NCBI RefSeq assembly: GCF_023822005.2
Contig: NZ_CP098806.1
Coordinates: 4,402,001 to 4,466,000, forward strand
Source of the DNA: Dyadobacter fanqingshengii
Lineage (GTDB): Bacteria; Bacteroidota; Bacteroidia; Cytophagales; Spirosomataceae
DNA: 64,000 nt
Direction: 5' to 3'
Shown: positions 1-64,000 of the stretch, one piece after another
Layout of the letters: each line of letters starts with the position of its first letter
Position numbering within the stretch: the first letter of the stretch is position 1
Made by a program: the position numbers and the translations under genes
The notes under the pieces: generated by a model
What the model saw: the letters and a program-made list of their open reading frames with translations, nothing else
What the model was told of the DNA's origin: nothing
Databases searched by the model: none

Positions 1-1444
1 AAATGGCCAAAGGTTTTTCAACGAAAACGTGTTTTCCAGCTCTTATCGCCTCAGAAGCCATTTGCGCGTGCAGGTTATGGCGCGTCGTAATCATCACCAG
101 ATCTACTTCCGGATCATTGATAATGTCCTGATAATCAGTTCCATAATAAGCAATGTCATATTTCCGGGCAAGGTTGGCTGCCGACAACCCATTTGCGCTG
201 ACAATGTGCTTGATCGTCGCGTTTTTTAAAAGCGGAAGCAATGTTGTGGCAGTATAATGCCCGGCTCCTATAATGCCAATCACTCCCTTTGTTCCCGAAA
301 AACATTGTTTTGTTATCTGAATTGACCGTTTTGCTGAACACCTTTCTGGATAATCGAGGGTTACTGCAATGTTGCTTTGATCATGCTGTTTTGCATAAGC
401 ATTTTTAAAATCTGCGAACAGAAAGCTTTCACCTGTCAAGTAAGATGGATCAAATGCGCCATTTGACATTAATTTAAGAATGGCCTGAAAATTTCGGTTC
501 TCCGTCCAACGCACAAAAGCATGCGGGTAATCTACTCCATGATGTTCATAATCAGGATCGTATCTGCCAGGACCATAGGAGCATGAAACTTGGAATGTTA
601 GTTCTTTTTCATAAAAATCTGAGCGATTTAACCGAAGATCCGCCGTTCCGATCAGCACTATTTTACCTCGCTTTCGCGAAACCCGGGCCGCTTGGGATAA
701 GATCTGGTCAGATTGTGAATCGGTGGCAATGATCACGGCATCTGCGCCAAAGCCATTTGTCGCATTGCCAATGTAGTGTTCAAGATTAAGAAAATTGGGA
801 TTAATGGCCTCAAAACCCCTTGAAATGGCAACTTGAAGTCTATGCTCATTCGGCTCAATGCCAATCACATTGCATCCATTGATTTTTAGCATTTCGGCTG
901 TCAGCAATCCAACAAGCCCCAGACCGATCACAACAACCGTTTCACTCACGGACGGCGAAATCAAGCGAACCGCATGCAACCCAATGGAGGTCATTACAGT
1001 GAAAACTGCCTTGTGATCAGGAACTTCCGTTGGAACTTTCGCAATCAGATTTCTCGGAACGCAGACCATTTCCGCATGCGGTCCGTTGCTCACCACGCGA
1101 TCTCCGACCTGAATATCCTGCACGCCTTCACCAACTTCCAAAACATGCCCCACATTGCAGTAACCCAAAGGAATGGGCTGATCAATCTTGTTAGCAATGT
1201 TCCGAATTGTGTTAAACAAACCGTCTGACTTCACTTTTTGATAAGCAAGCCTGAATTTATCGGGTTGTAATATTGCCTTCTGAAACGGATTGGCCTTTGA
1301 AAAACGGATCAGTGCATTTTCCGTTCCCGGAGAGATCAGGCTTTTGTGCGACTGGATCAGCACATAACCGGGCTGGACGATCGGAGGTGGGACTTCCTGC
1401 AACGAAGTTTCCCCCGTTCGCAGGTTTTGCCTAAGCTGCTTCAT
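1..1444 (-). CDS. Bi-domain oxidoreductase: zinc-type dehydrogenase fused to Gfo/Idh/MocA domain (partial)
   Basis: The gene starts with ATG at 1444 and runs off the left edge, leaving 481 codons. Residues 1 to about 370 form a medium-chain dehydrogenase: a GroES-like start, then a dinucleotide-binding motif VVIGLGLVGLL near residue 171. A second Rossmann fold begins near residue 387 (GVIGIIGAGHYT) and carries the EKPLA motif of the Gfo/Idh/MocA family at about 476-480. The missing part should hold the substrate half of that domain. This fusion is known from bacterial surface-polysaccharide clusters, where it is thought to oxidise sugar derivatives; the substrate here is unknown. It is divergent from the stand-alone Gfo/Idh gene to its right, across about 116 bp that must hold both promoters. 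Confidence 0.85.
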   Translation of the reverse strand, partial: MKQLRQNLRTGETSLQEVPPPIVQPGYVLIQSHKSLISPGTENALIRFSKANPFQKAILQPDKFRLAYQKVKSDGLFNTIRNIANKIDQPIPLGYCNVGHVLEVGEGVQDIQVGDRVVSNGPHAEMVCVPRNLIAKVPTEVPDHKAVFTVMTSIGLHAVRLISPSVSETVVVIGLGLVGLLTAEMLKINGCNVIGIEPNEHRLQVAISRGFEAINPNFLNLEHYIGNATNGFGADAVIIATDSQSDQILSQAARVSRKRGKIVLIGTADLRLNRSDFYEKELTFQVSCSYGPGRYDPDYEHHGVDYPHAFVRWTENRNFQAILKLMSNGAFDPSYLTGESFLFADFKNAYAKQHDQSNIAVTLDYPERCSAKRSIQITKQCFSGTKGVIGIIGAGHYTATTLLPLLKNATIKHIVSANGLSAANLARKYDIAYYGTDYQDIINDPEVDLVMITTRHNLHAQMASEAIRAGKHVFVEKPLAI

Positions 1445-1560
1445 AAAAATATAGTGTGTTATTGAGTGCCGAAAATTACAATGTTAAAAGCAATAACAAA
1501 ATTTTAATATTTTTGATAATTACAATTCAAGTGAAAAAAGCAAATCCAGCTTATTAAAGC

Positions 1561-2718
1561 ATGAAAAAACTGAATATTGGAATCGTAGGATATAAGTTTA
1601 TGGGCCGGGCGCATAGCAACGCCTGGAAAAAAGCACCGCAATTTTTCGATATGCCTGCCATGCCTGTGTTGAAAGCAGCTTGCGGAAGGCATGAAAGCGC
1701 AGTGAAAGATTTTGCCGATAAATGGGGCTGGGAGGAGACCGAAACAGACTGGAAAAAGCTCGTTGCCAGACCTGATATTGACATTATAGATGTAGCATTG
1801 CCGCAAGATCTCCATTATAATGTGGCCCTTGCCGCTGCCAAAGAGGGAAAGCACATATTTTGTGAAAAGCCGCTTTCCATGAATAGCAGGCAGGCTGAGG
1901 AAATGCTGAAAGTGTGCGAGGATAATAAGGTCAAACATTATTTAAACCACAATTACCGGAGGACACCTGCTGTTTCTTTTGCCAAAAAAATGATTGAAGA
2001 TGGCAAAATCGGACGCATTTTTCACTGGCGCTGCGCTTACCAGCAAGACTGGATCATTGACCCGAACTTCCCCTTAACCTGGCAATTGCAAAAGGAATAT
2101 GCACAGGCCGGCCCGCAGTGGGACCTCAATTCCCACGCCGTCGACTTGGCACATTATCTCGTTGGTGACATTGCGAGCGTCTCCTCGTTAACTGCAAATT
2201 TTATCACAACCCGTCCGATTGTAGAAGGAGGTGGAACGACAGGAAATTTGACTGCGGGCGAAGTTGGCACGGAAATGGGTGACGTGACTGTGGAAGATGC
2301 TGCATTAATGATGGTAATGTTCAAAAACGGCGCTATCGGTTCATTTGAAGCCACACGTTTCGCGGCCGGACGCAAGAACAGGCTGTCTTTTGAGATTTAT
2401 GGAAGCAAAGGCAGTCTTTGTTTTGACCTTGAAAGGATGAATGAGCTGCAATATTTTTCCAGGGAAGATGAAAGCGGGCAACAAGGCTTCCGAACCATTC
2501 TGGCAACCGAGGCCGCGCACCCATATGCAGGAAACTGGTGGCCAGCCGGGCATATTATCGGTTACGAACATTCGTTTGTGCATGCTGTCGTGGATTTCGT
2601 GAACGCCATTGAATATGATACGCAGATTAAACCTGACTTTTCAGATGGTTTGAAGATCATCAAAGTCTTGGAAGCTGGGCTGGAATCAGCCGCGTCCAAG
2701 CGCCAAATTGATTTATAG
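1561..2718 (+). CDS. Gfo/Idh/MocA family oxidoreductase
   Basis: A 385-residue cytoplasmic NAD(P)-dependent sugar oxidoreductase with no signal peptide. The N-terminal Rossmann motif is GIVGYKFMGRAHSNAW (residues 7-22), and the family signature EKPLS starts at residue 102. The remaining residues fit the alpha/beta substrate domain, and the length is normal. It is followed 34 bp later by a secreted TIM-barrel protein, and this pairing is common in Bacteroidota sugar or polyol degradation loci. The exact substrate (inositol-like, glucoside or keto-sugar) cannot be read from the sequence. Confidence 0.9.
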   Translation: MKKLNIGIVGYKFMGRAHSNAWKKAPQFFDMPAMPVLKAACGRHESAVKDFADKWGWEETETDWKKLVARPDIDIIDVALPQDLHYNVALAAAKEGKHIFCEKPLSMNSRQAEEMLKVCEDNKVKHYLNHNYRRTPAVSFAKKMIEDGKIGRIFHWRCAYQQDWIIDPNFPLTWQLQKEYAQAGPQWDLNSHAVDLAHYLVGDIASVSSLTANFITTRPIVEGGGTTGNLTAGEVGTEMGDVTVEDAALMMVMFKNGAIGSFEATRFAAGRKNRLSFEIYGSKGSLCFDLERMNELQYFSREDESGQQGFRTILATEAAHPYAGNWWPAGHIIGYEHSFVHAVVDFVNAIEYDTQIKPDFSDGLKIIKVLEAGLESAASKRQIDL

Positions 2719-2752
2719 TAAACACTCAGAGCCACCTTCAACAATCTAAAAT

Positions 2753-3685
2753 ATGATTACGTATATACAAAATCGTTCGTTAAAGGTGGCTTTGAAATTT
2801 TGCTTGCTGACATGCGCGTGTCTGCTGTTTTCGATCGCGACTTTTGCTCAAAACGTGACAGACAAGAAAAGCATTTTCAGTCGGGAAAACCTGATTGCGT
2901 GGTGCATTGTACCCTTTGATGTAAAAGAAAGAGGGCCAGCGGAACGTGCTGACATGCTTAATAAACTCGGGATCACCATGCTTGCGTATGACTGGCGCGA
3001 GAAGCACGTGCCCACTTTTGAAGAAGAAATTGAACAACTTAAAAAACACAATATCAAGCTGCAAGCTTTCTGGTATTACTCAGGCGCCAATCCTGAAAAT
3101 GATAAGAATTTTGCCACCATTATTGAGGTTTTAAGGAAGCATAATGTTAAAACAGAGATCTGGTGCATGGTTAGCGGCATCAAAGGACTAGACGAAATGA
3201 CGCAGGAAGAAAAGGTCAAAGCTGTGGCAAAACCGGTTGCTTACATGGCAGACAAAGCTGCGGAAATCGGCTGTAAGCTAGGCCTTTACAATCACGGAGG
3301 TTGGTATGGGGAGCCTGAAAACCAACTGCAAATCTTTGATTATCTGAAAAAACCGAATATCGGAATCGTCTATAATTTCCATCACGCGGAAGAGCACATT
3401 CAACGCTTCCCTGAATTTTTCCCGAAACTCATTCCGCATCTGCTGGCCCTGAATCTTTCCGGCCTCAAAAAAGGAAATCCCGTAAAAGTAGTTCCCATCG
3501 ACCAGGGCGACGCTGAGCTCGACATGATCAAAATCGTCAAAAACAGCAACTACAAAGGCCCAATTGGCATTATCAACGAAGACACTGCACCTGACGCCGA
3601 GGTTGGGTTAATGTTGAATATGGACGGTTTGAAGGGGATTTTGGAGAAATTAGGGGACGAGGCCGCGCTGAGGAGTTATAAGTGA
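2753..3685 (+). CDS. Secreted sugar phosphate isomerase/epimerase-like TIM-barrel protein
   Basis: 310 residues. A hydrophobic signal peptide ends near residue 32 (SIATFAQ), so the protein should reach the periplasm. The mature part has the alternating strand/helix pattern of xylose-isomerase-like TIM barrels, with candidate metal or substrate residues in LYNHGGWYGEP and IINEDTAP. Members of this family isomerise, epimerise or cleave sugars and keto-sugars, and exported versions are frequent in Bacteroidota next to Gfo/Idh oxidoreductases, as here. It is probably co-transcribed with the preceding gene (34 bp gap). The reaction is not known. Confidence 0.8.
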   Translation: MITYIQNRSLKVALKFCLLTCACLLFSIATFAQNVTDKKSIFSRENLIAWCIVPFDVKERGPAERADMLNKLGITMLAYDWREKHVPTFEEEIEQLKKHNIKLQAFWYYSGANPENDKNFATIIEVLRKHNVKTEIWCMVSGIKGLDEMTQEEKVKAVAKPVAYMADKAAEIGCKLGLYNHGGWYGEPENQLQIFDYLKKPNIGIVYNFHHAEEHIQRFPEFFPKLIPHLLALNLSGLKKGNPVKVVPIDQGDAELDMIKIVKNSNYKGPIGIINEDTAPDAEVGLMLNMDGLKGILEKLGDEAALRSYK

Positions 3686-3791
3686 CATTTACCGTTCTTT
3701 CTTCCAAACTCACCGGCGGCTCACTGAAGAAGTTTGTTCGAGGCAATTATTTCTACCTTCCTCGTAAGTATTTCATTCAACCCGAGCGCCT

Positions 3792-4250
3792 ATGTTTTAT
3801 TTGTACAAACGAAGAATTTTCCTGCCTAAAATCGCCAGCCGCCCAGTCGTGAAGAGCCTGGCCTTCACGGCTATTTTAGCAACAACACTGCTTTCCAGCT
3901 GCTTTCTCAAACAAGATCGAACAACGACGGTTTATGGGACCATTACGGATCAGAACGGGGAGCCAGTTGATAGTATTATGGTGCTAGCGCAGGGCATGCA
4001 CTATCTTATTTTCGAATCATTGCAACATACTTATTCCGATTCAAACGGCCATTTTGAGATGGTGATAGAGGTTCCAAAAAGGTTCGGGACGATTGACATA
4101 TCTGTGCCATTTTACCCAAAGGAAAACCCAAAATTCCAAAAATACTATAAGGGCAAGAAAACCATTAAGAATGATATGGCAACAAGTAACTGCTGCATTA
4201 CCTCAGTGGGTAAGAAAACCAAATATGACTTCCAACTAATCCCAAAGTAA
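3792..4250 (+). CDS. Small lipoprotein with carboxypeptidase-regulatory-like fold, copy 1
   Basis: 152 residues with a lipobox ending at Cys37 (TTLLSSC). The mature part begins FLKQDRTTTVYGTITDQNGE, resembling the seven-stranded carboxypeptidase-regulatory (transthyretin-like) domain (GTITDQNGEPVDSIMV). It ends in a Cys-Cys motif (SNCCI) and KTKYDFQLIPK. The next gene is a close paralogue repeated at a 447-bp period. The function is unknown. The position just upstream of a T9SS esterase may only reflect neighbourhood. The protein is probably anchored in the outer membrane. Confidence 0.75.
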   Translation: MFYLYKRRIFLPKIASRPVVKSLAFTAILATTLLSSCFLKQDRTTTVYGTITDQNGEPVDSIMVLAQGMHYLIFESLQHTYSDSNGHFEMVIEVPKRFGTIDISVPFYPKENPKFQKYYKGKKTIKNDMATSNCCITSVGKKTKYDFQLIPK

Positions 4251-4256
4251 CCCGCC

Positions 4257-4697
4257 ATGAAACAAATGCAAAGCATCTTAACTATCTCAGTAAAAGTCGT
4301 TTTCCACGTTATCGCACATTTTATAATGATCATTCAGCTCAATAGCTGCTTTCTCAAACAAGACCGGACAACGACGGTTTATGGGACGATTACAGATCAG
4401 AACGGGGAGCCAGTTGATAGCATTATGGTGATCGCACGAGGCAAGCGCGGTTTCAGCTTTGAAACTTTGAAACAGACTTATACTAATGGTGAAGGCTGCT
4501 ATGAAATATTGATCGATCCGCCAAAAAAGTTTGACTTTATAGACATTTCTGTGCCATTCCTATTGATTGAAAATCCAAAGTTTTTCAAATATTATACGGG
4601 AAAGAAGACGAGAAAAGACGACGAAAAAACAAGTAATTGTTGTATTGCTCCCATTGGCGAAAAAACCAAATATGACTTTCAACTAATCCCCAAGTAA
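4257..4697 (+). CDS. Small lipoprotein with carboxypeptidase-regulatory-like fold, copy 2
   Basis: 146 residues, starting 6 bp after the stop of copy 1. The lipobox is LNSC (Cys31). Mature residues 32-57 are the same as in copy 1, and the C-terminus (SNCC, then EKTKYDFQLIPK) is nearly so, while the leader and the middle have diverged. DNA conservation is strongest around 3897-3975 against 4344-4422. The sequence shows a tandem duplication, and the two copies are probably translated from one message. The function is unknown. Confidence 0.75.
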   Translation: MKQMQSILTISVKVVFHVIAHFIMIIQLNSCFLKQDRTTTVYGTITDQNGEPVDSIMVIARGKRGFSFETLKQTYTNGEGCYEILIDPPKKFDFIDISVPFLLIENPKFFKYYTGKKTRKDDEKTSNCCIAPIGEKTKYDFQLIPK

Positions 4698-4726
4698 TTT
4701 AATTTCTTATTTAATCATACACTAAA

Positions 4727-7700
4727 ATGCAACACCTTGCCGCCTTCGCGAGGAGAGGACGCTATTGTCTTCTCCCAACCCTTCTTTTTGCCTTTTCAAT
4801 AACGTTTGGACAGGATTATGAGCAATTACGACAGCAAAAGCTTAATAGCCTGGACTTGTCGGGCCTCGGACAAAGGCTGTTTCTCAATGCCGGTGTTACG
4901 ACCAAGCATGAAATCGACCATTTCAAAAATCTAAACAAAAATGAAAAAACACTTGCAGAACCCGTGTCGGCAGAAGAATGGCAAAACCTCTATGACCGCC
5001 TAGTAGACACGGATCTCAGGCCTGCAAATATCCGTTTAGCAGAACTGACACAATTAATAGAAACGAATGCTGCTAAGCTGACCAGTAGCAATGTGGTGCC
5101 GATCGGAATTATTAACCTGGAAGGCATTTACCTTTCCGATCAGGAACTTGCGCAAAATGAAACTTCTAAAAAAGCCGGACGTGCGGTTGATTTTACAAAA
5201 TACGAAACGGTCAGGATCGTTTCCTCCGCTGCGTTGCAAGAAGATCTTTACCAGGCTAAGGTGTCGTTTTACATTAGTAATGCGCTCAATATCGACAACC
5301 ATGCTGAAAAAGTCTCGGCACTGGAAATTGATTTTAATGATGGAGGTGGCTTCACGACTTATCCCATCTCCGGTCAACTCATACTGCATGAATTTCAATC
5401 TATTGGCGAGCATCGGATCAACATTCGCTTTCAAGTTGGCAGTGTCGCGTATACTTTTGAGACAAAGGTTAATGTAAAACAAATGGTGCGCTATCCTTAT
5501 GAGGAGTTCGATATCACCGCAAAACCGTTTTCAACAGCATCTCCCGAAGCAGATTCGACTGCCAGAACTGCATTTGTGGGAGGCACCATTCGGATCATTA
5601 AAGGTTGTGACGAAATTCTGAACAAGCCTATTATCGTTGCAGAAGGGTTTGATATGGGACAGGATGTGAACCTGGATGTATTGGAAGCGCGTTATCGCAC
5701 TCCGCTCAACCAATTTCTGCTGGAGGGATATGACCTGGTGCTTTTGGATTACAATGATGGACGGGCCGCTATTCAAGATAATGCACAGGTGCTTAAAGCA
5801 GCTCTTGAACTTGTAAACAATCAAAAAAGTGGAAATGTCGAGGCCATTGTGATTGGTGAAAGTATGAGTGGACTTGTAGCAAGATGGGCGCTGAGAGAAA
5901 TGGAGAACTCTGGACAAGCGCATCATGTTCAGTTGTTAATGTGCTACGACACCCCGCATCAAGGTGCGAATGTGCCGGTGGGTCTCACGCAATTAATGTA
6001 TGATGCACATCCTACTTTGCTTACGAAAGTAATTTTGAAATTTTTCGCCAAAGGTTGGCGTAATTATCACTCTGCCTTGGGCACGCAAGCTGCCAGGCAG
6101 CTATTGTTGCATCATGCTGGCCATCCCAATGTCGGTGCAAAACATCCCGATTTCGATAGTTTTCGCACGCAGTTAGTCAATCTTGGAAATGGTGGCTATC
6201 CGGCTAATTGCCGAAATATTGCTGTTATACATGGCAGTATGAATGCATCAGACCGGGTGCTTTTCAATACCTATAATTATGGAAGCAGATTATTAATGAG
6301 CTGGACACCATTTGGACTTCAGAATACGAATATCGACATCCATACTAATGACTTAAATAAAAACTCCAGTGTTTTTAAGTTTTCTGCTTGGGGTATATTT
6401 TCAAAAAAGCTTGGTGTTAACCGTAAGTATACTAGCTCTTTGAATGATGACTTTCTTCCTGGTGGACGAAGTGCCGCCAGAATCCCTAATAAGCTTTTTA
6501 ATGGCACTTCGTGGTTTGAATTTTGCTTCGTGCCTACATTCAGCTCGATTGACTTCCAAGGACCTAGAACAACGCAACTTGAAAGGGAGTTACTTAATAT
6601 TGAAAATATGGATCCGACACAGACACCATTCGTAATGATTTACGGTACTAATGAGAATAATGCTCATGTTACTCCTGGTACAGCTAATTTTACCAATGTA
6701 GGCCTAGCCGAAGGCCTCTTAACCAGCAACCCCGCCTGTCCTGCCCTACCCGTCCCCCCAATTCCAACAATTGCCCCTTTCAACACTTGCTATCCATTCG
6801 GCGAGAAGCGCACAACAGAGGATAACACAGCGAACATTACCGTTTCACTGAAAAATGCTTCCAACGGCCAATACGTGCATAACTGGACCGTGCTGCCATC
6901 GAATCAATATTTTACAACAACTGGCGATCAGATCACTTTTCAGGCTGAGCGGGTGGATCATTATGAGGTTACTTGCGTGCGCACTTATCCGAACCGCAGG
7001 GATTTGAGCTCGACTGCCACGGCGACCATCTGGGTTTATGATTGTAATAGTGGTAACCTTCCTGCAAAGCCGGATGAAGATCAATTGGTGTTTGCAGACG
7101 CGGCGGACGTTTGGGAAGGCGATTTTTTGCTGACAACCTCGGTAGATTCACTTGCTGTATTTGCGCATTATTTTCCCGTTACTAAAATATTATATGCATC
7201 GCTCCAAAACGGAACATTCATTCCGAGAAGCAAGCTAAAAGCTAGCGGCATGTTTGACGAATTCGCTGCGCTTTTCGCAGAAAATGACCCGAGCAACCCG
7301 CTCCCTGTTCATTTGATAAAGTTTGAGGCTCGTGCTGAGGGCAAGAATGTGCTGTTGAGTTGGTCCACTTCCAGTGAAATAAATAGCGAGAAGTTCATTA
7401 TCGAGCGAAGTGCCTCGGGCAAGGATTGGAATGCAATCGGTCAAGTTACGGCGCAAAAGCTGAGTGATGAGCAGAAAGAATATGCATTCTATGATTCCAA
7501 CGTCGAGCTGAAGGCTGCCTTTTATCGCTTAAAAATGGTCGATTCAGACAGCACATTTGCTTACAGCAGGATCGAAAACCTGCAATTCGACGGTTCACAA
7601 TCTGCCTTATTTCCTAATCCAGTAGGGATCGACGGGTTATTGCAACTGCCCGAAGGCGCCAATGCGGCTGACATTACCATTTTTGATCTTTCCGGCGTGA

Positions 7701-7825
7701 AAGTTTATGAGAAGAATGGTGCAGCGACGCAGATTAATGTTGAGAAACTTTCGCCAGGAAATTATATCGTTCGTATTCGACTGAAGGACGGAACCGAAAC
7801 AAGTCAGCTGGTAGTGAAGAAATAA
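4727..7825 (+). CDS. Secreted T9SS type A protein with alpha/beta-hydrolase (lipase/esterase-like) domain
   Basis: 1032 residues. A signal peptide ends around residue 28 (SITFGQ). A central alpha/beta-hydrolase region has the nucleophile elbow GESMSG (Ser379), preceded by a long N-terminal domain, and CYDTPHQGANVP follows as in PGAP1-like lipases. Next come a PKD-like segment and a fibronectin-like region (LLSWSTSSEINSEKFIIER). The C-terminal type A sorting domain begins near residue 955 (LFPNPVG) and ends LVVKK. T9SS should export it across the outer membrane and anchor or release it. The substrate is unknown. It lies 29 bp after the duplicated lipoproteins. Confidence 0.85.
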   Translation: MQHLAAFARRGRYCLLPTLLFAFSITFGQDYEQLRQQKLNSLDLSGLGQRLFLNAGVTTKHEIDHFKNLNKNEKTLAEPVSAEEWQNLYDRLVDTDLRPANIRLAELTQLIETNAAKLTSSNVVPIGIINLEGIYLSDQELAQNETSKKAGRAVDFTKYETVRIVSSAALQEDLYQAKVSFYISNALNIDNHAEKVSALEIDFNDGGGFTTYPISGQLILHEFQSIGEHRINIRFQVGSVAYTFETKVNVKQMVRYPYEEFDITAKPFSTASPEADSTARTAFVGGTIRIIKGCDEILNKPIIVAEGFDMGQDVNLDVLEARYRTPLNQFLLEGYDLVLLDYNDGRAAIQDNAQVLKAALELVNNQKSGNVEAIVIGESMSGLVARWALREMENSGQAHHVQLLMCYDTPHQGANVPVGLTQLMYDAHPTLLTKVILKFFAKGWRNYHSALGTQAARQLLLHHAGHPNVGAKHPDFDSFRTQLVNLGNGGYPANCRNIAVIHGSMNASDRVLFNTYNYGSRLLMSWTPFGLQNTNIDIHTNDLNKNSSVFKFSAWGIFSKKLGVNRKYTSSLNDDFLPGGRSAARIPNKLFNGTSWFEFCFVPTFSSIDFQGPRTTQLERELLNIENMDPTQTPFVMIYGTNENNAHVTPGTANFTNVGLAEGLLTSNPACPALPVPPIPTIAPFNTCYPFGEKRTTEDNTANITVSLKNASNGQYVHNWTVLPSNQYFTTTGDQITFQAERVDHYEVTCVRTYPNRRDLSSTATATIWVYDCNSGNLPAKPDEDQLVFADAADVWEGDFLLTTSVDSLAVFAHYFPVTKILYASLQNGTFIPRSKLKASGMFDEFAALFAENDPSNPLPVHLIKFEARAEGKNVLLSWSTSSEINSEKFIIERSASGKDWNAIGQVTAQKLSDEQKEYAFYDSNVELKAAFYRLKMVDSDSTFAYSRIENLQFDGSQSALFPNPVGIDGLLQLPEGANAADITIFDLSGVKVYEKNGAATQINVEKLSPGNYIVRIRLKDGTETSQLVVKK

Positions 7826-7869
7826 GTATTGACATTGAACAACCTGATCACGTATATAGAAATTTCGTT

Positions 7870-7890
7870 GGTTAAAGGTATTCTTTAACC
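7870..7890. repeat. Short inverted repeat
   Basis: The sequence reads ggttaaag-gtatt-ctttaacc, an 8-bp perfect stem with a 5-nt loop, between the T9SS esterase and the next T9SS gene. It lies 18 bp before a second, longer inverted repeat. It may be part of a weak terminator, since no T-tract follows. Confidence 0.5.
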
Positions 7891-7908
7891 TTCCCGTAAA
7901 ACATTGAC

Positions 7909-7950
7909 AGTTAAGGCATAAGTAAAAAAGCATTTACTTATGCCTTAACT
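7909..7950. repeat. Perfect 18-bp inverted repeat with flanking 7-bp direct repeats
   Basis: Arms at 7909-7926 and 7933-7950 are perfectly complementary around the 6-nt loop aaagca. The copies of ttgacag at 7904-7910 and 7953-7959 are direct repeats at the outer ends. No T-tract follows on either strand, so a plain rho-independent terminator is less likely. Alternatives are an operator, an mRNA-stability hairpin or a tiny mobile-element relic. Confidence 0.7.
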
Positions 7951-8001
7951 ATTTGACAGCGATCTATATCGAGAAATTTTAAAATAAACACTTTTCGCAC
8001 T

Positions 8002-9915
8002 ATGAAAACACTACTACTAATACTGTCACTCGTTTTTGCCAATCTGACTGGATTTGCGCAATGGAGTACAGATCCGACACAAGGCAATTTAATTCGACAG
8101 GGGACAAACACGATACGAGAATTTAATCTTCATACGGATAATAATGGTGGAACATTCCTTGTCTGGGAAGATTGGCGAACATTTGGACCAAATATTTACG
8201 CACAGCGCATTACCACAGCTGGTTCACCAAAGTGGGATGAAAAGGAAGGGCATATAGTGCGGGCTATGCAAGGGTACGATGAAATGATTGCATACATCGC
8301 TGAAATCGGATCCACAAGTGATGGAAATGGGAATGCCATAATCGCATGGTCAGATACGCGGGATCTTTTTCAAGTTTATGTTCAGAAGATCAATGGAACC
8401 GGTCAAACGCAGTGGCAAAACAAGGGACTTAGCATATGTACCGATTGTTATTATGCCGAAAAAGTAAGGATAATAAGCGACGGAAGTGGCGGGGCTATCA
8501 TTGCATGGAGTGGTGACAAGGCTTCCTCGGAAGCAAGTGAGGTCTATATTCAACGGATTAATGCAAACGGTGAAAGCCAATGGCAAAGCAATGGGGTAAG
8601 AGTGACTAATAATGATGAAAGTGGTAAGAACTTCCTGAACATTGTGAGCGATGGAAAGGGTGGCGCAATTGTTACATGGGAACATTTGGAAAATGGGATA
8701 AGTGACATTCGGGCTCAGCATTTAGATAACAATGGTAATCCTCATTGGGCAGCCGAAGGGGTTGTTCTAGGTAACTTTACAACAGGTATCGGAAAGCAGC
8801 CCGAATCGATAGCTGATGGCAATGGTGGAATAATAACTGTTTGGTATGACGTTCGTAATTCTTCCGGAAATCTGTATGCTCAAAGAATCAACTCGAATGG
8901 ACAACTTCAATGGACTCTTGGAGGACTGCCTGTTTGCACGGCAAATGAAGAGCAGATTGATCCTCGCATCATCAGTGATACGCAGGGAGGTGCGATAATC
9001 GCTTGGCAGGATTCGAGAAATGGCACTGCTAACAATGACATTTATGCGCAACGGATAAATGCAAGCGGCCAGGCTCAATGGGCAATCGACGGAATACCAG
9101 TGTGCGCCCAGTCGTCTAATCAATTTAGCCCACATATAACTCCTGATGGTGAGGGTGGAGTTGTTATGTGTTGGACTGATACCCGGAATGCTGGAGTCAT
9201 TTATGACAACAAAGATGTATATGCCCAGCGCGTGGCTGGATCAGGAACTCTGCTCTGGGAAAGCAACGGCGCTCCGGTTGCCACAGGAGAGGCTATTCAG
9301 GGTACCGCAGCAATTGCGAATGATGATAATGGTGGCTTTGTTATCATCTGGGGCACCGATGACAGCATATTTGCATCTCGCCTTACTAAAGATGGCCTGC
9401 TTCCCGTGACGCTGGTGACTTTTGATGCGCTTGCAGAAAATGACAACGCAGTTCTAACATGGACAACCAGTCAGGAAACCAATAACAAGGGTTTTGAAAT
9501 CGAACGCAGTGCCGATGGAAAGCATTTTGAAAAGATTGGGTTTGTAAATCCATATAACAGCGAATCCGACACAATTCAAAACTATCAATATACCGACTCT
9601 GCCCCACTCTCAGGCCCTAACTATTACCGCCTCAAGCAACTCGATCATGATGGTAAGTTTGCTTTTAGTAGAATGTTGCATCTGGAATTTAAAAGCCAGA
9701 ATAAATTCTTCGTTTTCCCTAATCCTGCTTTTAAGTCAATTTATGTCGAAACTCCGTATGAAAATGGAAACATACAAGTCACTGATATGATCGGGCATGC
9801 AGTATTTAACACACCTCCAACCGGCACACGGACCCACGTCGACATCGCAAATTTACCTGTCGGCATGTATGTCGTTAAAACTATTTCTTGGAGTCAAATT
9901 TTTATGAAACATTAA
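8002..9915 (+). CDS. Secreted T9SS type A protein with internal beta-propeller-like repeats, copy 1
   Basis: 637 residues. The signal peptide ends at residue 20 (NLTGFAQ). The body is about eight or nine copies of a roughly 50-residue unit with the core SDGxGGAIIAWxDxR, then IYAQRIN, GxxQW and GxPVC, as expected for propeller blades. A fibronectin-like region (LTWTTSQETNNKGFEIERS) and a type A sorting domain (VFPNPAFKSIYVETP) follow. The last residues (WSQIFMKH) lack the usual SKKI/L-type ending. It is a paralogue of the next gene. The function is unknown; binding or adhesion is a guess. Confidence 0.8.
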   Translation: MKTLLLILSLVFANLTGFAQWSTDPTQGNLIRQGTNTIREFNLHTDNNGGTFLVWEDWRTFGPNIYAQRITTAGSPKWDEKEGHIVRAMQGYDEMIAYIAEIGSTSDGNGNAIIAWSDTRDLFQVYVQKINGTGQTQWQNKGLSICTDCYYAEKVRIISDGSGGAIIAWSGDKASSEASEVYIQRINANGESQWQSNGVRVTNNDESGKNFLNIVSDGKGGAIVTWEHLENGISDIRAQHLDNNGNPHWAAEGVVLGNFTTGIGKQPESIADGNGGIITVWYDVRNSSGNLYAQRINSNGQLQWTLGGLPVCTANEEQIDPRIISDTQGGAIIAWQDSRNGTANNDIYAQRINASGQAQWAIDGIPVCAQSSNQFSPHITPDGEGGVVMCWTDTRNAGVIYDNKDVYAQRVAGSGTLLWESNGAPVATGEAIQGTAAIANDDNGGFVIIWGTDDSIFASRLTKDGLLPVTLVTFDALAENDNAVLTWTTSQETNNKGFEIERSADGKHFEKIGFVNPYNSESDTIQNYQYTDSAPLSGPNYYRLKQLDHDGKFAFSRMLHLEFKSQNKFFVFPNPAFKSIYVETPYENGNIQVTDMIGHAVFNTPPTGTRTHVDIANLPVGMYVVKTISWSQIFMKH

Positions 9916-9966
9916 CACGCTCTTGAACAACTAAATAGATACACTATAACATTAACACATCTGGCC

Positions 9967-11898
9967 ATGAAAAAACATTATCTAATGCTCCTTATTTGTC
10001 TGTCGACAGTAACATCCTTCGCTCAGTGGGTTGACGATCCAAAAGTCAACAATACCATACATGTTCCACTGGCTTCTGACTATATAAAGCAACATCAATT
10101 AATGGAGGATGGATTAGGTGGGGCGGTGTTTGTTTGGGACACTAAAAGCGATGATGCATCTCAAAGTAAAAGCTTCGGCCAAAAAGTGGATGCAAACGGA
10201 GTGTTGAAGTTTCCCCCAGCTGGGCAGTATTATGGATTAGGGGACATTGTAAATGCTATTCGAGATCCAAAAACAAACGGAACTTTCATTTGCCGAAGGT
10301 CATCAGCACATCCAGGGAGCTCCAACTTTTATATCCAATTAAACGACGCAGCCGGAAATTTGGTTTGGCAAGCTGACATTGGGACTGTTTCATATGCCGG
10401 ACAACCTGTTTTTCACCATCAGGTTATAAGCGACGGCCTTGGTGGCGCATTCATAGTCTGGAGAAAGTATATTAACACATCATTTTGGTCCGAAATGAGC
10501 GACTTATACATCCAACGTGTGAACTCCGCAGGAGTGGTGCAATGGCAAGAAGGCAGCGTCCCTATATGCACAGCAGAAGGCATTCAGGATAGAATGCAAA
10601 TTGCAACGGATAATAATGGAAACGCAATTATAACATGGGTTGATCTTCGGACACCATACAACAGAAACATTTACGCTCAAAAAATCAACGCCGCTGGTGA
10701 GATACAATGGCAAAAGGATGGAATATTGGTATGCGGGGCAACAGGCCATCAAATAAATCCCTCCTTAATAACAAACAGTGAAGGGGGCGCAATCATCGCC
10801 TGGGAAGATAGCAGAGGGGCAAGAACCAACACTTACATACAATCGGTGAATGGGGATGGTTCAATGAAATGGGCAGTTAACGGGATAAGAGTTATTGATG
10901 ACGTTAGTATTCAGACATCTCCCCGCCTTGTTAGTGATGAAAGAAATGGGGCCATATTGACGTGGCAGGATAATCGCAAGAACCAGTACAACGTTTATGT
11001 CCAGCGAATCAATGGTGATGGGCAAATGATGTGGGAAACAGCAGGTAAGGCTGTTTGTATTGCACCTGGATACAAAGAACCTCCCAAAATAGTAAAGGAT
11101 GGTTCCGGTGGAGCAATATTGGTATGGGGTGACTGGCGTATCTCCGAAAACACTAACATATTTGCCCAATTGATTGACGGTGACGGTCATGTAAAATGGA
11201 CTTTGAATGGTGCAGAAGTCGCCACAAATGAATCTTACCAGGCGGACCCGCAGATTATCTCTGATATGAAAGGTGGTGCCATCATTTCCTGGATAGAGGG
11301 CAGAGACACGGACGACGGGTTAAAATTCCTCCTTCAAGCCTCCCGCATCAAAAACGATGGCACGCTCCCTGTTACACTGACCTATTTTGCAGTCAATAAA
11401 CAAGATGGAGGAAACTTGCTGACTTGGGAAACTTCTCAGGAAACAAATAGTGAAAGCTTCTCCATTGAACGCGGCGCCGATGGTAAGACATTTGAAATTG
11501 TAGGCACTGTCCAAGCCATTGGAACTTCAAACCGAAATAAATCATATCGCTTTTTGGATGTAAATCCCAATCCCGGCAACAACTACTATCGGTTAAAGCA
11601 AACAGATTTGGATGGCAAGTTTGCTTACAGCAAAATGATTAATGTTAGATATGACGGTGTTGGCGATGACATCACTGTGTCGCCCAGCCCTGGAACTGGC
11701 TTGTTTACCGTGCACTTGGAAAGCATTAATACAGGGACTATTAAGGTTGTATCTTCGAATGGAAAAGAAATGTACCGTAAAGAATTCAATAACCAAAACG
11801 AGATTCCTATTGACATTCAAAATGTACAAGCCGGCTCTTACGTCCTGCAAGTGGTTTCGGAAGGAAACATTTCTAGTAAAAAAATATTAAAATTCTAG
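9967..11898 (+). CDS. Secreted T9SS type A protein with internal beta-propeller-like repeats, copy 2
   Basis: 643 residues, 51 bp downstream of its paralogue. The signal peptide ends at residue 20 (VTSFAQ), and about eight ~50-residue repeats follow (GGAIIAWEDSRG, YIQRVN, MKWAVNGIRV). Then come the fibronectin-like part (LLTWETSQETNSESFSIERG) and a regular sorting domain ending ISSKKILKF. Domain order matches copy 1, so the pair arose by tandem duplication and later diverged. It is exported by T9SS; the ligand or role is unknown. Confidence 0.8.
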   Translation: MKKHYLMLLICLSTVTSFAQWVDDPKVNNTIHVPLASDYIKQHQLMEDGLGGAVFVWDTKSDDASQSKSFGQKVDANGVLKFPPAGQYYGLGDIVNAIRDPKTNGTFICRRSSAHPGSSNFYIQLNDAAGNLVWQADIGTVSYAGQPVFHHQVISDGLGGAFIVWRKYINTSFWSEMSDLYIQRVNSAGVVQWQEGSVPICTAEGIQDRMQIATDNNGNAIITWVDLRTPYNRNIYAQKINAAGEIQWQKDGILVCGATGHQINPSLITNSEGGAIIAWEDSRGARTNTYIQSVNGDGSMKWAVNGIRVIDDVSIQTSPRLVSDERNGAILTWQDNRKNQYNVYVQRINGDGQMMWETAGKAVCIAPGYKEPPKIVKDGSGGAILVWGDWRISENTNIFAQLIDGDGHVKWTLNGAEVATNESYQADPQIISDMKGGAIISWIEGRDTDDGLKFLLQASRIKNDGTLPVTLTYFAVNKQDGGNLLTWETSQETNSESFSIERGADGKTFEIVGTVQAIGTSNRNKSYRFLDVNPNPGNNYYRLKQTDLDGKFAYSKMINVRYDGVGDDITVSPSPGTGLFTVHLESINTGTIKVVSSNGKEMYRKEFNNQNEIPIDIQNVQAGSYVLQVVSEGNISSKKILKF

Positions 11899-11904
11899 AC
11901 CGTT

Positions 11905-11923
11905 CCGACCCTCTGCTTGTAAG
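11905..11923 (-). pseudogene. Displaced fragment of tRNA-Val anticodon region
   Basis: The 19-bp stretch here is identical to 12014-12032 inside the intact tRNA-Val gene, covering the 3' half of the anticodon arm and the variable region. The match stops abruptly on both sides. It lies 68 bp beyond the 3' end of the intact gene, with a terminator hairpin in between. It may be a leftover of a partial tRNA duplication or of an element that used the tRNA as its target. Confidence 0.55.
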
Positions 11924-11960
11924 CGGACATCCCACTGGCTGATGCCCTGAAAACAAAAAA

Positions 11961-11984
11961 AGACGCTAGAATGAGCGTCTTTTT
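11961..11984. terminator. Bidirectional rho-independent terminator
   Basis: The stem agacgct/agcgtct (11961-11967 with 11974-11980) closes a 6-nt loop. T-runs follow on both strands: ttttt on the plus strand and seven T on the minus strand. It can end the T9SS gene from the left and tRNA-Val from the right. Confidence 0.8.
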
Positions 11985-11990
11985 CTTTCG

Positions 11991-12065
11991 TGGGAGTTGA
12001 GGGATTCGAACCCCCGACCCTCTGCTTGTAAGGCAGATGCTCTGAACCAACTGAGCTAAACTCCC
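11991..12065 (-). tRNA. tRNA-Val (anticodon TAC)
   Basis: The reverse complement folds as a full cloverleaf. The acceptor stem GGGAGTT pairs with AACTCCC and the discriminator is A. The anticodon stem TCTGC/GCAGA closes the loop CTTACAA (anticodon TAC), and the T-loop is TTCGAAT. CCA is not encoded. The length is 75 nt. Confidence 0.95.
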
Positions 12066-12176
12066 TTTTCCCCGTCGTTTGGGAGTGCAAATATGTAGGA
12101 CTAAAATCTTCTCTGCAACTTTTTCAGCGAAAAAAATTTAAAAAAATTGCAATTCATTGAAGATCAAGGCACATTT

Positions 12177-12905
12177 TTATTCAAAATTCAGATACAATGT
12201 CACCGTGTGGGTGGACAATTTACTGATTCCGGTTCCCGCTGAATTTTTAGTCGGCTGGAAAACATTCGTCAACCCGTGAGAGAAACGCAATTCGGGAGCG
12301 AATTTGAAAAATTCAAAAAATTGTTCGTAACCTACACCGTAATCGATTGAAAAATCACTTGATTTTGTGTCCAGCTGCCCGCCGCCCCTGCTCCTTTTAA
12401 CATTCGTTTCCAAGCCTAAAGTAAAGCCCGCAACCATATACATCCGGGAATTGACTCTTCGTAATGATTTGTATTTCAATAACAAAGGGATCTCAATCCA
12501 AGTTGATTCACGTTTTTCGATTTTATCGGTTCCGTTGGGATAGCTGAATTTCACATGACGTTCATATAGAGAAACGGATGGCGTGGTGCGGATATCGAAA
12601 TGGTCCGTAAGAAATGCATTCACAATGAAACCCATGCGGAATGCCGCATTTGTCGGGGATTGGATGACAAATGCAGAGTCTTTGGATACAAAATCGTTAT
12701 TATGCTTGACATTAAACCGGGTGAAAGGAACGCCAAACAGGATTCCATAATGAATAGGCTTGTCATCATAAAATTCCAGGTGACGACGCCTGTAACCAAT
12801 GCCCTGTGATCTCACTTCCTGAGCCGCCATCAGCAGCACAAGAATGCTTAGTATTATTTTTGCCCTATGTAAATCGAACAAATCCCGAAGGTAAGTGTAA
12901 TGCAT
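12177..12905 (-). CDS. porT: PorT-family T9SS outer-membrane protein
   Basis: Up to 242 residues. A hydrophobic leader ends near EVRSQG, followed by amphipathic beta-strands of an outer-membrane barrel (HYGILFGVPFTRFNVKH, FRMGFIVNAF, YKSLRRVNSRMYMVAGFTLG) and an aromatic C-terminus (VTLYLNFE). Size and sequence style fit PorT (SprT) of the type IX secretion system, and porT commonly lies directly after ubiE in Bacteroidota, as here. The ATG at 12905 lies 52 bp inside ubiE; no later Met keeps the whole leader, so translational coupling or a non-ATG start is likely. Confidence 0.8.
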   Translation of the reverse strand: MHYTYLRDLFDLHRAKIILSILVLLMAAQEVRSQGIGYRRRHLEFYDDKPIHYGILFGVPFTRFNVKHNNDFVSKDSAFVIQSPTNAAFRMGFIVNAFLTDHFDIRTTPSVSLYERHVKFSYPNGTDKIEKRESTWIEIPLLLKYKSLRRVNSRMYMVAGFTLGLETNVKRSRGGGQLDTKSSDFSIDYGVGYEQFFEFFKFAPELRFSHGLTNVFQPTKNSAGTGISKLSTHTVTLYLNFE

Positions 12906-13576
12906 TTGGTATTGATAAAACCTGCTTTTTTATAGATTTCAAGAAAAGCCTCTCCATCCGGAAACGCCTGGACAGACTCGGGCAGATATGTATACGCCGA
13001 ACTGTCTTTGGAAACGCTCTTGCCGATCAATGGCAATATATATTTGAAATAAAAATTATAAAACTGTTTAAAAGGGAAGCTGCGCGGCTTGGAAAATTCT
13101 ACCACCACACAAGTTCCGTCTGGCTTCATCACGCGGTTCATCTCGCTCAGTCCTGCCAGCAAATTCTGAAAATTGCGTACTCCAAACGAAACGATGATTG
13201 CATCGAAATAATTGCTCTCGAAAGACAAGTTTTCAGAGTCGCCGCTCTGCAATGTAATGATGTCCTGCTTGCCGAGTTTAGCTATTTTTTCGCGGCCAAC
13301 GGCGAGCATTCCTTCCGAAATATCAACGCCAATGATCTTTTCGGGCTTTAGTGCCAATGCCTCTATCGCAAAATCACCCGTGCCCGTGGCAATGTCCAGA
13401 ATGACTTTCGGAGCCTGTTTTTTTAGCAGCTTAATGGCCCTTTTGCGCCAGTAAATGTCCACTCCCGCGCTCAAAAGATGGTTCAGCAGATCATATTTTG
13501 GTGAAATATTATCAAACATTTCAGCGACCTGCTCTCTTTTGCTGCCTTCTTTATCTTTATATGGAACTACATTCAT
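12854..13576 (-). CDS. ubiE: Demethylmenaquinone methyltransferase UbiE/MenG
   Basis: 240 residues, full length for the family. It methylates demethylmenaquinone to menaquinone using SAM, the last step of respiratory quinone synthesis. Family motifs are visible: MFDNISPKYDLLNHLLSAG near the start, the SAM loop LDIATGTGDFAIEA, and VGVRNF-like and GTCVVVEFSKP segments. A TAnnTTTG box (minus strand, 13613-13606) lies about 30 bp upstream of the start. The 3' end overlaps porT by 52 bp, so the two form one operon. Confidence 0.95.
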   Translation of the reverse strand: MNVVPYKDKEGSKREQVAEMFDNISPKYDLLNHLLSAGVDIYWRKRAIKLLKKQAPKVILDIATGTGDFAIEALALKPEKIIGVDISEGMLAVGREKIAKLGKQDIITLQSGDSENLSFESNYFDAIIVSFGVRNFQNLLAGLSEMNRVMKPDGTCVVVEFSKPRSFPFKQFYNFYFKYILPLIGKSVSKDSSAYTYLPESVQAFPDGEAFLEIYKKAGFINTKCITLTFGICSIYIGQK

Positions 13577-13605
13577 TTTGCTTTATTGTTAATACAACAA
13601 TTAAA

Positions 13606-13613
13606 CAAAATTA
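13606..13613 (-). promoter_or_regulatory. Putative -7 box (TAnnTTTG) of ubiE-porT
   Basis: TAATTTTG on the minus strand, about 30 bp before the ubiE ATG, fits the Bacteroidota primary-sigma -7 consensus. No clear -33 TTTG is visible at the expected spacing. Confidence 0.45.
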
Positions 13614-13737
13614 ACAGATAAATGTGGTTATTCTGATTACATGAATAATGTAATTCCAATGCCATGATGACCAAAACCAGAAACCTGCGTCTAAACGGAG
13701 AATCTACTTAGGACTAACAGTTAATCGGTTGTCAATC

Positions 13738-14520
13738 ATGCATCACTATTTACTTGGAACACTCCTTATCATTGCGACTTCGGCCGTGAACGCGCAAACG
13801 CGGCGGATAGCCTCATCGAATGGCATCAGCCAGAAAAAAAGTTATGACCGGAACGACTATCTGCCTTTTACACTGAGCATTAAGTCAGGATTAACGCAGT
13901 TTTTTGGAGAATTGAATGAGCAGGATATGCGCGGAGTTTCCGGTGTGAGCATTGGCAAGGCTTTCAACAAGAACATTTCCCTGCATTTGGATTATCATTC
14001 GGGAAAGATGGGCGGTCAGAAATTCGCATTTTTCAATTCCTGGTTTGTGAATGGTTATAATAGCGTTGAGCTAATGGCGAAATGGAATTTGACTGAACAG
14101 TTTAACCATTTTGAGCCGGGTGATGTGCATTTTAGCATTTACGGCGGATTGGGGATTTTACATTTCAGTGCTAATGCTTATGATCTGGATAACAATCAAT
14201 TGCTTCGGTTTACAAACAGTCAACTAAGTGCCCGGAACCCACATTTCCTGCGCTGGGGCCGGCCGAAAAGTTTGGCCAACATTAAAAGAACCCGCGAAGG
14301 ACTTTTGCCATTAGGCACTTCTCTCGACTACAAACTGTTAAGACACTGGAAAGTTGGCCTCGATTATCGTTTCTATTTTGTAAGAACAGACAAGCTGGAC
14401 GCAACTTCCGGCATGCGCGTGATCAACCCCGAAGAAAGTGAGTCATACAGCGATACGCCCAATGATAAATTTAGTTTTATTGCCGTAACATTGACCTATC
14501 GTTTCCATTTATCCCATTAG
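13738..14520 (+). CDS. Outer-membrane beta-barrel protein, function unknown
   Basis: 260 residues from the ATG at 13738; a TTG at 13729 is in frame but adds only three residues. The signal peptide ends at NAQ (about residue 19). The rest alternates hydrophobic and polar residues with aromatic girdles (LSIKSGLTQFFGELNE, SLHLDYHSGKMGGQ, VHFSIYGGLGILHFS, WKVGLDYRFYFVR) and ends FIAVTLTYRFHLSH, typical of a small barrel that ends in a membrane strand. It lies 13 bp upstream of the next gene. I recognise no specific family. Confidence 0.75.
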   Translation: MHHYLLGTLLIIATSAVNAQTRRIASSNGISQKKSYDRNDYLPFTLSIKSGLTQFFGELNEQDMRGVSGVSIGKAFNKNISLHLDYHSGKMGGQKFAFFNSWFVNGYNSVELMAKWNLTEQFNHFEPGDVHFSIYGGLGILHFSANAYDLDNNQLLRFTNSQLSARNPHFLRWGRPKSLANIKRTREGLLPLGTSLDYKLLRHWKVGLDYRFYFVRTDKLDATSGMRVINPEESESYSDTPNDKFSFIAVTLTYRFHLSH

Positions 14521-14532
14521 CAGAAGTCTAAA

Positions 14533-15117
14533 ATGTTCTCAAACACCGTTAAATACAAGCTTTATCCCACATTGCTCAATCGTTTTGACCGTTTTGAAAA
14601 AGGTTATATCAACGAAACGGAGCTCCTTAACAGCGTGAACCGCCTGCCAGTCCCGCAAACGGAGGCACAGCGGAAAGGCGTTTCTTTTGAGGAAGCGGTG
14701 ATCAAAGGCATTGACGAAGAAGAATTTGACCCTGAAATCCTTTCGCGCGTGCGTGCATTGCTCCCCCGACCGATGCTTAAAACGCAGGTTTATTGTGAGT
14801 ATCAGGTGGAAGACGTGCTGCTTTACGGCTATGTGGATGTGCTGGGAAAAATGGTTGCCGTCGACATTAAAACCACCAGCAATTATCAGCCGGGCTGTTA
14901 TGCGGCAAGCCATCAAAATTTTTATCTCCCTGCGTTACGCGGCAAAGGAATCCGGTGCCTGAAATACGTAATCACCGATTTTAGGGAAGTTTACCAGGAG
15001 GAGTACGATCATTCCATCGATTTTTCTGCCCAAATGCGCCAGATCAAGGCATTTTGCGAATTTCTTGAAGCGCATCGGGCGGAGATAACGGATCAGCGGA
15101 TTTTTGGGAATATATAA
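14533..15117 (+). CDS. PD-(D/E)XK nuclease-fold protein, RecB/Cas4-like
   Basis: 194 residues, cytoplasmic. The core LLYGYVDVLGKMVAVDIKTT matches the PD-(D/E)XK layout: an acidic residue after a beta strand (YVDVLG), then V-D-I-K as the D-x-K catalytic pair. FEEAVIKGIDEEEF upstream could supply the early Glu. TSNYQPG and a Q-rich helix follow, as in RecB-family nucleases. There are no Fe-S cysteines and no helicase. It may act on DNA ends or be a degenerate member; there is no direct evidence of activity. It starts 13 bp after the barrel gene. Confidence 0.6.
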   Translation: MFSNTVKYKLYPTLLNRFDRFEKGYINETELLNSVNRLPVPQTEAQRKGVSFEEAVIKGIDEEEFDPEILSRVRALLPRPMLKTQVYCEYQVEDVLLYGYVDVLGKMVAVDIKTTSNYQPGCYAASHQNFYLPALRGKGIRCLKYVITDFREVYQEEYDHSIDFSAQMRQIKAFCEFLEAHRAEITDQRIFGNI

Positions 15118-15212
15118 TCATGCATGCTGAAAAGCAGGATGGTACAGGACACCTTTATGAGCCATTAATTAGAATATTGAAAGTAAAAATATCATAATTT
15201 CAACAGCGCTTC

Positions 15213-15845
15213 ATGAGGAAGTCCACACCCGTTCCCGAGGATGAGCCGCATTTGGGCGAGCTGTGGAACCGTTTTCGCCAAAACGATGAGCAGGCTTTTG
15301 ACGAGCTCGCCAAGCGCCGTTACCGCCTTCTGTTTAATTATGCTACAAAATTTACCAAAGACACGGAGCTGATCAAGGACTGCATTCAGGACCTGTTTTT
15401 GGAATTATGGTATCGCAGGACCCGCCTTACCGACACTTCCTATGTTACAGTTTACCTCATTTGCGCGCTGCGAAACAATCTTTTACGGAAATTGAAAGTC
15501 AATACGCGCCTCGACGATTCAGCCGACATTGGCGCCAGCTGCGAAGGTTTCACGGATAACCTGACGGTGGAAACAATGCTGATCAGTTCCGAATCCATGT
15601 CGCAAAAAGAACGTGAGATCCGCAATGCGATCAACCGCCTGCCTAAACGCCAGCAGGAAGTGATTTTTCTCAAATTTTACGAGGGTTTGTCCAACGATGA
15701 GATCGCCAAAGTAATGGAGATCGAACGCCAAACGGTTTCCAACTTCATTTACAGAGCCATTGCCCAGCTCAAAAATGACCTGCCTTCCTTCTCGAATGTC
15801 ATACCGCAAATTATTTTAGCATTTTTTCTAAAATTTTTATCATAA
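15213..15845 (+). CDS. ECF-type RNA polymerase sigma factor (FecI-like)
   Basis: 210 residues. Region 2 is visible as ELAKRRYRLLFNYATKF with DCIQDLFLELWYRR. Region 4 is LPKRQQEVIFLKFYEGLSNDEIAKVMEIERQTVSNFIYRAIAQLK, with a recognisable helix-turn-helix. It should direct RNA polymerase to the downstream sus-like operon. The next gene encodes a FecR-type anti-sigma factor and the following one an STN-bearing SusC, so the surface-signalling set is complete. Confidence 0.92.
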   Translation: MRKSTPVPEDEPHLGELWNRFRQNDEQAFDELAKRRYRLLFNYATKFTKDTELIKDCIQDLFLELWYRRTRLTDTSYVTVYLICALRNNLLRKLKVNTRLDDSADIGASCEGFTDNLTVETMLISSESMSQKEREIRNAINRLPKRQQEVIFLKFYEGLSNDEIAKVMEIERQTVSNFIYRAIAQLKNDLPSFSNVIPQIILAFFLKFLS

Positions 15846-15868
15846 AAAGGGTATCCGATTTCCGTCGC

Positions 15869-15892
15869 GGACTATTTCATAATATATAGTCC
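15869..15892. repeat. Inverted repeat between sigma and anti-sigma genes
   Basis: The arms ggactat (15869-15875) and atagtcc (15886-15892) form a 7-bp stem around an AT-rich 10-nt loop, 15 bp upstream of the anti-sigma ATG. It could modulate translation or be an operator. There is no T-tract. Confidence 0.4.
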
Positions 15893-15906
15893 AACAAAAA
15901 CGGAAA

Positions 15907-17013
15907 ATGCAGGATTACGCACGATATGACATTAAAGATTTCCTGGCCGACGAGGCATTTTGCAGATGGGTGCTGCATCAAAAACCTGCCGACAACGCTT
16001 TTTGGGAAAACTGGGTCCGTAATAACCCCGATCGTGCAAGCATTGTTACGACTGCAAAGGAGCTGATCTCGGAAATCCATCACGCACAAAATTATCTTAG
16101 CGAAGATGAGCTGCAACGTGAATTGCAACGCTTGTCTGCCGCAAGGAAATCGGCAACCGAAGAATTGGAATATGCGGAACCTTCCAACACATGGATCAGT
16201 CGGTTTTCGCTCGCATTAGGTGTCCTCACATGCCTGATTGTCCTTTTTTATTTTTATACAAATTCTCCCTTAAAAACGGTCAAGTCGCAAATCAGCCAAG
16301 AGTCTTTGAACGATAAGGAAAATGAAAAATGGATTGAAGTAACTAATGATCAGTCTAATACAAAACACATTGCGTTACCCGACGGCAGCTCTGTGAGACT
16401 TTCGCCCGAAAGCAAGCTCAGTTACCCGGCCAAATTCGTGCAGCATGAGCGCGAAGTTTTGCTGAATGGCGAGGCGTTTTTTGATGTGACCAAAAATCCT
16501 GAAAGTCCTTTTAAAGTCTACACCAGTGATGTGGTTACCACGGTTTTGGGCACCAGTTTTACTGTAAAAGCATTTGATCATGACAAAGATGTGCGCGTTG
16601 TGGTCAAAACGGGAAGGGTGACCGTTTCGGCAAATGCGCCGCAAACCAAAACACAGGAGCCGGAGAAGAACGAACTCGTCCTGTTACCCAACCAGCAGGT
16701 CGTATATCACCGCGACGATCAGAAAATGAAGCGTTCGCTCATTGAAAATCCTGCACAGGTCGGCCCGACAGACATTACTAATCAAAACCTCGTTTTTGAC
16801 AATGCACCGGTTGCAAAGGTTTTTGAATCACTCCAAAAACGATACGAAGTCCAGATCATTTACGATGCCGATTTAATGGCCGGTTGCCAGCTTACCGCAG
16901 AGCTTGGTCAGGAGCCATTATTTGAAAAACTCGGCATGATCTGCAAAGCCATACAAGCGCGCTATGAATTGATCGACGGGCAGATCGTGATCCACGGAAG
17001 CTCGTGTAAATAA
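15907..17013 (+). CDS. FecR-type anti-sigma factor
   Basis: 368 residues. The cytoplasmic N-terminal part (about 1-98) would bind the sigma factor. One transmembrane segment lies at about 99-119 (FSLALGVLTCLIVLFYFYT). The periplasmic FecR domain (HIALPDGSSVRLSPESKLSY, LNGEAFFDVTKNPESPFKVY, VVTTVLGTSFTVKAF) is followed by the C-terminal DUF4974/STN-like domain (NAPVAKVFESLQKRYEVQII). It should receive the signal from the SusC STN domain and release the sigma factor. It starts 61 bp after the sigma gene. Confidence 0.92.
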   Translation: MQDYARYDIKDFLADEAFCRWVLHQKPADNAFWENWVRNNPDRASIVTTAKELISEIHHAQNYLSEDELQRELQRLSAARKSATEELEYAEPSNTWISRFSLALGVLTCLIVLFYFYTNSPLKTVKSQISQESLNDKENEKWIEVTNDQSNTKHIALPDGSSVRLSPESKLSYPAKFVQHEREVLLNGEAFFDVTKNPESPFKVYTSDVVTTVLGTSFTVKAFDHDKDVRVVVKTGRVTVSANAPQTKTQEPEKNELVLLPNQQVVYHRDDQKMKRSLIENPAQVGPTDITNQNLVFDNAPVAKVFESLQKRYEVQIIYDADLMAGCQLTAELGQEPLFEKLGMICKAIQARYELIDGQIVIHGSSCK

Positions 17014-17088
17014 CATTGAAATACTATTCCTAACCCTTAAAACGAACATTTATGAGCCAATCCAGTCACCCGCCCTGACGTAAAAACA

Positions 17089-17128
17089 AACAAGCCGACG
17101 ATGCTGTAACATCCCCGGCCTGTTTTTT
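17089..17128 (+). terminator. Terminator or attenuator between fecR-like gene and susC-like gene
   Basis: The outer stem aacaagccg (17089-17097) pairs with cggcctgtt (17116-17124, one wobble). An inner stem gatg/catc lies at 17100-17103 and 17110-17113, and tttt follows. It separates the sigma/anti-sigma pair from the transport operon, so susC-like expression should depend on its own promoter or on antitermination. Confidence 0.6.
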
Positions 17129-17223
17129 CCCCCTTCTTAATTCCCATTAATACTCCGGTTCGCTAAAACCGGAACAGGGGAGTTTTGTATCTCATTTTTC
17201 CAAAAAAGCATACATACAAATCT

Positions 17224-20200
17224 ATGAAAATTAGTACGAAACCGATCAGGATTTTACTCAAAATCATGCGCATGTCAATTTATCAGCTGATCCTGTCTAT
17301 CCTATGCACAACATTGGTTGCGGCCAATGACAGTCGGGCCCAGGAATTACTGAACCGTCGGATTTCACTGGATCTGGATGATCAGAAAATAAGCGTCGCA
17401 CTCCGGCAGATCAGCCGTCAGGCGTCCGTGCGTTTCATGTATAGTCCGCAGGTGATCCCTGTTGAGAACAAAGTGACCTTACATGTCCATAATGAGCCGC
17501 TTAATGTGGTTCTCGAGTCGCTTTTCAAGCCATTGAACATTGGTTACGAAGTCTCCGGCAACCAGCTTGTGCTCAGCATTATTCCTGATTTGAAACCATT
17601 AAACCCTCAACCGGCGGAAGAGCAAAAACCCGTTGACAGGAACATTAAAGGATCAGTAAAAGACGAAAAAGGCGCACCATTGCCCGGCGTGAGCATTGTG
17701 GTAAAAGGCACACAGCGCGGCTCATTGAGCGATACGGATGGGAATTTTGACGTTAGCATTCCCGACGGCGAGCATACGATCATTTTCTCTTTTGTGGGTT
17801 ACCTGAGCCAGGAAATTCCGGTGGGCAACCAGAGCACGATGGACATTGTGTTGAAAGACGATTTGAAAGCATTGCAGGAAGTGGTCGTGGTCGGTTACGG
17901 AACCCAGAAAAAAGTGAATCTGACTGGCTCCGTGGCTTCCGTGGAAGGCGAAGAACTGCTTAAAACACCCGCAACAAACATTACCAACTCGCTCGTAGGC
18001 AGGCTTCCGGGCCTTATTGCGGTAAATGGAAACGGAAAGCCCGGCGCAGGATCGTCCATTTCCATCCGCGGCGCCAGCACATTCGGCGATAACAGCGCAT
18101 TGATCGTCGTCGACGGCATTATACGGACTTTCGACCAGATCGATCCCAATGAAGTGGAGAGCATTTCCATACTAAAAGACGCCTCCGCAACAGCAGTTTA
18201 CGGTTCGAGAGCGGCCAACGGTGTTATTTTGGTTACTACAAAACGCGGTGCGACGGGCAAGCCAACATTCAATTACAACGGTTTTGCAGGCTTTCAGCAG
18301 CCTACGCAATATCCAAAAGTGCTGAGCGCCTATGAATATGCGGTTACAAAAAATAAGGCCGTTCAAAATCTCGGCAAGCCCATTCAATATTCCGATCAGC
18401 AATTGGAAGACATCCGCAATGGCGTGCTTCCTGAATATGACTGGTATGGCAATACATTGAAAAAGCAATCTTTTCAAACCCAACAAAACCTGAGTGTGAG
18501 CGGCGGCTCGGATGCGATCCGCTATTTTCTTTCACTGGGTTACCTGGATCAGGACGGCATGTACGACCGCATCAATTTTCAGCGCTATTCCATACGGACC
18601 AATGTAGATGCGAAAATCAATAAAAACCTGACCATATCGGCGGACATTGACGCCAGCGCCAGAAACACCAACCAAAGTGCCTACGCGCCCGAATCTATTT
18701 TCGACGACATTGTGGCCGCCTATCCGCTGGACAAAGCTTATAACCCCGACGGGACCATTTTTTACACCCGCGAGCAACATCCGGTTGAAGAGATCAAAAC
18801 CGGCTATAACCGCATGCGGAACAACATTCTGCAAGCTACATTGACGGTGAAACATGAATTGCCGTTTATCAAAGGTTTATCTGTTTTAGGAAGGGCATCT
18901 TTTGGCCGTGAGTATTCCAATAACAAGCATTACAATGTGCCTATTTTCATGAACCGCCAGGACGTTGACGGCAACACGCTGGAAATTTATCCTTACGGTG
19001 GCTGGAATGGCAAAACTTCCTTAACGCAATCATTCAGCGAGTATAATACAACCACATTGAATGCCTCGCTGAATTATTCACGCAGCTTCGGCCCGCACGA
19101 ATTGGGCGGCTTGCTCCTGTTCGAACAGCTTGATGCGAAAGGCAACAATTTTTATGGTTTCCGCACCAATTTCCCCGCCCAGGGCTTGGATGAATTTTTC
19201 TACGGCGGTGAAAGTCAGAAAGATGCCAACGGTGGCTCGTTCACAGACGGTCGCCGCGGTGCCATTGCGCGGGTTAATTACAGTTTTCAGCAGCGTTATT
19301 TGTTCGAAGCATCATTCAGAAGGGACGGTTCTGTGGCGTTTCCGTCCTCCAAGAAATACGGATTTTTCCCAGCTGTGTCTGCCGGCTGGCGCATTATTGA
19401 AGAACCTTTTCTTAAAAACAGCGCCGCGCTTTCATTCCTCGATAACCTGAAATTGCGTGCATCTTACGGCGTCGTGGGTAACGACCGCAATGTGTACACG
19501 GGCTATCTTTTGAGGAACCCCACATTCCAGTATTCGCAGGTTTACAATCCGTCGGGAACCATTGTATCGGGCACAGAAGGCCTTTCCACCATTGCACCGG
19601 GCATTTTGCCCAACCCGGATGTGACCTGGGAAACGGCGTCGGTTTCGGATGTTGGTCTGGAAGGTTCGTTGTGGAAAGGTAAATTGCAGTTTGAAGTGGA
19701 TCTGTTTTACAAAAGAACTTCCAACATTCTCCGCACACGTATACGCTCCATTCCGGGCACACTAGGTGCGCAGTTGCCGGCGGAAAATTATGCCAAAGTG
19801 GATAACAAGGGCATTGAGTTCATGCTGAGCCACCAGAACAGTTTTCAGGCTTTGAAATATTTTGTAAAACTGAACGGAAGCTTCTCGCAAAGCAAAGTGA
19901 TTACATTGGACGAACCCGCCAACACACCTGATTATCTGTTGCAAACAGGTCGCCCGCTGGGCTTTATTACCGGTTACAAGGCACTGGGTTTTTTCCAATC
20001 AGACGAGGAAGTGACTGCTTACTTGCCGCAATTCAATGGCGGACAAAAAGCCGGTGATGTGAAATACGCAGACATTAACGGCGATCAGAAAGTGGATGCG
20101 AATGACCTGACAATCATATCCATGGACAACAATGTGCCGAAAGTGATCGGCGGCTTGTCATTCGGCGGCTCGCTTAAAGGTTTTGATCTGAATGTCCTTT

Positions 20201-20610
20201 TCCAGGCAGCAGGACGTGTACGACAAGTGCTTTACGGCGCTGCCAGGGACTTTTTCCAGGGTGGTTCACGCAATACGTATGTGGATCTGCTGGACCACTG
20301 GTCGCCTGAGAATCCTGATGCACTGTATCCGAGACCGTGGGAAGGCCCTCACCCGAATAACTCCCTCACTTCCAGCCTATATCTAAGAAATGCAAGCTAT
20401 GTGCGGTTAAGGTCCATCGACTTTGGCTATACATTACCTTCAGAGCTGATCAAGAAAATCGGTGTGCGCAATGTGCGGGTTTATTTCTCGGGAGCTAATC
20501 TTTTAGTTTGGTCAAAAATGAAAATGTTTGATCCTGAAATTGAGAACACAACCGGCACCTACTACCCGCAGCAGCGCACGCTGAACCTGGGCCTGAACCT
20601 TACTTTTTAA
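17224..20610 (+). CDS. SusC/RagA TonB-linked outer-membrane transporter with STN signalling domain
   Basis: 1128 residues from the ATG at 17224; an in-frame TTG at 17185 would add 13 unlikely residues. Order: signal peptide (to about ANDSRAQ), STN domain (ISLDLDDQKISVALRQISRQ), carboxypeptidase-regulatory domain from about residue 139 (GSVKDEKGAPLPGVSIVVKG), plug with the SusC signature EVVVVGYGTQKKVNLTGSV near residue 220, then a 22-strand barrel ending LNLGLNLTF. It imports oligosaccharides or similar ligands with its SusD lid. The STN domain signals ligand binding to the FecR-like protein upstream. Confidence 0.95.
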   Translation: MKISTKPIRILLKIMRMSIYQLILSILCTTLVAANDSRAQELLNRRISLDLDDQKISVALRQISRQASVRFMYSPQVIPVENKVTLHVHNEPLNVVLESLFKPLNIGYEVSGNQLVLSIIPDLKPLNPQPAEEQKPVDRNIKGSVKDEKGAPLPGVSIVVKGTQRGSLSDTDGNFDVSIPDGEHTIIFSFVGYLSQEIPVGNQSTMDIVLKDDLKALQEVVVVGYGTQKKVNLTGSVASVEGEELLKTPATNITNSLVGRLPGLIAVNGNGKPGAGSSISIRGASTFGDNSALIVVDGIIRTFDQIDPNEVESISILKDASATAVYGSRAANGVILVTTKRGATGKPTFNYNGFAGFQQPTQYPKVLSAYEYAVTKNKAVQNLGKPIQYSDQQLEDIRNGVLPEYDWYGNTLKKQSFQTQQNLSVSGGSDAIRYFLSLGYLDQDGMYDRINFQRYSIRTNVDAKINKNLTISADIDASARNTNQSAYAPESIFDDIVAAYPLDKAYNPDGTIFYTREQHPVEEIKTGYNRMRNNILQATLTVKHELPFIKGLSVLGRASFGREYSNNKHYNVPIFMNRQDVDGNTLEIYPYGGWNGKTSLTQSFSEYNTTTLNASLNYSRSFGPHELGGLLLFEQLDAKGNNFYGFRTNFPAQGLDEFFYGGESQKDANGGSFTDGRRGAIARVNYSFQQRYLFEASFRRDGSVAFPSSKKYGFFPAVSAGWRIIEEPFLKNSAALSFLDNLKLRASYGVVGNDRNVYTGYLLRNPTFQYSQVYNPSGTIVSGTEGLSTIAPGILPNPDVTWETASVSDVGLEGSLWKGKLQFEVDLFYKRTSNILRTRIRSIPGTLGAQLPAENYAKVDNKGIEFMLSHQNSFQALKYFVKLNGSFSQSKVITLDEPANTPDYLLQTGRPLGFITGYKALGFFQSDEEVTAYLPQFNGGQKAGDVKYADINGDQKVDANDLTIISMDNNVPKVIGGLSFGGSLKGFDLNVLFQAAGRVRQVLYGAARDFFQGGSRNTYVDLLDHWSPENPDALYPRPWEGPHPNNSLTSSLYLRNASYVRLRSIDFGYTLPSELIKKIGVRNVRVYFSGANLLVWSKMKMFDPEIENTTGTYYPQQRTLNLGLNLTF

Positions 20611-20617
20611 TCAGTTA

Positions 20618-22243
20618 ATGTTTACTGTCATGACAAAAATATTTGCCAAAACACTGCTGGTTGTAATGATCCTTATGACCACCGCCTGCAACGAAGAATT
20701 CCTCGAACGCCAGGCCACCGAGTCCATTCCCGAGGAAAATGTCTTCGAAGATCCTGCGCTGATCCAGCTTTTTGTGAACAATATGTATCTGGATGTGCCC
20801 GGCTTTGATCACAGTTTGTATGATAACATTACCGACGAATCGCGCAGCTACTGGGGCGGCGGACCGCGCAATGTGGTACAAGGCCAATGGTTTCCAGACA
20901 ATAATCCGATGGAATACTGGGCCTATGGACCCGTAAGGAAGACCAATATGTTCCTGAGTAAGATTGACGCGGCCGATGTAGAGGAAGAGCAAAAAACAAA
21001 TTTCAAAGGACAGGTAAAATTCCTGCGTGCGATGCTCTATTTCAATATGATCAAACGCTATGGCGGCGTGCCCATTATTACTGAGCCACAAGGACTTGAT
21101 GACGATCTTTTTGTAGCCAAGCAGACTACTGACGAAAGCTTTGACTTTGTTATAAAAGAACTGGAAGAAGCCATTCCGCTTTTGCCCGAAACGCATGGCA
21201 CCCGCGCTGTGGATGTGGGAAAAGCTAACAGACACTCTGCAAAGGCATTTTTAGGACGCGTGCTAACTTTTTATGCAAGCGCTTTATACAATCCGGCGGG
21301 TGACGTTTCGCGCTGGCAAAAAGCCGCGCTGGTCAACAAAGAAGTGATGGATGCCGGTAATTATAAGCTTCATGGAAATTTCCGCAACATTATGCTCGAT
21401 AAGAACAATGAGGAAGAGATTTTCAGTGTGCAATACCAAAAGCCGTTCCGCGAACATGGCTGGGATTCGTGGGGGCAGCCCGATTCCCAATCCAAGCAGG
21501 ATGCGGTTGAACGCAGTCCTGTGCAGGAATTTGTGGATGCGTTTGAAATGAAAAACGGAAAAGCAATTAACGAAACAGGTTCCGGTTACGATCCGGCCAA
21601 TCCCTATAAAAACCGGGATCCAAGGTTTGATGCCACAGTACTTTATAATGGTGCAACCTTTTTCGGTGCAACGATATTCATGTACGAAGGCGCACCCATT
21701 GATGGCATTAACCTTCCCTATGCAACAATTACGGGATATTTGATCCGAAAAGGCATGAACGAAACCAATAAGGACTATTACGGCAGTTCGGGCAGCGACC
21801 AGAACTGGATAGAACTGCGTTACGCCGAAGTACTTTTGAACTATGCCGAAGCAAAAAATGAAGCATCAACATCACCCGACGCCTCTGTTTACGCAGCCAT
21901 TGAAGCCGTCCGCCAGCGAGCAGGGTTGCTTCCTTACCAGCTTCCAACGGGACTTTCCAAAGTGCAGATGCGTGAGAAGATCCGCCACGAGCGCTTTATT
22001 GAATTGGCTTTTGAAGGAAAACGCTATTGGGACCTGAGACGCTGGAAAATTGCCGAGCAAGTGCTGAATGGTAAACAGTTTAATGCGATGTACATTACCA
22101 AAAACGCGAATGGTACGTACACTTACAAAGCCAAACCAGTGGATGGTGTGCCTTATATTTTTCAGGAAAAAATGTATTTCATGCCCATTCCGCAGCGCGA
22201 GATCGAGAAAAATCCTAACCTGAAACAAAATACCGGCTGGTAA
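20618..22243 (+). CDS. SusD/RagB glycan-binding lipoprotein (first locus)
   Basis: 541 residues from the ATG at 20618, or 537 from 20630, where the lipoprotein signal MTKIFAKTLLVVMILMTTAC begins and puts the lipidated Cys at residue 20. The TPR-like SusD fold is seen in FKGQVKFLRAMLYFNMIKRYGGVP and in the C-terminal ELAFEGKRYWDLRRWK and MPIPQREIEKNPNLKQNTGW, all family hallmarks. It forms the surface lid of the SusC transporter encoded 7 bp upstream. Confidence 0.95.
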   Translation: MFTVMTKIFAKTLLVVMILMTTACNEEFLERQATESIPEENVFEDPALIQLFVNNMYLDVPGFDHSLYDNITDESRSYWGGGPRNVVQGQWFPDNNPMEYWAYGPVRKTNMFLSKIDAADVEEEQKTNFKGQVKFLRAMLYFNMIKRYGGVPIITEPQGLDDDLFVAKQTTDESFDFVIKELEEAIPLLPETHGTRAVDVGKANRHSAKAFLGRVLTFYASALYNPAGDVSRWQKAALVNKEVMDAGNYKLHGNFRNIMLDKNNEEEIFSVQYQKPFREHGWDSWGQPDSQSKQDAVERSPVQEFVDAFEMKNGKAINETGSGYDPANPYKNRDPRFDATVLYNGATFFGATIFMYEGAPIDGINLPYATITGYLIRKGMNETNKDYYGSSGSDQNWIELRYAEVLLNYAEAKNEASTSPDASVYAAIEAVRQRAGLLPYQLPTGLSKVQMREKIRHERFIELAFEGKRYWDLRRWKIAEQVLNGKQFNAMYITKNANGTYTYKAKPVDGVPYIFQEKMYFMPIPQREIEKNPNLKQNTGW

Positions 22244-22275
22244 AAAGCCGCTTTTACTGACTTAGCCCATTTCCT

Positions 22276-25200
22276 ATGAAGTCCAAATTTCAGCATATCC
22301 TTCTGGCCATCGTTTTCTTGTCAGTCACATTGGTAAAACCGGCTGATGCGCAAGCGCCTAATCCGGGATTTACACCCAAAAATGGCGACCATATCATCTT
22401 GCTCGGCAACACATTTGCGGATCGGATGCGCCATTATGGCTATTTCGAAACATTACTCCAAAAAAACTTCCCCGGTAAGCAGCTGACCATGCGCAATATG
22501 GGTTGGAGCGCGGATGAAGTGGGTTTACAGCCGCGCCCGCTCAATTTTCCGGGTTTTGGAGAAAAAACAACCAGACTGACCGAAGGCCAGAAGGAGGTGA
22601 AATTTCAAGGTTTTACGCACGAAGGCGAGCGCATCATTATGCCCGTTGCGCTCAACTTTGAAGGTTTGAACCAGGATCTTTACGATCAGAAAGCGGACAT
22701 GATCTTCTTGTGTTTTGGCATGAATGAAGCATTCAAAGGTCCGGCTGGCCTGCCGCAATTTGAAAAAGACCTCAATGTATTTATCCAAAACCTGCAAAAG
22801 AACCAGTATAACGGCCGCTCGACTCCTACGCTCGTGCTCGTCTCCCCGATCGCGCATGAAGAGTTGGGTGTAAATTTTCCAAATCCTGCGGAGCACAATA
22901 AGAACCTGGAATTGTATACAAAAGCCATGCAAAAAACGGCTTCCGCAAAAGGGCTCTTTTTCATAGATCTGTTCACGCCTTCCTTTGCTAAAATGAAGCA
23001 GAAAGGGCAGGAAAAATGGACCATTAATGGCATTCACCTCACTGGCAATGGTTATAGGCTGGCTGCTGAGTGGATGGGACAGTCACTGGGTTTTGGGAAG
23101 ATGCCTGATATGAACTCAGAAAACAGCAAGAAGCTTCTGACTGTGATCAAGATGAAGGACGATCATTTCTTTTACCGCTGGCGAGCTGTGAATGGTGAAT
23201 ACATTTACGGCCGCAGGAGAGAGCCGTTTGGGGTGATCGCATTTCCTCCGGAGCTTCGGAAATTGAACCAAATGACTGCGTCGCTGGATTCGGTGATCTG
23301 GGAAATGGGCAATAGCAATGGTGTTGAGGCTTATCAAAAAGCCATTGAAATTGTGGATAGGCGCGGAAAACCGGTTGATCCCATGTTAATGCCGGAAATT
23401 CCGATGACCGGAAGACAAGGAGAAGCCGCAAAAGCCGCCGCGCATGCGCATCACGAAAAAATGTGGCCTGCAACGACTGATAAATTTAAGCTGCCTGCTG
23501 GTTACGAGATCAATCTTTTTGCCTCAGAAAAGGATTTTCCAATTGAAAAACCGGTGGCTATGAACTTCGATGCGCGGGGCAGGCTTTGGGTGGCGACGAT
23601 GCCCACTTACCCGCAATATTTCCCGGGCATTCCCGTCCATGACAAAATCGTGATCCTGGAAGACACCGATGCAGACGGTAAGGCCGATAAGCACACCGTT
23701 TTTGCCGACGACCTTTATCTTCCATTGGGTTTCGAGTTTGGCGATGGCGGCGTTTATGTGTCCCAGGAGCCGGATATTGTGTTTTTAAAAGACACCGATG
23801 GCGATGACAAAGCCGATCATAGAGAAGTGATTCTGACAGGTTTCGGCTCCGAAGACAGCCATCACGCCACGCACGCATTCACATTCGGGCAGGATGGCGC
23901 ATTGTATTTCAATGAAGGCACATTTTTGAATTCGCAGGTGGAAACGCCTTACGGCCCGATCCGCTCTTATGCGGGCGCGACTTATCGCTTCGAGCCGCGC
24001 ACGGCGAAACTGACCCATTACATTTCCTATCCTTATTACAATCCGTGGGGAAGTGTTTTTGATAAATGGGGCATGCATTTGATCGGTGATGCGTCGGACG
24101 GCTCCAACTATTTTGCGCCGCCCATGACCGGCAATGTTACTTATCCGGACAAGCATCCGCGCATCGAAATGTTCACCGAAACGCGTGTAAGGCCAACGGC
24201 GGGCATCGAAATCGTTTCCAGCAGACAGTTTCCGGATGAAGTTCAGGGTGATTTTTTGGTCAATAACAACATTGGTTTCCAGGGAACAAAGCAGCACCGC
24301 ATCATTCCGCGAGGCTCCGGCATTGGTAGCAAGGAAGTGGAGGCGATCCTGCAATCCGAAGACCCAAACTTCCGCCCGATCGACATTGAGTTCGGCCCGG
24401 ATGGCGGCTTATACATTGTAGACTGGTACAATCCGCTGATCTCACACGGTGAAAATCCACCGCGCGATCCTGCGCGAGATAAATCGCATGGCCGCGTTTG
24501 GCGGATCACTTACAAAGGTAAACCGGCTCTCAAAGTATCCGATATTTCAAAGCAAAGCATTTCGGAATTACTCAATAATCTGAAAGTTCATGAAGATCGT
24601 TTCCGCTATCGATCACGGGCGCAAATTCGGGAAAAGAAAGCGGAGCAAGTTTTGCCTGAATTGAAAAAATGGACGGCTGCTTTGGATAAAAATGATCCAC
24701 AATACGAGCATAATCTGCTTGAAGGTTTGTGGCTTTATCAGGATTTCAATGTAGTTGAACCAAACATTTTGAAAACACTACTCAACGCGAAAGAGCCTCA
24801 GGCACGCGCTGCGGCCACAAAGTTGCTCCTTTACTGGCGCGACCGAATCCCCAATTCGCTGGAACTGATGCGTGCCCGAGTGAATGATGAATCGGCGCGG
24901 GTGAGGATTGAAGCAGTTGTCGCATTGAGTTATTTCAATTCAGAAGAGGCAGTAATCGCTGCCACGGATATCTTCAAATATCCAACTGATTACTACATGG
25001 ATTATGCGGTGCATGAAACATTCCGGTTTTTAAAACCGATCTGGCTGGCGGGTATGAAACAAGGCAAAAGCTTTGGAGCTAATCAAAAACAAGCCAATCG
25101 TTATCTTTTGAAGCTGGCTAATGCGCAGGAGCTCGCCAAATTACCACAAACGCCCGACGTGCTGGCAGCCATGCTTACCCGGCCGGATATTCATGTTGCA

Positions 25201-26199
25201 AAGAAACAGGTAGCCGTAAGCAGCCTGGCAAAAACTCAAAAAACAGGCAAGGTTAATGTGCTGTTGAATGCAATCCGTGAAGAGGAAAAAAGCAGAAAAA
25301 GCAATCAGCAGAGCCCAGCACAACAAGAGCTTATTAAACTTTTATTAGCTTCCGAGCCATCTGAGTTGAAACAAAATCAGGCTGAATTGACAAAACTAAT
25401 CAGCGCGGACACGAGCCAGGTGATGCAGGCGACTGGTTTTGCCGCAACGATCACTTCCGGACAGTCGGATCAAATGTTAGAAAAAGCCATTCAGGAGAAA
25501 CCAGCGGCTTATTTGACAGGAATTTCGATGCTGACCAATGCAGATTTGAAAGCTTCATTTTATAAAAAAGTAAAAGACCTGGCTCCTAATATGCCGGCAG
25601 TTGGCTATCCTTTATTGATGAAAATGACCCTGGAAAGCGAAGCCAAAACGCAGAGCACGAAGGATTTGGTGGCATCATTAAGCAGCACTCCCGAGTCTAT
25701 TCAGAACTCACCAGCATTCGCCACCGCCATTACAACTATGAAAAACATGGTAAATGGTGTGGCTGAAAAAGACAGAAAGTCTGTGCTTTCGATGCTGGAA
25801 AATATGGGTACGATTGAAATAAAGCTCGTTGCCATTGAAGCGAAAATGGCCTTTGACAAAAAAGCATTAAGTGTTCCAGCAGGCAGAGCAGTAACATTGG
25901 TCTTTGAAAACCCCGACCTGATGCCGCATAATGTGGTGATCGTCAAACCCGGAACGGCCGAAAAAGTGGGTGAAGCGGCGGATGCGATGGCGAGTTTGAA
26001 AGATGGTTTTGAAAAGAATTTTGTACCATCGACGCCGGATGTGCTGTTTGCAACGCCGCTGGTGAATTCAGGAAAAAGCTTCCGGCTGGAATTCAAAGCG
26101 CCAACGCAGCCCGGCGAATATCCATTTATATGCTCATTTCCGGGTCATTGGCGGGTTATGCAGGGAATTTTGACGGTTACTGATTCCAAAGTGCCCTGA
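22276..26199 (+). CDS. Giant secreted protein: SGNH-like, membrane-bound dehydrogenase-type propeller, HEAT repeats, cupredoxin
   Basis: 1307 residues, signal peptide to about residue 26 (KPADAQ). Order: an SGNH-hydrolase-like domain to about residue 290 (IILLGNTFADRM; INGIHLTGNGY), whose usual GDS serine and DxxH aspartate read as GNT and NGIH. Next is a PVC-type membrane-bound dehydrogenase propeller (about 400-750; LPAGYEINLFAS, DTDADGKADKHTVFADDL, GPDGGLYIVDWYNPLI), then HEAT-like helices. The end is a plastocyanin-like domain with type-1 copper ligands His1218, Cys1286, His1291 and Met1295. No CxxCH haem motif is present. It may oxidise sugars released or imported by the Sus system next to it; this is inference. 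Confidence 0.8.
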   Translation: MKSKFQHILLAIVFLSVTLVKPADAQAPNPGFTPKNGDHIILLGNTFADRMRHYGYFETLLQKNFPGKQLTMRNMGWSADEVGLQPRPLNFPGFGEKTTRLTEGQKEVKFQGFTHEGERIIMPVALNFEGLNQDLYDQKADMIFLCFGMNEAFKGPAGLPQFEKDLNVFIQNLQKNQYNGRSTPTLVLVSPIAHEELGVNFPNPAEHNKNLELYTKAMQKTASAKGLFFIDLFTPSFAKMKQKGQEKWTINGIHLTGNGYRLAAEWMGQSLGFGKMPDMNSENSKKLLTVIKMKDDHFFYRWRAVNGEYIYGRRREPFGVIAFPPELRKLNQMTASLDSVIWEMGNSNGVEAYQKAIEIVDRRGKPVDPMLMPEIPMTGRQGEAAKAAAHAHHEKMWPATTDKFKLPAGYEINLFASEKDFPIEKPVAMNFDARGRLWVATMPTYPQYFPGIPVHDKIVILEDTDADGKADKHTVFADDLYLPLGFEFGDGGVYVSQEPDIVFLKDTDGDDKADHREVILTGFGSEDSHHATHAFTFGQDGALYFNEGTFLNSQVETPYGPIRSYAGATYRFEPRTAKLTHYISYPYYNPWGSVFDKWGMHLIGDASDGSNYFAPPMTGNVTYPDKHPRIEMFTETRVRPTAGIEIVSSRQFPDEVQGDFLVNNNIGFQGTKQHRIIPRGSGIGSKEVEAILQSEDPNFRPIDIEFGPDGGLYIVDWYNPLISHGENPPRDPARDKSHGRVWRITYKGKPALKVSDISKQSISELLNNLKVHEDRFRYRSRAQIREKKAEQVLPELKKWTAALDKNDPQYEHNLLEGLWLYQDFNVVEPNILKTLLNAKEPQARAAATKLLLYWRDRIPNSLELMRARVNDESARVRIEAVVALSYFNSEEAVIAATDIFKYPTDYYMDYAVHETFRFLKPIWLAGMKQGKSFGANQKQANRYLLKLANAQELAKLPQTPDVLAAMLTRPDIHVAKKQVAVSSLAKTQKTGKVNVLLNAIREEEKSRKSNQQSPAQQELIKLLLASEPSELKQNQAELTKLISADTSQVMQATGFAATITSGQSDQMLEKAIQEKPAAYLTGISMLTNADLKASFYKKVKDLAPNMPAVGYPLLMKMTLESEAKTQSTKDLVASLSSTPESIQNSPAFATAITTMKNMVNGVAEKDRKSVLSMLENMGTIEIKLVAIEAKMAFDKKALSVPAGRAVTLVFENPDLMPHNVVIVKPGTAEKVGEAADAMASLKDGFEKNFVPSTPDVLFATPLVNSGKSFRLEFKAPTQPGEYPFICSFPGHWRVMQGILTVTDSKVP

Positions 26200-26200
26200 T

Positions 26201-27352
26201 ATGCCTGACCCAAAACCATTTTTACTGGCTGCCGGAATTTTTATTACAAGCCTCCAAAGCATTGCGCAAACCTATATAAACCTCTATCAAGGAACGGCCC
26301 CGAATTCAATTTCGGGGCCGGACCAGGAAGTGCATACGGCCAATGCAGCAGTCGATTCGCTCACTTCAAAAGTCTCCATTCCAGGCCTGACCATCTTTCT
26401 ATCCGCCGAAGAAAAGGCAACCGGAACGGCCGTTATCATATGCCCAGGAGGCGGTTACGGAACATTACTAACCAAACGCGAAGGCAGCGACGTTGCCCGC
26501 GCATTCAACAAACTCGGCATAGCCGCATTCGTTGTAAAATACAGGTTACCAGACCCTAACATCATGAAAGATCAGTCCATCGGGCCGATCCAAGACGCGC
26601 AGCAATCCATTAAAATTGTAAGGGAACGCGCAAAAGAATTTGGAATAGATCCCGGCAAAATAGGCATTATGGGATTTTCGGCAGGAGGCCACCTCGCTTC
26701 CACTGCCGGAACACATTTCGAAACGCGCTACATTGACGAAGCAGGAAGCACCAGCCTAAGGCCTGATTTCATGATTTTGGTAAATCCGGTTGTAAGTTTT
26801 AATGATAGCACGGGGCATATTGGCTCACGGGATAATTTGTTAGGCAAGAATGCAAGTCCCGAAAAAGTCCGTTTATTCTCGAATGAATTGCAAGTAAACA
26901 AAAATACACCACCCGCATTCCTGGTCCATTCCGGCGCAGACGTGGTTGTTCCTGTTTCGAATAGCATTGAATTTTACAAAGCATTGAACAAAAACGGAGT
27001 AAGCGGAGCACTGCACGTTTACTCCAAAGGCGAGCACGGGTTTTTGTCCTATCCCTCGTTTGAAGAATGGTTTGGAAGGGTTGTGGAATGGATGAAGGTG
27101 GATTTTAGTCTTGATATAAAACAAAAATCCCGGAATGCGTCGCACATTCCGGGATTGATAATGTATTCAAGTAAATCAGTTATACCCTGGATTTTGCTTA
27201 AACTCTTCCTTATTCGTTATCGCGTCCAGCTGAACTTGCGGGATGGGGCGAACATTATGCGTTTCCTTGATATTCGCTTTTGCGTCCGCATTGTATTTTT
27301 GAACGTAGCTAACCAGTTTTCCAGTCCGTTTCAGGTCATACCAGCGGAATAG
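26201..27352 (+). CDS. Secreted alpha/beta-hydrolase (acetyl-xylan-esterase-like) with run-on C-terminus
   Basis: 383 residues, starting 1 bp after the previous stop. The signal peptide ends near SIAQ (about residue 24). Esterase motifs: CPGGGYG oxyanion region, nucleophile elbow GFSAGG (Ser160), HSGADVVVPV (Asp) and KGEHGF (His). Family members normally end near residue 305 (VVEWMKVDFSLD). Here no stop occurs, and the frame continues about 75 codons through a terminator hairpin and 177 bp into the opposite susD-like gene. A lost stop codon or a sequence error is likely. It probably deacylates glycans for the adjacent Sus locus. Confidence 0.8.
   Translation: MPDPKPFLLAAGIFITSLQSIAQTYINLYQGTAPNSISGPDQEVHTANAAVDSLTSKVSIPGLTIFLSAEEKATGTAVIICPGGGYGTLLTKREGSDVARAFNKLGIAAFVVKYRLPDPNIMKDQSIGPIQDAQQSIKIVRERAKEFGIDPGKIGIMGFSAGGHLASTAGTHFETRYIDEAGSTSLRPDFMILVNPVVSFNDSTGHIGSRDNLLGKNASPEKVRLFSNELQVNKNTPPAFLVHSGADVVVPVSNSIEFYKALNKNGVSGALHVYSKGEHGFLSYPSFEEWFGRVVEWMKVDFSLDIKQKSRNASHIPGLIMYSSKSVIPWILLKLFLIRYRVQLNLRDGANIMRFLDIRFCVRIVFLNVANQFSSPFQVIPAE
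27126..27156 (-). terminator. Strong terminator for the second Sus operon
   Basis: A perfect 12-bp stem: aatcccggaatg at 27126-27137 with cattccgggatt at 27145-27156, loop of 7 nt. On the minus strand it is followed by ttttgtttt, so it ends transcription of the susD-like gene to its right. On the plus strand it lies inside the reading frame of the esterase. Confidence 0.85.
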
Positions 27353-28858
27353 TTCTCCTGCAAGCTCGCGGGCGCGCTCGTCCAGGATGAAATCAATGTT
27401 GAGGTCTTTTGCAGCGATTGCCATGCTGGCTTCCTTGCCGGGAATTGCGCGTTTTTTACGCAGATCATTGATATAAGTAAGCGCTTCAGCAGGATTTGTT
27501 TTCATCAATGCTTCCGCCGCGATCAAATATAATTCTGCGATGCGGATTACGAAACCATCGCGCGAGCTCCATTCCTGGTTGGCGGTGAGGCGCGTTGGGT
27601 CCATTAATTTGCTCATTTGGATAAACTGAGACCTTAATAGAAGCGATCCGTCTTCTTTATACATGGTGTTGCGGTCGAAAATTTTGTAGCGACCGGCTGC
27701 ATTCGCCACTTGTGCTGGTGTTGCAACCGTTTTCATGAAAACCATGGAAGTGTCTCCGAAAGCCATTTTTGGATAGCCATTCACGGTTCCGGCTTTCAGG
27801 TTAGGGACATTAGCAAGCCACACGGTCTGAAAAGTGCCCGCATAACGCTGATCCACCTTTTCATTGAACAAATCGAGCAAATGTAATGTAGGCACGTAAC
27901 GCTGGTAAGGACGGCCATAAGCAACCGAACGCTCCATACCGGGCTGTTTGTCATACACCATAATGAAGTGCAAATGGCTGTTATTTCCCTTTCCAGCCGC
28001 CGCATCATAATCCCCGTTCATGGTGTCGTCATTGGTATAGTTCACGTAATAAACCACTTCCGAGTTTGCGCCGCCTTCGGAATTTTTCATGTCCCAAAGC
28101 GATTTGAAATCGGAAAACAATGTGTAGCGACCGGATGCAATGACTTCCCTGGCCAATGTTGCGGCAGTCGCATACATTTCGGCATTGTCTGTCGAGCTGG
28201 CGCGCGTTAAGGCCATTCTGGCTTTGAAAGCTTTTGCAACGTCCTGGGTAATGCGGCCGTTCGTGGATTTTGCGGGCGCCAGATTGGCGATAGCAATGTC
28301 CAGATCAGCGAAAATCACTTTGTAAAAATCCTCCACACTGGATCTTTTTGCTGTTGTAACCGCACCGGCCGTTGGCTCCGTTTGCAGCACCACATCGCCC
28401 CAGGTTTCGGTGATCAGCCATAAGTAATGTGCCCTCAAAAACCGCACTTCGCCTTCATATTGCTTGTTCATCGCTTCCGACAAAATTGGCGCAGGAAGCA
28501 GCTTTAATGCTGTGTTACAAGTGTTTAAGGCTTTATATAAATGCGCCCAATAATCTTTTAAATTCGTTTGTGCACCATTCAGATCGACTGTATAATCCGA
28601 TATCTGGTTGGCTTTATTATCACCTCCACGCAAGAAAAGGTCGGTTCCGGTTTCGGCGAATGCGGATGGGAATTCTTTGCCATACCATAATCTTGTGCCT
28701 GAATAGGAAGCATTTACAGCCGCAGTGATCCCGAGTTCTGTTTGGAAAAACGGGTCCTGGGTTAAGCCGCTTTTATTGGTTTCGGAAAGATAATCCTCGC
28801 AGGAAGTAAGCCCGGCGAGCGAAAATGCCATGAGTAAGGCTGTTATTTTTATTTTCAT
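27176..28858 (-). CDS. SusD/RagB glycan-binding lipoprotein (second locus)
   Basis: 560 residues with a lipoprotein signal ending at Cys20 (MAFSLAGLTSC). SusD hallmarks: YEGEVRFLRAHYLWLITETWGD, IRIAELYLIAAEALMKTNP, LNIDFILDERARELAGEL with RWYDLKR, and the ending NKEEFKQNPGYN. It should cap the SusC-like transporter encoded 20 bp upstream. Its 3' end is overlapped on the opposite strand by 177 bp of the run-on esterase frame. Confidence 0.95.
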   Translation of the reverse strand: MKIKITALLMAFSLAGLTSCEDYLSETNKSGLTQDPFFQTELGITAAVNASYSGTRLWYGKEFPSAFAETGTDLFLRGGDNKANQISDYTVDLNGAQTNLKDYWAHLYKALNTCNTALKLLPAPILSEAMNKQYEGEVRFLRAHYLWLITETWGDVVLQTEPTAGAVTTAKRSSVEDFYKVIFADLDIAIANLAPAKSTNGRITQDVAKAFKARMALTRASSTDNAEMYATAATLAREVIASGRYTLFSDFKSLWDMKNSEGGANSEVVYYVNYTNDDTMNGDYDAAAGKGNNSHLHFIMVYDKQPGMERSVAYGRPYQRYVPTLHLLDLFNEKVDQRYAGTFQTVWLANVPNLKAGTVNGYPKMAFGDTSMVFMKTVATPAQVANAAGRYKIFDRNTMYKEDGSLLLRSQFIQMSKLMDPTRLTANQEWSSRDGFVIRIAELYLIAAEALMKTNPAEALTYINDLRKKRAIPGKEASMAIAAKDLNIDFILDERARELAGELFRWYDLKRTGKLVSYVQKYNADAKANIKETHNVRPIPQVQLDAITNKEEFKQNPGYN

Positions 28859-28878
28859 TGGAATGTCTTTTTGAATGA

Positions 28879-31800
28879 TTAAAAATCAATGTTTACACCA
28901 AAGATCATCTGCTTCACAAGCGGGAAGCTCAGGTCGCCCCCGCGTTCCGGATCGTAATTTTTGATCTTGCTGAAAGTGAAATAGTTTTGCAGCGTCCCGT
29001 AAACCCGCACACGGCCCACACCGATCTTTTTCGTCAGCGGCGAAGGAATGTTGTAGCCCAATGAAACGTCCCGGATCTTCACGAAAGAACCTTTGACATA
29101 ACCCAATGTCGACTGATACAAATAATTTGTCGTTGAGTATGAGCTGTTTGGTCTTGGGAAAGCATTGGTTGGATTTTCCGGCGTCCAGTAATCCACATTG
29201 GAAGAATTTTCAAGCGCGCTCGGCTTGTAGGCGCTCGCATTGTATTCGTAATTGATATAATGTCCGATGCGGCCATACACGAACACGCTCAGGTCAAAGT
29301 TATTGTATTCAAAATGGTTATTGACCCCGAAAGAGAATTTTGGGACGCTTGAAAAAGTCGTGCGATCGCCCGGATCAACCACACCGTTTCCGTTCATATC
29401 CGCCACTTTCACGTCGCCTGGTTTGTTTTTACCAAAATCCAAAGCAGCTTCTTCTTCGCCTAGCTGCCAGATTCCGATCTTTTTATAATCAAAAAACACT
29501 TTCGTAGGCTCTCCCACAAACCAACTGTTGGCCTCATTGCGCATTACACCATTATTAAGGGCGATGATTTTTTCACGATTCAAAGTAAATGTCCAGTCTG
29601 TGGACCAGTTGAATGCTTTGCCGCTGATATTTTGGGTCGTGATAGCGAGCTCAACCCCTTTGTTTTCAACCTGACCAATGTTTTCGAGGATTTCGCTGTA
29701 ACCTGTGTGCGTCGGCAGCAAGCTTGGCAAAAGCAGATCTTTTGTTCTTGACCGGTAAACATCGATCGTTCCGGAAATTCTGTTTCCTACCAAACCAAAA
29801 TCCAAACCAGCATTCCAGGTGCCGGTTGTTTCCCAGGTCAACGCAGGATTTGGGATTACGCTTGGCCAATAGCCAAATGCAGCGCTTGTTCCAAAAGCAT
29901 ACGCAGACAACCCTAAACCGCCTTTTGTAGCATAAGGATCAATGGTTGAGTTACCTGATCTGCCCCAGCTGAGGCGCAATTTAAGGTCATTAAAAATCTT
30001 GCTATCCTGCAAAAACGGCTCTTCGATCACACGCCAGGCCCCTGAAACAGACGGGAAGTAACCCCATTTGTTTCCCGCTGCCAAAACAGAAGAACCGTCA
30101 GCCCGCAAGGATGCCTGGAAAATGTATTTGTTGCTCAACTTATAATTGATCCTTCCAAAAAAGGAAGCAATGTTCGTTTCCCGCAATCTGCTGCCGATTG
30201 CTTTGGAAATGGTGTTGGAGTTCAGATCGTGAAAAGACGTGATCGGAGAAGCCTGATTGTTACCGGATGACGTGTATTCCTCCAATTTTGTCCCCAAAGA
30301 ACTCGTTCCCAAAAGTCCCTGAATCTGGTGATTACCAACCGTTTTATTGTAATTCAATGTGTTCTCCCAGGTGTAATTGAAATAATTATTGAGTTCTACA
30401 CCAGAAGATGAGTTACGTCCGACATTGGCAATGGTGTTGAAACCTTTGTAATATCCACGACGGAAGTCCCTGAAATCCAGACCGATTGTTGATTTCAAAA
30501 ACAGGTCATTTGTGATTTTCACATCCAGGTAAGCCGAAGTAAATAAGCGTTTGTCCACAATGTTGTTTACAAAAACGCCGGGTTGCTCGTCCGCCAAAGG
30601 CGTAAACTGGGCGCTGTAACCAGGCGCTGGATTGAGGATCAATGTTCCGTCATCATTAAAAGCCTTCGCGATCGGAAGGATTTTGTTGGCCATATTCAAT
30701 GGATTATCGCGCTTATCCTGGTTTTTGTAAGAATAAATCGCGCTTAACCCCACACGGAAACGATCATTTAGCTTGTGATCCACACTGATTTTCCCGTTCA
30801 GCCTGCGGTAAACATCATTAAGCAGCAAGCCTTTGTCTTTTTGATAACCAAAGGAGGTCGAGAAAGTCGTTTTTTCACTTCCGCCGGTCAAATTGATCTC
30901 ATAATTCTGCATCAGCCCGTTGTGGAAAATATAGCTTTGCCAGTCTTCAAATTGTCCATCCTTAATGTATTGCAATTCGGTAACCTGGAAAATGTCTTCA
31001 TCTTTCCTGTAAACATCGCCGTTTGTAGTCCGGTAAGCCTCGCGTTTTTGCTGCGCATATTCCTCACCGTTCATCATACGCGGATACAATGCCTTCTTAT
31101 TCATCGACACATATGAATTGAATGAAAGCGTCGACTTGCCCGCCGAGCCTTTTTTCGTGGTAATGATGATCACGCCGTTCGCGCCACGCGTTCCATAAAT
31201 CGCCGTTGACGCAACGTCTTTCAGGACTTCGATAGAGGCAATGTCCGTGGGGTTAATGTCGATAAAAGAGCCGTAAGGGATTCCATCCACTAACACAAGA
31301 GGCTTATTATCAGCCCTTAATGATCTGTTTCCGCGCAAAACAATGTTAATGTCCGCTCCCGGCTGCCCCGAGCTCTGCGTAATGTCGATCCCCGAAACTT
31401 TTCCCTGTAACGACCTCAGCGCATTGGTGGTCGGAATCGCCGTAATATCCTTGGCTTTCACCGATGTAATGGCCCCGGTAACGTCGCTTTTTTTCATCGT
31501 TCCGTAACCCACAACCACGATCTCTTCCAGTGCCTTTGTGTCAGCCAACAATTTCACGTCGATCACCGAGCGGTTGCCAACTTCAATTTCCTGGCTGATA
31601 TAACCCACGTAAGAAAAAACCAGCGTAGCGCTTCCAGCCGGAATTGTCAATTTGTACAAACCATTTGCATCCGAAGTGGCGCCAGTCGTGGTTCCTTTCA
31701 ATAGAATGCTGACACCCGGCAACTCCTCCCCATTATCCCCCGTCACTTTTCCGGTAATGTCCAAAACAGCATTCAGCTTGCTTTTTCCATCTGCCGGCAC

Positions 31801-31920
31801 TACCGGATTCGCCGTAAAATTCACATGGCTTCCAGCATAAACCTTCTGATTACCAACCGGTAAGATTCCATACATGAGCACCAAACACAGGGCCGATGCA
31901 CTTTGTAGTTTTCTAAACAT
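28879..31920 (-). CDS. SusC/RagA TonB-linked outer-membrane transporter (second locus)
   Basis: 1013 residues. A signal peptide leads into the carboxypeptidase-regulatory domain near residue 55 (ITGKVTGDNGEELPGVSILL), then the plug (EEIVVVGYGTMKKSDVTGAI near 133; DVASTAIYGTRGANGVIIIT), then the barrel ending KQMIFGVNIDF. It lacks the STN domain present in the first locus, and no sigma/anti-sigma pair lies nearby, so its control must differ. It is a nutrient importer for an unknown glycan or similar ligand. Confidence 0.95.
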   Translation of the reverse strand: MFRKLQSASALCLVLMYGILPVGNQKVYAGSHVNFTANPVVPADGKSKLNAVLDITGKVTGDNGEELPGVSILLKGTTTGATSDANGLYKLTIPAGSATLVFSYVGYISQEIEVGNRSVIDVKLLADTKALEEIVVVGYGTMKKSDVTGAITSVKAKDITAIPTTNALRSLQGKVSGIDITQSSGQPGADINIVLRGNRSLRADNKPLVLVDGIPYGSFIDINPTDIASIEVLKDVASTAIYGTRGANGVIIITTKKGSAGKSTLSFNSYVSMNKKALYPRMMNGEEYAQQKREAYRTTNGDVYRKDEDIFQVTELQYIKDGQFEDWQSYIFHNGLMQNYEINLTGGSEKTTFSTSFGYQKDKGLLLNDVYRRLNGKISVDHKLNDRFRVGLSAIYSYKNQDKRDNPLNMANKILPIAKAFNDDGTLILNPAPGYSAQFTPLADEQPGVFVNNIVDKRLFTSAYLDVKITNDLFLKSTIGLDFRDFRRGYYKGFNTIANVGRNSSSGVELNNYFNYTWENTLNYNKTVGNHQIQGLLGTSSLGTKLEEYTSSGNNQASPITSFHDLNSNTISKAIGSRLRETNIASFFGRINYKLSNKYIFQASLRADGSSVLAAGNKWGYFPSVSGAWRVIEEPFLQDSKIFNDLKLRLSWGRSGNSTIDPYATKGGLGLSAYAFGTSAAFGYWPSVIPNPALTWETTGTWNAGLDFGLVGNRISGTIDVYRSRTKDLLLPSLLPTHTGYSEILENIGQVENKGVELAITTQNISGKAFNWSTDWTFTLNREKIIALNNGVMRNEANSWFVGEPTKVFFDYKKIGIWQLGEEEAALDFGKNKPGDVKVADMNGNGVVDPGDRTTFSSVPKFSFGVNNHFEYNNFDLSVFVYGRIGHYINYEYNASAYKPSALENSSNVDYWTPENPTNAFPRPNSSYSTTNYLYQSTLGYVKGSFVKIRDVSLGYNIPSPLTKKIGVGRVRVYGTLQNYFTFSKIKNYDPERGGDLSFPLVKQMIFGVNIDF

Positions 31921-32290
31921 AGATCATAACAGTTTACATTATTCTATTTATTAATGCAAAAATCACATTCAAATCCGGCCACATCTGTGCCTAAATGCAG
32001 CGGCATAGAGCGTTTTAAAATGAATGTGCAGATGAATTTCAAAGCAGATCAGAATATTAATAATCGAAGAAAATATTGATTATCTTTTTTACTGACGCCG
32101 CGTTCGATGAAAGGAAGGTTAGCGATTAGCAAGAAACGCCAAAGAATTTGCCGGAATATTTTTATGCAATCGATATCGGGAACGTAGCCAAAATAGAATT
32201 GATCCGTTTTTTTGTTGGATAATTCGGGATTTTTTAATGGATTTTTAATTTTGAAGGGTCGGATGTTACCGGGGGTAAATTGGATTAAAG
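31921..32290. other. 370-bp intergenic region upstream of second susC-like gene
   Basis: AT-rich with no convincing reading frame. It must hold the leader and promoter of the susC-like operon (minus strand). I see no clear TAnnTTTG box, regulator motif or riboswitch. Confidence 0.5.
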
Positions 32291-32560
32291 TTATAATTGG
32301 GGGCTGATCAGTGAAATCCTATCTTCTTGCATACATTCTTCCAAAAACCTCTTTGCAGATTCTTCCGAATAATCAAATACAAAACGCCTTGCCGATCCAG
32401 CATCCGCAAACTGCGCAAATGTTGCCAACATTAATTCCTGCCCGCTTATGTCTATTACAAACGCTGTAATGCGAACAATTTCCTGATTTTCGTCGCTGCG
32501 ATCACAATGTAGGCAGATTTGGATTTGTGATTTGGGAAGGGTTAGGATTTTGAAGTTCAT
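32291..32560 (-). CDS. Small hypothetical protein, 89 residues
   Basis: Starts with ATG at 32560. It is soluble, with no signal or membrane segment, and has alternating strands followed by an acidic helix (SARRFVFDYSEESAKRFLEECMQ). No family is recognised. It stands alone between the second Sus locus and the island with palindromic repeats. Codon use looks ordinary and no other frame is better, so it is probably a real gene. Confidence 0.5.
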   Translation of the reverse strand: MNFKILTLPKSQIQICLHCDRSDENQEIVRITAFVIDISGQELMLATFAQFADAGSARRFVFDYSEESAKRFLEECMQEDRISLISPQL

Positions 32561-32686
32561 GTGTGCTGGTTGTTAAGACTTGGCTGTCTTGAATTGGATT
32601 ACAAAACTATATTCGATGATCTTAGCATCGCACAACCGATACGTTGTATGATAATGATAAATTTACAGCGCGTCGAACAACCTGAT

Positions 32687-32713
32687 TAATCGCCGCATAT
32701 TTTGCGGTGAATA
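32687..32713. repeat. Palindromic direct repeat, copy 1
   Basis: A 27-bp unit taatcgccgcatattttgcg-gtgaata with an internal 5-bp inverted repeat ccgca/tgcgg. Copy 2 starts 34 bp downstream and differs at two positions. Confidence 0.65.
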
Positions 32714-32720
32714 GCCAACC

Positions 32721-32747
32721 TAATCTCCGCATATCTTGCGGTGAATA
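32721..32747. repeat. Palindromic direct repeat, copy 2
   Basis: The second 27-bp unit, taatctccgcatatcttgcg-gtgaata. The 34-bp spacing, close to three helical turns, and the palindromic core suggest a paired operator, 140 bp before the toxin-like gene. Confidence 0.65.
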
Positions 32748-32886
32748 AACAAAACCAAGACATTTTTCCCGAAGAATAACTCAGCCCAACCGCTTATTCA
32801 TTGCCGCTATACAGGCTTGTAAAGGATCGAATCTTAAATCGTAATCTCACAAATCGATTTACTTTTTCATCCTTCACAAACTATTT

Positions 32887-34425
32887 ATGCAAAAATTCTC
32901 TCCTTTCAGACCCTTTGCGTCGTGCATTTCATTTCTTCTTGTTTTTGTACTTGCGTTTTCAAACCAGTCTTGTCAGGATGACTTTGACGGTAAGAATTCT
33001 CCCGAAAAAAGCGCGACCGAAAAGGTCATGGCGACTGAGGACAAAATGCTCAGCTACGATCAGTTTTTGCAACAGGTCAAAGGGTTTAAGGACAAAGAAA
33101 TGTACAGCCATTTCAAGTCCAGCGCCGAGAAAAACCTTCGATCCAGCGAAAAAATCGTATTTCCTTTTCCGCTTTTGCCCAGCACAACGGATAGTGTCCG
33201 GAAAATCACAGTCAACAATCACACTACTTACACCATTCCCGTCTATCGCAGGTCCCACACCGGCACTGTATTCCGAAACATTATCATAGACTCAACCGAT
33301 GCAGGTGTCAAGGCATATTTAGCCTGGTATTTCCCGGACAAGAAGTGGATCCAGGAATACAAGAAAGACCGTAAGCGGAGCTTCTACGGAACTGTGATCA
33401 TGAACAACTACGACGGTCTGCCATCCAGCGGAAGACCCGAAGGGCGTGCTAATCTGGTTCCCGTTTGCGCATCTGTAATGGTGCTGTCCAGCATTGTAGA
33501 ACATTTGTGCTGCCATAACTCGCAGCATACATCGTGTGGCTGCCCGACAGGAACTAAATATTACTTTGAATATCAATACAGCACGGTAACGACCTGCATT
33601 GACTCTTATATCGACTCATTTGGCGGTTATGGAGGTTCGGGAAGTGGAACCGGAGGAGGTGGAGGTGGAACCGTCCCAAATCCTGGCGGTGGTTATGACC
33701 CTTGTGTACAACCTAAGACAGGAACTGGAAAAACGCCATGCACGCCGAACACGCCTGACCCAGGGCCGGTTGTTGTGCCCAATGCGGCGGCAGCGCCGAT
33801 TGTTAATACTGCTAAGGCTAAGGGCATAATCTTCACTTCGACGGAGATTGCGGTGCTAAATTCGCTGAGCCCAGCTATGGCAACAAGGGTAAACGCTTTA
33901 ATATCAAAGTTTGGAGATATGGTTACCAAGAATTTCGACAATTTAATAATCAATTTGACCGGCAAAGCCTTAACGCCAAAGGAGAAGGAGGCCCTCGACG
34001 CGCTTGCAGATCAGCTTCAAAGCTATAAGTTGTTAATGAGATTATTTTACGCAGCGAACGCTTATGCGGCTGAAAATCTTACTGGTGTAAAATTTAATTC
34101 TTTTGGCGCAACATGCTCTAATTGTAAAGCAAACGCATTCAAGCACGCATTATTTCTAATATTTAACGCTGAAACTTTCACAATCAAATCTGCCGAGACA
34201 CTTGCAAGCGCACATGAGTTAAACAGTGCAGGCATTGATAGAACAATGGATGAAATTAATAATGCAGCAGGCAGTTCAATATTCAAACAATTTGGCCAAA
34301 CTGGTACGGATTCGCAATGGGCCGACCGTGTTAAAGCGGCGACTAACGTAGGGCAACATGGCTTAGTATTTGTGAAAAATGCAGCTTTGGTTAGTACAAC
34401 TAATTTTGACCCAAATTGCCCATGA
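32887..34425 (+). CDS. Surface lipoprotein with C-terminal toxin-like (DUF6973-type) domain
   Basis: 512 residues. The N-terminal signal ends at a candidate lipidated Cys29 (FSNQSC; the -3 position is atypical). Residues 30-200 form an unrecognised domain. A Cys/His cluster lies at 208-219 (CC, H210, H214, C217, C219), and a Gly-rich linker spans about 247-270 with Pro-rich spacer after it. The last ~110 residues carry NAFKHAL (His420), SAHE (His443-Glu444) and MDEINN (Asp455, Asn458-459). From memory this pattern matches DUF6973, found at the C-termini of polymorphic-toxin proteins. Two paralogous membrane-anchored proteins follow, fitting an immunity role. The enzymatic target is unknown. 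Confidence 0.7.
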   Translation: MQKFSPFRPFASCISFLLVFVLAFSNQSCQDDFDGKNSPEKSATEKVMATEDKMLSYDQFLQQVKGFKDKEMYSHFKSSAEKNLRSSEKIVFPFPLLPSTTDSVRKITVNNHTTYTIPVYRRSHTGTVFRNIIIDSTDAGVKAYLAWYFPDKKWIQEYKKDRKRSFYGTVIMNNYDGLPSSGRPEGRANLVPVCASVMVLSSIVEHLCCHNSQHTSCGCPTGTKYYFEYQYSTVTTCIDSYIDSFGGYGGSGSGTGGGGGGTVPNPGGGYDPCVQPKTGTGKTPCTPNTPDPGPVVVPNAAAAPIVNTAKAKGIIFTSTEIAVLNSLSPAMATRVNALISKFGDMVTKNFDNLIINLTGKALTPKEKEALDALADQLQSYKLLMRLFYAANAYAAENLTGVKFNSFGATCSNCKANAFKHALFLIFNAETFTIKSAETLASAHELNSAGIDRTMDEINNAAGSSIFKQFGQTGTDSQWADRVKAATNVGQHGLVFVKNAALVSTTNFDPNCP

Positions 34426-34502
34426 CCTGATAGACGCTAACCTTACATATCAATCATTTTCATGAGAAAGCTTATCTATTTTCCAAAAACCCGTCATACA
34501 CC

Positions 34503-35090
34503 ATGAGGATATTACTATTCTTTTTGATGACCATTACCCTAATTCTTTACTTAGCTACTAAGCCCTGGCAAACTGATGGAACCTGTGATCAGGTCGCACA
34601 GGTACATTTTAGAGGAATTAATTTTCAATTTCCTTTGAAGATTAAAAGCGTGTTGAACCCTCAAATTCATGGATTTATACGAAACTCATCATGGCTACAG
34701 ACTGATTATTTTGGCAGTAATCAGATCTCAACTAAATGGTTTTTTAATTGGGACAACGACTGGAACGGTCAACAAGAAATAAGTGATGCATTGAAAGAGA
34801 AAAGGATCTTTGGGATTGCATTTGAACTTCATAAGGATAGTTGTAAGACAGATCAGGAGATCATTTCGGAAATTCAAAAGATTTATCCGGGCAATTACCG
34901 GCATTTTGAAAACCATGGAAATACATCTTACATATGGGAGCGTGATTGTCTGACCATTTTTGTGAAAAGGGCAAACCAGTATCCCGCAAAATACAGCGTA
35001 CCGGAGGTATCATTTTGCTATGGACTTGACGATGAGCAAATAAATATTTACGCTACCTATACTGGATATATCAACCATTATCCTGATTAA
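34503..35090 (+). CDS. Membrane-anchored protein, candidate immunity protein, copy 1
   Basis: 195 residues. One N-terminal hydrophobic segment (residues 3-19, ILLFFLMTITLILYLAT) anchors a soluble domain that should face the periplasm. It is paralogous to the next gene (about 60-65% identity by eye), with shared blocks FRGI-FQFP, DSCKTDQEI, PGNY, ENHGN-SYIWER, LTIFVKRA, PEVSFCY and DDEQ...YATYTGYI. No known family is recognised. It starts 77 bp after the toxin-like gene in the same direction. Immunity against that protein is inferred from context only. Confidence 0.7.
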   Translation: MRILLFFLMTITLILYLATKPWQTDGTCDQVAQVHFRGINFQFPLKIKSVLNPQIHGFIRNSSWLQTDYFGSNQISTKWFFNWDNDWNGQQEISDALKEKRIFGIAFELHKDSCKTDQEIISEIQKIYPGNYRHFENHGNTSYIWERDCLTIFVKRANQYPAKYSVPEVSFCYGLDDEQINIYATYTGYINHYPD

Positions 35091-35162
35091 CTTAATTAAT
35101 GCCAATCCGTAATCACAGCTCATTAAAAAACTTCTATATATTCTAAAAAGCTCTTTTACATT

Positions 35163-35771
35163 TTGGATAATCTTTTATCCATCTTGGGTAAAATCATTGT
35201 TGCCTCCCTGATCGGCCTCTTCATTCTTTATCTATCTTTTCAAAACAAGATGGATGATAAAAAATACGAGGAAGATGCGAAGGTAAATTTCCGGGGGATC
35301 AAGTTTCAGTTTCCCATGAGAGTGCATGGTGTGCTGAAAACGCCTATGAGTGGCTTTTCCAGAAACTATATGTGGTTACAAACGGACTCTATCGGCTGTA
35401 AAAATATCTCTGCCAAGTGGTTTTTTGATTTTGATAACCAATGGAAAAAGCCCGACGAAATCTCAGATGAATTAAAACAAACATTAACGTACGGTGTTGC
35501 ATTCGAGCTTCATGAAGACAGCTGCAAAACGGATCAGGAAATTGTTGCGGAGATTCAAAACCTTTATCCGGGCAATTACAAATATGTGGAAAACCATGGA
35601 AATGCATCTTATATATGGGAGCGGGCCCCCCTGACCATCTTTGTCAAGAGAGCTTATCAATATCCTGCGGGGTACAGCATTCCAGAGGTTTCATTTTGTT
35701 ACTCGCTTGATGATGAGCAGAAAGAAATTTACGCAACCTATACTGGGTACATTGACAATTATCCTGATTGA
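35163..35771 (+). CDS. Membrane-anchored protein, candidate immunity protein, copy 2
   Basis: 202 residues from a TTG start at 35163. No ATG exists between the upstream in-frame stop (35124) and the membrane segment LSILGKIIVASLIGLFILYLSF, which matches the anchor of copy 1, so a non-ATG start is needed. The soluble domain aligns with copy 1 to the last residue (YTGYI..YPD). The spacer before it also resembles the spacer before copy 1, so the duplicated unit included the leader. Unknown family; possible second immunity protein. Confidence 0.7.
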   Translation: MDNLLSILGKIIVASLIGLFILYLSFQNKMDDKKYEEDAKVNFRGIKFQFPMRVHGVLKTPMSGFSRNYMWLQTDSIGCKNISAKWFFDFDNQWKKPDEISDELKQTLTYGVAFELHEDSCKTDQEIVAEIQNLYPGNYKYVENHGNASYIWERAPLTIFVKRAYQYPAGYSIPEVSFCYSLDDEQKEIYATYTGYIDNYPD

Positions 35772-35796
35772 TTAGGAATTGATGCTACCAACAAAA

Positions 35797-35826
35797 AAAG
35801 CCGCTGCGATTGCTCGTAGCGGCTTT
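35797..35826 (-). terminator. Terminator after tRNA-Phe
   Basis: The stem gccgctgcga/tcgtagcggc (10 bp, one wobble) has a 4-nt loop. On the minus strand seven T follow, so it ends the tRNA-Phe transcript. On the plus strand it could also end the candidate immunity operon, although T-run support there is weak. Confidence 0.8.
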
Positions 35827-35832
35827 AAGTTG

Positions 35833-35905
35833 TGGTGATGGACGGAATCGAACCGCCGACACAAGGATTTTCAGTCCTTTGCTCTACCGACTGAGCTACA
35901 TCACC
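35833..35905 (-). tRNA. tRNA-Phe (anticodon GAA)
   Basis: The reverse complement folds as a complete cloverleaf: acceptor GGTGATG/CATCACC with discriminator A, anticodon loop CTGAAAA (anticodon GAA), T-loop TTCGATT. The length is 73 nt and CCA is not encoded. Confidence 0.95.
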
Positions 35906-36148
35906 GCTTTCAGTTGGCCCCGTTTGGGACTGCAAAAATAGAAGTCTGTTTTGGGTTTACAAATTATTTATGAAAATATTTATCAATTCATTTATTGGGG
36001 ACTGTTATTACCCTGATAATCTTACCATTATAAAAGCTTCCATTATTTTATTCCAAAAAAGATTTGCTGCAAAGGGCATTTTTATCATATTTGTTAGTGT
36101 TATGCTTGCATACTAACTGAGTTGAATCTCATCTAAAATCATCTGTCC

Positions 36149-37492
36149 ATGGCGATAATCCAGCAAATTCTTTTCATAGCTGTTCTGGGAGCAGTTGCCT
36201 GGCTGGCTTATAAAAGAGTTACGCTGATACGGTCGACGATCCTGCTCGGAAAGCCGGAAGATCGCACGGACCGCCCCGCTGAGCGATTTGCTACGATGCT
36301 GCGTATCGCCTTTGGTCAGAAAAAAATGTTTGACAGACCATTGATCGGACTGCTGCACTTTGCTGTTTACATTGGTTTCATTCTTATTAATATTGAGGTT
36401 CTTGAAATTGTTCTGGATGGAATGCTGGGCGAGCACCGGATTTTTGCTCCTTTATTAGGAGGCTTTTATTCTGTTTTGATCGGCTTCTTCGAACTGCTGG
36501 CGATTGGCGTTCTGCTGGCTTGCGTCATCTTCCTCTTGCGACGCAGTGTTGTGAAGGTTGGGCGGTTGCAGCCTGCACGGCATCGTGAAATGAATGGCTG
36601 GCCAGAACTGGACGGAAAATTGATTTTGGTTTTTGAAATCGTTTTAATGATCGCCATTCTTACTATGAATGCGGCAGACACGGTTTTACAGGATCTGGGA
36701 AGTCCGCATTACAGGCAAACGGGCGATTTCTTTTTTAGTCAGTTTCTCAAACCATTATTTACTGGAATAAGTGAAGATACGCTGATCATTTACGAGCGCG
36801 TTGCCTGGTGGTTTCATATTTTGGGAATCTTCATTTTTGCGATTTACCTGACTTACTCCAAGCATTTGCATATTGTTTTGGCTTTCCCAAACACCTATTT
36901 TTCACGCCTGATCCCAAAAGGGCAGATGAATAACATGCCCGAAATCACGAGCGAGGTAAAAATGATGCTGGGCCTGGAAACGGCCCCGGCTGGTGAGGCT
37001 GCTGCTGTTCCCGAGCGATTTGGCGCAAAAGATGTGCAGGATCTTTCCTGGAAAAATCTCATGGACGCCTATTCCTGCACGGAATGCGGGCGCTGTACGG
37101 AAGCTTGTCCGGCTAACATTACGGGCAAAAAATTGTCGCCGCGGAAGATTATGATGGACACGCGCGACAGGCTCGAAGATGTGGGCCGGAATATGCAGGC
37201 GAATGGCGGGACATTTGTAGCCGATGGGAAAAGTCTCATCGATGATTATATTCTGGAAGAAGAAATTAATGCTTGCACCACGTGCAATGCGTGCGTGCAG
37301 GAATGCCCGGTGCTGATTAACCCGCTGGATATCATTCTGCAGCTGCGTCGATATAGGATCATGGATGAATCAAAGGCTCCGGCGAGCTGGAACATGATGT
37401 TTCAAAATATGGACACCAATCAGGCGCCGTGGAAATTTTCACAAGGCGACCGTTTTAACTGGGCTGCTGGCCTTGAACCGAATGATAAATGA
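36149..37492 (+). CDS. Membrane (Fe-S)-binding oxidoreductase subunit
   Basis: 447 residues. The N-terminal half has about five transmembrane helices (IIQQILFIAVLGAVAWLAY; LIGLLHFAVYIGFILINI; LIGFFELLAIGVLLACVIFL). The C-terminal half carries two 4Fe-4S motifs, CTECGRCTEACP (from Cys310) and CTTCNACVQECP. It should pass electrons between the quinone pool and the CCG-domain partner encoded next (4-bp ATGA overlap). The pair resembles heterodisulfide-reductase/GlpC-like complexes widespread in Bacteroidota; the electron donor or acceptor is not known. Confidence 0.88.
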   Translation: MAIIQQILFIAVLGAVAWLAYKRVTLIRSTILLGKPEDRTDRPAERFATMLRIAFGQKKMFDRPLIGLLHFAVYIGFILINIEVLEIVLDGMLGEHRIFAPLLGGFYSVLIGFFELLAIGVLLACVIFLLRRSVVKVGRLQPARHREMNGWPELDGKLILVFEIVLMIAILTMNAADTVLQDLGSPHYRQTGDFFFSQFLKPLFTGISEDTLIIYERVAWWFHILGIFIFAIYLTYSKHLHIVLAFPNTYFSRLIPKGQMNNMPEITSEVKMMLGLETAPAGEAAAVPERFGAKDVQDLSWKNLMDAYSCTECGRCTEACPANITGKKLSPRKIMMDTRDRLEDVGRNMQANGGTFVADGKSLIDDYILEEEINACTTCNACVQECPVLINPLDIILQLRRYRIMDESKAPASWNMMFQNMDTNQAPWKFSQGDRFNWAAGLEPNDK

Positions 37493-38286
37493 GCGATCTC
37501 ATATATAAAGTGCCCACAATGGCCGAAATGGCAGCCAATAATGAAGCGCCCGAGATTTTATTTTGGGTAGGCTGCGCCGGTTCATTTGATGACCGTTACA
37601 AAAAAGTGACGGTCGCTTTTGTGAAAATATTAAATAAGGCTGGCGTTAAATTTGCTGTGTTAGGCACGGAGGAAAGCTGTACGGGCGACCCGGCACGGCG
37701 TGCGGGCAATGAATTTACATTTCAAATGCTTGCGATGTCCAACATTCAGGTGCTGGATATGTATGGCATTAAAAAAATCGTGACGGCTTGTCCGCATTGT
37801 TTCAACACACTAAAAAACGAATATCCCGAACTGGGAGGAAATTACGAAGTGATCCACCATTCTACTTTTCTGCAACAGCTTATTGATGAGGGCCGCGTCC
37901 GGATCGAGGGGGGTGAAGCGTTCAAAGGCAAAAAGATTACATTTCATGATTCCTGCTATCTGGGGCGTGCTAACAACATTTATGAAGCGCCGAGGCATGT
38001 TTTAGAAGCCTTGGATGCCGATTTGGTTGAAATGAAAAGATGCCGGACCAAAGGACTTTGCTGCGGCGCAGGAGGTGGACAAATGTTCAAAGAACCGGAG
38101 CCTGGAAAAAAGGACATTAATATTGAAAGAATTGAAGAAGCGCTCGCGACAGGAGCCGATACCATTGCAGTTGCCTGCCCGTTTTGTATGGTAATGATGA
38201 CGGACGGCGTTAAGAATAAGGAAAAAGAAAGTGCTGTTAAAGTTTATGATCTCGCGGAACTGATCGCACAAGCGGAAGGGTTGTAA
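37489..38286 (+). CDS. CCG-domain iron-sulfur protein (heterodisulfide-reductase-like)
   Basis: 265 residues, cytoplasmic. It has two cysteine-rich CCG repeats. The first includes GCAGSFDD, ESCTGD and CPHCFNTLKNEYPEL; the second SCYLGRANN, GLCCGAGGG and CPFCMVMMTDG. Such domains bind non-cubane or 4Fe-4S clusters in thiol or lactate oxidoreductases. Translation is coupled to the membrane subunit by a 4-bp overlap. Confidence 0.88.
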   Translation: MSDLIYKVPTMAEMAANNEAPEILFWVGCAGSFDDRYKKVTVAFVKILNKAGVKFAVLGTEESCTGDPARRAGNEFTFQMLAMSNIQVLDMYGIKKIVTACPHCFNTLKNEYPELGGNYEVIHHSTFLQQLIDEGRVRIEGGEAFKGKKITFHDSCYLGRANNIYEAPRHVLEALDADLVEMKRCRTKGLCCGAGGGQMFKEPEPGKKDINIERIEEALATGADTIAVACPFCMVMMTDGVKNKEKESAVKVYDLAELIAQAEGL

Positions 38287-38338
38287 TAACTGTCTTCTTC
38301 ACTGTAAGATCAATTTTTAGTATTAAAATTTTTGAGTT

Positions 38339-38839
38339 ATGTACATTCCATTTAGTGACATAGATTTCCAGGCAAGAGTTTGGATATACCAGGCCGACCG
38401 TCAGCTTACTGACACGGAAGCAGGCATTTTGACAGAAACTTTAAAAGCATCTCTGGATGGATGGGAAGCACATGGAAAACCGCTTACGGCTTCGGGGAAA
38501 GTTTTTGAGCACCGGTTTGTAGTAATTGCAGTGGATGAAAACGATGAGCTGCCGAGCGGATGTTCGATTGATAAGTCGGTTCACTGGATGCAGTCGGTTG
38601 GCCATTCGATGCAGATTGACTTTTTTGATCGTTCGATCGCTTACCTTGGAGCTGACAATCAGATCCATACAATTCCGGTGCCTGGCATTAAACAGGCCGT
38701 TACGGATGAAATTCTCCGGCCATCAACCATTATTTTTGATAACCAGGTGACAACAAAAGCGCAGTGGATGAACCATTGGAAGACTCCGGCTTCAAACTCC
38801 TGGCTCAATCGCTACTTTTCTGCGAAAACGAGCGTTTAA
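38339..38839 (+). CDS. Conserved hypothetical protein
   Basis: 166 residues, soluble, no signal peptide. It starts MYIPFSDIDFQARVWIYQADRQ and ends in SWLNRYF. Homologues in Bacteroidota are, as I recall, often labelled ABC transporter ATPase. No Walker A or B motif is present here, so that label would be wrong. The function is unknown. It sits between the Fe-S oxidoreductase pair and gldH. Confidence 0.7.
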   Translation: MYIPFSDIDFQARVWIYQADRQLTDTEAGILTETLKASLDGWEAHGKPLTASGKVFEHRFVVIAVDENDELPSGCSIDKSVHWMQSVGHSMQIDFFDRSIAYLGADNQIHTIPVPGIKQAVTDEILRPSTIIFDNQVTTKAQWMNHWKTPASNSWLNRYFSAKTSV

Positions 38840-38882
38840 GTTTAAATGGTTAGTTTTGTCAAATAAACGATAACGGTCCGGA

Positions 38883-39362
38883 ATGAAGTTTTTTTGGTTT
38901 GTCTCAATTTTCGCTTTTTGTCTGGTCCTGTCAGGATGCGACGAAAACGTAGTTTACAAAGCACATGAAGACATTGACGACGGACTTTGGTATATCAAAA
39001 ACAAACCGACTTTTAAAGTTGAAGTAACGGATACAACGGCAACCTACAACTTGTATTATTTGCTCCGTAATACGCTGCAATATCCTTATTACAACTTATA
39101 TCTGACCAGAAATTTCACGGGTCCAGATCAGAAAGTGATTTCCAACACGCTCGAAGAGGTTTATCTTTCCAATGAGATTACAGGAAAACCCTATGGCCAC
39201 GGCCTGGGTGACCTTTTCGACCATAAAATCCCTTTTCTTAAAAATTACAGATTTCCAAGATCCGGCATTTACACATTCACATTGACGCAATCCATGCGCC
39301 AGAATCCGCTTCCTTTTGTAATGAGCGTTGGTGTGAGTGTTGAAAAAGCGGGGGTTAAATAA
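38883..39362 (+). CDS. gldH: Gliding motility lipoprotein GldH
   Basis: 159 residues with lipobox LSGC (Cys19). The mature part fits GldH: DDGLWYIKNKPTF, a beta-rich YNLYYLLRNTLQYPYYNLYL, then GLGDLFDHKIPFLKNYRFP and YTFTLTQSMR. GldH is an outer-membrane-associated lipoprotein needed for gliding and linked to T9SS function. It ends 3 bp from the convergent permease gene. Confidence 0.88.
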   Translation: MKFFWFVSIFAFCLVLSGCDENVVYKAHEDIDDGLWYIKNKPTFKVEVTDTTATYNLYYLLRNTLQYPYYNLYLTRNFTGPDQKVISNTLEEVYLSNEITGKPYGHGLGDLFDHKIPFLKNYRFPRSGIYTFTLTQSMRQNPLPFVMSVGVSVEKAGVK

Positions 39363-39365
39363 ATC

Positions 39366-40586
39366 CTAGATCGCGGGATTATTAGCCGAAGGAACTGTTC
39401 CATCCGGCCGTTGTCGGGGTTTATTGCGATATCTGCGGTAAGGTTTTTTCTTGAATTCCTTTTCAACAGGGTGCTGTGTCTCTGCTTCTTTTCTATCTTC
39501 CTGCACCTCATGTACAGGCTCGCCTAATAAAAAACCGTAAGGCTCCATACTGGGAATAGTATCAAAAACCACTTTCAATATCGCCGTGACCGGCAATGCG
39601 AGAATCAACCCGGCTAATCCCCATAATTGCCCTCCCAGGAACAATGCAACAATGGCTGCCAGTGGATTTACGCTTACTTTGGAACCCACAATATTTGGTG
39701 TGATAAAATTCCCTTCCAGAAATTGTACAAAGCCCATCACACCTACTACACCCAAGGCATACCAGGGTGAATCCATGGTCACAACGGCGAGCAATGCGGG
39801 TAGAACAGAGCCGATCAGGATGCCGATGTAAGGGATCAGGATCAAAAAGCCTGCCAGAAAACCGAAGAAAATCGCGTGCGGAATGCCTAAAATCAACAAT
39901 CCAATACTGTTTAAAACTCCCACAATAAGGATAACCAGGAATAATCCGGACAGGTAACTCTGGATTACTTCATATATTTTTTTCAAAAGTACATCTAATG
40001 CTTCGTTAGGAACATTGGTAATGGCCTTGTGAAAAAAACGTCTGAAGAAATCCCGGTATAGCAGGAAAAAGAAAATGTAAAGCGGGATCAGAATGAATGT
40101 TGAAATGGCGCCCGTGGTTGTAACCAGCGTGCTCAGCAAAACTGCCCTTCCTTCGCTTAATGCATTAATGAGATATTTTTTTGCTTCGCTAACCTGCTGA
40201 CTCCGGCTAATATTAAGATAGCGCTCTCCCATTGTAAGGGTCTGATCCAGAATCGTTTCCGCCTTTTCTGTAATCCTCGGAAGCTCTTCTGCGAAACTGC
40301 CGATTTGCAGCGAAACAACATATACCAGCACCACAAGAACTATAAAAAGTGAAAGAATGCTCAATAGAATGGACCCGATCCGCGGAACGCGATGCCTTTC
40401 CAGCCAAAGGCAAACGGGGTGTAAAAGAATGGCCAGTAAAATGGAGAATGCAATGGGAATGATCGTCTCCCGAAGAATGTAAAGAATGTAAACGGTTGCA
40501 ATAAGACTAACCAGGATGCTTGCCAGTTTCAGGTAAAGAGCTGTTTCTCTATCTTTGTTTGGAAGAGGACGTAACGTTGAGTTCAT
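39366..40586 (-). CDS. AI-2E family transporter (PerM/YdiK-like permease)
   Basis: 406 residues from the ATG at 40586; an alternative start at 40619 would add 11. Seven or eight transmembrane helices are visible, with the family's long soluble insert after helix 3 (SFAEELPRITEKAETILDQTL) and the conserved FFLAGFLILIPYIGILIG and FITPNIVGSKVSVNPLAAI blocks. The C-terminus is a basic, Pro-rich tail. Family members export diverse small molecules; the substrate is unknown. The start codon overlaps that of the divergent neighbour (shared catg). Confidence 0.88.
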   Translation of the reverse strand: MNSTLRPLPNKDRETALYLKLASILVSLIATVYILYILRETIIPIAFSILLAILLHPVCLWLERHRVPRIGSILLSILSLFIVLVVLVYVVSLQIGSFAEELPRITEKAETILDQTLTMGERYLNISRSQQVSEAKKYLINALSEGRAVLLSTLVTTTGAISTFILIPLYIFFFLLYRDFFRRFFHKAITNVPNEALDVLLKKIYEVIQSYLSGLFLVILIVGVLNSIGLLILGIPHAIFFGFLAGFLILIPYIGILIGSVLPALLAVVTMDSPWYALGVVGVMGFVQFLEGNFITPNIVGSKVSVNPLAAIVALFLGGQLWGLAGLILALPVTAILKVVFDTIPSMEPYGFLLGEPVHEVQEDRKEAETQHPVEKEFKKKPYRRYRNKPRQRPDGTVPSANNPAI

Positions 40587-41424
40587 GAATAAATTAATGT
40601 ATCTGTGGTTTGCTGTCAAAACTGTATTCTGTACTTGCCAGCCTGATCATAAGATCAATGATTTCGAGAAGGTGCGTTCTCAGTACAAAATTAGCAAAAT
40701 CGGTAAGCTTCCGGCTGTTGCATCGGAAAGTTCGGGCCTGGCAAACGGATCAACGCCCGGTATGTTCATCACCCATAATGATAGCGGCGGCAAGCCCGAG
40801 TTTTACGAATTTGACCTTTCGGGGAAGCTCACTTCAACAATAACCGTTCCCAACGCACAAAATATCGACTGGGAAGACTTAACGAAGGACTCTGACGGTC
40901 ATTTATATGTAGGAGATTTTGGAAATAATGGCACTCCTAGAAAGCAGTTTGAGATCTATAAGTTCGATGGCAAGAGAGGTAAGACAGAGAAAATTTCATT
41001 CCATTATGCAGATCAAAAATCTGTGGCAAGCGTTTCCGAAAAGCCTACTTTCGATTGTGAATCGCTTTTTTACTATCAGAAGAGCCTATATCTGTTTTCG
41101 AAAAATTGGGATAAAAATAAAAATGTGAAGCTCTATCGCGTTCCCGCTGAGGCCGGAAATTATACATTAACCGCCATTGACAGCATTGAAATCAATACAC
41201 AAGTTACCTCGGCCGACATCAGCCCGGATGGTAAGACCTTCGCTTTGTTGACTTATGGTAAAATCCTGCTCTTTGGAATTGAAAATAACCGCATTGATTT
41301 TAGTAAACCTCAGGGCTGTTTTCGTTTGGTAAAAAAACAGAATGAGGCACTTATGTTTTTGAATAATACCGATATGCTCGTCACCAATGAGCAGGGCAAT
41401 ATTTACCGGATTACTTATAAGTGA
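40585..41424 (+). CDS. Predicted beta-propeller protein, function unknown
   Basis: 279 residues from the ATG at 40585; an in-frame TTG at 40555 and an ATG at 40597 are alternatives. A short hydrophobic N-terminus suggests export, but no clean lipobox is seen around Cys16/Cys18. The repeating strands (MFITHNDSGGKPEFYEFDLSGKL, DWEDLTKDSDGHLYVGDFGN, TSADISPDGKTFALLTYGK) fit an SdiA-regulated or phytase-like propeller. The 5' end overlaps the divergent permease gene. Confidence 0.7.
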   Translation: MNKLMYLWFAVKTVFCTCQPDHKINDFEKVRSQYKISKIGKLPAVASESSGLANGSTPGMFITHNDSGGKPEFYEFDLSGKLTSTITVPNAQNIDWEDLTKDSDGHLYVGDFGNNGTPRKQFEIYKFDGKRGKTEKISFHYADQKSVASVSEKPTFDCESLFYYQKSLYLFSKNWDKNKNVKLYRVPAEAGNYTLTAIDSIEINTQVTSADISPDGKTFALLTYGKILLFGIENNRIDFSKPQGCFRLVKKQNEALMFLNNTDMLVTNEQGNIYRITYK

Positions 41425-41510
41425 TATTATGTTTCTGTTAACAATGTTGGAAAACATGTAATCTGACCATCACATCCACTAATTTCGAACTGCGTTTTAA
41501 TAAGAAAAAC

Positions 41511-42221
41511 ATGAGCACCGCCAAATCTGCCGCGTCAGCCCCAAAAGTTCTAGTTGTTGACGACGACTCTGATATTGTTGAACTTCTCGAATATAATTTA
41601 ATTAAGGAAGGATATTCGGTGGTCACCGCTTCCAATGGCAAGAAAGCAATCGAAATCGCCAAGACTTTCATCCCTGATCTGATACTGCTCGACATTATGA
41701 TGCCGCAACTGGACGGCATTGAAACGGGCCGTATTTTGCGGAGCAATCCGGAAATCAAAAACACTTATATTCTTTTCTTAACAGCGAGATCGGAGGAATA
41801 TTCCGAGGTTGCGGCTTTTGATGTGGGTGCCGATGATTACATTACAAAGCCCATTAAGCCACGGGCGCTGATGAGCCGCATTAACGCATTGTTTCGCCGC
41901 GAAGCTCAAAAAGCCGAATCCGGTGACCAGATTGACATTCTGGACCTCACCATTAACCGGAAAAATTACACCGTGACGCAAGGTTCTGAAAAATCGATTG
42001 TGCTTCCGAAGAAAGAGTTTGAACTGTTGTTTTTCCTAGCGCAGACGCCCAATAAAGTTTTCAACCGGGACGAATTGCTGCAAAAAATCTGGGGAGCCGA
42101 CATTTACGTCCTGGAACGGACCGTCGACGTACACATTCGGAAATTACGGGAAAAGCTGGGCGATCGCTATATCAAAACCCTTAAAGGTGTTGGGTATATG
42201 TTCAGTAACGAGCAGGAATAA
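41511..42221 (+). CDS. OmpR/PhoB-family response regulator
   Basis: 236 residues. The receiver domain (VLVVDDDSDIVELLEY) has phospho-acceptor Asp61 in LILLDIMMP, and the switch lysine is in DYITKPIKP. The winged-helix DNA-binding domain is KKEFELLFFLAQTPNKVFNRDELLQKIWG, VLERTVDVHIRKLREKLG and IKTLKGVGYMF. No histidine kinase lies next to it, so its partner is elsewhere. It is a two-component transcription regulator. Confidence 0.93.
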   Translation: MSTAKSAASAPKVLVVDDDSDIVELLEYNLIKEGYSVVTASNGKKAIEIAKTFIPDLILLDIMMPQLDGIETGRILRSNPEIKNTYILFLTARSEEYSEVAAFDVGADDYITKPIKPRALMSRINALFRREAQKAESGDQIDILDLTINRKNYTVTQGSEKSIVLPKKEFELLFFLAQTPNKVFNRDELLQKIWGADIYVLERTVDVHIRKLREKLGDRYIKTLKGVGYMFSNEQE

Positions 42222-42223
42222 CA

Positions 42224-44719
42224 TTATTTTTCGATCAGATCCGGATCGATCTCCGGCTCATCTTTTTTATCCTTATCCTTGTCTTTCTTTTTCCTGAATG
42301 CAAGCTTGATATTCACTTCACCGTTTTCATCAATCGCCCGCAGGAAGATTTTTGATCCCTGTTTTTTCTCTTTATTATTTGGATCAAGCACATACGTTGA
42401 GTCCCGCTTTTTGAGGTTGCTCAACGGGATTTGAATGTTAATGTCCGTTTTCTTGCCAAAACTGTAAATCCCGTCAATGTAGAGCGTCACCACGTTGGAC
42501 TCAATTTCCGTTGGCGATATCTCAATTTCCTGGCCACTGAGTTTGAAGTCACTACGAATGGGCGCAAACTTCACACGTTCGAAATTGCGTTTTTTGAAAA
42601 TCAGCTTTTTCATTTTCATGAATGGCTCAAAATTCAGGATATAGCCATTGGTAAGGTCAATCCGCAACAAGCCTTTCATCGTGGACGGCACAAGCCGGAC
42701 GTTGTTATTAAGCCGTGATTCGAAGCTGAAATCTGTATTTAAAATTCCCTTCAAGTTTTGATGCGTAAGTGTTTTTTGCCCAAAATCATCAAATGAGTAA
42801 AATACCGAATGCACGTCCGCGTTCCCGATTTTACCCCGCATGGCCAGGTGAGGCAACTGGCTCGAACCCGAATTATCCATTTCTCCCGCAATCCTGACAT
42901 TACCGCCGCCAAACGCCTTCATGACAAAATACTCGATGCTCACAGCATTGTTTTTAATCGTAAACTGCCCTTTAACATCTCTTGCCGTAAAATTCTTATA
43001 ATTGAGTTTCTTGGCATCCAGCTTGGCTACGATCTGCATTTGATCTATGGCATCATCCAGCAATTCGACCAGTTTCAGCTTTTTTCTTTTTTTCTTCACC
43101 ACCTGCCGCGGCGCCAGCAACGTTTCCAGCCAGTTCATTTTCCAGTTTGGAATATTAATGTCCACATTCGCCCGGAGCGGCTTGGGAGAACCGAATAGAT
43201 AAGGGATCAAATCGAGCACTTTTCCTCTGATATACAGCATATTCTGCCCATCGGACAAGCTTAGATCAGGAAATACAAATGCTTTTTCATCAAATGTGAA
43301 ATCTCCTTTTATTTTTTTCAGATGAACCTGGCGAGGCAAATAGTCCATAGAAATGTTATTGATTGAGACCTTGCCATTCAATTTACCATTAAAACGGTCG
43401 CGGTCGGGATCATAGAAGTTCTTTAAACTGCCATCAAAATTGAATTCGATCTTGGCAGTTCCGTTTTTGAAACGATAGCGTGCAGGATCCAAAAGCTGAT
43501 CCAGATTGGTAGAATCTGCATCAACATTTCCATTAATCCGAGCAATAGGGTTCTGGAAATTGGTGACCGCAATGCTGATCCGAAACGGGATAGTTTCAAA
43601 TTTCCCTCTGACATCCTGCGTCGTAACGCGCGAATTGTCCGGTCCGGGTATTTTTGTTGTGTCAGCCTGATTTGTAAAACTTCCTTCTGCGTGCATATCA
43701 CGCAGAACGCCTACCGGCAGAGCGTATTGGAAAGTGTCCGCCTTAAAATATACGTCAACATGGGGCTGCTCTAAACTGGCGATTTTACCACTGACATGCA
43801 CCTTTGCGTCTACGTTCGTCTGAATCCCAATCGAATCGATTTGCTCTTTTATCTTCCTGTTCAACAGCGGAAGTGCATTTTTAATAGCAATCTGTTTGGC
43901 TTCGAAATTGAGCGTAAACACTTTTGCTGAATCAGAAAAATCGAAAATCCCGTTAATGCCAATTTTGTCATTCGTAGCACTTTCCAGCACCGAGGGATAG
44001 ATTTTAAGCTGCTGCTTATCGGCGTCATAAGCAAGCGCAAGTCCGAGCCTGGTTTCCTGATTTATCAAAAACCCGCCTTTTTTAGGTTTAAAAGTTAGTT
44101 GGTTAACCAAAATTGCACCATTAAGGCTGGCATTCGTGCTCGAATCTGTGGTGGTAAGGATATTGGTAACGTCATGTAACAACGCGCCATAATATTTCTG
44201 CTTAACCGAATCGGAATAAGTGAGTGAAAAGTTGACAAAACGCATGTTTCCCAACTTCTTCAGGATATCATCATTTCCGCCGGAATCCTTTTTCTTTTTG
44301 TCTTTTGCACTGCTTTTAAAAATGCTGAGGTTGGAATAGCCGTCTTTTTGAACAAACAATTTCATTGTCCCATTTTCCAGGATCAGGTTTTTAATCTTGA
44401 TATTTCCCTTGTAAAAACCTGTCAGATCCAATGCAATGTGCATTTGTTCGGCTTCCAGAAACGGCTTTTTATGAACCTGATACAGGCTGTCGGTAAGTTT
44501 GACGTTGGTTAATGTGAAGTTTAATCCAAATGATCCGCTGAAAGGCCGGAATTTAAAATCCTCGATTTCAAGATTTCCATTTAGATTCTCATTTACGAAC
44601 TCCTTTGCATTTTTGAATATATTATCCCTGTTCCTATATACCCATATTTCAACTGCTCCGAAAAGAAAAAATGCACACAGGGCAATTATTCCAAAGATTT
44701 TTAAAACTCTTGCAAACAT
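42224..44719 (-). CDS. AsmA-family protein
   Basis: 831 residues. One N-terminal transmembrane helix (IFGIIALCAFFLFGAVEIWVY) is followed by a long beta-rich periplasmic body (FKFRPFSGSFGLNFTLTNVKL, IKIKNLILENGTMKLF). It ends in a highly charged tail (KKKDKDKDKKDEPEIDPDLIEK). AsmA-like proteins are thought to form lipid-conducting bridges or chaperone outer-membrane assembly. It ends 2 bp from the convergent response regulator. Confidence 0.82.
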   Translation of the reverse strand: MFARVLKIFGIIALCAFFLFGAVEIWVYRNRDNIFKNAKEFVNENLNGNLEIEDFKFRPFSGSFGLNFTLTNVKLTDSLYQVHKKPFLEAEQMHIALDLTGFYKGNIKIKNLILENGTMKLFVQKDGYSNLSIFKSSAKDKKKKDSGGNDDILKKLGNMRFVNFSLTYSDSVKQKYYGALLHDVTNILTTTDSSTNASLNGAILVNQLTFKPKKGGFLINQETRLGLALAYDADKQQLKIYPSVLESATNDKIGINGIFDFSDSAKVFTLNFEAKQIAIKNALPLLNRKIKEQIDSIGIQTNVDAKVHVSGKIASLEQPHVDVYFKADTFQYALPVGVLRDMHAEGSFTNQADTTKIPGPDNSRVTTQDVRGKFETIPFRISIAVTNFQNPIARINGNVDADSTNLDQLLDPARYRFKNGTAKIEFNFDGSLKNFYDPDRDRFNGKLNGKVSINNISMDYLPRQVHLKKIKGDFTFDEKAFVFPDLSLSDGQNMLYIRGKVLDLIPYLFGSPKPLRANVDINIPNWKMNWLETLLAPRQVVKKKRKKLKLVELLDDAIDQMQIVAKLDAKKLNYKNFTARDVKGQFTIKNNAVSIEYFVMKAFGGGNVRIAGEMDNSGSSQLPHLAMRGKIGNADVHSVFYSFDDFGQKTLTHQNLKGILNTDFSFESRLNNNVRLVPSTMKGLLRIDLTNGYILNFEPFMKMKKLIFKKRNFERVKFAPIRSDFKLSGQEIEISPTEIESNVVTLYIDGIYSFGKKTDINIQIPLSNLKKRDSTYVLDPNNKEKKQGSKIFLRAIDENGEVNIKLAFRKKKDKDKDKKDEPEIDPDLIEK

Positions 44720-44835
44720 GAAGTGAGGGATTTAACGCAATTAACGAATCATTAATAACGTGCCAGCAAATATACGTTAACAACGAACGAAAGTATCTTA
44801 ATGGTTTCATCCTCGTTATTCACGGCAAAATATAG

Positions 44836-44843
44836 TACTTTTG
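44836..44843 (+). promoter_or_regulatory. Putative -7 box (TAnnTTTG) of lysS
   Basis: TACTTTTG lies 52 bp before the lysS ATG and fits the Bacteroidota -7 consensus. The -33 element is not clear. Confidence 0.55.
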
Positions 44844-44895
44844 CGCACTCTTTTCGACCATTGAGGTTGTCGTTTTCAAACTATTGCTGTCAAAA

Positions 44896-46611
44896 ATGCT
44901 ATTAAGCGAACAGGAAATATTGCGCAGACAAAAGCGCGAAGAATTAATGCGGTTGGGCATTGAGCCTTATCCTGCTGAGGAATTTGTGGTAAATACTTAT
45001 GCCGCAGACATTGTTAAAAACTACGAAAACAATAAGATAGACTATAAACACGTCACCATGGCCGGCAGGCTGATGGGCTTCCGGATTATGGGAAGCGCTG
45101 CGTTTGCCGAGTTTCAGGACAGCACGGGGCGTGTGCAACTATATTTCCGCAGGGACGATCTTTGCCCCGGGGAAGACAAAACGCTTTATAATACAGTTTT
45201 CAAAAAGCTGCTGGACATTGGTGATATCATTGGTGTTCAAGGGTTTGTGTTCACTACACAAACCGGCGAAATATCGGTTCACGTGCAGGAATTTAAGATT
45301 CTGAACAAATCACTTCGTCCGCTTCCTGTTGTAAAACGGGATGAAGACGGTAACATTCACGATGGTTTTACGGACCCGGAACTGCGTTACCGCCAGCGTT
45401 ATGTGGATTTGATCGTGAACCCGGAAGTGCGTGATATCTTTATCAAAAGAGCCAGGATCATAACGACCATGCGTTCGTATTTTGATTCCAAAGGATGGCT
45501 TGAAGTGGAGACGCCGGTATTGCAAAGCGTTCACGGAGGCGCTGCGGCAAGACCGTTTGAAACACATCACAATTCCCTGGACATGGATCTTTTCCTGAGA
45601 ATCGCCACGGAATTGCACTTAAAGCGTCTGATAGTCGGTGGCTTCGAAGGTGTTTATGAGTTTGGAAAACTATTTCGCAATGAAGGGATGGACCGGACGC
45701 ATAACCCTGAATTTACTACCGTTGAGCTATATGTTGCCTATAAGGATTATCTGTGGATGATGCGTATGACCGAGCAAGTGTTGGAACAGGTCGCGCTTGC
45801 AGTTAACGGAACAACAATTGCGAAGTTCGGAGAAACTGAGCTGGATTTTGCCGGCCCATATCCTCGTTTGAGCATTACAGACGCTATCAAACAATACACA
45901 GGACTGGATGTTGATGCTTCGGATGAAAATGTGATCCGCGAGCAATGCCGTGCGTGGGGAATGGAAGTGACGGAAAGCATGGGCAAAGGAAAGCTGATTG
46001 ATGAGATTTTTGGTGAAAAAGTAGAAGCGCACATTATCCAGCCCACATTCATTATTGATCACCCGGTTGAAATGTCGCCGTTGACGAAAAAACACCGCAC
46101 TAAAAAAGGCATGGTGGAGCGTTTTGAGCTGTTTGTGAATGGTAGGGAGATTGCTAATGCATATTCTGAGTTGAATGATCCTCTGGAGCAGCGCGAACGT
46201 TTTGAAGATCAGCTTAAACTGAAAGAGCGCGGCGATGACGAAGCCATGGAAATGGACGATGATTTCCTCAGATCACTTGAATACGGCATGCCGCCAAGTT
46301 CAGGAATCGGGATAGGCATTGACCGGCTTACGATGCTGCTAACCAACAATTCAAGCATTCAGGAAGTGATTTTCTTCCCGCAAATGCGCCCGGAACGCAG
46401 GGTTGAGATTGCCAAGGAAATGGATTACATCAATGCCGGGGTTCCAGCTGCATGGGTTCCTGCTTTGCAAAAAATGAACATTCTTACGATTGAGCAATTG
46501 AAAGCCGCTAATCCCAATAAGATCTTCAACGATCTGGGAGGAATGCGGAAAAAGCTTAAAATAGAAGACAAAATGCCTCTTTTGGATGACATTAAGGCCT
46601 GGATTGCTTAG
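44896..46611 (+). CDS. lysS: Lysyl-tRNA synthetase, class II
   Basis: 571 residues from the ATG at 44896; an in-frame TTG at 44884 is less likely. The N-terminal OB-fold anticodon domain (VTMAGRLMGFRIMGSAAFAEFQD) precedes the class II core: motif 1 around RARIITTMRSYFDSKGWLEVET, motif 2 FRNEGMDRTHNPEFTTVELY and motif 3 GIGIGIDRLTMLL. A C-terminal extension of about 70 residues (AAWVPALQKMNILTIEQLK) looks like a helix-hairpin-helix-type segment and is common in Bacteroidota lysS. It charges tRNA-Lys. Confidence 0.97.
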   Translation: MLLSEQEILRRQKREELMRLGIEPYPAEEFVVNTYAADIVKNYENNKIDYKHVTMAGRLMGFRIMGSAAFAEFQDSTGRVQLYFRRDDLCPGEDKTLYNTVFKKLLDIGDIIGVQGFVFTTQTGEISVHVQEFKILNKSLRPLPVVKRDEDGNIHDGFTDPELRYRQRYVDLIVNPEVRDIFIKRARIITTMRSYFDSKGWLEVETPVLQSVHGGAAARPFETHHNSLDMDLFLRIATELHLKRLIVGGFEGVYEFGKLFRNEGMDRTHNPEFTTVELYVAYKDYLWMMRMTEQVLEQVALAVNGTTIAKFGETELDFAGPYPRLSITDAIKQYTGLDVDASDENVIREQCRAWGMEVTESMGKGKLIDEIFGEKVEAHIIQPTFIIDHPVEMSPLTKKHRTKKGMVERFELFVNGREIANAYSELNDPLEQRERFEDQLKLKERGDDEAMEMDDDFLRSLEYGMPPSSGIGIGIDRLTMLLTNNSSIQEVIFFPQMRPERRVEIAKEMDYINAGVPAAWVPALQKMNILTIEQLKAANPNKIFNDLGGMRKKLKIEDKMPLLDDIKAWIA

Positions 46612-46621
46612 TTAATGCATG

Positions 46622-46652
46622 AAAAATGCCACCCGAAAGGAGTGGCATTTTT
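46622..46652. terminator. Bidirectional terminator between lysS and cold-shock gene
   Basis: A perfect 11-bp stem aaaaatgccac/gtggcattttt (46622-46632 with 46642-46652). The A/T ends give T-tracts on both strands, so it ends the two convergent transcripts. Confidence 0.85.
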
Positions 46653-46675
46653 CATTACCTGCAAAAAAAATACGA

Positions 46676-46870
46676 TTATATCTTTTTTACCTGCACAGCG
46701 TTTAGTCCTTTTTTACCTTCAACGACTTCGTATTCCACTTGGTCATTTTCACGGATAGTAAGTCCTCCCAATCCTGTCACATGGACAAAAATGTCTCTGT
46801 TTGTGTCGTCTTCAACGATGAAGCCGTATCCCTTAGCTTCATTGAAAAATTTTACAGTACCTGTTGGCAT
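46676..46870 (-). CDS. Cold-shock domain protein (CspA family)
   Basis: 64 residues from the ATG at 46870; an upstream in-frame extension to 46930 has no match to the family and was dropped. It is a single cold-shock domain with RNP1 KGYGFIV and RNP2 DIFVHV, plus GTVKFFNEAKGY at the start. It binds single-stranded nucleic acid and acts as an RNA chaperone. Confidence 0.95.
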   Translation of the reverse strand: MPTGTVKFFNEAKGYGFIVEDDTNRDIFVHVTGLGGLTIRENDQVEYEVVEGKKGLNAVQVKKI

Positions 46871-47220
46871 AATGGTTGAATAAAAAAATTGAAATAAGGT
46901 GAAAATACAAAAGGTTTGTGAGCGTTTCAATCAAAAGTCCAAAGGGCTTAACCAAATAATTGAGGGAGGCTCAACGCATTGGTAAAAGAAACTTTGGAAT
47001 TTTTTGCCAAGACATCTTGATTATAATGAACAACTTACAAAATCTTTAATCACAAAGAAACAAAAATTGTTTGTAAAACAATTTATTTGAATAAAGAATT
47101 TGAAAATTTACGAGTTAGCGGTATTTTGCCATTTCGCCGTGTTTTGAATGAAATTTGAAACACCGAATTGTATATGCGGGTAAAAATCCTTAATTATGAA
47201 GTAATTATTGGAAAAAAGGT
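46871..47220. other. 350-bp AT-rich intergenic region
   Basis: It separates the divergent cold-shock and PspC-like genes. It has no convincing coding frame. The left part should be the long leader and promoter of the cold-shock gene; I see no definite -7 box on either strand. Confidence 0.5.
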
Positions 47221-47442
47221 ATGAGCAAACTTCGGTATTACGTTGAGGACCAAATATTTGGTGTATGCGCAAAATTAGGCGAAAAGCTTAATTTCCCGGC
47301 TAGCAGCGTCCGGCTGTACTTTATATACGCCACTTTCATGACCTTTGGATCACCTATAATCCTATATCTGGTGCTTGCATTCTGGATGGAATTGCAGAAA
47401 CACTGGCGCCGTCACAACAGTCCTACGATCTGGGAACTGTAG
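47221..47442 (+). CDS. PspC-domain membrane protein
   Basis: 73 residues: a PspC domain (VEDQIFGVCAKLGEKLNFPASSVRLYFIYATF) with hydrophobic helices around 36-58. PspC-like proteins take part in envelope-stress responses. No other psp gene is nearby. The last 20 bp overlap the end of the convergent glycosyltransferase gene. Confidence 0.85.
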   Translation: MSKLRYYVEDQIFGVCAKLGEKLNFPASSVRLYFIYATFMTFGSPIILYLVLAFWMELQKHWRRHNSPTIWEL

Positions 47443-48457
47443 TTCTTTTTAGGTTAATCCCCGTTAATTGACTAAAACGGTGCTTTCCTAGCACAAAATA
47501 TTCCCAGACAATGCTTCTGTAATAAAGTGGGGCGCGATTTGAGGTCCTTTTCGTTGTTTTAATAAGCGAAGGGATCATTCTGTAAAACGCGATATGCGCC
47601 CTTAATATGGCAACCACGTCGGGCCAGGCACCCGTAGCCATAAACCGCACGCTTGAAATCCCGTCCAGTAGTAATCGGATAAAAACCGTTTTCCATCTCC
47701 TGCCTTTGGGAAGATTTTTGAAAAGCATAATCAGATTGTTCCGGTAATTCAGAAAAGTTTTGCGTGGATTGGATTTATGCAACGTCCCGCCTCCTACATG
47801 ATAAACGACTGATTTTCCGCAGTATGTGATACGATATTGCATATTAAGCAAGCGCCAGCAAAGATCAATTTCCTCCATGTGCGCGAAAAACGATTCATCA
47901 AAACCAGCGGCACGATGGAATGCAGACGCACGAACAAACAGGCAAGCGCCCGTTGCCCAAAATACGTCCTGCTCGTCATCAAACTGGCCTAAATCCTCCT
48001 CCCGCGTATCAAAAATCCGCCCTCTGCAAAACGGATAACCCAGATAATCCATGTAACCGCCAGCCGCTCCTGCATATTCAAAGTGCGTTGGGAGATCGTA
48101 TGCGCGGATTTTAGGCTGACACGCGGCTATTCTTTCATCAGTATCCATAAAAGAAATGACCGGCTCAATCCAGTTCTCCGTAACTTCAATATCGGAATTC
48201 AACAGAATGTAATAATCCGCAGCAATGCGCCTCAGTGCATCATTATAGCCGCCGGCATAACCCTTGTTTTCCGAAATCGTGAGGGTGTTTAATTCAGGAT
48301 ATGCCGTACTTAACCAATGGATTGACTGGTCTGTAGACGCATTGTCGGCTATCCAAACTGCATAGCCTTCTGAATACTTTAAGACGTTGGGAAGGAATTT
48401 TTCGAGATGGTGTCTGCCGTTATAATTCAGGATGACAATCGCAACAGTCGGAGCCAT
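47423..48457 (-). CDS. Family 2 glycosyltransferase (rhamnosyltransferase-like)
   Basis: 344 residues, GT-A fold: VAIVILNYNGRHHLEKFLPNV, WIADNASTDQSIHWL, then YILLNSDIEVTENWI with the nucleotide-binding Asp pair. Acceptor-side motifs are GACLFVRASAF and FFAHMEEIDLCWRL. It transfers a sugar to a cell-surface glycan; donor and acceptor are unknown. The 3' end overlaps the PspC gene tail-to-tail, and the ybaB-like gene lies 11 bp upstream, so the two may be co-transcribed. Confidence 0.9.
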   Translation of the reverse strand: MAPTVAIVILNYNGRHHLEKFLPNVLKYSEGYAVWIADNASTDQSIHWLSTAYPELNTLTISENKGYAGGYNDALRRIAADYYILLNSDIEVTENWIEPVISFMDTDERIAACQPKIRAYDLPTHFEYAGAAGGYMDYLGYPFCRGRIFDTREEDLGQFDDEQDVFWATGACLFVRASAFHRAAGFDESFFAHMEEIDLCWRLLNMQYRITYCGKSVVYHVGGGTLHKSNPRKTFLNYRNNLIMLFKNLPKGRRWKTVFIRLLLDGISSVRFMATGAWPDVVAILRAHIAFYRMIPSLIKTTKRTSNRAPLYYRSIVWEYFVLGKHRFSQLTGINLKRTTVPRS

Positions 48458-48468
48458 TAATGATGTGG

Positions 48469-48816
48469 TTATTTCATAAACCCTCCCAGGTCAAGTCCTG
48501 GAATGTTAGGAAGCACACCATCCGTTGCTTTCTGCAAGTGCTCTTTAATTTTTGGTTCAATGTTATCCAATGCTTTGTTGACGGCGGCAACAATCAAATC
48601 CTGCAGCATTTCCTTGTCATCAGGATTAACAAGGTCTTTATCTATATCTAAGCCTATTAATGCTTTTTGCCCGTTCACAGTCGCTTTCACCATTCCACCA
48701 CCCGACTCAGCAACCTGAGTAAGATTGACCAATGAATCCTGCGCTTCTTTCATGCGAGACTGAAGGTCTTTCATTTTGCCCATGAGCCCCATCATATCCG
48801 CCATATTACCAAACAT
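48469..48816 (-). CDS. YbaB/EbfC-family nucleoid-associated protein
   Basis: 115 residues. Typical YbaB sequence: MFGNMADMMGLMGKMKDLQS helix, ESGGGMVKATVNGQKALIGL strands, then DLIVAAVNKALDNIEPKIKE helix. It binds DNA as a dimer and affects nucleoid structure or gene expression. It lies 11 bp upstream of the glycosyltransferase gene. Confidence 0.92.
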   Translation of the reverse strand: MFGNMADMMGLMGKMKDLQSRMKEAQDSLVNLTQVAESGGGMVKATVNGQKALIGLDIDKDLVNPDDKEMLQDLIVAAVNKALDNIEPKIKEHLQKATDGVLPNIPGLDLGGFMK

Positions 48817-48870
48817 AGTCGTACTGATTAAGTTATGCCTTTTATAAAACTATTTTACCGGAAATGGTTC

Positions 48871-50781
48871 CTATCGTAAAAGCATAAATGTACCACTTTT
48901 TTCAACAGTTTGATTGATATCGTCCACGAAAGTCATTTTGTAAACATACGATCCTACCGGCGCATTTGCCCCGTTAATCGTTCCATCCCAGCCTGTTGCG
49001 ATGTCATCTGAATGAAAAACAACCTCACCCCAACGGTTCATCACAGAAAAGTTAAATGATTGAAGCTGCGTAGATTTAGCTTCCAGAATATCATTATAAC
49101 CATCCCCATTCGGGCTGAATGCCTGCGGAACAAAAACACCTGCGCTTCTTTTGTAATTAATAATGTTGGACAAGCTCTCAAACCCGCCCGGAGTGGAATT
49201 GGCCAGGATCTGGAAGTTATACTCCAGATCACTTTGTGCATTTACTTTAATGGTATAATTTGAATTCATCTGCACAGGAATCACTTCCTCAGCCGTACTG
49301 GATCCCGCCTGAATGACGTCGTAGCTGGAAACACCCCCAAGAATGGGCGATTGGGTAGTCCAATTGAGTGTAGTCAGATTTTTCGTTAGCAGGATTGTGC
49401 AAACAGGCTCTGAGGGCGGGACTTTTTGTCCGCATGAATTGGTATAACTGATCTTGTAACAATAAGATAACTCATTTGTCTTAACGTCCGGATCTGAATA
49501 TTCGCTCTCGTTAAAGAGTGTAATTATTTTCTTGAATAATGTTGCACCTGCTTCTGCTTTTTCAATAGTAAGGTCGTATGTACTGTTTGGTCCGGCGCCC
49601 GGAACATTTGCTTTGATAGTTACAGCACGATCGCCATCAACAGAAACTGCTGCATCTTTGATCGGCTTAGGCGAAGCAATTTCAGCCTTTACACCAACCG
49701 GAGCGGATGTTGAAGTTACGTCCTTAATCTTTGCAACCACCTGGTATTCCGAAAAGCTGCCGCACTGCACATCCTCGTCTGTATAGGTGATGTCGTTTAT
49801 GGAAGTGAAGGTTTTTATGATCGTCCCGTCACGCAAAAGGTCGTAAGATGTGAAGTCAGTCGCATCGGGATATTTGCTCCATGTAAGGATATTTTGGCCG
49901 TCTTCTGACCGACCGGTTAACGTCATGCTGCTGTAAACCGGACTGTCGTTTTTGCCAGAGCACAAATCTTCCGAAGATAATTTCACTTGGTACACCTGGC
50001 TTGTAACCATATTCTTCACATCAAAAGGCTGTAATCCGCCGGATGACCTTCTTCCCGCAGTCGTATAGTTCGAACCATTGGTGCTGTAATTGATGTCCGT
50101 GTAAACGCCACTCAAACCCTGATAATTGATCCTGAGCGTGCCATCACCCCTCATTTCGACCGATTTTATTGCTATATCATTTAACTGGGCCTGCTGAAAA
50201 GTAATGGGAAGCGAAGTGGCGCGGCCTTCGGCGCATCCTTTTCCAACATAAAGCCCTGTTAACAAAACCGTTGGATTGGTACTAACATCCGCGTAACTGT
50301 GCTCGATCACCAAAGGACTCCCTTTCTTCCAGATATCCGTCTTTCCGTCGCCCCATTGAATTTTCACTTCATCGTAGGCTTTCAAGATCGCATCGTCTAT
50401 TAAACTCAGAAAGATCTTTCCACCACCGCAGGAAGAATACTGCGGCGTAATAACCCGGGTCTCAAACACCTGGACAGTCTTACAAGCGTAAAATTGCCCT
50501 GAGGACACTGCACCTTGCTGTAAAACTGTATACGTGGCTGGGAGAGAATATGTGAAAATGGGTCCCGGTGCGATTTGTGGAGATCTGCCGTCAAAACTAG
50601 CATCGTAACCCACCAAAATAGGATTCGGGACGGTGTTTGTAACCCGGATTGTTAATGGCGCACAGCCTTCGGTTTTATCAATTGTGAAGCCTCCGCCCCC
50701 ACGGTCACAGAGTCCCTGGGCATGTAGTGTTTTGCAGAAGAAAATTAAAATGGAGAAAAGGGATAGTAATGTTAATCTCAT
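48871..50781 (-). CDS. Secreted T9SS type B protein with gliding-motility C-terminal domain, copy 1
   Basis: 636 residues, signal peptide to about residue 22 (KTLHAQ). A Cys-containing PKD-like N-terminus (TEGCAPLTIRVTN) leads into fibronectin-like modules. The type B sorting domain carries VPQAFSPNGDGYNDILEAKS, VMNRWGEVVFHSDD and YVYKMTFVDD. T9SS should export and surface-anchor it. It is a paralogue of the next gene upstream on this strand. Confidence 0.85.
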   Translation of the reverse strand: MRLTLLSLFSILIFFCKTLHAQGLCDRGGGGFTIDKTEGCAPLTIRVTNTVPNPILVGYDASFDGRSPQIAPGPIFTYSLPATYTVLQQGAVSSGQFYACKTVQVFETRVITPQYSSCGGGKIFLSLIDDAILKAYDEVKIQWGDGKTDIWKKGSPLVIEHSYADVSTNPTVLLTGLYVGKGCAEGRATSLPITFQQAQLNDIAIKSVEMRGDGTLRINYQGLSGVYTDINYSTNGSNYTTAGRRSSGGLQPFDVKNMVTSQVYQVKLSSEDLCSGKNDSPVYSSMTLTGRSEDGQNILTWSKYPDATDFTSYDLLRDGTIIKTFTSINDITYTDEDVQCGSFSEYQVVAKIKDVTSTSAPVGVKAEIASPKPIKDAAVSVDGDRAVTIKANVPGAGPNSTYDLTIEKAEAGATLFKKIITLFNESEYSDPDVKTNELSYCYKISYTNSCGQKVPPSEPVCTILLTKNLTTLNWTTQSPILGGVSSYDVIQAGSSTAEEVIPVQMNSNYTIKVNAQSDLEYNFQILANSTPGGFESLSNIINYKRSAGVFVPQAFSPNGDGYNDILEAKSTQLQSFNFSVMNRWGEVVFHSDDIATGWDGTINGANAPVGSYVYKMTFVDDINQTVEKSGTFMLLR

Positions 50782-50817
50782 ATGTGTGCAATATTAGGAC
50801 ATGACCTTTTTAAAAGA

Positions 50818-50841
50818 CTCCATATCGTCATGGAGCGATAT
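50818..50841. repeat. Overlapping alternative hairpins in leader of T9SS type B gene
   Basis: Stem A is ctccat/atggag (50818-50823 with 50830-50835). Stem B is atatcg/cgatat (50822-50827 with 50836-50841). They share bases and cannot form together. They lie about 37 bp before the start of the minus-strand T9SS gene. Confidence 0.4.
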
Positions 50842-50961
50842 GAACTATTGATGGTTGTAACACCGTCACAAAAATAATTTATTTCAAAATGAGAATGGCT
50901 TAAATATTAAACGGGATTGCATTGAAAGTATTATTCTGATTAACAAGCCATTAGAAAAATC

Positions 50962-52911
50962 CTATCGGATCAATAAAAAACTCCCATTTCTCGAAATTTG
51001 CTGACCCGAAGCGTTCGTCATCTCAATTTTATACAAATAATATCCACCCGGTGCCTTCTCATTTTTAATTTTCCCGTCCCAACTTTCTGCGCTGTTTTCT
51101 GTTTGAAAAACCACTTCACCCCAGCGCGTGAAGACCGACATATTAAATGTTGAAACAAAATAAGCTTTCACTTCAAAACGCTCATTATAAGCATCTCCGT
51201 TAGGAGTAAACGCATCCGGGATCAGGACAATGGGATCTCTTCGCAACGACAACACATTGGAATAACTCAGCATATTTCCGTCGGTTGACTGGGCCTTAAC
51301 CTGAAATGAAAAAGCAGATTGTGAGCCGATATCAAGCAAATGGCTGGTTTCCAGTTGCTTCGGAATTTCGTCCTGAACCGTTCCTGCGTCGTCCATTTGT
51401 ATTAGATTATATGAACCAACTCCATCGGTAAACGGGGAATCCGCATTCCAAAGGACATCCGTAACCCGGTTTTGCAGGAGGATGGAACAAACCGGCGCGC
51501 TGAATGCCGGTGCTCTTAAATTGCAGGCATTTTCATAAGTAAAACGATAGCAATACGAGTTTGCAGAAGTGTTCACATCCACATCATCAAACAGCAAACT
51601 TTGGTTATCGGGCTGGGAAATCTGCTGGAAATCCTGGCTTCCCAATGTTGCCCGTTCAACGATCAGGTCGTAGCTGCTGGTGAGGCCTTCACCGCTCAAT
51701 GCAACTTGTGTCGTAATGGTATTTTCGTCTTTAACTGTTACGCTTGCAGTCGTAATCGTTTCGGGAGCTGAGCTTTTTGGGGCAATGCTAAAAGGCGTGG
51801 AGTACGAACGAACGTCGTTTTCAATGATCGCAACGATCTCGTATTGATAAGTGGTCCCGCATTTCACATCGGTGTCGAGATATGAAAGCTGATCGGTAGA
51901 TGTAAATATAACAGATCCGTCGCGCTTCAATTGATACTGCAAAAGGTTACCGGTGTTGGGATAATGTTCCCAGGACACAGAAATGATCTCATCCAGGGAA
52001 ACAGCCCCTTCTTTGAGAACCAGGCTGCTCACCACCGGACTGTCGATCAGATTCTCACAGAAGTTTTTTGAGGACAACTTGAAACGGTAAATCTGCTGAG
52101 GATTTAGGCCCGTAACGGTCGCTGACTGAGCGCCATCGGACTGGCCTCCTTTGCCTGTTGTTACAAATTGGCCATCACCTTTATCAATCCAAATCTCCGT
52201 TACAATGCCTTCCATTCCATCATACAGAATTTTTGCTTCACCGGAAGGAAGCATTTCAACGCTTCTTATCCTGATTTTCGCGAGCGATTGTGGCGCGGTT
52301 TCTTTGGTTAATGTGGTCTTCAATGTCTGGTTACAATTCCCCGTGGAATGTTTGCCCTGAATCGTTATGGCAGGAAAATTTCCGCCTGTTGCGTATTTGT
52401 GATCATAAAAAAGCGCACCGTTATTTTTAATATTAATTGACTGACTGGACCCATCGCCCCAGTTAATTTCAATCGCATCATAAGCAGATGAAACCGCATC
52501 ATTAACGATTGTAAGCCTCACCCGACCATTGTTACAGGTCATTAATTCAGCCTTAGGAGCACGATTTTCCTTTACAACAACATCTTTGCAAAGACTAAAT
52601 CCCGCCACATCCTTGATACTGCCATATTGCAGAATGGTGTAAGTTCCGGGCAGGTTATATACATGCGAAAGCTCAAAAGACCGGTCCTTCTCCTCTGGCG
52701 GTGAAGTACTGTTTTTGTTAAAATCGTAAGCGTAAGTGACATTTTCCGCGTTGACCATCTGATTGGTAATGTTCACTGTCAGTGGCGCGCAGCCTTCTGT
52801 GGGAGTTACCAGAAATTTACCGGTAGTGCCGCAGAAGCTCTGTCCGAAAACATTTTTGTTAATCAACAAAAAGGCGCTTAACAGAAACAATAACAGTAGA
52901 TTAATCTTCAT
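50962..52911 (-). CDS. Secreted T9SS type B protein with gliding-motility C-terminal domain, copy 2
   Basis: 649 residues, signal peptide to about residue 24 (NKNVFGQ). The layout is the same as copy 1: TEGCAPLTVNITN near the N-terminus, fibronectin-like modules, then LIPDAFTPNGDAYNERFEVK, VFTRWGEVVFQTEN and YLYKIEMTN at the C-terminus. The arrangement fits a tandem duplication with later divergence. It is exported by T9SS; the ligand is unknown. Confidence 0.85.
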   Translation of the reverse strand: MKINLLLLFLLSAFLLINKNVFGQSFCGTTGKFLVTPTEGCAPLTVNITNQMVNAENVTYAYDFNKNSTSPPEEKDRSFELSHVYNLPGTYTILQYGSIKDVAGFSLCKDVVVKENRAPKAELMTCNNGRVRLTIVNDAVSSAYDAIEINWGDGSSQSINIKNNGALFYDHKYATGGNFPAITIQGKHSTGNCNQTLKTTLTKETAPQSLAKIRIRSVEMLPSGEAKILYDGMEGIVTEIWIDKGDGQFVTTGKGGQSDGAQSATVTGLNPQQIYRFKLSSKNFCENLIDSPVVSSLVLKEGAVSLDEIISVSWEHYPNTGNLLQYQLKRDGSVIFTSTDQLSYLDTDVKCGTTYQYEIVAIIENDVRSYSTPFSIAPKSSAPETITTASVTVKDENTITTQVALSGEGLTSSYDLIVERATLGSQDFQQISQPDNQSLLFDDVDVNTSANSYCYRFTYENACNLRAPAFSAPVCSILLQNRVTDVLWNADSPFTDGVGSYNLIQMDDAGTVQDEIPKQLETSHLLDIGSQSAFSFQVKAQSTDGNMLSYSNVLSLRRDPIVLIPDAFTPNGDAYNERFEVKAYFVSTFNMSVFTRWGEVVFQTENSAESWDGKIKNEKAPGGYYLYKIEMTNASGQQISRNGSFLLIR

Positions 52912-53037
52912 AGATGAGTAAAATTACCTCAGAATGATAGGCTGGATAGTTCCGGCAGATCATTGAAACGGATAAGCTAAAAGCTTTGTTAAGGTGCAAT
53001 GGAGGTTCAAAAATAGAACTTTTCAACATTAAGAATG

Positions 53038-53045
53038 TACCTTTG
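53038..53045 (+). promoter_or_regulatory. Putative -7 box (TAnnTTTG) of ribBA
   Basis: TACCTTTG lies 50 bp upstream of the ribBA ATG and fits the Bacteroidota -7 consensus. No FMN-riboswitch-like conserved sequence is seen in this leader, which is probably too short for one. Confidence 0.5.
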
Positions 53046-53095
53046 CAGAGTAAAAACGAGTTTTTGTTTAAAACTATTTTTCGTCAACCTGATTA

Positions 53096-54343
53096 ATGAA
53101 TAATAATAGCATTCCAATAGTTCTGGATTCCATAGATGAGGCCATAGCGGCTATAAAAAGAGGGGAAATGATCATCGTCGTAGATGATGAGGATCGTGAA
53201 AATGAAGGTGACTTTATATGTGCAGCAGAGCTCATAACCCCTGAAATTGTGAATTTTATGGCTCGCGAAGGCCGTGGATTGATCTGCGTTCCCATTACCG
53301 AAGAGCGCTGTGCCGAACTGAACCTCGAAATGATGGTGGGCACAAATACCGCTTTGCACGAAACGGCGTTCACCGTTTCCGTAGATCTGCTCGGGCACGG
53401 CTGCACCACCGGCATTTCGGCAAGTGACCGTTCAAAGACCATTAAAGCGCTTGTCGACGCGGACACGCTGCCGGAAGATTTAGGAAGGCCGGGCCACATT
53501 TTCCCATTGAAAGCAAAAAAAGGCGGCGTTTTGAGAAGAACGGGCCATACAGAAGCGGCCATTGATTTTCCGAGACTGGCAGGCTTATCGCCGGCAGGTG
53601 TTTTGGTGGAGATTTTGAACGAAGACGGCTCTATGGCCAGACTTCCTCAATTGCGCGAGATCGCCAACCGGTTTAACCTTAAATTGGTAAGTATCAAGGA
53701 CCTGATTGAGTACAGACTTCAAAAAGAATCCCTTATCAAACGCGAAATCGGTGTGGATATGCCTACTAAATGGGGCCATTTCGACCTGATTGCATACAGA
53801 CAAATAAACACGGACGATTTGCACCTGGCGCTCGTAAAGGGAACCTGGGAAAAAGACGAACCTGTTCTCGTGCGCGTACATTCATCCTGTGTGACGGGCG
53901 ATATTTTCGGCTCTTGCCGTTGCGATTGCGGCCCGCAGCTTCACGCCGCGATGGAAATGGTGGACAAGGCAGGCAAAGGTGTGATCGTGTATATGAACCA
54001 GGAAGGTCGCGGAATCGGCCTTTTGAACAAACTGAGAGCTTATAAGCTGCAAGAAATGGGCCGGGATACGGTTGAAGCCAACCTGGAACTCGGTTTCCCG
54101 ATGGACGACCGCGACTATGGCGTTGGCGCGCAGATCCTGCGCGATCTTGACGTAACCAAACTGCGTCTTATTACAAATAACCCTAAGAAACGGGCTGGAT
54201 TAATAGGTTACGGTCTTGAAATCGTAGATTCCGTGAATGTGGAGATTCCGTCCAATCCGCATAATGAGAAATATCTTTTGACCAAAAGAGACAAAATGGG
54301 TCACAATTTGAGCAACCTGACAATCCCGGTAAATAAAGGATGA
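53096..54343 (+). CDS. ribBA: Bifunctional 3,4-dihydroxy-2-butanone 4-phosphate synthase / GTP cyclohydrolase II
   Basis: 415 residues. The N-terminal RibB half (about 1-205) has [20 protein letters not shown] and [20 protein letters not shown]. The C-terminal RibA half (about 210-400) has the zinc-binding [12 protein letters not shown], the catalytic [12 protein letters not shown] and [10 protein letters not shown]. It supplies both precursors of riboflavin from ribulose 5-phosphate and GTP. An acetyltransferase gene overlaps its end by 4 bp. Confidence 0.96.
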
Positions 54344-54768
54344 CAAATGTTCAAATCGTAAAGACTGAGGGCGACATCCAAAAGTGCCGCCGGGCCATTC
54401 AGGCTTTACGGCCCCAGCTGGTTGATGATCTTTATCTGGAAGCGGTGAAAAAGACGCTTGCAGATAAACGGCAAATTATATTTATTGAAGAAAATGACGA
54501 AGCTGCCGCCGTTGCAGTTTTTGAGACCGGATACAACCTTTTTAGGGGAAATTATATTTATATTGATGATCTTTCTACTTTGCCTGAACAACGTGGCAAA
54601 GGATATGCAGGCATTTTGATCGACTGGATTCTGGACTTTGCGGAGAAAGAAAATTATGCGCAGGTTCATCTGGACTCAGGCGTATCTGAGGCTCGAACTG
54701 ATGCGCACAGGCTATATCTGAACAAGCGTTTCCAGGTTACGAGCTTGCATTTTGTTACCAATATCTGA
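54340..54768 (+). CDS. GNAT-family acetyltransferase
   Basis: 142 residues with the GNAT core: [20 protein letters not shown] (acetyl-CoA loop R-G-K-G-Y-A) and a C-terminal strand LHFVTN. The substrate is unknown. It overlaps ribBA by 4 bp (ATGA), so translation is coupled. Confidence 0.9.
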
Positions 54769-54816
54769 TTCCATTAAGATTTGATCTAAAATTTATACTA
54801 AGAGCGAAAGTATTTT

Positions 54817-55809
54817 ATGAATATCAATCAGGTTTTTGAAGCATTCGACACGCTGCGTGTACTGGTTATCGGAGATGTCATGCTGGACTCATATGTCTGG
54901 GGAAAAGTGGAAAGAATCTCGCCGGAAGCCCCTGTTCCGGTGGTTAATGTTCAAACGCGTGAGTATCGCCTGGGTGGCGCCGGTAATGTGCTCTTAAATG
55001 TGCAATCACTTGGTGCAGAGGCTATTATATGTTCAGTTATCGGGACCGACAGTTCAGGAGATTTGCTTGAAAACAGCCTGAAAGATAAAGGATTGAACTG
55101 CGAAGGCTTAATTCGCAGCGAAAGCAGGATCACCACTATTAAAGAACGCATTATTGCTGGCTCACAGCAAGTTGTCCGTATTGATACGGAAACTGACAAA
55201 CCGGTTTCAAAGAGCGAAACGGAGCAACTGATCGCAAAAGCAAAAGAGCTGATCCCCAGCTGTAATGTGATTATTTTTGAAGATTATGACAAAGGTGTGC
55301 TTACGCCCGAGTCCATTTTCGAGATCACCGCATTTGCAAACGAACACAACGTTCCTACCGTTGTGGACCCCAAAAAACGGAATTTCTTAGCTTACAATAA
55401 CACTACATTGTTCAAGCCCAACCTGAAAGAACTGCGCGAAGGTTTGAAAATTGAATTCAATGTAGACAACCCGGATGAACTTCGTGGCGCAGTACAACAT
55501 TTAAAAGAAGCCTTGAATGTGAAAGGCGCTCTGATCACACTTTCCGAACGCGGCGTTATCATTGATTTTCAGGATGAAGTGCACAAATTACCAGCGCATA
55601 TCAGACAAATTGCCGATGTTTCCGGCGCTGGCGATACGGTGATCAGCATTGCAGCGTGCTGCGTGGCATTAGGGTTGCCACCAAAGACCATTGCAGCTGT
55701 CTCCAACCTGGGTGGAGGTTTGGTTTGTGAACTCGTTGGCGTAGTCCCTATTGATAAGGAATTATTGAAAACCGAAGCGCTTAACCTGGTTATTTCGCCA
55801 GCTTACTGA
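54817..55809 (+). CDS. PfkB-family kinase, D-glycero-beta-D-manno-heptose-7-phosphate kinase-like
   Basis: 330 residues. It starts like HldE/RfaE1: VIGDVMLDSYVWGKVERISPEAPVPVV, then YRLGGAGNVLLN. It has FEDYDKGVLTP, PKKRNFLAY and the PfkB anion-hole motif DVSGAGDTVISIA. The C-terminal nucleotidyltransferase domain of bifunctional HldE is absent, so this is the kinase-only (HldA-type) form. It should phosphorylate heptose 7-phosphate for LPS or S-layer glycans. Another sugar kinase role cannot be excluded. Confidence 0.85.
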   Translation: MNINQVFEAFDTLRVLVIGDVMLDSYVWGKVERISPEAPVPVVNVQTREYRLGGAGNVLLNVQSLGAEAIICSVIGTDSSGDLLENSLKDKGLNCEGLIRSESRITTIKERIIAGSQQVVRIDTETDKPVSKSETEQLIAKAKELIPSCNVIIFEDYDKGVLTPESIFEITAFANEHNVPTVVDPKKRNFLAYNNTTLFKPNLKELREGLKIEFNVDNPDELRGAVQHLKEALNVKGALITLSERGVIIDFQDEVHKLPAHIRQIADVSGAGDTVISIAACCVALGLPPKTIAAVSNLGGGLVCELVGVVPIDKELLKTEALNLVISPAY

Positions 55810-55846
55810 CAAGTAAAATTCCTGTAACTTGTTTTAATTGATAAGT

Positions 55847-56827
55847 TTACCAGTTAATCCCCGACTGCCCCAATCCCATTCTTCTGGTGAATTTGGACGA
55901 AAGTTTGGATCTGCTGGTGATGTAACGAACACTTGCACCAATGTAAGGTGTCGTTGCCGGCGTGTAGGATGTGAGATTTTCCCGGGCGCTATTGAATGTT
56001 TTGATCTGTCGGAAAGTGCTTACACCCGCTTCCAGAGACACATTAATGGCCGTAAACAAATGCGCATTGGCAGATATCCCGGTTTTGATTTGGCGGTAAT
56101 TCTCTCTCCTAAGCATCTTCTCCTCAGGCATTTGGATTTGAAAACCACCGCTATAACCGCTCAGCCCGGCCAGAAAGTCAACATTAAACCATTTGGTCGC
56201 TTTGTAATTCGCATTAGCCATAAAAGGCAGCAATGCGGACACGCGCCAATGTCTTCCCAAACCTTTGTTAACCCCGAAAACCGGCACGAAACGCAGTTTT
56301 TGATTATAAGCTAATACAGATCCATACAAAATTTGCGTCCGCAGGCCGAGAATGTGCATACGGGCCGCGCCGCCCCAAAAGAAAGGCTGTGGACTGAAAA
56401 AAGTCTCATTCGTTTCCGTCATTCCCAAACCACCGCCATACACCCAAAGCCGGTCCTTGATGCTGGCTTGAAGTCGGATCACGCCCAGTGAGAGCGTTTT
56501 GTAACCATTCTCCGGGTTGTTCTTTCCATCCACGGTTGGCTGGATCTGGTTATATTGGGCCAGCATAACCGTATGCACTGCCCGCAAATCAAACTTTTTT
56601 CGTAAGCTATAACCCAATTGCACTTCGCTGTGAATGGGGATTATGCCCAAAAAGCCGGTCCTTGTTACGCCATAATCCTGCGTTCCATTCATGCTCGAAG
56701 GCACGGCATAGTCTGCTTTCAATGTTAAATTGGGATAAAAAAGGCGGCTAAGCGAGAAATGCTGCGCCTGTGCGGCACTAAAAAACAGGAGAAGCGAACA
56801 GGTTAGCAGACTTCGGGAATGGATCAT
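55847..56827 (-). CDS. Outer-membrane beta-barrel protein, function unknown
   Basis: 326 residues, signal peptide to about residue 22 (SAAQAQ). Amphipathic strands with aromatic residues run throughout (VQLGYSLRKKFDLRAVHTVML, WVYGGGLGMTET, WFNVDFLAGLSGYSGGF) and the chain ends GASVRYITSRSKL and GINW. It resembles DUF6268-type barrels from memory, but this was not checked. It is convergent with the heptose kinase gene. Confidence 0.7.
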   Translation of the reverse strand: MIHSRSLLTCSLLLFFSAAQAQHFSLSRLFYPNLTLKADYAVPSSMNGTQDYGVTRTGFLGIIPIHSEVQLGYSLRKKFDLRAVHTVMLAQYNQIQPTVDGKNNPENGYKTLSLGVIRLQASIKDRLWVYGGGLGMTETNETFFSPQPFFWGGAARMHILGLRTQILYGSVLAYNQKLRFVPVFGVNKGLGRHWRVSALLPFMANANYKATKWFNVDFLAGLSGYSGGFQIQMPEEKMLRRENYRQIKTGISANAHLFTAINVSLEAGVSTFRQIKTFNSARENLTSYTPATTPYIGASVRYITSRSKLSSKFTRRMGLGQSGINW

Positions 56828-56980
56828 GCGGAAAGGTCGGGGTGGCTGATTTTGGCAAATAACGTGAAAAGGCTGAGGCTATTGTATTGGTAAAAAGATC
56901 GGGATAGTACAATTCACGCAAAAGCGGGTATTAACAGGCACAATTTGCCTTAACTAAAAACAATGTGAATGCATCCTGAT

Positions 56981-57976
56981 ATGAAAACAACATTCCTTTT
57001 CTTATTCATTTTGTTATCCGATGTTGCCATGGCGCAAACTGCTGAAACTTACGCTGAAAAACTGGGTTACCCGAAGGGGAAAAAAGTGCTGATCATTCAT
57101 GTGGATGATGTCGGCATGTCATATGAATCCAATCAGGGGGCGATCAAGGCGATCCGGAATGGGGTTGCCAATTCGCTGAGCGTGATGATGCCTTGTGGTT
57201 GGGTGCCGGGTTTTGTTAATTATTGGAAAGAAAACAAAGATCTGGATGCCGGTCTTCACCTTACCATGACGTCCGAATGGAAAGACTATCGCTGGGGACC
57301 GCTTGCGGGGAAGCCTAATGTGAAAGGGCTCGTCGATCCGGAAGGCGCAATGTGGCGCAGTGTGGCGGAAGTCATTAAAAATGCTTCTGCCGATGAAGTG
57401 GAAATGGAGATACGTGCGCAGTTGGACCGTGCGCGGGCCATGGGTTTCGAGCCCACGCATATGGATTCACACATGGGCACGCTCTTCGCAACGAACGAGT
57501 TTTTGGAACGTTATCTGAAAGTGGGTATGCAGGAAAGAATTCCGGTTATGTTTCCGGGCGGACATAATACGGCAATTCAGGCTGAGGAAAAAATGATTGC
57601 AGAGCGCTTTCAAATGACGCAAACAATTGGAAAACAACTCTGGGACGCCGGATTACCCGTATTGGATGATCTGGAAAATACAAGTTATGGCTGGAAAGGA
57701 CCCGAAAATGGTGACAAATCTGAAAAAGCGCTCCAAAAATACAAAACGGAAAAATACATCAATGCAATAAAAGCGCTGAAACCTGGCCTGACGATGGTCA
57801 TTATGCATTGCACGATCCACTCCGACGTTTTTCCTCACATTTCGGATTCAGCGACAACACGCGAAGGTGATTATCTGGCGATGATTGATCCCGAATTGAA
57901 AAAATACATTGAAAAAGAGGGCATTATCCTTACCACCTGGCGCGAAGCCATGCAGCGGCGGCAAAAGGTGAAATGA
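56981..57976 (+). CDS. Secreted YdjC/ChbG-like carbohydrate deacetylase
   Basis: 331 residues from the ATG at 56981; an upstream ATG at 56969 would add four residues. The signal peptide ends at AMAQ (about residue 19). YdjC motifs are visible: IHVDDVGMS with the metal Asp pair, LHLTMTSEW and HMDSHMG. It should deacetylate N-acetylated glycan oligomers in the periplasm; the substrate is unknown. It ends 15 bp from the convergent histidine kinase. Confidence 0.85.
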   Translation: MKTTFLFLFILLSDVAMAQTAETYAEKLGYPKGKKVLIIHVDDVGMSYESNQGAIKAIRNGVANSLSVMMPCGWVPGFVNYWKENKDLDAGLHLTMTSEWKDYRWGPLAGKPNVKGLVDPEGAMWRSVAEVIKNASADEVEMEIRAQLDRARAMGFEPTHMDSHMGTLFATNEFLERYLKVGMQERIPVMFPGGHNTAIQAEEKMIAERFQMTQTIGKQLWDAGLPVLDDLENTSYGWKGPENGDKSEKALQKYKTEKYINAIKALKPGLTMVIMHCTIHSDVFPHISDSATTREGDYLAMIDPELKKYIEKEGIILTTWREAMQRRQKVK

Positions 57977-57991
57977 TTTAAAAATCGACAG

Positions 57992-59740
57992 TTATTCTTC
58001 AATCCCAATGTGTGCGTACACGATTTTGTAGAAATCGGGCGGGAGGAACGGTTTTACAAGATAATCGCTGAAACCATTGGCCAATGCACGTTCGCGCTCG
58101 TCCTGGAATGCCGATGCAGTCAAAGCCACGATGGGAATGTCCTGATTATGTTCCCTGATTATTTTGGTAGCCTCAAACCCGTCCATAACGGGCATTCTTA
58201 AATCCATAAAAATGAGGTTATAACCCTCTGAAAAATACTTTTCCACGGCTTGCTTTCCATCCGACGCAAGATCAAAGGGGATGCTTTTCCTTTTTAAAAG
58301 TTGCGTTGCGAACATCAGATTGGTCGCATTGTCATCTACAACCAGCACCTTGGTTTTTGAACTGAATGCAGGGGTCGCCATTTTTTCAGGATGTACCGGA
58401 TTTCTGACAACATCCGAAATTGGCAATGTTATCTGAAATGAAAATACAGAACCTTCACCCAGCTGGCTGCGCACTGAAAGCTCACCGCCAAATAGCCTCA
58501 CAAGCTCCCGGGAAATTGCCAACCCAAGCCCAGTGCCGCCATCCTGTCGCTTGACAAGGCTCCGGACCTGCGTAAAAATTTCAAAAATGCTGGCCTGCTG
58601 ATCTTCCGAAATCCCTATCCCCGTGTCGGAAACAGTGAATTCCAAGTTGATTACGTCTTTTCCGCGCTCAATTTCGTTTGCAGAAAACTTCACAAAACCA
58701 CTATCCGTGAATTTGATCGCATTATGAATCAGGTTGGTGATTACCTGGCTCAGCCTCACCTGATCTCCCCGCAGTTGTGGGAGGTCGGGCAATGTGAAAT
58801 TCAGGTCCAGTCCCTTTTCCCTGGTCCTGGGCAGGAAACTGTTGTAAAGGTTTTTGAAAAGATCTTCCAGGTCAAATGAAACCGCATGAAGTTTGACATG
58901 ATTGGAGTTGATTTTATTGAAATCCAGAATGTCATTTACAACGGCCATTAAATGAATAGAAGAGAATTTCAAGGTTTCAATCAACTCCATTTCCTCTTCG
59001 CTCCTTGATTTATTTTCTTCCAAAAGATGAACGATGCCCACAATACCATTGAGCGGCGTTCTGATCTCGTGGCTCATCGTCGATAGAAATTCAGATTTAG
59101 CCAAGGTGGCATCTTCCGCAATTTGCTTTTGCTTTTCGAGCAGATCATTTTGTTCCGCCAGGGAAAAAAGATAGAAAAACTCGTGCTTATTCCGGCTCTC
59201 ATGGAAATACATCATGAAGGGAAACAACATTTGCCCAAGAAAGAAAAACAATCCTCCCTGGCTGAAAAAATTGAACAGATAATGGGGATGGCGATAATAT
59301 AATGCTGGCGGGAAAATGATCAGGACAATCAATGTCAGGATTATGCTGTAACGCACCGGCCACCGGAGCACGAAAAACGAGAACATTAAGCCGAGCGTCA
59401 TATTAAGGCTGGCACGGTCATACGAAGCATGTGGCACTTCGGCCAAAATGTAAGCGTGCACTGGCACCAGTGCCAAATTTGTGTAGAACGATGCTTTCTG
59501 GGCGCTGAGCTTCCCGGCAAAATGAAGCATGAGCAAGAAGATAATGATTCCGCTCAAAATCAGTTGGGCTGCTAAAACTTCTGGAAATGCAGGGTCATTA
59601 CGCAGAAAATAGAGGATGGAAGTCGCAGGATAACCAACCAAATAAGCAACACAAAAAATAATGTTGCCCCACCTCGATTTCAACTCACTATCTTTTTTCC
59701 ATAGTTCGTTGAACTCGTTAGTATAAGTAGTTTTATTCAA
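57992..59740 (-). CDS. Hybrid histidine kinase with C-terminal receiver domain
   Basis: 582 residues. The N-terminal membrane part has about six helices (up to residue 185), then a short coiled coil (LAEQNDLLEKQKQIAEDATL). HisKA: SHEIRTPLNG with His224. HATPase: LIHNAIKFTDSG, DTGIGIS and GGTGLGLAISREL. Receiver domain: VLVVDDNATNLMF with Asp513 in LIFMDLRMPVMDG, at the C-terminus. There is no DNA-binding output, so it relays to an unknown regulator. The ligand sensed is unknown. Confidence 0.93.
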   Translation of the reverse strand: MNKTTYTNEFNELWKKDSELKSRWGNIIFCVAYLVGYPATSILYFLRNDPAFPEVLAAQLILSGIIIFLLMLHFAGKLSAQKASFYTNLALVPVHAYILAEVPHASYDRASLNMTLGLMFSFFVLRWPVRYSIILTLIVLIIFPPALYYRHPHYLFNFFSQGGLFFFLGQMLFPFMMYFHESRNKHEFFYLFSLAEQNDLLEKQKQIAEDATLAKSEFLSTMSHEIRTPLNGIVGIVHLLEENKSRSEEEMELIETLKFSSIHLMAVVNDILDFNKINSNHVKLHAVSFDLEDLFKNLYNSFLPRTREKGLDLNFTLPDLPQLRGDQVRLSQVITNLIHNAIKFTDSGFVKFSANEIERGKDVINLEFTVSDTGIGISEDQQASIFEIFTQVRSLVKRQDGGTGLGLAISRELVRLFGGELSVRSQLGEGSVFSFQITLPISDVVRNPVHPEKMATPAFSSKTKVLVVDDNATNLMFATQLLKRKSIPFDLASDGKQAVEKYFSEGYNLIFMDLRMPVMDGFEATKIIREHNQDIPIVALTASAFQDERERALANGFSDYLVKPFLPPDFYKIVYAHIGIEE

Positions 59741-59819
59741 GCAAGAGCAATTTAAATGCGCTGATAATAAGGTTGAGACTGCCTGTAAGACAATAATTCA
59801 AATTTACATAAATAGCAAA

Positions 59820-59855
59820 AAATAAGGGCATTCAAATCAATGAATACCCTTATTT
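59820..59855 (-). terminator. Terminator of lpdA
   Basis: A 15-bp stem (59820-59834 with 59841-59855, one mismatch) and 6-nt loop. On the minus strand six T follow. It lies 22 bp after the lpdA stop codon. Confidence 0.8.
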
Positions 59856-59877
59856 CAAGTAATAACTTATTTAATGC

Positions 59878-61275
59878 TTACAAATCAATCGCTTCACCGT
59901 AAGCCGCTTCCGTTGCCCCTTTCAATGCTTCTGACATCGTTGGGTGCGGATGGATCGCGCGCATGATCTCGTGAGATGTAGTTTCCAGTTTGCGGGCTAC
60001 AACAACCTCAGCGATCATTTCGGTAACATTGGCTCCAATCATGTGAGCGCCGAGGAATTCGCCATATTTGGCATCGAAAATAACTTTAACAAAACCATCG
60101 GTAACGCCAGCTCCAACCGCCTTACCAGACGCTTTGAAAGGAAATTTACCCACTTTAATGTCGTATCCAGCTTCTTTTGCTTTCTTTTCTGTAAATCCAA
60201 CAGACGCAATTTCAGGTTGGCAGTAAGTACATCCCGGAATGTTTCCGTAATCTAAAGCCTCTGTTTTATGTCCTGCAATTTTCTCTGCACAGATAATCCC
60301 TTCAGCCGTAGCAACGTGTGCCAAAGCAGGGCCAGGGGTGCAGTCTCCGATCGCGTAAAATCCTGGAACGCTGGTTTCATACCATTCGTTTACAGTGATT
60401 TTACCCTTATCTGTTTTAATTCCTGTTTCTTCAAGACCAATGTTTTCAAGGTTTGCAACGATTCCCGCGGCGGAAAGCACTACATCCACTTCAAATGATT
60501 TTTGTCCATCCGGCGTCTTAACAGAAACTTTACAACCGTTTCCAGAAACATCAACCGTCTCAACCGTCGAATTGACGTAAGTTTCGATGCCCAGTTTTTT
60601 GTATTGCTTGGCAATTTCTTTTGAAATGTCCTCGTCTTCAACCGGAACAAGGTTTGGCAAGAATTCAACAACAGTCACCTTAGTGCCCATTGAAGCATAT
60701 ACGTAAGCGAATTCCATTCCAATTGCACCCGATCCAACCACCAATAAAGACGCTGGCTGCTTTTCAAGACTCATTGCCTTGCGGTATTCAATGACTTTCT
60801 GACCGTCGATTTTGATATTCGGTAATTCACGGGCACGTGCGCCGGTTGCAATGATAACGCCTTTACCAGCTGTATAATCCGTTGTTTTACCGTCTTTGTC
60901 CGTAACTGCAACTGTTTTTTGGCCTTTTACTTTGCCAGTTCCCATAAGGACGTCGATCTTGTTCTTTTTCATCAGGAACGACACCCCTTTGCTCATGGTA
61001 TCCGCAACGCCACGGCTACGCTGGATCACTGCGCCAAAATCCGCAGCAGATTCACCCACATTGATCCCATAATCTTTTGCATGCTTAATATATTCAAAAA
61101 CCTGGGCACTTTTCAAAAGCGCTTTGGTAGGAATACAGCCCCAGTTAAGGCATATTCCACCTAAACTTTCCTTTTCAACAATTGCTACTTTAAGTCCTAA
61201 TTGGGAAGCACGAATAGCTGCGGGATAACCTCCCGGGCCGCTGCCAATTACTATCACATCATATGCTTGAGCCAT
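59878..61275 (-). CDS. lpdA: Dihydrolipoyl dehydrogenase
   Basis: 465 residues, full length. The FAD motif GSGPGGYPAAIRASQLG is followed by the redox disulfide GGICLNWGCIPTKALLKSA, the NAD-binding VVGSGAIGMEFAYVYA, the second FAD motif YAIGDCTPGPALAHVA and the catalytic His-Glu IHPHPTMSEA. It reoxidises lipoamide in the pyruvate or 2-oxoglutarate dehydrogenase complex or in the glycine-cleavage system. A TAnnTTTG box lies about 45 bp upstream. Confidence 0.97.
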   Translation of the reverse strand: MAQAYDVIVIGSGPGGYPAAIRASQLGLKVAIVEKESLGGICLNWGCIPTKALLKSAQVFEYIKHAKDYGINVGESAADFGAVIQRSRGVADTMSKGVSFLMKKNKIDVLMGTGKVKGQKTVAVTDKDGKTTDYTAGKGVIIATGARARELPNIKIDGQKVIEYRKAMSLEKQPASLLVVGSGAIGMEFAYVYASMGTKVTVVEFLPNLVPVEDEDISKEIAKQYKKLGIETYVNSTVETVDVSGNGCKVSVKTPDGQKSFEVDVVLSAAGIVANLENIGLEETGIKTDKGKITVNEWYETSVPGFYAIGDCTPGPALAHVATAEGIICAEKIAGHKTEALDYGNIPGCTYCQPEIASVGFTEKKAKEAGYDIKVGKFPFKASGKAVGAGVTDGFVKVIFDAKYGEFLGAHMIGANVTEMIAEVVVARKLETTSHEIMRAIHPHPTMSEALKGATEAAYGEAIDL

Positions 61276-61321
61276 TTTCCGGTATTTTTATTGTACGAAA
61301 TGGGTTGACAAAAATTTCCTG

Positions 61322-61329
61322 CAAAGTTA
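61322..61329 (-). promoter_or_regulatory. Putative -7 box (TAnnTTTG) of lpdA
   Basis: TAACTTTG on the minus strand, 47 bp before the lpdA start codon, fits the Bacteroidota -7 consensus. No clear -33 element is seen. Confidence 0.45.
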
Positions 61330-61404
61330 AGACGATTTGCCGGAAAGACTACATGTACATTAGCTCCTATTTGCCATGAAACTGAGGGTTATTGCTAATT
61401 GTTA

Positions 61405-61412
61405 TACCTTTG
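61405..61412 (+). promoter_or_regulatory. Putative -7 box (TAnnTTTG) of prfB
   Basis: TACCTTTG lies 84 bp before the prfB ATG and fits the Bacteroidota -7 consensus. Confidence 0.45.
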
Positions 61413-61496
61413 TCCACATTGTCAGCCGCTGACAAATAAGCAAAGAGGCTGCCAAGCAGCCTGGACTATTTTTCAACTTAAATTCAAAAAATTCAA

Positions 61497-62571
61497 ATGA
61501 CTGCAGAGCAATTGAAAGACTTGAAGGCCCGTGTAGAGGCTTTGGGGAGGTATCTTTGACTACGATAACCGAAAAAAACAACTAGAAGACCTTGAACAGC
61601 AGACCGTTCAACCGGAGTTCTGGAACGATTCAACCAGGGCCGAAAAAACAATGCGGGAAATCCGTGGATTAAAATTCTGGACAAACGGATATGAAGAGTT
61701 ATCGAGCTTGCGCGATGATCTGGACACGATCTGGGAGTTTTATGAAGCTGATGAGGCGACGGAAGAAGAAGTAGATGAGGAAGGCGAAAAGCTCTCCAAT
61801 AAGCTGGAAGAAGTCGAATTCCGGAAGATGATGGGTGAAGAAGGCGACGAACTGCCGGCTGTTATTGAGATCAATGCAGGAGCGGGCGGAACGGAGTCGC
61901 AGGACTGGGCGTCCATGCTTATGCGCATGTACATTATGTGGGCGGAGAAAAATGGTTACAAAGTCCGGGAAGTGGATTTGCAGGATGGCGATGTGGCTGG
62001 TGTTAAGTCAGTTACGTTGGAAATCGACGGCGAATATGCTTACGGAAATTTGAAATCGGAAAACGGCGTTCACAGGCTGGTCCGCATTTCACCTTTTGAT
62101 TCCAATGCAAGAAGGCATACTTCGTTTACCTCTGTTTATGTGTATCCGCTGGCCGACGACAACATTGAAATTGACGTTAACCTGGCAGACATTACCTGGG
62201 ACACTTATCGTTCAGGGGGAGCAGGTGGCCAGAATGTGAACAAGGTAGAAACGGCGGTGCGTTTGCACCATAAGCCCTCGGGAATTGTCATCGCCTGTCA
62301 GCAGGAACGTTCACAATTAATGAATAAAGAAGTGGCGATCAGGCTTTTGAAGTCGCGACTTTACCAGATTGAGTTGGAAAAACGGAATTCTGCTCGCGCA
62401 GAAGTGGAAGCATCCAAACGAAAAATCGAATGGGGCTCACAGATCCGCAGTTACGTGCTCGATGACCGCCGCGTCAAAGACCACAGAACCGATCACCAGA
62501 CCTCCAACACAGATGCCGTTTTAAATGGTGAAATCAATGATTTTATCAAGGCATATTTGATGGAATCCTAA
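61497..62571 (+). CDS. prfB: Peptide chain release factor 2, programmed +1 frameshift
   Basis: Translated as join(61497..61556, 61558..62571), 357 residues. The first 20 codons end ...GRYL at an in-frame TGA (61557-61559). Skipping the T at 61557 continues as [15 protein letters not shown]. The signal is the classic one: SD-like ggggagg, then tat ctt tga c. In the body, SPF ([14 protein letters not shown]) reads the UGA/UAA stop codons and GGQ ([15 protein letters not shown]) triggers peptide release. The frameshift gives RF2 feedback control of its own synthesis. Terminator follows. Confidence 0.95.
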
Positions 62572-62585
62572 TCATTTCCATGCGC

Positions 62586-62646
62586 AAAAAACCTCCTGGC
62601 AACGTCCACATTATTGGATTCGCTTGGAGGTTTTTTTTATTTTTGA
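62586..62646 (+). terminator. Terminator of prfB
   Basis: The stem aaaaaacctcc/ggaggtttttt (62586-62596 with 62636-62646) closes a large 39-nt loop, then more T follow. It lies 15 bp after the prfB stop. Confidence 0.7.
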
Positions 62647-62672
62647 TAACTTACTGTGAAATGTGAAGAAGT

Positions 62673-62885
62673 ATGACCGAAACAGAACTAATGAAAAAAG
62701 TATCAGTACTTCCTGAAAATTTAAAAGAGGAAGTTTCTGATTATGTTGATTTTTTAATCAGCAAATATCTCCATAACGAAGGTTCGCCAAAAACACCCTT
62801 AAAATTTGGTATGATGAAAGGCACTTTTAAAATGAGTCCTGATTTCGATGAGCCTTTGGACGACTTTAAAGAATATATGCCTTGA
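62673..62885 (+). CDS. Antitoxin-like protein (DUF2281 type)
   Basis: 70 residues. A short helical start (ELMKKVSVLPENLKEEVSDYVDFLISKY) resembles DUF2281-type antitoxins, and an acidic tail (DFDEPLDDFKEYMP) could cover a PIN toxin's active site. The next gene, a PIN-domain toxin, overlaps its stop codon (ttga), the usual coupling of such modules. Confidence 0.82.
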   Translation: MTETELMKKVSVLPENLKEEVSDYVDFLISKYLHNEGSPKTPLKFGMMKGTFKMSPDFDEPLDDFKEYMP

Positions 62886-63268
62886 ATATAATTTTAGATA
62901 CACACACACTAATCTGGTTTTTTGAAGGCGACGCGAACTTGTCCGCAAAGGCGTTGCAAGCAATCGAAAATACAGAAAATAAAAAATATGTGAGCATTGC
63001 CTCTTTATGGGAAATGGCGATTAAAATCAGCTTAGGTAAATTATATCTTCAAAAACCGCTAGATATATTTTTATCAGATCTTATCAAATCCGATATCGAA
63101 GTCCTTCAAATTTCAATTGCACACGTTTTACAAGTAAGTCAGTTAGAATTCTTTCATAAAGATCCCTTTGATCGCATCATTGTAGCGCAAGCAATAACGG
63201 AGCAATTTTGGATTGTGACGAAAGATCCGAACTTCCCGCTATATCACCCCTTTAATGTTCTTTGGTAA
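62882..63268 (+). CDS. VapC-like PIN-domain toxin
   Basis: 128 residues from a TTG start that overlaps the antitoxin stop (4 bp). The PIN active-site acids are all present: Asp6 (MNIILDTHTLIWF), Glu44 (LWEMAIKIS), Asp97 (HKDPFDRIIVAQA) and Asp115 (TKDPNF). It is expected to be an RNase acting on tRNA or rRNA and held silent by the preceding antitoxin. It is translationally coupled to the next gene (TAATG). Confidence 0.88.
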   Translation: MNIILDTHTLIWFFEGDANLSAKALQAIENTENKKYVSIASLWEMAIKISLGKLYLQKPLDIFLSDLIKSDIEVLQISIAHVLQVSQLEFFHKDPFDRIIVAQAITEQFWIVTKDPNFPLYHPFNVLW

Positions 63269-64000
63269 TGCGGGCTTCAAACAACCTTCATTACCAAAAA
63301 CTCGGACATGGCCCGAAAACTTTATTGGCTTTTCATGGAATAGGCCAGAATGGAGTTGATTGTTTCCAGCCTTTCGAAGCCCATTTGAGTGAGCATTATA
63401 CCATTTATGCATTTGATTTATTTTTTCATGGAAAAAGTAATTTCCTACCGAACGAGTTGGTGACCAAAGAACTTTGGCGAAGCATTATCCTCGATTTTAT
63501 TGCGCAAAATCACATTGAAAAATTCGATGTCGCCGGTTTCAGTATGGGTGGGCGATTTGCTTTGGCTACATTGGAATTGTTTGCTGATAGCATTGAAAAC
63601 GCCTTCCTAATCGCTCCTGACGGCGTTTCAGAACATCCACTTTATGGCTTTGCGACACGGTTTTGGCTTACCAGGCGGCTTTTTCAATGGTCTATGCAAA
63701 AGCCTGAACCATTTTTCATTGTTGCAAATGCATTAAAACAGGCTGGCCTGATCCATTCCAGCTTGCACAGATTCGTCCAGCAAGTGCTCAATACGCCTGA
63801 GAAGAGGCAAACGATTTACGATTCCTGGGTCAATTTCCGCAATCTTCGTTTTGACATTCCTGCTTTACACCGGCTGGCATTGGCTAGCAACATTAAAATT
63901 TATCTCTTTGTTGGTGAATTTGATACGTTGCTGAAACCGGTGAGCGTCAGGAAATTGGCGGCACTTCTTCCTGCACATCAGTATATTACATTGAAAAGCG
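63268..64000 (+). CDS. Alpha/beta-hydrolase (partial, runs off the window)
   Basis: The first 244 codons, starting at the ATG that overlaps the toxin stop by one base. The alpha/beta-hydrolase fold is clear: LLAFHGIGQNG oxyanion region and GFSMGGRFALATLEL nucleophile elbow. The acid Asp is probably in VGEFDTLLKP, and the catalytic His should lie beyond the edge. No signal peptide is seen, so it is likely cytoplasmic. The substrate is unknown. It may be co-transcribed with the toxin-antitoxin pair. Confidence 0.8.
   Translation, partial: MRASNNLHYQKLGHGPKTLLAFHGIGQNGVDCFQPFEAHLSEHYTIYAFDLFFHGKSNFLPNELVTKELWRSIILDFIAQNHIEKFDVAGFSMGGRFALATLELFADSIENAFLIAPDGVSEHPLYGFATRFWLTRRLFQWSMQKPEPFFIVANALKQAGLIHSSLHRFVQQVLNTPEKRQTIYDSWVNFRNLRFDIPALHRLALASNIKIYLFVGEFDTLLKPVSVRKLAALLPAHQYITLKS

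What the first reader, a model, noticed from the sequence alone, without database searches (positions are those of the whole stretch)
32887..35771. Candidate surface toxin with two duplicated membrane-anchored immunity proteins
One island holds a 512-residue predicted lipoprotein (N-terminal unknown domain, Cys/His cluster, Gly/Pro-rich linker) whose last ~110 residues carry NAFKHAL, SAHE and MDEINN, a pattern I associate with DUF6973 of polymorphic toxins. Directly downstream on the same strand are two paralogues (~60-65% identity by eye), each a single membrane helix plus a soluble domain that should face the periplasm. The duplicated unit includes the leader before each gene. The arrangement fits a toxin and tandem immunity proteins, and I know of no named system with these parts. 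The target cannot be told from sequence.
Basis: partly seen in the sequence, partly recalled or inferred. Interest (0 to 1): 0.82.

Follow-up and report, generated by a model that had tools for sequence, protein, structure and literature searches.

The report
Wnt-like lipoprotein toxin with immunity array
A Dyadobacter bacterium appears to carry a surface-anchored weapon whose business end is probably a bacterial relative of animal Wnt proteins, thought to attack cell-envelope lipids, followed by two membrane-anchored protector proteins that belong to a fast-changing gene array; it is a new branch of a toxin class that has been predicted on paper but hardly tested.

Summary
The 512-residue lipoprotein ends in DUF6973 (38 bits, cut-off 27), followed by two 60% identical membrane-anchored paralogues. 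A 17-row DUF6973 profile finds a Bacteroides fragilis T6SS effector (E 3e-12) and then six Wnt sequences (E 0.02-0.3); the window's subfamily alone does not. The motif fits 'Min-Wnt' lipocones (PMC12419801), predicted lipid head-group-cleaving toxins countered by periplasmic immunity proteins.

New here: (1) In 7 of 8 Dyadobacter genomes with the carrier, immunity genes directly follow an intact or split toxin; the eighth keeps two behind a deleted toxin. (2) The tip diverges on a constant carrier and co-varies with the first downstream gene (rho 0.81, 6 of 5,040), though its advantage over the carrier rests on one genome. Gene 1 is the likely cognate immunity; gene 2 belongs to an older, decaying lineage. 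(3) Elsewhere the carrier bears Tae4, DUF3289 and DUF4056 tips. (4) The immunity family matched no library searched; its model (pLDDT 78) only weakly resembles Mog1/PsbP folds.

Activity, target and delivery are inferred. Verdict: new variant of a known kind.

The parts
32887..34425 (+). Toxin: 512-aa lipoprotein, carrier plus DUF6973 / probable Min-Wnt tip
   Evidence: ORF; PF22322 38 bits
32887..32970 (+). Signal peptide up to the lipobox cysteine (residues 1-28)
   Evidence: sequence: SNQS-C; lipobox present in the 5 other intact orthologues
32971..32988 (+). Mature N-terminus C-QDDFD, resembling the Bacteroidota lipoprotein export signal (SDDFE, SDDDD, QKDDE)
   Evidence: sequence; signal described in PMC5080379 (passages); two lipoproteins of this window that I take for SusD read C-NEEFL and C-EDYLS
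33154..33576 (+). Carrier module (residues 90-230) with Cys/His cluster LCCHNxQHxxCxC
33619..33783 (+). Gly/Pro-rich linker (limits by eye)
   Evidence: sequence; pLDDT 20-47 here
33784..34422 (+). Diversifying toxin tip; His420, Glu444, Asp455 and Asn458/459 invariant in all 7 aligned sequences, window included
   Evidence: PF22322 match 34093-34347; mostly helical low-confidence model
34503..35090 (+). Imm1: likely cognate immunity protein, one N-terminal TM helix plus a domain that should face the periplasm
35163..35771 (+). Imm2: paralogue of an older lineage, TTG start, lacks the Cys found at Imm1 positions 28 and 149
34460..34489 (+). 30-base leader block shared with 35120-35149 (23 of 30 identical)
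35832..35905 (-). tRNA-Phe (gaa) directly behind the module

Best explanation
An interbacterial toxin-immunity module. The toxin is made with a lipoprotein signal and probably shown on the outer surface (inferred from the acidic C-QDDFD start). A carrier module and a flexible linker hold a tip of the DUF6973 / Min-Wnt type (Lipocone superfamily). After transfer to a neighbour's envelope by an unknown route, the tip is thought to use His420, Glu444 and Asp455 to cut a phosphate-linked lipid head group in the periplasm: lipid II or another carrier lipid, or a phospholipid. Imm1, anchored in the inner membrane with its domain in the periplasm, blocks the tip of sister cells. Imm2 is a retained paralogue from an earlier toxin allele. 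Arrays gain, lose and recombine immunity genes while the tip diversifies on a constant carrier. Shown by sequence: domain, pairing, tip divergence, co-variation, array turnover. Inferred: activity, substrate, surface display, delivery, binding.
For: DUF6973 match. Profile of 17 DUF6973 domains against solved structures, E up to 10: B. fragilis T6SS effector 9uu0 at 3.2e-12, and the other 6 of 7 sequences are all Wnt (0.022-0.3); Pfam wnt matched by 3 of 17 members, best 0.032. Invariant H, E, MD, NN fit the His/Glu/Asp site and part of the sNxxGR motif of the SAW clade. Immunity genes directly behind the toxin in 7 genomes, 2 kept behind a toxin with an internal deletion. Within 48 genomes of the genus, 8 have the carrier (one a remnant), 9 the immunity family, and the 8 are among the 9 (chance 2.4e-8 ignoring ancestry). 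Tip identity against G055 falls from 92-100% (residues 121-320) to 50-75%. Tip and first-gene identities correlate, rho 0.81, 6 of 5,040 permutations, 7 genomes. The carrier bears Tae4, DUF3289 and DUF4056 tips elsewhere, with carrier homology 97.7% by hhalign against 1.0% and 0.1% for two controls.
Against: The profile of the window's own subfamily alone finds neither Wnt nor 9uu0, and single-sequence searches find only chance-level chains, so the Wnt link runs through the wider DUF6973 family. This subfamily has lost the Arg of sNxxGR (NNAAGS). The toxin model is poor (pLDDT 49.5) and its fold search had no match at E 0.001 or better. Without G089 the carrier correlates with the first gene about as well as the tip does (0.79 and 0.81), and among the five genomes with a TM-type first gene the tip correlation is 0.64 (9 of 120). 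Four of 12 genomes hold distant immunity homologues with no toxin beside them. No activity, binding or export was measured.
Confidence: 0.72

Rival explanations
1. Toxin-immunity module as above, but delivered by the T6SS of this genome rather than from the surface as a lipoprotein.
For: The genome has a Bacteroidota-type TssC (PF17541, E 2.5e-145), and the closest solved relative of the DUF6973 profile is a T6SS effector.
Against: The toxin has a lipoprotein signal, which T6SS cargo does not normally have (general knowledge). TssC lies about 1.9 Mb from the module, and I recognised no T6SS part among the ORFs of the window (most of these ORFs were not run through a family search).
Confidence: 0.15
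2. The DUF6973 lipoprotein is a housekeeping or self-directed lipid enzyme of the envelope, and the downstream proteins are accessory subunits or regulators.
For: Lipocones also act in lipid metabolism (abstract of PMC12419801), and DUF6973 is common in this family (65 of 222 genomes).
Against: Patchy presence (carrier in 8 of 48 genomes of the genus), array expansion, tip divergence on a constant carrier, alternative tips, integrases beside 4 of the loci.
Confidence: 0.08
3. A predation or diffusible weapon used against other species, where the downstream genes protect but are not cognate to one tip.
For: PMC12419801 describes secreted Min-Wnt proteins used between species.
Against: In that paper such systems usually lack an immunity gene; here the 7 genomes with a toxin tip all have one directly behind it, and the first gene co-varies with the tip.
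Confidence: 0.05

Closest known systems
Min-Wnt polymorphic toxins of the Lipocone superfamily (Burroughs, Nicastro and Aravind 2025, PMC12419801; abstract, sections 5, 7, 9, 12, 29, 30, 31 and found passages seen)
   Same: H / E / D pattern, NNxxG motif, lipobox, C-terminal tip, membrane-anchored or lipoprotein immunity proteins; the paper also reports different tips on one carrier.
   Different: The text search for DUF6973 did not return this paper; here R of sNxxGR is lost; the immunity family is not clearly one of its listed folds; long immunity arrays are not mentioned in the sections I read.
Lipobox plus Cystatin-like carrier system (same paper, section 29)
   Same: Lipoprotein N-terminal module carrying lipocone and other envelope-directed tips.
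   Different: The cystatin fold could not be confirmed: a low-confidence model with helices followed by four strands, two cystatins among insignificant hits (E 3.0 and 3.5). A Tae4 tip is not in the list of that section.
Bacteroides fragilis T6SS effector, PDB 9uu0
   Same: Closest solved relative of the DUF6973 profile (E 3.2e-12).
   Different: T6SS cargo; my searches found no paper on it.
TelC / TipC of Streptococcus (via PMC12419801)
   Same: Lipocone toxin acting outside the cytoplasm with an immunity protein working there.
   Different: T7SS cargo; another lipocone family; NCBIfam gave no match for the window's immunity proteins.
Toxins delivered by outer-membrane exchange in myxobacteria (PMC5562445; start of abstract in a listing only; the name SitA and its lipoprotein nature are recalled)
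   Same: Polymorphic lipoprotein toxins used for kin discrimination.
   Different: Delivered by outer-membrane exchange through TraA; no such receptor was looked for here.

Membership tests
DUF6973 (PF22322) | Score over the curated cut-off | tested here: met
   38 bits against 27
Min-Wnt / SAW clade of Lipocones | His (H2), Glu (H3), Asp (H4) | tested here: met
   H420, E444, D455 invariant in all 7 aligned sequences and in all 17 rows of the wider alignment
Min-Wnt / SAW clade of Lipocones | sNxxGR motif in H4 | tested here: inconclusive
   NNAAGS here: N, N and G kept, R lost; by my count 6 of the 12 more distant rows have GR
Min-Wnt / SAW clade of Lipocones | Sequence similarity to Wnt | tested here: inconclusive
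   Wide DUF6973 profile: Wnt chains at E 0.022-0.3, Pfam wnt 3 of 17 members, best 0.032. Own subfamily alone: none
Min-Wnt / SAW clade of Lipocones | Four-helix cone plus fifth helix | tested here: inconclusive
   Model has helices at protein residues 378-404, 411-428, 433-442, 450-468 and 475-487, in the expected order, pLDDT 44-67 by blocks from residue 399 on; no significant fold match
Min-Wnt / SAW clade of Lipocones | Lipid head-group cleavage | not testable with these tools
   needs an assay
Polymorphic toxin system | Conserved N-terminal part with variable C-terminal tip | tested here: met
Polymorphic toxin system | Linked cognate immunity gene | tested here: inconclusive
   Linkage is clear; cognacy rests on co-variation in 7 genomes, with the G089 caveat; protection was not tested
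BamE-like immunity family of PMC12419801 | Two-helix hairpin followed by three strands | tested here: not met
   Model of Imm1, pLDDT 78: TM helix, five strands with one four-residue helix among them, one helix, four strands, one helix
Alpha plus four-strand immunity family with four absolutely conserved cysteines (PMC12419801) | Helix followed by four strands | tested here: met
   H117-125 then E133-137, E140-147, E150-159, E164-173, but with further N-terminal strands
Alpha plus four-strand immunity family with four absolutely conserved cysteines (PMC12419801) | Four absolutely conserved Cys | tested here: not met
   Cys at Imm1 positions 28, 114, 149, 172 in 25, 15, 25 and 26 of 28 sequences
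T9SS cargo | C-terminal sorting domain | tested here: not met
   The C-terminus is the DUF6973 tip, the only Pfam match at E up to 1; a SprA match shows T9SS parts in the genome

The most novel reading that the evidence does not exclude
The downstream proteins are an undescribed immunity family for Wnt-like lipid toxins, with a fold near Mog1/PsbP (by recall, the fold class of T6SS Eag chaperones), kept in recombining arrays of up to six genes that mix membrane-helix and lipoprotein anchors. When the tip is exchanged, a new cognate gene enters next to the toxin and older ones stay downstream as inherited resistance to earlier alleles, so the array is a readable record of past toxin alleles.
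Probability: 0.4. Interest if true: 0.65.

Novelty: new variant of a known kind. Interest (0 to 1): 0.55.

Why it matters
PMC12419801 proposes bacterial Min-Wnt domains as the progenitors of animal Wnt proteins, and states that the only experimentally characterised lipocone toxins are of the TelC family. This module is a compact test case in an environmental genus: naturally diverged tips on one carrier, with diverged first immunity genes, would let cognate specificity and lipid chemistry be tested directly. The shared carrier with Tae4, DUF3289 and DUF4056 tips points to a wider surface-lipoprotein weapon class in Bacteroidota.

Tried and rejected
Structure of the toxin: 484 residues with 6 aligned rows gave pLDDT 49.5, and its PDB fold search had no match at E 0.001 or better; used only for helix order. 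Structure of Imm1: 15 rows, pLDDT 78.2; its fold search also had none at E 0.001 or better (best Mog1p 1eq6, E 0.049, TM about 0.3). By my own labelling (recalled fold class for Mog1p, EagT6, PA94, LpqN, SciW), 8 of the 50 rows shown are of the Mog1/PsbP class; a lead, not a result. Pfam, NCBIfam and PADLOC gave no family over a cut-off for the immunity proteins; the weak Pfam names seen (OpcA 0.12, SpaA 0.0049, Big_8 0.029) are below their cut-offs, and Pfam on 15 members gave 8 such names. The PDB profile search gave talin and synaptotagmin-like chains at 0.39-0.42. Viral contigs: 61 pattern matches, none a relative. Of 125 pattern matches in genome contigs, 4 were relatives. An immunity search over 390 genomes drawn from the order found 9; the only one outside the family was a weak hit, G525 (E 4e-5), in a region whose ORFs do not look related, and it was dropped. 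G332 (E 0.009, stops inside) was not followed. A T6SS origin was considered: VipB model absent, Bacteroidota TssC present. In the Mantel test the seven genomes are the six with one intact toxin ORF plus G054 in two separate pieces; G079 (no tip) was left out.
Full report
Observation. The three ORFs are at the stated coordinates. The 512-residue protein starts with a lipoprotein signal, continues with a Cys/His-containing module and a Gly/Pro linker, and ends in DUF6973 (PF22322, E 1.4e-9, 38 bits against a cut-off of 27). The two downstream proteins are 60% identical, each with one N-terminal hydrophobic segment. The duplicated leader is a single 30-base block, 23 of 30 identical, reached by 3 of 500 shuffles. 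A tRNA-Phe gene follows at 35832-35905. GC is 37% and 40% in the immunity genes against 44.5% in the window.

What the tip is. An alignment of 17 DUF6973 domains (5 of this subfamily, 12 more distant) keeps H, E, M-D and N-N in every row, and N-A-F and the first H of H-E in nearly every row; the consensus reads NAFKHAxW, AHE and MDLxNNxxG. Searched against solved structures up to E 10, this profile finds a Bacteroides fragilis T6SS effector (9uu0, E 3.2e-12), and the remaining six of seven sequences are all Wnt proteins (E 0.022 to 0.3). Pfam wnt is the second most frequent family among the members (3 of 17, best 0.032). PMC12419801 (abstract, seven sections and found passages seen) defines the Lipocone superfamily with His, Glu and Asp on successive helices, and the SAW clade (Wnt, SAA) with sNxxGR and a fifth helix. 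The window's tip has His420, Glu444, Asp455 and NNAAG. The low-confidence model is helical in the expected order with a helix after the NN helix. Against this: the profile of the window's own subfamily alone finds neither Wnt nor 9uu0, R of the motif is lost, and the model gave no significant fold match. I file the tip as DUF6973 (tested) and as probable Min-Wnt (partly tested).

The pair. In 222 genomes of the bacterial family, the immunity protein is found in 12 and the toxin's N-terminal part in 9. Eight genomes have both, all of the window's genus. In G000, G055, G074, G089, G083, G070 and G054 the immunity genes follow the toxin directly; in G054 the toxin ORF is split in two. In G079 the toxin gene keeps only about its first 60 and last 35 codons (by eye), no DUF6973 match is found in that genome, and two intact immunity genes remain, as expected of protection outliving the weapon. 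Four genomes (G073, G155, G049, G163) carry distant homologues without a toxin beside them. Equal contig lengths identify G083, G070, G089 and G054 as Dyadobacter sp. CY323, D. luticola, sp. CY347 and D. bucti, hence the genus.

Tip divergence and co-variation. Against G055, residues 1-120 of the toxin are 78-85% identical in blocks of 40, residues 121-320 are 92-100%, and the rest 50-75%. Against G089, residues 121-280 are 92-98%, 281-320 75%, the rest 41-78%. G055 against G089 falls from 92-98% (121-280) and 80% (281-320) to 35-62%. Against the three more distant orthologues (G074, G083, G070) the contrast is weak or absent. Active-site residues stay invariant in all 7 aligned sequences. Across 7 genomes, tip identity correlates with identity of the first downstream gene (rho 0.81; 6 of 5,040 permutations), carrier identity does so less (0.33; 792 of 5,040), and carrier identity follows the best-matching immunity pair of each two arrays (0.76; 78 of 5,040). 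Leaving out single genomes keeps the tip correlation at 0.75-0.83, but without G089 the carrier correlates at 0.79 too, so the contrast depends on that genome; in the five genomes with a TM-type first gene the values are 0.64 (9 of 120) for the tip and 0.38 (25 of 120) for the carrier. G089 shows why: its carrier is nearly the window's (88%), its tip differs, a lipoprotein-type immunity gene stands first, and its orthologue of the window's Imm1 (87%) stands second. G055 is the counter-case: its tip differs from the window's (62%), yet its first gene is an Imm1 orthologue (82%).

Arrays. Behind a toxin, counts run from one gene (G070) to six (G054); G089 has four with the last broken, G083 three intact plus broken pieces. 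The tree puts the window's two genes in two lineages: Imm1 with G055 gene 1 and G089 gene 2; Imm2 with G055 gene 2, G089 gene 4 and G074 gene 2. Imm2's lineage lacks the Cys of Imm1 position 28 in 3 of 4 members, and the window copy also that at 149; in G055 its C-terminus departs from the others and in G089 it is interrupted. G055 gene 1 looks like a chimera: its first 50 alignment columns follow G089 gene 3, the rest Imm1. Anchors are membrane helices in some and lipoboxes in others, within one array in G089 and G083.

Localisation. The toxin's mature start is C-QDDFD. PMC5080379 (passages read) describes a surface lipoprotein signal of a polar or charged residue followed by acidic ones (QKDDE, SDDDD, SDDFE). 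Two lipoproteins of this window that I take for SusD start C-NEEFL and C-EDYLS. Of the 11 immunity sequences flagged as lipoproteins, by eye 10 have no two adjacent acidic residues in the five positions after the Cys (for example C-SDRRF, C-ESYER, C-SQLGT); G054 gene 3 (C-EPDER) does. I infer toxin outside, immunity facing the periplasm.

The carrier. A profile of the N-terminal module that includes it finds again, at E 5e-40, a 537-residue lipoprotein of G146 (first seen at E 9e-6) that ends in Tae4 (E 1e-17). In 395 genomes drawn from the class (5 with a match, own genome included) it finds three proteins in G899 (one with a DUF3289 tip, E 5e-15; one with an unassigned tip; one cut short), two in G856 (one with a DUF4056 tip, E 9e-6; one unassigned) and one in G268 (unassigned). 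DUF4056 is itself a lipocone family in PMC12419801. By eye, several of these are followed by small tandem paralogues, for example three 149-residue lipoproteins behind the G899 copy in L127. Profile comparison gives 97.7% (E 1.7e-12) for the two carrier sets against 1.0% and 0.1% for two unrelated alignments; the second set was itself found with a related profile, so this is support, not an independent test. It agrees with the 'lipobox plus Cystatin-like' system of PMC12419801; the cystatin fold itself was not established.

Immunity fold. The Imm1 model (pLDDT 78.2, pTM 0.74) is a TM helix, five strands (with a four-residue helix among them), a helix, four strands and a last helix. It is not BamE-like. 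It resembles the paper's helix-plus-four-strands type in order, but the four absolutely conserved cysteines are not met. Insignificant fold hits lean to Mog1/PsbP-class proteins (best E 0.049).

Mechanism and limits. Most likely: surface lipoprotein weapon, periplasmic attack on a phosphate-linked lipid head group, blocked by membrane-anchored Imm1, with Imm2 as inherited protection against earlier alleles. Substrate, delivery and binding are inferences. The T6SS of this genome (TssC) cannot be excluded as a route, but the lipoprotein signal speaks against it.

Literature. No paper in the library holds 'DUF6973' or 'PF22322' and only PMC12419801 holds 'Min-Wnt'; searches aimed at the 9uu0 effector listed nothing relevant by title and abstract start. 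These searches cover open-licence PubMed Central only.

Noticed in passing
G000:C1:2178668-2178817 (L002:1561-1851): A second, truncated DUF6973 remnant in the same genome, followed by a 141-aa lipoprotein ORF: perhaps another decayed toxin with its immunity gene.
   Followed up: partly
L071:385-1995 (G146): Same carrier fused to a Tae4 amidase tip, followed by a 125-aa lipoprotein ORF (reaching the end of the stretch) as candidate immunity gene with no Pfam family at E 0.1.
   Followed up: partly
L125, L126, L127 (G899): Three carriers of nearly identical N-terminal part (92-97%) in one genome with different C-terminal ends and, by eye, tandem small paralogues behind them.
   Followed up: partly
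L073, L074, L075, L076, downstream of the immunity genes: Tyrosine recombinases (PF00589, PF13102, PF17293) behind the module in four genomes; the window and G070 have a tRNA-Phe there.
   Followed up: partly
window 34462-34506: A 14-codon reading frame (MRKLIYFPKTRHTP, read by eye) ends in an ATGA overlap with the Imm1 start; it may be a coupling leader or the vestige of an older N-terminus.
   Followed up: no
G054 array (L078): Immunity genes 1 and 3 (91%) and 2 and 4 (99%) suggest a recent two-gene tandem duplication.
   Followed up: no
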